This document shows, piece after piece, positions 1 through 10,361 of a stretch of DNA of 10,361 bases. Below the pieces are notes generated by a model. It saw nothing but the letters and a program-made list of their open reading frames with translations. It did no database searches and was not told the DNA's origin. Both the position numbers and the translations under genes were made by a program. Where the stretch lies: positions 1 to 10,361 of the forward strand of contig JABUUR010000019.1 in NCBI GenBank assembly GCA_021443065.1, in the 5' to 3' direction. Position 1 is the first letter of the stretch. Each line of letters begins with the position of its first letter. Source of the DNA: Fibrobacter sp. (GTDB lineage Bacteria > Fibrobacterota > Fibrobacteria > Fibrobacterales > Fibrobacteraceae).

Positions 1-53
1 AGAGCGCTTGAATGGGGTTCAAGAGGTCGCTGATTCGAATTCAGTCATCCCGA
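1..53 (+). tRNA. tRNA-Pro (GGG anticodon), 5' end cut off by the window
   Basis: The 3' part of a tRNA folds by eye. The end of the D stem is at 2-5. The anticodon stem is CTTGA (7-11) paired with TCAAG (19-23), around the 7-base loop ATGGGGT with anticodon GGG at 14-16. A 5-base variable loop (24-28) follows. The T arm is GCTGA/TCAGT around TTCGAAT (29-45). The acceptor 3' strand is CATCCCG (46-52) with discriminator A at 53. GGG reads proline CCC/CCU codons, and the acceptor strand fits the CGGG-type start usual for tRNA-Pro, although that half lies outside the window. No CCA is encoded, so it would be added after transcription. Confidence 0.9.
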
Positions 54-55
54 TA

Positions 56-88
56 AAAAAGTCCGCAACGAAAGTTGCGGGCTTTTTT
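56..88. terminator. Bidirectional Rho-independent terminator
   Basis: CCGCAAC (63-69) pairs with GTTGCGG (74-80) around a GAAA tetraloop. The stem continues through T-G and G-C pairs into an A-run (55-60) facing a T-run (83-89). Because both flanks are A/T runs, it should end the tRNA-Pro transcript on the plus strand. It should also end the diguanylate cyclase transcript on the minus strand, about 50 bases past that gene's stop codon. Confidence 0.9.
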
Positions 89-141
89 TATGAGCGCTTT
101 TTTTGCAAATTAAATCACGGCGTAGCCGGCGGGTCACTTTT

Positions 142-1965
142 TTATTTGGCTTCGTCCTGGAAGGAAATGGATATTTCGTCTTCCAGTTTTTCGCCGTTAC
201 CCTTGATGGAGCGCATGGCCTGGGTGTCGCTGATCTTTTTTGCCTCGGCCATTTCGATGGCGGCGGCCTCGTAGTCCGCCTCGGTAACCCATTCCGGTTT
301 CCAGACGACCACCTGGTTGCGGCCTCCTTCCTTGCCCTGGTACAGGGCCTTGTCCGCCATTTGAATGCTGCGGTCGGCGCCTAGCCTGGGGTCGAAGCGG
401 GCTACGCCCAAGGTGACGGTGACGTTTATGGTGTAGCCTGCGTAATGGACCGACATTGTGGAGATTTTTCGGCGGAAACGTTCCGCCACCACCTCTGCGC
501 CGTCCAGGTCCGTTTCCGGCAACAGCGTCAGGAACTCTTCGCCGCCGTAGCGGGCAAAGACATCGTACTTGCGCAAAAGGCTGCGGATAGTCTGGGCAAC
601 GGATTTCAGCACAACGTCGCCGCAGGCGTGGCCGTAGGTGTCGTTGATGGACTTGAAGTGGTCGATGTCGATGAATATGAAGCAGAACGGTTTCTGTGTG
701 CGCTGGCAGCGCCCGATTTCGTTGGCCACGGTCTTGTTCATGTCCCGACGGTTGGGGAGCCCCGTCAGTTCGTCCGTCCTTGAAATAAGGTCCAGTTTCT
801 TGTTGGCTTCTTCCAGTTCCATGGTGCGGTCTTGGACTTCCTGCTCCAGCATGTTGCGGTGGCTTTCCAACTCCTTCATCTGGCGTTGTATGGTGCTGTG
901 CATGACGTTGAACGCCCTGGACAGAGTTCCGATTTCGTCTTTGCTGTGGCCCACCTGGATTTGCTCGATGTCGATGTTTCCGTCGCTAATCTGGCGGATG
1001 TGGTTGGTGAGGCGGTTCAGGGGAAGCCCAAGTTTAAGGAACATCCAGGCGGCAATGGCCAATATGATCAGGAGGGCCGCGATCAATATGGCTATACTGC
1101 TCTGCTTGATGGATGTGGCCAGTTCGTCGATTTCGCCCTTGGACTGGAATGCGAATACCCCGAAGTCGTAGTTGGAGTCGTACATGTAGTTGACCAGGTA
1201 GCGGTTCTTGTCCGTGAGTTTTACGAACTGGGGTTCCTTTGTCTCGAAGTTCCTGGGGTCGATTTTGTCCAAGCCCAGTTCCGAAATCTTGTGGGTTCCC
1301 GTGAGCCACTGCTTTAGGTCCGGGTGGTAAAGAATTTCGCCCTGGGAGTTGACCGCCACCAGAAAACCGTTCTTGCCGATCTTGTAGTCGGCGAAATTCC
1401 TCCACAGCCTGCGGAGGGAGAACGTCGCCACAAGGCTTCCGTCGCCGGTAGCTCTGTTGGAAATGTTGATCCCGAATATCCTTTCCGGGGCTGCATCGTC
1501 GTTGGTTCTAAACCACGGGGTGATGTAGGGACGGTGGGGGGTGATTCTGGAAAAATCGACGGGGTACTGGGTTTCCTTGGGTATACCGACCATGGAATTG
1601 TCGCAAAGAAGTTGCCCCTGCCTGTCGTAAATGGAAATGCCCTCGCCAGAAATGAAAAGGGTAGATATGTTGTAACTTTTCAGGTAACTGGCGGCGATGG
1701 TCGGGTCCATGCTCTGTATTTCGGAGGTCTTTGCCAAAAGGGAAAGACGGTCGCCGAATTGCTTCATCTCGTTGGTTGCGGTGGCGGTAATCTGGCTCAA
1801 CTGGGCGGCGTTGTTGTTGAAACTCCACTCCAGCATAAGCTGGGTCTGCTTCTGGGTGTAGATGTACACTCCGGTAGATACCACGAGGGGCATGGCTATG
1901 GTCAAGATAAGTATGGTCTTGACGATGATGCTTCGGGAGAAATTAACAAAGGCGGAGTCTTTCAT
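142..1965 (-). CDS. Membrane diguanylate cyclase: periplasmic sensor, HAMP, GGDEF
   Basis: This 607-residue inner-membrane protein should make cyclic di-GMP from two GTP. A transmembrane helix lies near residues 13-36, then a periplasmic region of about 250 residues resembling a Cache-type sensor (not firmly identified). A second helix spans about 289-311, with a HAMP-like linker (312-365) and a coiled coil (365-395). The GGDEF domain covers about 396-556: TDELTGLPNRR (397-407), the metal-binding FIDIDHFKSIND stretch (431-442) and active-site GGEEF (474-478). RKYD at 465-468, five residues before GGEEF, matches the RxxD inhibitory I-site, so product feedback is likely. There is no EAL domain. 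An acidic 50-residue tail follows. The start lies 35 bases after the stop of the upstream solute-binding-protein gene. No clear Shine-Dalgarno is visible, but a TATAAT-like minus-strand box at 1989-1994 could be a weak internal promoter. The signal sensed is unknown. Confidence 0.93.
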   Translation of the reverse strand: MKDSAFVNFSRSIIVKTILILTIAMPLVVSTGVYIYTQKQTQLMLEWSFNNNAAQLSQITATATNEMKQFGDRLSLLAKTSEIQSMDPTIAASYLKSYNISTLFISGEGISIYDRQGQLLCDNSMVGIPKETQYPVDFSRITPHRPYITPWFRTNDDAAPERIFGINISNRATGDGSLVATFSLRRLWRNFADYKIGKNGFLVAVNSQGEILYHPDLKQWLTGTHKISELGLDKIDPRNFETKEPQFVKLTDKNRYLVNYMYDSNYDFGVFAFQSKGEIDELATSIKQSSIAILIAALLIILAIAAWMFLKLGLPLNRLTNHIRQISDGNIDIEQIQVGHSKDEIGTLSRAFNVMHSTIQRQMKELESHRNMLEQEVQDRTMELEEANKKLDLISRTDELTGLPNRRDMNKTVANEIGRCQRTQKPFCFIFIDIDHFKSINDTYGHACGDVVLKSVAQTIRSLLRKYDVFARYGGEEFLTLLPETDLDGAEVVAERFRRKISTMSVHYAGYTINVTVTLGVARFDPRLGADRSIQMADKALYQGKEGGRNQVVVWKPEWVTEADYEAAAIEMAEAKKISDTQAMRSIKGNGEKLEDEISISFQDEAK

Positions 1966-2000
1966 GGTCTACCGAGGATTTTTGTTTGATTATAGCCTGA

Positions 2001-3530
2001 TTATTGTTTGCGCTTTTTGCGGAAGTTGAAAAGGAACCCGAGAATTACCATGAAGGCAAAAACGAATGGTGCCCTGGAAAGGTTGCTGCGGACCACCTCG
2101 TCCTTGTCTCCCGAGGTGTCGCTATTGGCCTTTGTCGCGATGTTTGCATGGATCTTTTCGTCGAAAATCCTTTGCCACAGGGCCTTGAATTCTGCGGCGG
2201 TCATGATGTTGGTGGACGGGTAGTTCAGCACCTTGTTGATTTCTACGGTGTACTGCCTGAAAATTTCGTAGAGTTTTTCTTCGGAGTAGAGGGACTGGAT
2301 TTCCATCATCTCCCAGACGGAACTGAACATGGATACAAGCAACTGCTCCAGGGTGCCCCATTCGGGAATGGTGGGGTAGGTGTTGCCCGACTCAAGGACC
2401 TTGACCAGCTGGTTGTAGTCTTCGTCCTTGGCCCATTTGGCCAGTACTTTTTTAGATGAAGGAAGCAGCCCGATTTGGCGGGTGTAGACGTTCTGGTTTT
2501 CGTCATTGACCAAGAAAAGCAACAGTTCCATGGCTTCGGGGCGGTTGTTGCCTGCCGGAATGGCAAGGTTGCTGCCTCCGATAAAACTGACACTGCCGGT
2601 GGAACCCTGTGGAATGGGCAGAACCACCACGCTGTCGGTGCCAATCCGGGAGTTGGAAAGCCCGCCTACGGTTCCGTCAAAGCGGGTCTGCATCACGATT
2701 TCGGAAGTATTGATGATGAATGCCAGTTCCCCGTTGTTGAACTGCTGGGCGACTTGGGCGGTGTTGGTCTGTAGAACCTCGGGCTGCACCAGGGAGTCGA
2801 TTACAAAATGCAGGTAGGCGGCGATACCCAGGATGGTTTCTTCGGAAAGGATGTCTGCACGCCACTTGCCGTTTTCGTCTTTCTTGATGAAAGATCCCCC
2901 GTTGCTCCAGACCCAGGGGGCGAAGTTGTGGGGAATGTTCCAGTCGCTTTTGCCGGGAAAGGCGTAACCATGAATCTTGGTGCCGTCTTCCAGAGTTTCG
3001 CTGGCCCCTTCGATTTTTTTTATGGCATCTGCGAAACCCCGGTAGGTGGAAACGGATTCCTTGGTAATCCCATGCTCCTTGAGTATGCGCTTGTTGCCCA
3101 GAAGGGAACGGACGTCGATAAACCAGGGAACGGAATAAATGGTGCTGTCACCGTCGATGTGGGTGGTGTTCCAGCTTGCCGGGACAAAACGTCCGGGTTT
3201 GATTTCCTTGATCCAGGGGTTCAGGGGCTTCAGTTCGTGACGGGAGGCGAAGTAGGGCACCCAGGTGGTTCCCAACTGTAGAATGTCGGGGGCTTCCTGC
3301 TTGCCTTCCAGGGCCAGGGATATGCGGTTCCAGGCTTCGCCCCAGTCCAGGACCTGGACCGTGGTGGGAATGCCGGTCTTTTTGGTGAAAAGGTCCAGCC
3401 GTTGTTCCAGGGTTTCTTGGGGAGAGGCTCCGTTGGGCATGATCCAAACGGTCATGGGCTTTGTTGCCGCCAAAGATACCGTTGCGGCGATGGCGACAGC
3501 CATGACGGCGACTTTACAATTTCCCGACAT
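2001..3530 (-). CDS. Extracellular solute-binding protein, family 1, with C-terminal membrane anchor
   Basis: This 509-residue protein resembles the carbohydrate-type family 1 solute-binding proteins of ABC importers. Family-typical stretches are PDILQLGTTWVPYFASRHEL (81-100), followed by KPLNPW, and YSVPWFIDVRSLLGNKRIL (132-150). Residues 1-22 form a Sec signal peptide without a lipobox. A hydrophobic segment at about 487-503 is followed by RKKRKQ, which would hold the binding domain in the inner membrane facing the periplasm. Most family members are free or lipid-anchored, so this tail is odd. The ATG at 3530 is preferred because GAGGAG sits six bases upstream; a TTG one codon earlier is possible. 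No permease or ATPase gene is nearby. The next gene is a membrane diguanylate cyclase, so the protein may present a bound ligand to that sensor instead of to a transporter. The substrate cannot be told from the sequence. Confidence 0.9.
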   Translation of the reverse strand: MSGNCKVAVMAVAIAATVSLAATKPMTVWIMPNGASPQETLEQRLDLFTKKTGIPTTVQVLDWGEAWNRISLALEGKQEAPDILQLGTTWVPYFASRHELKPLNPWIKEIKPGRFVPASWNTTHIDGDSTIYSVPWFIDVRSLLGNKRILKEHGITKESVSTYRGFADAIKKIEGASETLEDGTKIHGYAFPGKSDWNIPHNFAPWVWSNGGSFIKKDENGKWRADILSEETILGIAAYLHFVIDSLVQPEVLQTNTAQVAQQFNNGELAFIINTSEIVMQTRFDGTVGGLSNSRIGTDSVVVLPIPQGSTGSVSFIGGSNLAIPAGNNRPEAMELLLFLVNDENQNVYTRQIGLLPSSKKVLAKWAKDEDYNQLVKVLESGNTYPTIPEWGTLEQLLVSMFSSVWEMMEIQSLYSEEKLYEIFRQYTVEINKVLNYPSTNIMTAAEFKALWQRIFDEKIHANIATKANSDTSGDKDEVVRSNLSRAPFVFAFMVILGFLFNFRKKRKQ

Positions 3531-3656
3531 CAAAAACTCCTCAAAAAAGCTTACTGATAAACTTCAAACAACCCGATTTTCTAATTTAGCAAAAAAAAGT
3601 AAAACAAAGACCAAAAAGTCCTAACAAATGCCAACACATAACAACTGGGAGGCTCC

Positions 3657-4037
3657 GTGTTCGCTGTATCAGGAATCGTAGTGCGTGAGGGGCGTGTGCT
3701 CCTGTGCCGCCGCAATCAGACGGGGTATTATGGCGGAGCGTGGGAATTCCCGGTTTTTGAAGTGGAAGAGGGGGAGACTGCGGAGGATTCCCTGGAAAGG
3801 AATCTTTTTGACTGCCTTTCCGTGCAGTTGAAGGGTGCGGAAAACTACGGGGCTCTGGACATGGGAGAACGTTCCTTTGTAAGAATTTTTTTATACGGTG
3901 CCGAAATCGAAGGAAAAATCAAGGCCGAGGGTGCCTATAATCGATATAAATGGTTGAAAATTAAGGAATTAAAGAAATTTCGCCTATCCCGTGCCTGTGT
4001 GACGGCTATCAAAGGCCTTGAAAATTTGTGCCCATAA
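3657..4037 (+). CDS. Nudix-fold protein with degenerate catalytic box
   Basis: The 126-residue product is the length of a single Nudix domain of the MutT/8-oxo-dGTPase type. The N-terminal strand and the GGAWEFP segment (26-32), followed by VEEGET (36-41), align well with MutT-like enzymes. The Nudix box G-x5-E-x7-R-E-U-x-E-E-x-G-U is broken. The first Gly is F34, E40 and R48 are kept, the next Glu is N49, the EE pair is D52-C53, and the last Gly is S55. The metal-binding glutamates are thus mostly gone, so ordinary pyrophosphohydrolase activity is doubtful; a binding or regulatory role is possible. The start is GTG with GGGAGG four bases upstream; no in-frame ATG exists near it. The gene diverges from the solute-binding-protein gene across 126 bases in which no convincing promoter boxes were found. 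Confidence 0.8.
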   Translation: MFAVSGIVVREGRVLLCRRNQTGYYGGAWEFPVFEVEEGETAEDSLERNLFDCLSVQLKGAENYGALDMGERSFVRIFLYGAEIEGKIKAEGAYNRYKWLKIKELKKFRLSRACVTAIKGLENLCP

Positions 4038-4038
4038 C

Positions 4039-4068
4039 TTGCAGAAAAACTTTTTTTTTATATATATT
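4039..4068 (+). promoter_or_regulatory. Probable sigma70-type promoter of the DUF3332 lipoprotein gene
   Basis: TTGCAG at 4039-4044 could be a -35 box. It is followed, 16-18 bases on, by the overlapping -10 candidates TATATA (4061-4066) and TATATT (4063-4068) in a very AT-rich stretch. The predicted start of transcription falls near 4075, at the foot of the leader hairpin. The promoter begins directly behind the Nudix stop codon. This is judged by eye from consensus only. Confidence 0.5.
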
Positions 4069-4074
4069 TTTCTC

Positions 4075-4090
4075 TGTCGCGAACGCGACA
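4075..4090 (+). promoter_or_regulatory. Perfect inverted repeat in the 5' leader
   Basis: TGTCGCG (4075-4081) and CGCGACA (4084-4090) are exact inverted repeats separated by AA. As RNA this gives a GC-rich hairpin with a GAAC loop at or near the predicted 5' end of the mRNA, 11 bases before the AAGGAG ribosome-binding site. A 5'-terminal hairpin of this kind commonly protects an abundant mRNA from decay. As DNA it could instead be an operator just downstream of the -10 box. Confidence 0.6.
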
Positions 4091-4113
4091 CCTCAATCCT
4101 TAAGGAGTATATA

Positions 4114-4551
4114 ATGAAAAAAGCAATCATCACTCTCGCTTGTGCCAGCATGATTGTTCTCACCGGCTGCTATGGTAAGAACGCTTGCTTCAAGAAGGCT
4201 CACGACTTTGCCGGTTCCTTCGGCAACAAGTGGATGAATTCCATCATCAACTTTGCATTCTGGGTTATCCCGGTTTACGAAGTCAGCCTCTGGTTGATCG
4301 ATGGTCTCGTTCTCAACACTGTAGAATTCTGGACCGGCTCCAATCCGCTGGCCTCCGGCGATTCCTACTATGAAAAGGACGCCCAGGGCAACGAAATCGC
4401 CGCTGTCAAGAACACCGACGGTTCCATGGCTGTTGAAATCACCACCGCTGCCGGCGAAAAGGCCAACCTGACTCTCCAGCGCGACAACAACATCCTCCGC
4501 GCTCTTGACGCCGAAGGCAATGTGGTTGCTCAGCGTGAAATTGAACAGTAA
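4114..4551 (+). CDS. DUF3332-type lipoprotein
   Basis: The 145-residue product has a lipoprotein signal peptide with lipobox LTGC, so the mature protein would begin at Cys19. Residues 20-80 contain a hydrophobic, aromatic-rich part with a Pro-Val-Tyr motif and a VEFWTGSNPL stretch, which resembles the DUF3332 family. Residues 85-145 are a hydrophilic half that reads like beta-strands. No biochemical function is established for this family. The ATG at 4114 is chosen because AAGGAG lies six bases upstream and the signal peptide begins there; upstream in-frame codons would only add leader sequence. Codon use is unlike the neighbours, with strong preference for C-ending codons and AAG for lysine. 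Together with its promoter, leader hairpin and terminator this suggests a highly expressed single-gene transcript. The protein is probably held in the outer or inner membrane by its lipid. Confidence 0.85.
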   Translation: MKKAIITLACASMIVLTGCYGKNACFKKAHDFAGSFGNKWMNSIINFAFWVIPVYEVSLWLIDGLVLNTVEFWTGSNPLASGDSYYEKDAQGNEIAAVKNTDGSMAVEITTAAGEKANLTLQRDNNILRALDAEGNVVAQREIEQ

Positions 4552-4580
4552 TCCCTGGTTACTTACAGAAATCGATTTCA

Positions 4581-4615
4581 GGATTCCCCGCCGACTGGTG
4601 GGGATTTCTTTTTTT
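4581..4615 (+). terminator. Rho-independent terminator of the DUF3332 gene
   Basis: CCCCGCC (4586-4592) pairs with GGTGGGG (4597-4603), with one G-T pair, around the loop GACT. The stem is extended by T-A at 4585/4604 and ends in a T-rich tail at 4605-4615 (TTTCTTTTTTT). It lies about 30 bases after the stop codon and separates this gene from the downstream kinase operon. Confidence 0.88.
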
Positions 4616-4671
4616 GCATTTGAGCCCAAAAAAACGAAGCGACCTCATTGCTGACGGCTAAAATATCGATA

Positions 4672-4702
4672 ACCGACTACCGACTGCTGAAAACCAGGTT
4701 TT
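4672..4702. repeat. Operator-like repeats upstream of the TPR-kinase operon
   Basis: Two ACCGACT heptamers lie head to tail at 4672-4678 and 4679-4685. Five bases further is the palindrome AAAACC-A-GGTTTT (4690-4702). A perfect TTGACA hexamer follows at 4705-4710, but no good -10 box sits at 16-18 bases. Transcription of the downstream operon must begin somewhere between the terminator at 4615 and the ATG at 4755, so these repeats are plausible regulator sites. This is inference from position only. Confidence 0.35.
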
Positions 4703-4754
4703 ACTTGACATGTGGTTTTGCTCATGAGCGTTTTTTTATTTATTTTGTGGAAGT

Positions 4755-5480
4755 ATGAAGATTGTTTTGGGTAAAAACCTGGAAAAAGGCGCAAGAATCT
4801 TCTTGAACGTGGTGGCCCTGGTGGTCATGACGTGTTTTTGCGGTTGCGTGGAAGACGATGTGACACGGGGCAACAAGGCCCTGCAAATCGGGGACTACGA
4901 ACGCGCCGTAGAAAACTTCAACAAGGCTCTGGACCAGGACCCCGCCCATCGGGATGCCCGCTATGGCCTTGCCCTTTCCTATTACGCCATCGCCGAAAGC
5001 GAAGAAAAAATGAATTTTTCCTCCTTTGAAAAATGGCAGCGTGCTTCCCGGGAGTTCGAGATTTTGTCCAAGGTGGACCGCAGCGGAAAGATCGACGCGA
5101 ACTACTCCACCTGCCTGTTCTACCTTGCCCGTGCAATGATGCAGAGGGGCAACAGCAACGTGATTCCCGTGCTGGACAAGTCCATCGGTCTTGATAGCCT
5201 GAACTTTTTCAGTTACAACCTGAAGGCCCTGCTTTTGGCTGGCCAGGGCCGTACCGAAGATGCCAAGAACATATTTGTGTACGTGGTGACCAAGGAGCCT
5301 AAGTTCGGTTCGGCCTACTTGAACCTGGGCAACATTTACTGGGGCGAAGGCGATGTGGAATCGGCCTGGGACATCTGGTCCATGGGCCATAATGTGCTGC
5401 CCCAGGACAGGGCGCTGGAGCATTGGACCAAGGTTGCCGAGGATTCCCTCAAGGTAAAGTTTCTCTCGGAAGGCCTATGA
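4755..5480 (+). CDS. TPR-repeat lipoprotein
   Basis: The 241-residue product has a basic N-terminus and a hydrophobic helix (about 14-30). This ends in FCGC, a poor but usable lipobox that would lipidate Cys31. The rest is helical repeat. One clear TPR is at about 35-68, with GDYERAVENFNKALDQDP at its core. A less regular helical part with long insertions covers 69-150. Two further TPRs are at about 153-186 and 187-220. TPR proteins are protein-binding scaffolds, and a lipid-anchored periplasmic one could sense or assemble envelope components. It is the first gene of an operon; its last four bases overlap the kinase start (ATGA), which implies translational coupling. The Shine-Dalgarno is poor (GGAAG only one base before the ATG). 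The partner and exact role are unknown; a function upstream of the kinase is inferred from gene order. Confidence 0.85.
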   Translation: MKIVLGKNLEKGARIFLNVVALVVMTCFCGCVEDDVTRGNKALQIGDYERAVENFNKALDQDPAHRDARYGLALSYYAIAESEEKMNFSSFEKWQRASREFEILSKVDRSGKIDANYSTCLFYLARAMMQRGNSNVIPVLDKSIGLDSLNFFSYNLKALLLAGQGRTEDAKNIFVYVVTKEPKFGSAYLNLGNIYWGEGDVESAWDIWSMGHNVLPQDRALEHWTKVAEDSLKVKFLSEGL

Positions 5481-6676
5481 ATCCCGCTCCTTTAGATTCC
5501 CCGTCTCTGCTTGACAAGGTTGAGCATTGCCATCTGCTCCATTCCGGCGGCGAAGGGGACGTGTACAGGGTTTCCATTGCTCAAAAGGACTTTGTATTAA
5601 AGTGGTACAGGCCGGGATGCACCTTCGACGATTCGGTCCTTGAGGCTGTCGCAAAGTCCAGGGACGAAGGACATTTCCGGCTTCGAGAACATGGAGTACG
5701 CAGGGCCGGCGAAAATGCGACGCCATACCTTGTCTACGACTACATCGAGGGCGTTTCTTCGGACAAGATCCAGGGAATGCCCCTGCCTGTGGCCCTCTAT
5801 GCCTTGCGCCGTCTTGCCTCCTCACTGGGCGACCTGAGAAAGTGCGGCGTCTCCCATGGGGACTTGTCTCCTTCCAATGTTGTGTTTACGGTGGTGGAGT
5901 CCAACAGTTCCATGGACCTGCAGCCTGTGGCAATCGATTTTGGCATAGTGGGGCCGGGGGCCTTGGCTTACGCGGCTCCCGAAAGGTTCCAGGGGGCGGC
6001 CCCCTCCGAAAAAAGCGACATGTTCGGTTTGGGACTGTTGCTGTACCGCTGGATTGTCGGGGTGGACCTGATTGTTGCACGGGACTTCGAGGAGTTCGCC
6101 TCCAGAAGTTCCACTTTGACAGGTTTAGGAATTGCTGAAACGCTGTACGTGAAAGACTATTTTTCCGCCCAGGAAATAAGTGCGTTGGAACCTCTGTGGA
6201 ACGGCATGCTGGCCGCCGATCCGGAAAACCGCTTTGAAGATTTCGACGAACTGGACGAAAATTTGGAGATTGCGCTGAACAAGGTTTCCGGGGGTGAGAT
6301 TCTTCTTTCGAATATGATCCAGGGCTTTGTTTCGCAACTGGAAATCCGAAAAGCGGGAGAAAAAGTCCCGACGGGTGAAAAGTGTGATTTGCCTTATGCG
6401 GTTTTGAAACCCTCCGGCAAAATCAGCCCTCGCAAAATCTTTGCATTTGCGGTTTGTGTACTTATATTGTTGGTGGTAGCCCTGTGGCTTGTTTTTGGCA
6501 CGAAAAGTACCGACATCGACGCCACGGGGGCAATGCTATTGGAACAGTCCAGAAGCATGGATTTGGACTCTGCAAGGGAATCTCCCGAGGGAAAAGACCC
6601 TGCGGAAAACGTCCCTGTAGACGAAATCCTCGAGAATCTTCCGGTTCCGCCTTCTGGAAATCAAAGTCTTGAATGA
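5477..6676 (+). CDS. Membrane-anchored Hanks-type Ser/Thr protein kinase
   Basis: The 399-residue product has an N-terminal kinase domain and one C-terminal membrane helix (about 321-341), followed by an acidic, proline-containing periplasmic tail of about 58 residues. Visible kinase motifs are the glycine-rich loop SGGEGDVY (23-30), K42 in FVLK, catalytic loop HGDLSPSN (127-134), DFG (154-156), APE (167-169) and the DMFGLGLLLY helix (181-190). The catalytic Lys, Asp129, Asn134 and the DFG Asp are all present, so activity is likely. HGD replaces the usual HRD, and only about ten residues separate DFG from APE, so the normal phosphorylated activation loop is missing. The ATG at 5477 is chosen over a longer upstream reading because it has GGAAGG three bases before it and overlaps the TPR stop codon. 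The gene overlaps the sigma54 activator by four bases, making that protein a natural substrate candidate. The tail may touch the TPR lipoprotein. Confidence 0.9.
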   Translation: MNPAPLDSPSLLDKVEHCHLLHSGGEGDVYRVSIAQKDFVLKWYRPGCTFDDSVLEAVAKSRDEGHFRLREHGVRRAGENATPYLVYDYIEGVSSDKIQGMPLPVALYALRRLASSLGDLRKCGVSHGDLSPSNVVFTVVESNSSMDLQPVAIDFGIVGPGALAYAAPERFQGAAPSEKSDMFGLGLLLYRWIVGVDLIVARDFEEFASRSSTLTGLGIAETLYVKDYFSAQEISALEPLWNGMLAADPENRFEDFDELDENLEIALNKVSGGEILLSNMIQGFVSQLEIRKAGEKVPTGEKCDLPYAVLKPSGKISPRKIFAFAVCVLILLVVALWLVFGTKSTDIDATGAMLLEQSRSMDLDSARESPEGKDPAENVPVDEILENLPVPPSGNQSLE

Positions 6677-8139
6677 GGTCGCTCTTGAAAACTGAATCTA
6701 TGGTCGCCACCGAAAAGATGCTGGAAGTGGTAAAGACGCTTCTGGACGAAGACCAGCCGGAAACCTTGTTCCCGAAGATTCTGGAGGTTGCCAGGAGTGT
6801 GCTTCGTGCAGACGCCGCCGTGCTTGACGTTTCCAGGGAAAATCCGCTGCACCTGAGCAACCCGGAGCAGGTGGCCATTTCCATTTCGGCGGTAAGGCAG
6901 GCCAAGTCCGAAAACAGGGCTGTCATCTGGAACCAGGTGGACGACGATTCCGTGGACCTTTCCAAGTCCATTGTGCAGAACCAGTTGACAAGCATCATGG
7001 TTTCGCCCTTCAGGACGACGGATTCGGAAACCGGCTACCTGTACTTGCAGCGGGCCGCCCGTGAGGAACCTTTTACCGCCGAAGATGTGGAACTTTTCGA
7101 TTCCTTCGTGGCTGTATGCGAAAAATTCGCCATTGCCGTGGACGACCGCCTTAGGGACAAGCGGTCGCTGGACGTGTTGAAAAACGTGGTCCGCAGGGAT
7201 GGCGTGGTGTATTCTTCTGCGGTCATGGCGGACCTGATCGCCCTGGCCGACAAACTTGCCCCCCTGCCCATGCCCGTGATTATCCGGGGAGAAACCGGTA
7301 CCGGCAAGGAGGTAATCGCAAAGTACATCCACAGGCGAAGCCCCCGTGCCGACAAACCCTTCATTGCCGTAAATTGCGGGGCCATTCCGGAGAACCTCAT
7401 GGAATCCTTGCTGTTTGGGCATGCCAAGGGCTCTTTTACAGGCGCCATCGAAAACCGCAAGGGCTTTTTCGAGGAGGCCGACGGCGGAACGATTTTCCTG
7501 GACGAAATCGGTGAACTGCCCATGAACATGCAGGTGAAACTTTTGCGGGTACTGCAGGAAAAGCACATTACCCGGGTGGGGGACAACCGGGAGATTCCCG
7601 TGAACGTGAGGGTCATATCGGCAACCCATGTGGACCTGGAAGATGCGGTCAAGGAAAAGCGATTTAGGGAGGACCTGTATTTTAGACTGCAGGTGATGCC
7701 CTTGTCGCTGCCGCCCTTGAGGGAACGGGGGCAGGACGTTGTGCTTTTGGCGGAAGAATTCCTGACCCGGTACGGTGCCGAATACGGCCGCGGAAAATAC
7801 CACATGAGCCGCAATACGGAAAAGGCGCTGCTGGGTTATCATTGGCCGGGCAACGTCCGCGAACTGGAAAACAAGATCCAGAAGGCGCTGGTCCTTGCGG
7901 TACACGGGGTGATCCAGCCCCAGGACCTGGGTTTGGGAAACGTCCAGAACGAGGCCAAGGAATCGCCCAGGACCTTGAAGGAAGCCCGTGAGGCTGTGGA
8001 ACGCGATGTCATCGGCCGCGCCCTGAGGGACAGCAACGCCAATCTGACCCTGGCGGCTACGATCTTGGGCATAGACCGCAAGGTGCTCCGCGAAATCATG
8101 GAACGGCTTGACATGAAAAAGGAAGACTTTAAAAAATAA
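6673..8139 (+). CDS. Sigma54-dependent transcriptional activator (GAF, AAA+, Fis-type HTH)
   Basis: This 488-residue cytoplasmic regulator uses ATP hydrolysis to open promoters held by sigma54 RNA polymerase. An N-terminal GAF-like domain (about 15-157) replaces the receiver domain found in NtrC-type response regulators. The AAA+ domain shows Walker A GETGTGKE (206-213), the sigma54-contacting loop GSFTGA (253-258, a variant of GAFTGA that keeps the key Phe and Thr), Walker B GGTIFLDE (271-278), arginine-finger region RFREDLYFRL (330-339) and WPGNVREL (391-398). The C-terminal 40-50 residues form a Fis-type helix-turn-helix (about 440-480). Translation is probably coupled to the kinase through the ATGA overlap; Met10 (6700) is a weaker alternative start. 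No receiver or PAS domain is seen, so control may come from a ligand of the GAF domain, from the kinase, or both. The likely target is the sigma54 promoter 200 bases downstream. Confidence 0.95.
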   Translation: MRSLLKTESMVATEKMLEVVKTLLDEDQPETLFPKILEVARSVLRADAAVLDVSRENPLHLSNPEQVAISISAVRQAKSENRAVIWNQVDDDSVDLSKSIVQNQLTSIMVSPFRTTDSETGYLYLQRAAREEPFTAEDVELFDSFVAVCEKFAIAVDDRLRDKRSLDVLKNVVRRDGVVYSSAVMADLIALADKLAPLPMPVIIRGETGTGKEVIAKYIHRRSPRADKPFIAVNCGAIPENLMESLLFGHAKGSFTGAIENRKGFFEEADGGTIFLDEIGELPMNMQVKLLRVLQEKHITRVGDNREIPVNVRVISATHVDLEDAVKEKRFREDLYFRLQVMPLSLPPLRERGQDVVLLAEEFLTRYGAEYGRGKYHMSRNTEKALLGYHWPGNVRELENKIQKALVLAVHGVIQPQDLGLGNVQNEAKESPRTLKEAREAVERDVIGRALRDSNANLTLAATILGIDRKVLREIMERLDMKKEDFKK

Positions 8140-8213
8140 CGGGAATAAAAGAAAAGGAAATGGTCAATAAACTGCGAGGTACGCGCTGCTAAAAGTGGAC
8201 TAGGTGAATTTTT

Positions 8214-8259
8214 GGGATATTTTATCACATCGGAACTCAAGTTCCCGAAAAATATTCCC
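8214..8259. repeat. Nested inverted repeat downstream of the sigma54 activator gene
   Basis: GGGATATTTT (8214-8223) faces AAAAATATTCCC (8248-8259). Between them lies the inner inverted repeat GGAACT-CA-AGTTCC (8232-8245). As RNA this forms a long interrupted hairpin about 75 bases after the activator stop codon. It lacks an immediately following T-run, so it is not a classic terminator, although a TTTTT begins 12 bases later. It may protect the operon mRNA 3' end, or act as a distal protein-binding site for the sigma54 promoter. Confidence 0.5.
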
Positions 8260-8267
8260 TTCAGGAG

Positions 8268-8303
8268 TCGGTTTTTATTTATATTGAATAAATAAATAAC
8301 CGA
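8268..8303. repeat. AT-rich imperfect palindrome upstream of the sigma54 promoter
   Basis: TCGGTTTTTATTTAT (8268-8282) is the inverted copy, with one bulged base, of ATAAATAAATAACCGA (8288-8303), separated by five bases. It adjoins the activator-site candidate at 8305. It could be a terminator-like hairpin without a T tail, or an AT-rich bending site of the kind used with sigma54 promoters. No IHF consensus was checked. Confidence 0.5.
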
Positions 8304-8304
8304 A

Positions 8305-8336
8305 ATTAGGCAAATATCGCCTAATGGATCGCCTAA
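8305..8336. promoter_or_regulatory. Candidate upstream activator-binding sites (TTAGGC half-sites)
   Basis: ATTAGGC (8305-8311) and GCCTAAT (8319-8325) form a perfect 7-base inverted repeat with a 7-base spacer. A third half-site repeats as ATCGCCTAA at 8316-8324 and again at 8328-8336, 12 bases apart. Dyads of this size bind Fis-type helix-turn-helix dimers of sigma54 activators. The dyad centre is only about 57 bases before the predicted transcription start, closer than the 80-150 bases common for such sites. The activator encoded just upstream is the obvious candidate to bind here. Confidence 0.6.
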
Positions 8337-8344
8337 ACGGATAG

Positions 8345-8361
8345 TTGGCACGGAATTTGCA
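8345..8361 (+). promoter_or_regulatory. Sigma54 (RpoN) -24/-12 promoter
   Basis: TTGGCACG (8345-8352), four bases, then TTGCA (8357-8361) matches the sigma54 consensus TTGGCACG-N4-TTGCA at every conserved position. The GG (8347-8348) and GC (8359-8360) doublets are separated by ten bases as required. Counting 12 bases from the -12 C gives a transcription start near 8372, immediately before the ATG at 8373. The promoter would drive the secreted-protein and beta-barrel genes. Confidence 0.9.
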
Positions 8362-8372
8362 AAACCCAAGGC

Positions 8373-8801
8373 ATGAAAGCGAAAATGAGAAAAATAGGTT
8401 TCATATCGATTTTCTTGATGATGTCGGCAACTGCTTTTGCCGGCGAGCCTTCGATGCGTCCGGAATCCTCTATCCCGACCCCTGCCGCAAAGTCCGAGGT
8501 TTCCCAGGAAACCCCGACCCTAGGTGCAAAGGAAAGCGAAGATTGGAAGAAACTCCGTGAAGAACGTCGCGCGGCCCGTGAACAGATATTGTCCGACCTG
8601 CGTTCCAGTTCCGCTGCCGAAAAACAGTCCATTCGCCAGAATGTAACGAAGGTTCAACCTCGTCCGAACTTCGAAGGGGAAATCCCGAAAAACGCTCGCG
8701 AACGTAAACCAGCCTTCGAATGGCCGGAAGCGCCCAAGATGCCTACGCGAGATTTCCCTCCCGGTCCTCATCCTTTTGAAGGGGATCGCAACAATCATTA
8801 A
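8373..8801 (+). CDS. Small secreted charged/proline-rich protein
   Basis: The 142-residue product is not recognised as a known family. Residues 1-23 form a Sec signal peptide with a likely cut after AFA. The mature part begins with a Ser/Thr/Pro-rich stretch (25-50), then a strongly charged, probably helical region (55-95, DWKKLREERRAAREQILSDL), then a proline-rich tail (96-137). It has no cysteine and no membrane segment after the signal, so it should be periplasmic or exported and partly disordered. It is the first gene behind the sigma54 promoter, and its stop overlaps the next start (TAATG), pointing to a joint function with the beta-barrel protein. The start is uncertain. ATG 8373 falls on the predicted transcription start with no room for a Shine-Dalgarno. 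The in-frame ATG at 8385, which leaves the signal peptide intact, is an alternative. Confidence 0.75.
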   Translation: MKAKMRKIGFISIFLMMSATAFAGEPSMRPESSIPTPAAKSEVSQETPTLGAKESEDWKKLREERRAAREQILSDLRSSSAAEKQSIRQNVTKVQPRPNFEGEIPKNARERKPAFEWPEAPKMPTRDFPPGPHPFEGDRNNH

Positions 8802-10078
8802 TGCGACGGCTTGCAGTCGTGCTGTTTTTGCTTGCGTCGTTCCTATGGGCTGAAACCCAGGAGGAGGCGTATTTTAGGGCGATGAAGGCTGAGGAAGCCG
8901 GCGATATTTCCCTTGCGGTAAAGGCCTTTGAAGATGCGGTGGCCTTGCCCGGCCCCTATACGGACGAACTTAAGGGAATTCTGCAAAGTTATTACGAGGC
9001 GTTGGGTATCAAGGGGCAATCTCCGGAAAAGCCCTGGTCTTTTCGTTTTTTAGGGGATGCCGGGTTTAGCGGACTTCGATACGATGAATTTTCCGACGGT
9101 AACGGGTTCAACGAGTATGGCGGAGATGCGTTCCTTTCGCTGACCCCCTTTCTGGATTACACTTTGGGAAATTGGCTCCATTCCTTTGGGCTGGAGGTTT
9201 CGGGCGACTGGTTCTTGATGAACGACAACATGCCCGCGCTGGATACCAGCGACTGGATTTTGTCCGTGGGGGCGGATTATTCCCTGATCGGGACTTCTGT
9301 AATGGCCAACGTGGGCATCAACTTGAACCTTGCGGAGCGTGAAGACCCGTCCCTGTCGTTCTTTGGATGGGGGCAGAAGGAATTTTACCGGGGCGGCAAG
9401 AATCGTTATGGGGCGGCCCTGTGGGCCTACTACAAGACCAACGGCCCCCTGTCCTCGGCGTTGTACGCCTCCTGGAATCGTTCTGCGGCCAACGGCTGGA
9501 ACGGTTCTTTGTATGTGGGAGGGCGTTTCGAGGCGGACTCGGTATTGGACTACAAGAAATATGTGTCGGACTACGTGGACGCGGTGACGGAGTCCGTGAA
9601 CAATGCCTACGACAGCGGCTTGGGACTTATGGATGCCTACGGCAACTGCTGGGCAACCTACGGTTCGGCATGTATGGAATTGACCGAGGAACAGGTGGAC
9701 TCCCTTTACTGGGAAAAATTGGTCGGTGATGCGACGAAGACTGTATCTGTGCCGTCCACACGTTCCTACGGGTTGTGGCTGGGGCCTGTGTTGCGTTTGA
9801 AAATTTCGTACAAGTTCAGGACGAAAATAACCTTGGAGGCCAAGGTCAATCTTTTTTACGGGTTTGTTCTTGACGGACCCGATGCAGATTACGAAAAGAT
9901 CCAGAAGTTCTCCGGGTCCTGGGGTGCGATGATTTACTGGAATCCCAATTTCCTGCGGTTTTACCTGGGGGTGGAGCAGAACTACCATTACTACCGCCTG
10001 CCCGCGTACTATCGGGACGTATACCCCGAAGGCAACCTGCTGAGCCAGTTGAAAGCCGGCGTGAAGTGGGAAATTTAA
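8801..10078 (+). CDS. Predicted outer-membrane beta-barrel protein with N-terminal TPR-like segment
   Basis: The 425-residue product has a signal peptide cut after FLWA (residue 17). A short helical segment (20-69) resembles one TPR plus a helix. From about residue 80 to the end, alternating hydrophobic/polar strands rich in Tyr, Trp and Gly are typical of outer-membrane barrels, for example SYGLWLGPVLRLKISYKF and the closing strand LKAGVKWEI. The last residue is Ile rather than the common Phe. The layout, periplasmic helical repeat followed by a barrel, recalls two-part transport or assembly barrels such as the SLAM type, but the similarity is structural only and no family is assigned. The gene starts inside the stop codon of the small secreted protein (TAATG), so it is likely cotranslated with it under the sigma54 promoter. 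A role in exporting or displaying that protein is inferred. Confidence 0.8.
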   Translation: MRRLAVVLFLLASFLWAETQEEAYFRAMKAEEAGDISLAVKAFEDAVALPGPYTDELKGILQSYYEALGIKGQSPEKPWSFRFLGDAGFSGLRYDEFSDGNGFNEYGGDAFLSLTPFLDYTLGNWLHSFGLEVSGDWFLMNDNMPALDTSDWILSVGADYSLIGTSVMANVGINLNLAEREDPSLSFFGWGQKEFYRGGKNRYGAALWAYYKTNGPLSSALYASWNRSAANGWNGSLYVGGRFEADSVLDYKKYVSDYVDAVTESVNNAYDSGLGLMDAYGNCWATYGSACMELTEEQVDSLYWEKLVGDATKTVSVPSTRSYGLWLGPVLRLKISYKFRTKITLEAKVNLFYGFVLDGPDADYEKIQKFSGSWGAMIYWNPNFLRFYLGVEQNYHYYRLPAYYRDVYPEGNLLSQLKAGVKWEI

Positions 10079-10102
10079 AAAGTATAATGACGCAAGGGGC
10101 AT

Positions 10103-10250
10103 ATGCGTCCACGTAGTGGATGAAGCATTTCTTGGTGCTTTAGCACCTAGAAAGACTTGTCCAAGTATTGGACAGTTCTCACTAAGCGCTAAGTGTTCAT
10201 TAGCCTTGGAACCCCTCGAAAAGGTCTCACGATGTTCGACTTTTCGAAGG
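10103..10250. repeat. Cluster of five short inverted repeats in the 3' intergenic region
   Basis: Five hairpins or near-palindromes follow one another in this non-coding stretch. They are TCCAC-GTA-GTGGA (10108-10120) inside an outer ATGC/GCAT pair, and GGTGCT-TT-AGCACC (10134-10147) extended by TTTCT/AGAAA. The others are GTCCAA-GTA-TTGGAC (10159-10173), the near-palindrome CACTAAGCGCTAAGTG (10180-10195), and CGAAAAG/CTTTTCG (10217-10246). None has a T-run that would make it a clear terminator. No open reading frame on either strand looks real here. Confidence 0.6.
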
Positions 10251-10281
10251 TGCGGATTGTGAATGCGTTATGGCAGGGGAG

Positions 10282-10361
10282 ATCCCGGGTCAAGCCCGGG
10301 ATGACAACGCAATGGAGCTCAGGGTGACAGTGTAAAACGTCTCTCTCTAACATGTCATCCC
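10282..10361. repeat. CCCGGG-type intergenic repeat and a second, inverted partial match at the window edge
   Basis: ATCCCGGG-TCAAG-CCCGGGAT (10282-10302) is a perfect inverted repeat with 8-base arms. Its right flank GGGATGAC (10298-10305) recurs inverted as GTCATCCC at 10354-10361, where the window ends. The spacing suggests a pair of oppositely oriented copies of a short dispersed repeat, or one larger palindromic element of about 80 bases. Repeats of this look are scattered between genes in several bacterial genomes. Copy number in this genome cannot be seen from the window. Confidence 0.65.

Follow-up and report, generated by a model that had tools for sequence, protein, structure and literature searches.

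The window, a stretch of 10,361 nucleotides from a contig of Fibrobacter sp., carries five consecutive genes on the forward strand and several features in the region ahead of the fourth gene:

4755..5480, forward strand: TPR lipoprotein of 241 aa (TPR_16, E 5e-15), proposed periplasm-side sensor or adaptor
5477..6676, forward strand: Hanks-type kinase of 399 aa, with the kinase domain at about 10-290 and a single TM helix at about 318-340
6673..8139, forward strand: EBP, a sigma54 activator of 488 aa, with GAF, AAA+ (GETGTGKE and GSFTGA) and Fis-type HTH domains
8231..8247, no strand: candidate activator site, the dyad CGGAAC-TCAA-GTTCCCG, with the sigma54 box 115 bp downstream
8306..8324, no strand: second dyad, TTAGGC-AAATATC-GCCTAA, shortly before the promoter
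8346..8361, forward strand: sigma54 promoter TGGCACGGAATTTGCA, with 0 mismatches, kept in 41 of 55 loci
8373..8801, forward strand: DIS, a small secreted protein whose ATG lies 11 nt past the sigma54 box
8801..10078, forward strand: OMP, with a signal peptide, TPR-like helices, a 14-strand outer-membrane barrel and a helical insertion at 251-314

Searches against Rfam and for tRNAs recovered zero matches.

Domain architectures and phyletic patterns

The five-gene cluster of Fibrobacter is confirmed as real and beyond chance. The order TPR lipoprotein, one-TM Hanks-type kinase, EBP, DIS and OMP is identical in 48 of 56 loci, which upholds the five-gene set of an earlier, sequence-only reading as a conserved unit; the loci are related by descent, and counts of them here and below are not independent. 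L085, whose sequence breaks off within the kinase, was dropped ahead of the counts. In 42 of the 56 the TPR gene closes with ATGA, GTGA or TTGA, where the start of the next gene may overlap its stop. Among 61 genomes of the genus, EBP and DIS are both present in 54 and both missing in 7 (G009, G013, G015, G023, G031, G041 and G048, with an identical pattern for the two genes), and in all of these but G013 the kinase is jointly absent with EBP and DIS. DIS without EBP occurs in 0 of the 61 genomes, and the situation that the sequence-only reading had named as fatal to it, an output pair living without the regulators in most relatives, thus does not hold for DIS. The OMP is more loosely attached: it is missing beside DIS in 7 of 56 loci. 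Its match is on a separate contig in G002, G016, G020, G049 and G058, and G022 and G060 yielded no match. Hence, of the joint DIS-OMP output originally envisaged, the DIS part stands, while the OMP is moved or absent in several genomes. A relocated OMP with its own sigma54 site was sought in L090-L095, and no site scoring 11 or 12 (of 12) lies upstream on the same strand; the two sites with such scores near the moved OMP, in L092 and L095, are on the opposite strand. In the more distant loci L245-L249 the TPR, kinase and EBP genes are kept together; L246 and L249 retain diverged versions of DIS and OMP, neither was seen in L247, and the sequence stops within the EBP in L245 and L248.

In the TPR lipoprotein, Cys31 is shared by all 22 aligned sequences. 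The second protein has the protein kinase fold and displays the Hanks-type signature, namely the beta3 lysine, the catalytic aspartate and asparagine, the D-x-G motif and the APE motif, with K42, D129, N134, D154, G156 and A167-P168-E169 unchanged across all 25 sequences; the single sequence scores 27.9 bits against the Pfam Pkinase cut-off of 31.7 (E 2e-6). It falls outside the RD subclass, as HGD stands in place of HRD and G128 is likewise invariant (25/25). The tail past the TM helix, predicted to be periplasmic, bears conserved D348, G351 and R359. A single-sequence search of the genome contigs with the kinase recovered no relatives, and an alignment-based search of the same contigs found them, with at least 80 matches. 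Five of the matches come from Myxococcus and Corallococcus (L250, L251, L253, L255 and L257), where the other four proteins had no match in the DNA compared; in L269, from an uncultured Myxococcales bin, a sigma54 activator adjoins a distant version of the kinase. The pairing of such a kinase with an EBP in myxobacteria does not feature in the titles and abstract openings of the literature searched, and the myxobacterial precedent invoked earlier, of Hanks-type kinases acting on sigma54 activators, was not confirmed by these or by the five matches.

The AAA+ domain of the EBP recovered Sigma54_activat with E 5e-72. Its GSFTGA motif, with serine for the first alanine of the GAFTGA loop, is constant in 54 of 54 rows (L077, a two-piece match, being omitted from this count and from the EBP tree), the Walker A motif GETGTGKE is conserved save for one position at 93%, and the Fis-type HTH scores 22.9 bits for HTH_8 (cut-off 22). 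Both EBP and kinase retain their catalytic residues. Pfam matches to the EBP include no receiver domain, as the sequence-only reading had said, and neither a receiver nor an FHA domain ties it to the kinase.

These features bear on a reading that we regard as somewhat unlikely, in which kinase/TPR and EBP/DIS are two independent functions sharing an operon, with the EBP responding to a small cytoplasmic ligand through its GAF domain and the kinase acting on other substrates. Small-ligand sensing by a GAF domain is known from NifA and NorR, and the EBP indeed combines a GAF domain with the lack of a phospho-recognition domain. Likewise, the kinase has changed far more rapidly than the EBP (34-62% versus 80-92% identity across the fetched loci, and 31-35% versus 62-68% in L245-L249). 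However, the joint loss of kinase, EBP and DIS from six genomes, the possible overlapping start at the TPR stop and the persistence of the TPR-kinase-EBP trio in the distant loci all argue against such independence.

DIS lacks any Pfam match. An alignment of 20 homologues has 12 invariant columns and reveals a mature N-terminus of the form PES-x-x-PTPAE, followed by a helix-like DWxxxRxERxxARxxIL segment and a Pro-rich tail.

The promoter of DIS and the upstream dyads

RpoN is encoded in 59 of the 61 genomes, which hold 651 sigma54 consensus sites against 36 for the reversed pattern, or about ten sites per genome across the genus. The near-perfect sigma54 promoter reported ahead of DIS is in fact without mismatch to the consensus, and in 37 of the 41 loci with a site, the window included, the ATG follows the box by 11 nt. 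With this spacing the DIS mRNA should be leaderless, judging from the sequence. Leaderless mRNAs as such are known from Leptospira and flavobacteria, as far as the available text of the relevant reports goes. The spacing is not exclusive to DIS: of 42 box-plus-ATG matches in the 61 genomes, 29 were assigned by eye to DIS and 13 lie elsewhere, with 7 of the 13 at the start of frames of at least 248 codons.

The site is absent ahead of DIS in 14 of 55 loci. Thirteen of these form one clade (SH-aLRT 100 in a quick tree) and belong to exactly the 13 genomes that possess a second DIS gene; the remaining one, L080, has neither site nor second copy. A sigma54 site precedes each of the 11 second copies that could be read (L194 and L196, in which the sequence ends short of the upstream region, were left out). 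The promoter claimed ahead of DIS is therefore kept in most loci, and in this one clade it is gone from the cluster and one is found at the second DIS locus. In 13 loci without a site DIS follows closely 3' of the EBP with a Shine-Dalgarno-like sequence. This arrangement would suit a view of DIS and OMP as ordinary surface proteins whose transcripts chiefly read through from the regulator genes or start at a sigma70-type promoter. The window has a sigma70-like match (10/12) just upstream of DIS, with its end at 8137, and the interval from 8139 to 8346 contains no terminator-like site, which means that DIS may also be transcribed in other ways. Nevertheless, a single match of this kind means little, as 7 promoter-like matches were observed where 3.5 were expected, and the box kept by 41 of 55 loci, its 11-nt spacing in 37 of 41 and the sites at the second DIS locus render the read-through view highly improbable.

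The gap between the EBP stop and the sigma54 box is 1-62 bp in 20 of the 41 site-bearing loci (short-gap) and longer in the other 21. The pattern GG[AG]A-N4-9-TCC at -130..-88 is present in 11 of 21 long-gap cluster promoters (that of the window among them), 10 of 11 second-copy promoters, 1 of 20 short-gap promoters and 3 of 59 other sigma54 promoters. These controls are 59 of 64 fetched sigma54 loci, from 69 listed sites, after removal of the DIS sites L086, L102, L121 and L125 and the second-copy site L147. For a matrix built from the 11 second-copy promoters alone, the top-scoring position is -124..-116 in 10 of the 21 long-gap promoters, as against 2 of 20 short-gap and 3 of 59 other promoters; the window promoter has the dyad and lacks the matrix match. 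Among the 21 long-gap promoters, 11 are without the matrix position and 10 without the dyad (L070, L073, L074 and L077 among these), and a universal operator at -120 is ruled out by the dyad counts in short-gap and long-gap loci. The second-copy promoters may share their dyad by descent.

Dyads resembling the second one of the window, TTAGGC-AAATATC-GCCTAA, were seen in L031, L061, L078 and L081, as judged by eye without a control.

Another EBP of the cell, such as one of a nitrogen or heat-shock branch, might instead drive the DIS promoter, with the cluster EBP working elsewhere. Candidates exist, in that genome G000 has 6 Sigma54_activat matches (4 strong) and sigma54 sites are numerous throughout the genus; moreover, 20 site-bearing loci lack room for the dyad and just 1 of them shows it. 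Yet DIS never occurs without the cluster EBP in the 61 genomes, sites at chaperone-like and nitrogen-type genes persist in the EBP-less G009 and G048, and the matrix position is rare at other sigma54 promoters (3/59), which makes this alternative quite improbable. The same persistence of sites ahead of genes resembling DnaK, HtpG, GroES or GrpE, names assigned by our own reading, disfavors the cluster EBP as the heat-shock activator.

A potential envelope-signalling circuit

The co-inheritance of EBP and DIS, the kept promoter, the promoter swap and the common dyad, all sequence observations, together support control of DIS by the EBP. As a whole, the five-gene set looks like a complete sensing circuit that turns on secreted and outer-membrane proteins via sigma-54 RNA polymerase. 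We consider it probable that the cluster is a self-contained envelope-signalling module, in which TPR protein and kinase sense and the EBP drives sigma54 transcription of DIS, and of OMP where adjacent. Weighing against it are the promoters that lack the dyad or the matrix position, L080, the loci with no OMP beside DIS, the sigma70-like match, the HGD of the kinase and an EBP with neither receiver nor FHA domain. The TPR lipoprotein, for which gene order suggests a sensor role, and the periplasmic kinase tail might sense the state of the periplasm or outer membrane. The kinase would signal to the adjoining EBP, most likely through Ser/Thr phosphorylation, a transfer to which gene order points, or through a phospho-controlled contact at the GAF part. 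Conserved Ser/Thr residues N-terminal to the AAA+ part of the EBP are candidate phosphosites. Comparative genomics supports transcription of DIS, plus OMP where adjacent, as the effect of the EBP, which in many loci may act via the dyad near -120, in partial agreement with its distribution. The constant output appears to be DIS rather than OMP, and DIS might work alongside the 14-strand pore protein at the outer membrane. As it turned up in no genome without the regulators, DIS most probably serves the sensor specifically, as a periplasmic partner or a feedback ligand. The path from envelope through kinase to sigma54 advanced in the sequence-only reading is thus partly supported, by the conserved five-gene unit, the promoter and the EBP/DIS co-inheritance, and in its original form finds no support for the OMP or in the clade whose cluster has no sigma54 promoter.

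A more elaborate version of this module combines the Hanks-kinase-to-EBP path with a -12 box that sets the first mRNA base at the AUG and so leaves the transcript leaderless, a periplasmic DIS that binds the TPR lipoprotein or the kinase tail as feedback ligand, and a sigma54 output that in one clade moved to the duplicated locus; as a package we hold it to be unlikely. If true, the shift of output to the duplicated locus, where a long helical protein is the partner, would mean that the circuit follows DIS itself, wherever its gene lies.

Relationship to known systems

The closest known analogues appear to be PrsK/PrsR/PrsT, the regulators of PEP-CTERM/exosortase systems (PMC1569441, PMC9850573). 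As far as the accessible text of these sources goes, they likewise link a membrane kinase, a sigma54 activator and a TPR lipoprotein to sigma54 promoters of secreted surface proteins, but PrsK belongs to the histidine kinases and PrsR carries a receiver, in contrast to the Hanks kinase and GAF-EBP of Fibrobacter, and their start codons follow the box by 71 nt on average (minimum 23) as against 11 for DIS. NCBIfam ranks PrsR first for the EBP (E 5e-108) and PrsT first for the TPR protein (E 3e-8), both below the curated cut-offs (361.7 of 502.6 bits and 31.9 of 312.2 bits). Exosortase PF09721 was detected in 0 of 31 genomes of the genus and in 1 of 14 control genomes. Membership in the PEP-CTERM/Prs systems was accordingly rejected on the missing receiver, the scores and the lack of exosortase in the 31 genomes.

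Hanks-type kinases and sigma54 activators are each common. The compact unit of TPR lipoprotein, Hanks kinase, receiver-less activator and one secreted output was not found in the literature searched, as far as its accessible text extends. For Fibrobacter, a main cellulose degrader in herbivore guts, the unit adds a candidate regulon of the envelope response, together with its promoter, a putative operator and outputs from two uncharacterised families.

Individual components have further parallels. The kinase resembles PknB, PknA and StkP in its fold, catalytic residues, one predicted TM helix and extracytoplasmic tail, and differs from them in its HGD, its lack of a PASTA match and its linkage to a sigma54 activator. 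Small secreted Arg/Glu-rich feedback proteins controlled by an adjoining sensor system are known from ZraP/ZraSR and the CpxP type, and ZraR is also sigma54-dependent; DIS may resemble these by general description, though without a Pfam match. Pfam has no profile that matches the OMP at E up to 0.1, that of Slam included, and no Slam is among the best 50 of each list of fold matches, so that neither source gives evidence for a Slam (surface lipoprotein assembly modulator). Its barrel shares 14 strands with the CymA and OmpG pores, from which it is set apart by an identity of 5-9%, the N-terminal TPR-like helices and the helical insertion.

Inheritance and setting of the gene set

The genome bin to which the window (contig C38) belongs has a size of 2.2 Mb and is 70% complete. 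In a kinase search of 100 genomes, including its own, matches with E-values below 1e-40 were confined to the same genus, and the best match among the 39 genomes of other genera reached 1.6e-9. The named-record relatives among the kinase matches listed are mostly Fibrobacter bins, several of them from herbivore gut or faeces, and include Fibrobacter intestinalis ATCC 43854 and the bin Fibrobacteres bacterium CG2_30_45_31. A census of 56 loci (55 fetched stretches and the window) recovered all five genes in order in 48, four genes in seven, each lacking the outer-membrane barrel (OMP) in the fetched stretch, and a single locus cut by a contig end. Across the 61 genomes of the genus the sigma54 activator (EBP, E up to 1e-150) and the small secreted protein (DIS, E up to 1e-4) have identical presence patterns, with both found in 54 genomes and both absent from the same seven. 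The absence in G013 is due to a contig break, while that in G009 is probably a true loss, since this genome is 99% complete.

The triad of TPR lipoprotein, kinase and EBP also occurs in the more distant loci L245-L249, being accompanied by diverged DIS and OMP genes in L246 and L249 and by neither in L247; in L245 and L248 the contig stops inside the EBP gene. One bin, G001, carries two full clusters from different clades (L041 and L049), which points to either mixed genomes in this bin or a genuine second copy. Kinase, EBP, DIS and OMP, at identities of 47-84% and together with the same sigma54 box, are also encoded on a 4.2-kb contig assigned to a Clostridiales bin (L218), which is probably a mis-binned Fibrobacter contig.

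The OMP is more loosely placed: it was found in 52 of the 61 genomes, with the match on a separate contig in G002, G016, G020, G049 and G058. A gene-by-gene reading of two of them, G058 and G020, places it next to a Lys/Glu/Ala-rich secreted protein, whose make-up resembles that of the protein paired with the second DIS copies described below. The upstream neighbors vary more (DUF3332 in 36, the solute-binding protein in 35, the cyclase in 34 and NUDIX in 13 of 56 loci, above 80 bits). The cyclase and solute-binding protein may be linked in function, and the stretch 3' of OMP may be dispersed repeat DNA.

Neighboring features of the window and of the relocated OMP loci
Window 142-3533, both minus strand: Cache-HAMP-GGDEF cyclase and solute-binding protein
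Window 10080-10361: stretch 3' of OMP with several inverted repeats, one of the ATCCCGGG type
L091 3384-4971 and L094 1575-3425: relocated OMP, convergent with the Lys/Glu/Ala-rich secreted protein gene

The sigma54 box and its spacing to the start codon

Of the 55 loci with a DIS gene, 41 have a sigma54 box ahead of it. Genus-wide, the consensus occurs 651 times versus 36 for the reversed pattern, and RpoN is present in 59 of the 61 genomes searched, the two without a match being the window's own incomplete bin and G016. The gap between box and ATG is 11 nt in 37 of the 41 loci, and 12, 13, 33 and 43 nt in the remaining four. Given this spacing and the -24/-12 convention, with the C of the GC element taken as -12, we infer that the first base of the DIS mRNA would be the A of the AUG or the base before it, i.e. 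a predicted leaderless transcript. The same spacing recurs at a weak box before DIS in L246, the diverged cluster of a Fibrobacter bin, and at a poor box in L249. Behind the OMP of L246 lies a third gene (12469-12813) for a 105-aa secreted protein, with its own good sigma54 box and again 11 nt.

At 55 of 59 other sigma54 sites examined an ORF was found downstream, in no case with its start 10 to 13 nt from the box, although some of the shortest distances probably reflect false starts. A genus-wide search for the box, 11 nt and ATG returned 42 matches (reversed control, 0), comprising 29 DIS genes and 13 other places (L280-L292), so that DIS is not alone in having this geometry. Seven of the 13 open frames of at least 248 codons, which, named by reading only, include acetolactate synthase, DapF and PD-(D/E)XK-type proteins. 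Leaderless sigma54 transcripts may thus be more widespread in the genus.

Promoter swap and the operator-like dyad

The box is absent from 14 loci, 13 of which form one clade (SH-aLRT 100 in a quick EBP tree) in which DIS lies close behind EBP with a Shine-Dalgarno-like sequence. Exactly the 13 genomes of this clade, and no others of the 61, possess a further DIS gene elsewhere. In 12 of the 13 this second copy comes after a gene whose product is a secreted protein rich in Lys, Glu and Ala, the thirteenth being cut. At each of the 11 loci for which upstream sequence exists, a sigma54 box scoring 11 or 12 of 12 precedes the pair. G001, the possibly mixed bin, has one cluster of this clade and one of the other kind. 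The fourteenth locus, L080, has neither box nor second copy.

A 34-mer matrix built from the 11 second-copy promoters only scored highest at -124..-116 in 10 of the 21 cluster promoters lying at least 100 bp behind EBP, as against 2 of the 20 lying closer and 3 of 59 sigma54 promoters outside the DIS loci that served as controls. The window does not belong to these 10; there the matrix matches best, though weakly, at another position. The pattern GG[AG]A-N4-9-TCC at -130..-88 was found in 11 of the 21 long-gap promoters (window included), 1 of the 20 short-gap promoters, 10 of the 11 second copies and 3 of the 59 controls, counts that are only descriptive because pattern and range were chosen after inspecting the alignments. 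In three other position ranges no long-gap or second-copy promoter matched, whereas the short-gap promoters yielded 1, 0 and 0 of 20 and the controls 4, 8 and 2 of 59. That short-gap loci are without the element speaks most strongly against its being a universal operator.

Window 8231-8247: candidate dyad

Potential mechanism and possible wider use of sigma54

Comparison across these genomes shows that the set is inherited as a unit, that the sigma54 box is conserved, and that there was a promoter swap in which an operator-like dyad is partly shared. In the mechanism we propose, the TPR lipoprotein and the kinase tail would sense the envelope, the kinase would signal to EBP, and EBP would bind the dyad and activate DIS, which would serve as a constant partner or a feedback ligand. 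The nearest described arrangement found is PrsK/PrsR/PrsT (PMC1569441 and PMC9850573), and we judge the proposed Fibrobacter circuit to be a variant of an already described kind of arrangement. One proposal gives sigma54 a controlling role over the exterior of bacteria (PMC3162934), and a study on flavobacteria connects it with protein quality control, envelope stress and exported proteins (PMC9723704). In the genome paper of F. succinogenes, sigma54 comes up a single time, for a sigma54-like regulator of two-component type located near a cellulase. Chaperones feature in the sigma54 regulon analysis of a 2025 survey, whose text does not include the word Fibrobacter (PMC12316311).

At sigma54 sites in G003, G009, G014, G030, G048 and G059 (L099-L158), perfect boxes precede genes which, as named by reading their N-termini, are DnaK-, HtpG-, GroES- and GrpE-like, or encode a Clp-type protein, a small heat-shock protein, a 270-aa sigma factor, and GlnB, GltB, GlnA and others. 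Judging from these predicted promoters, sigma54 seems to govern both heat shock and nitrogen in Fibrobacter.
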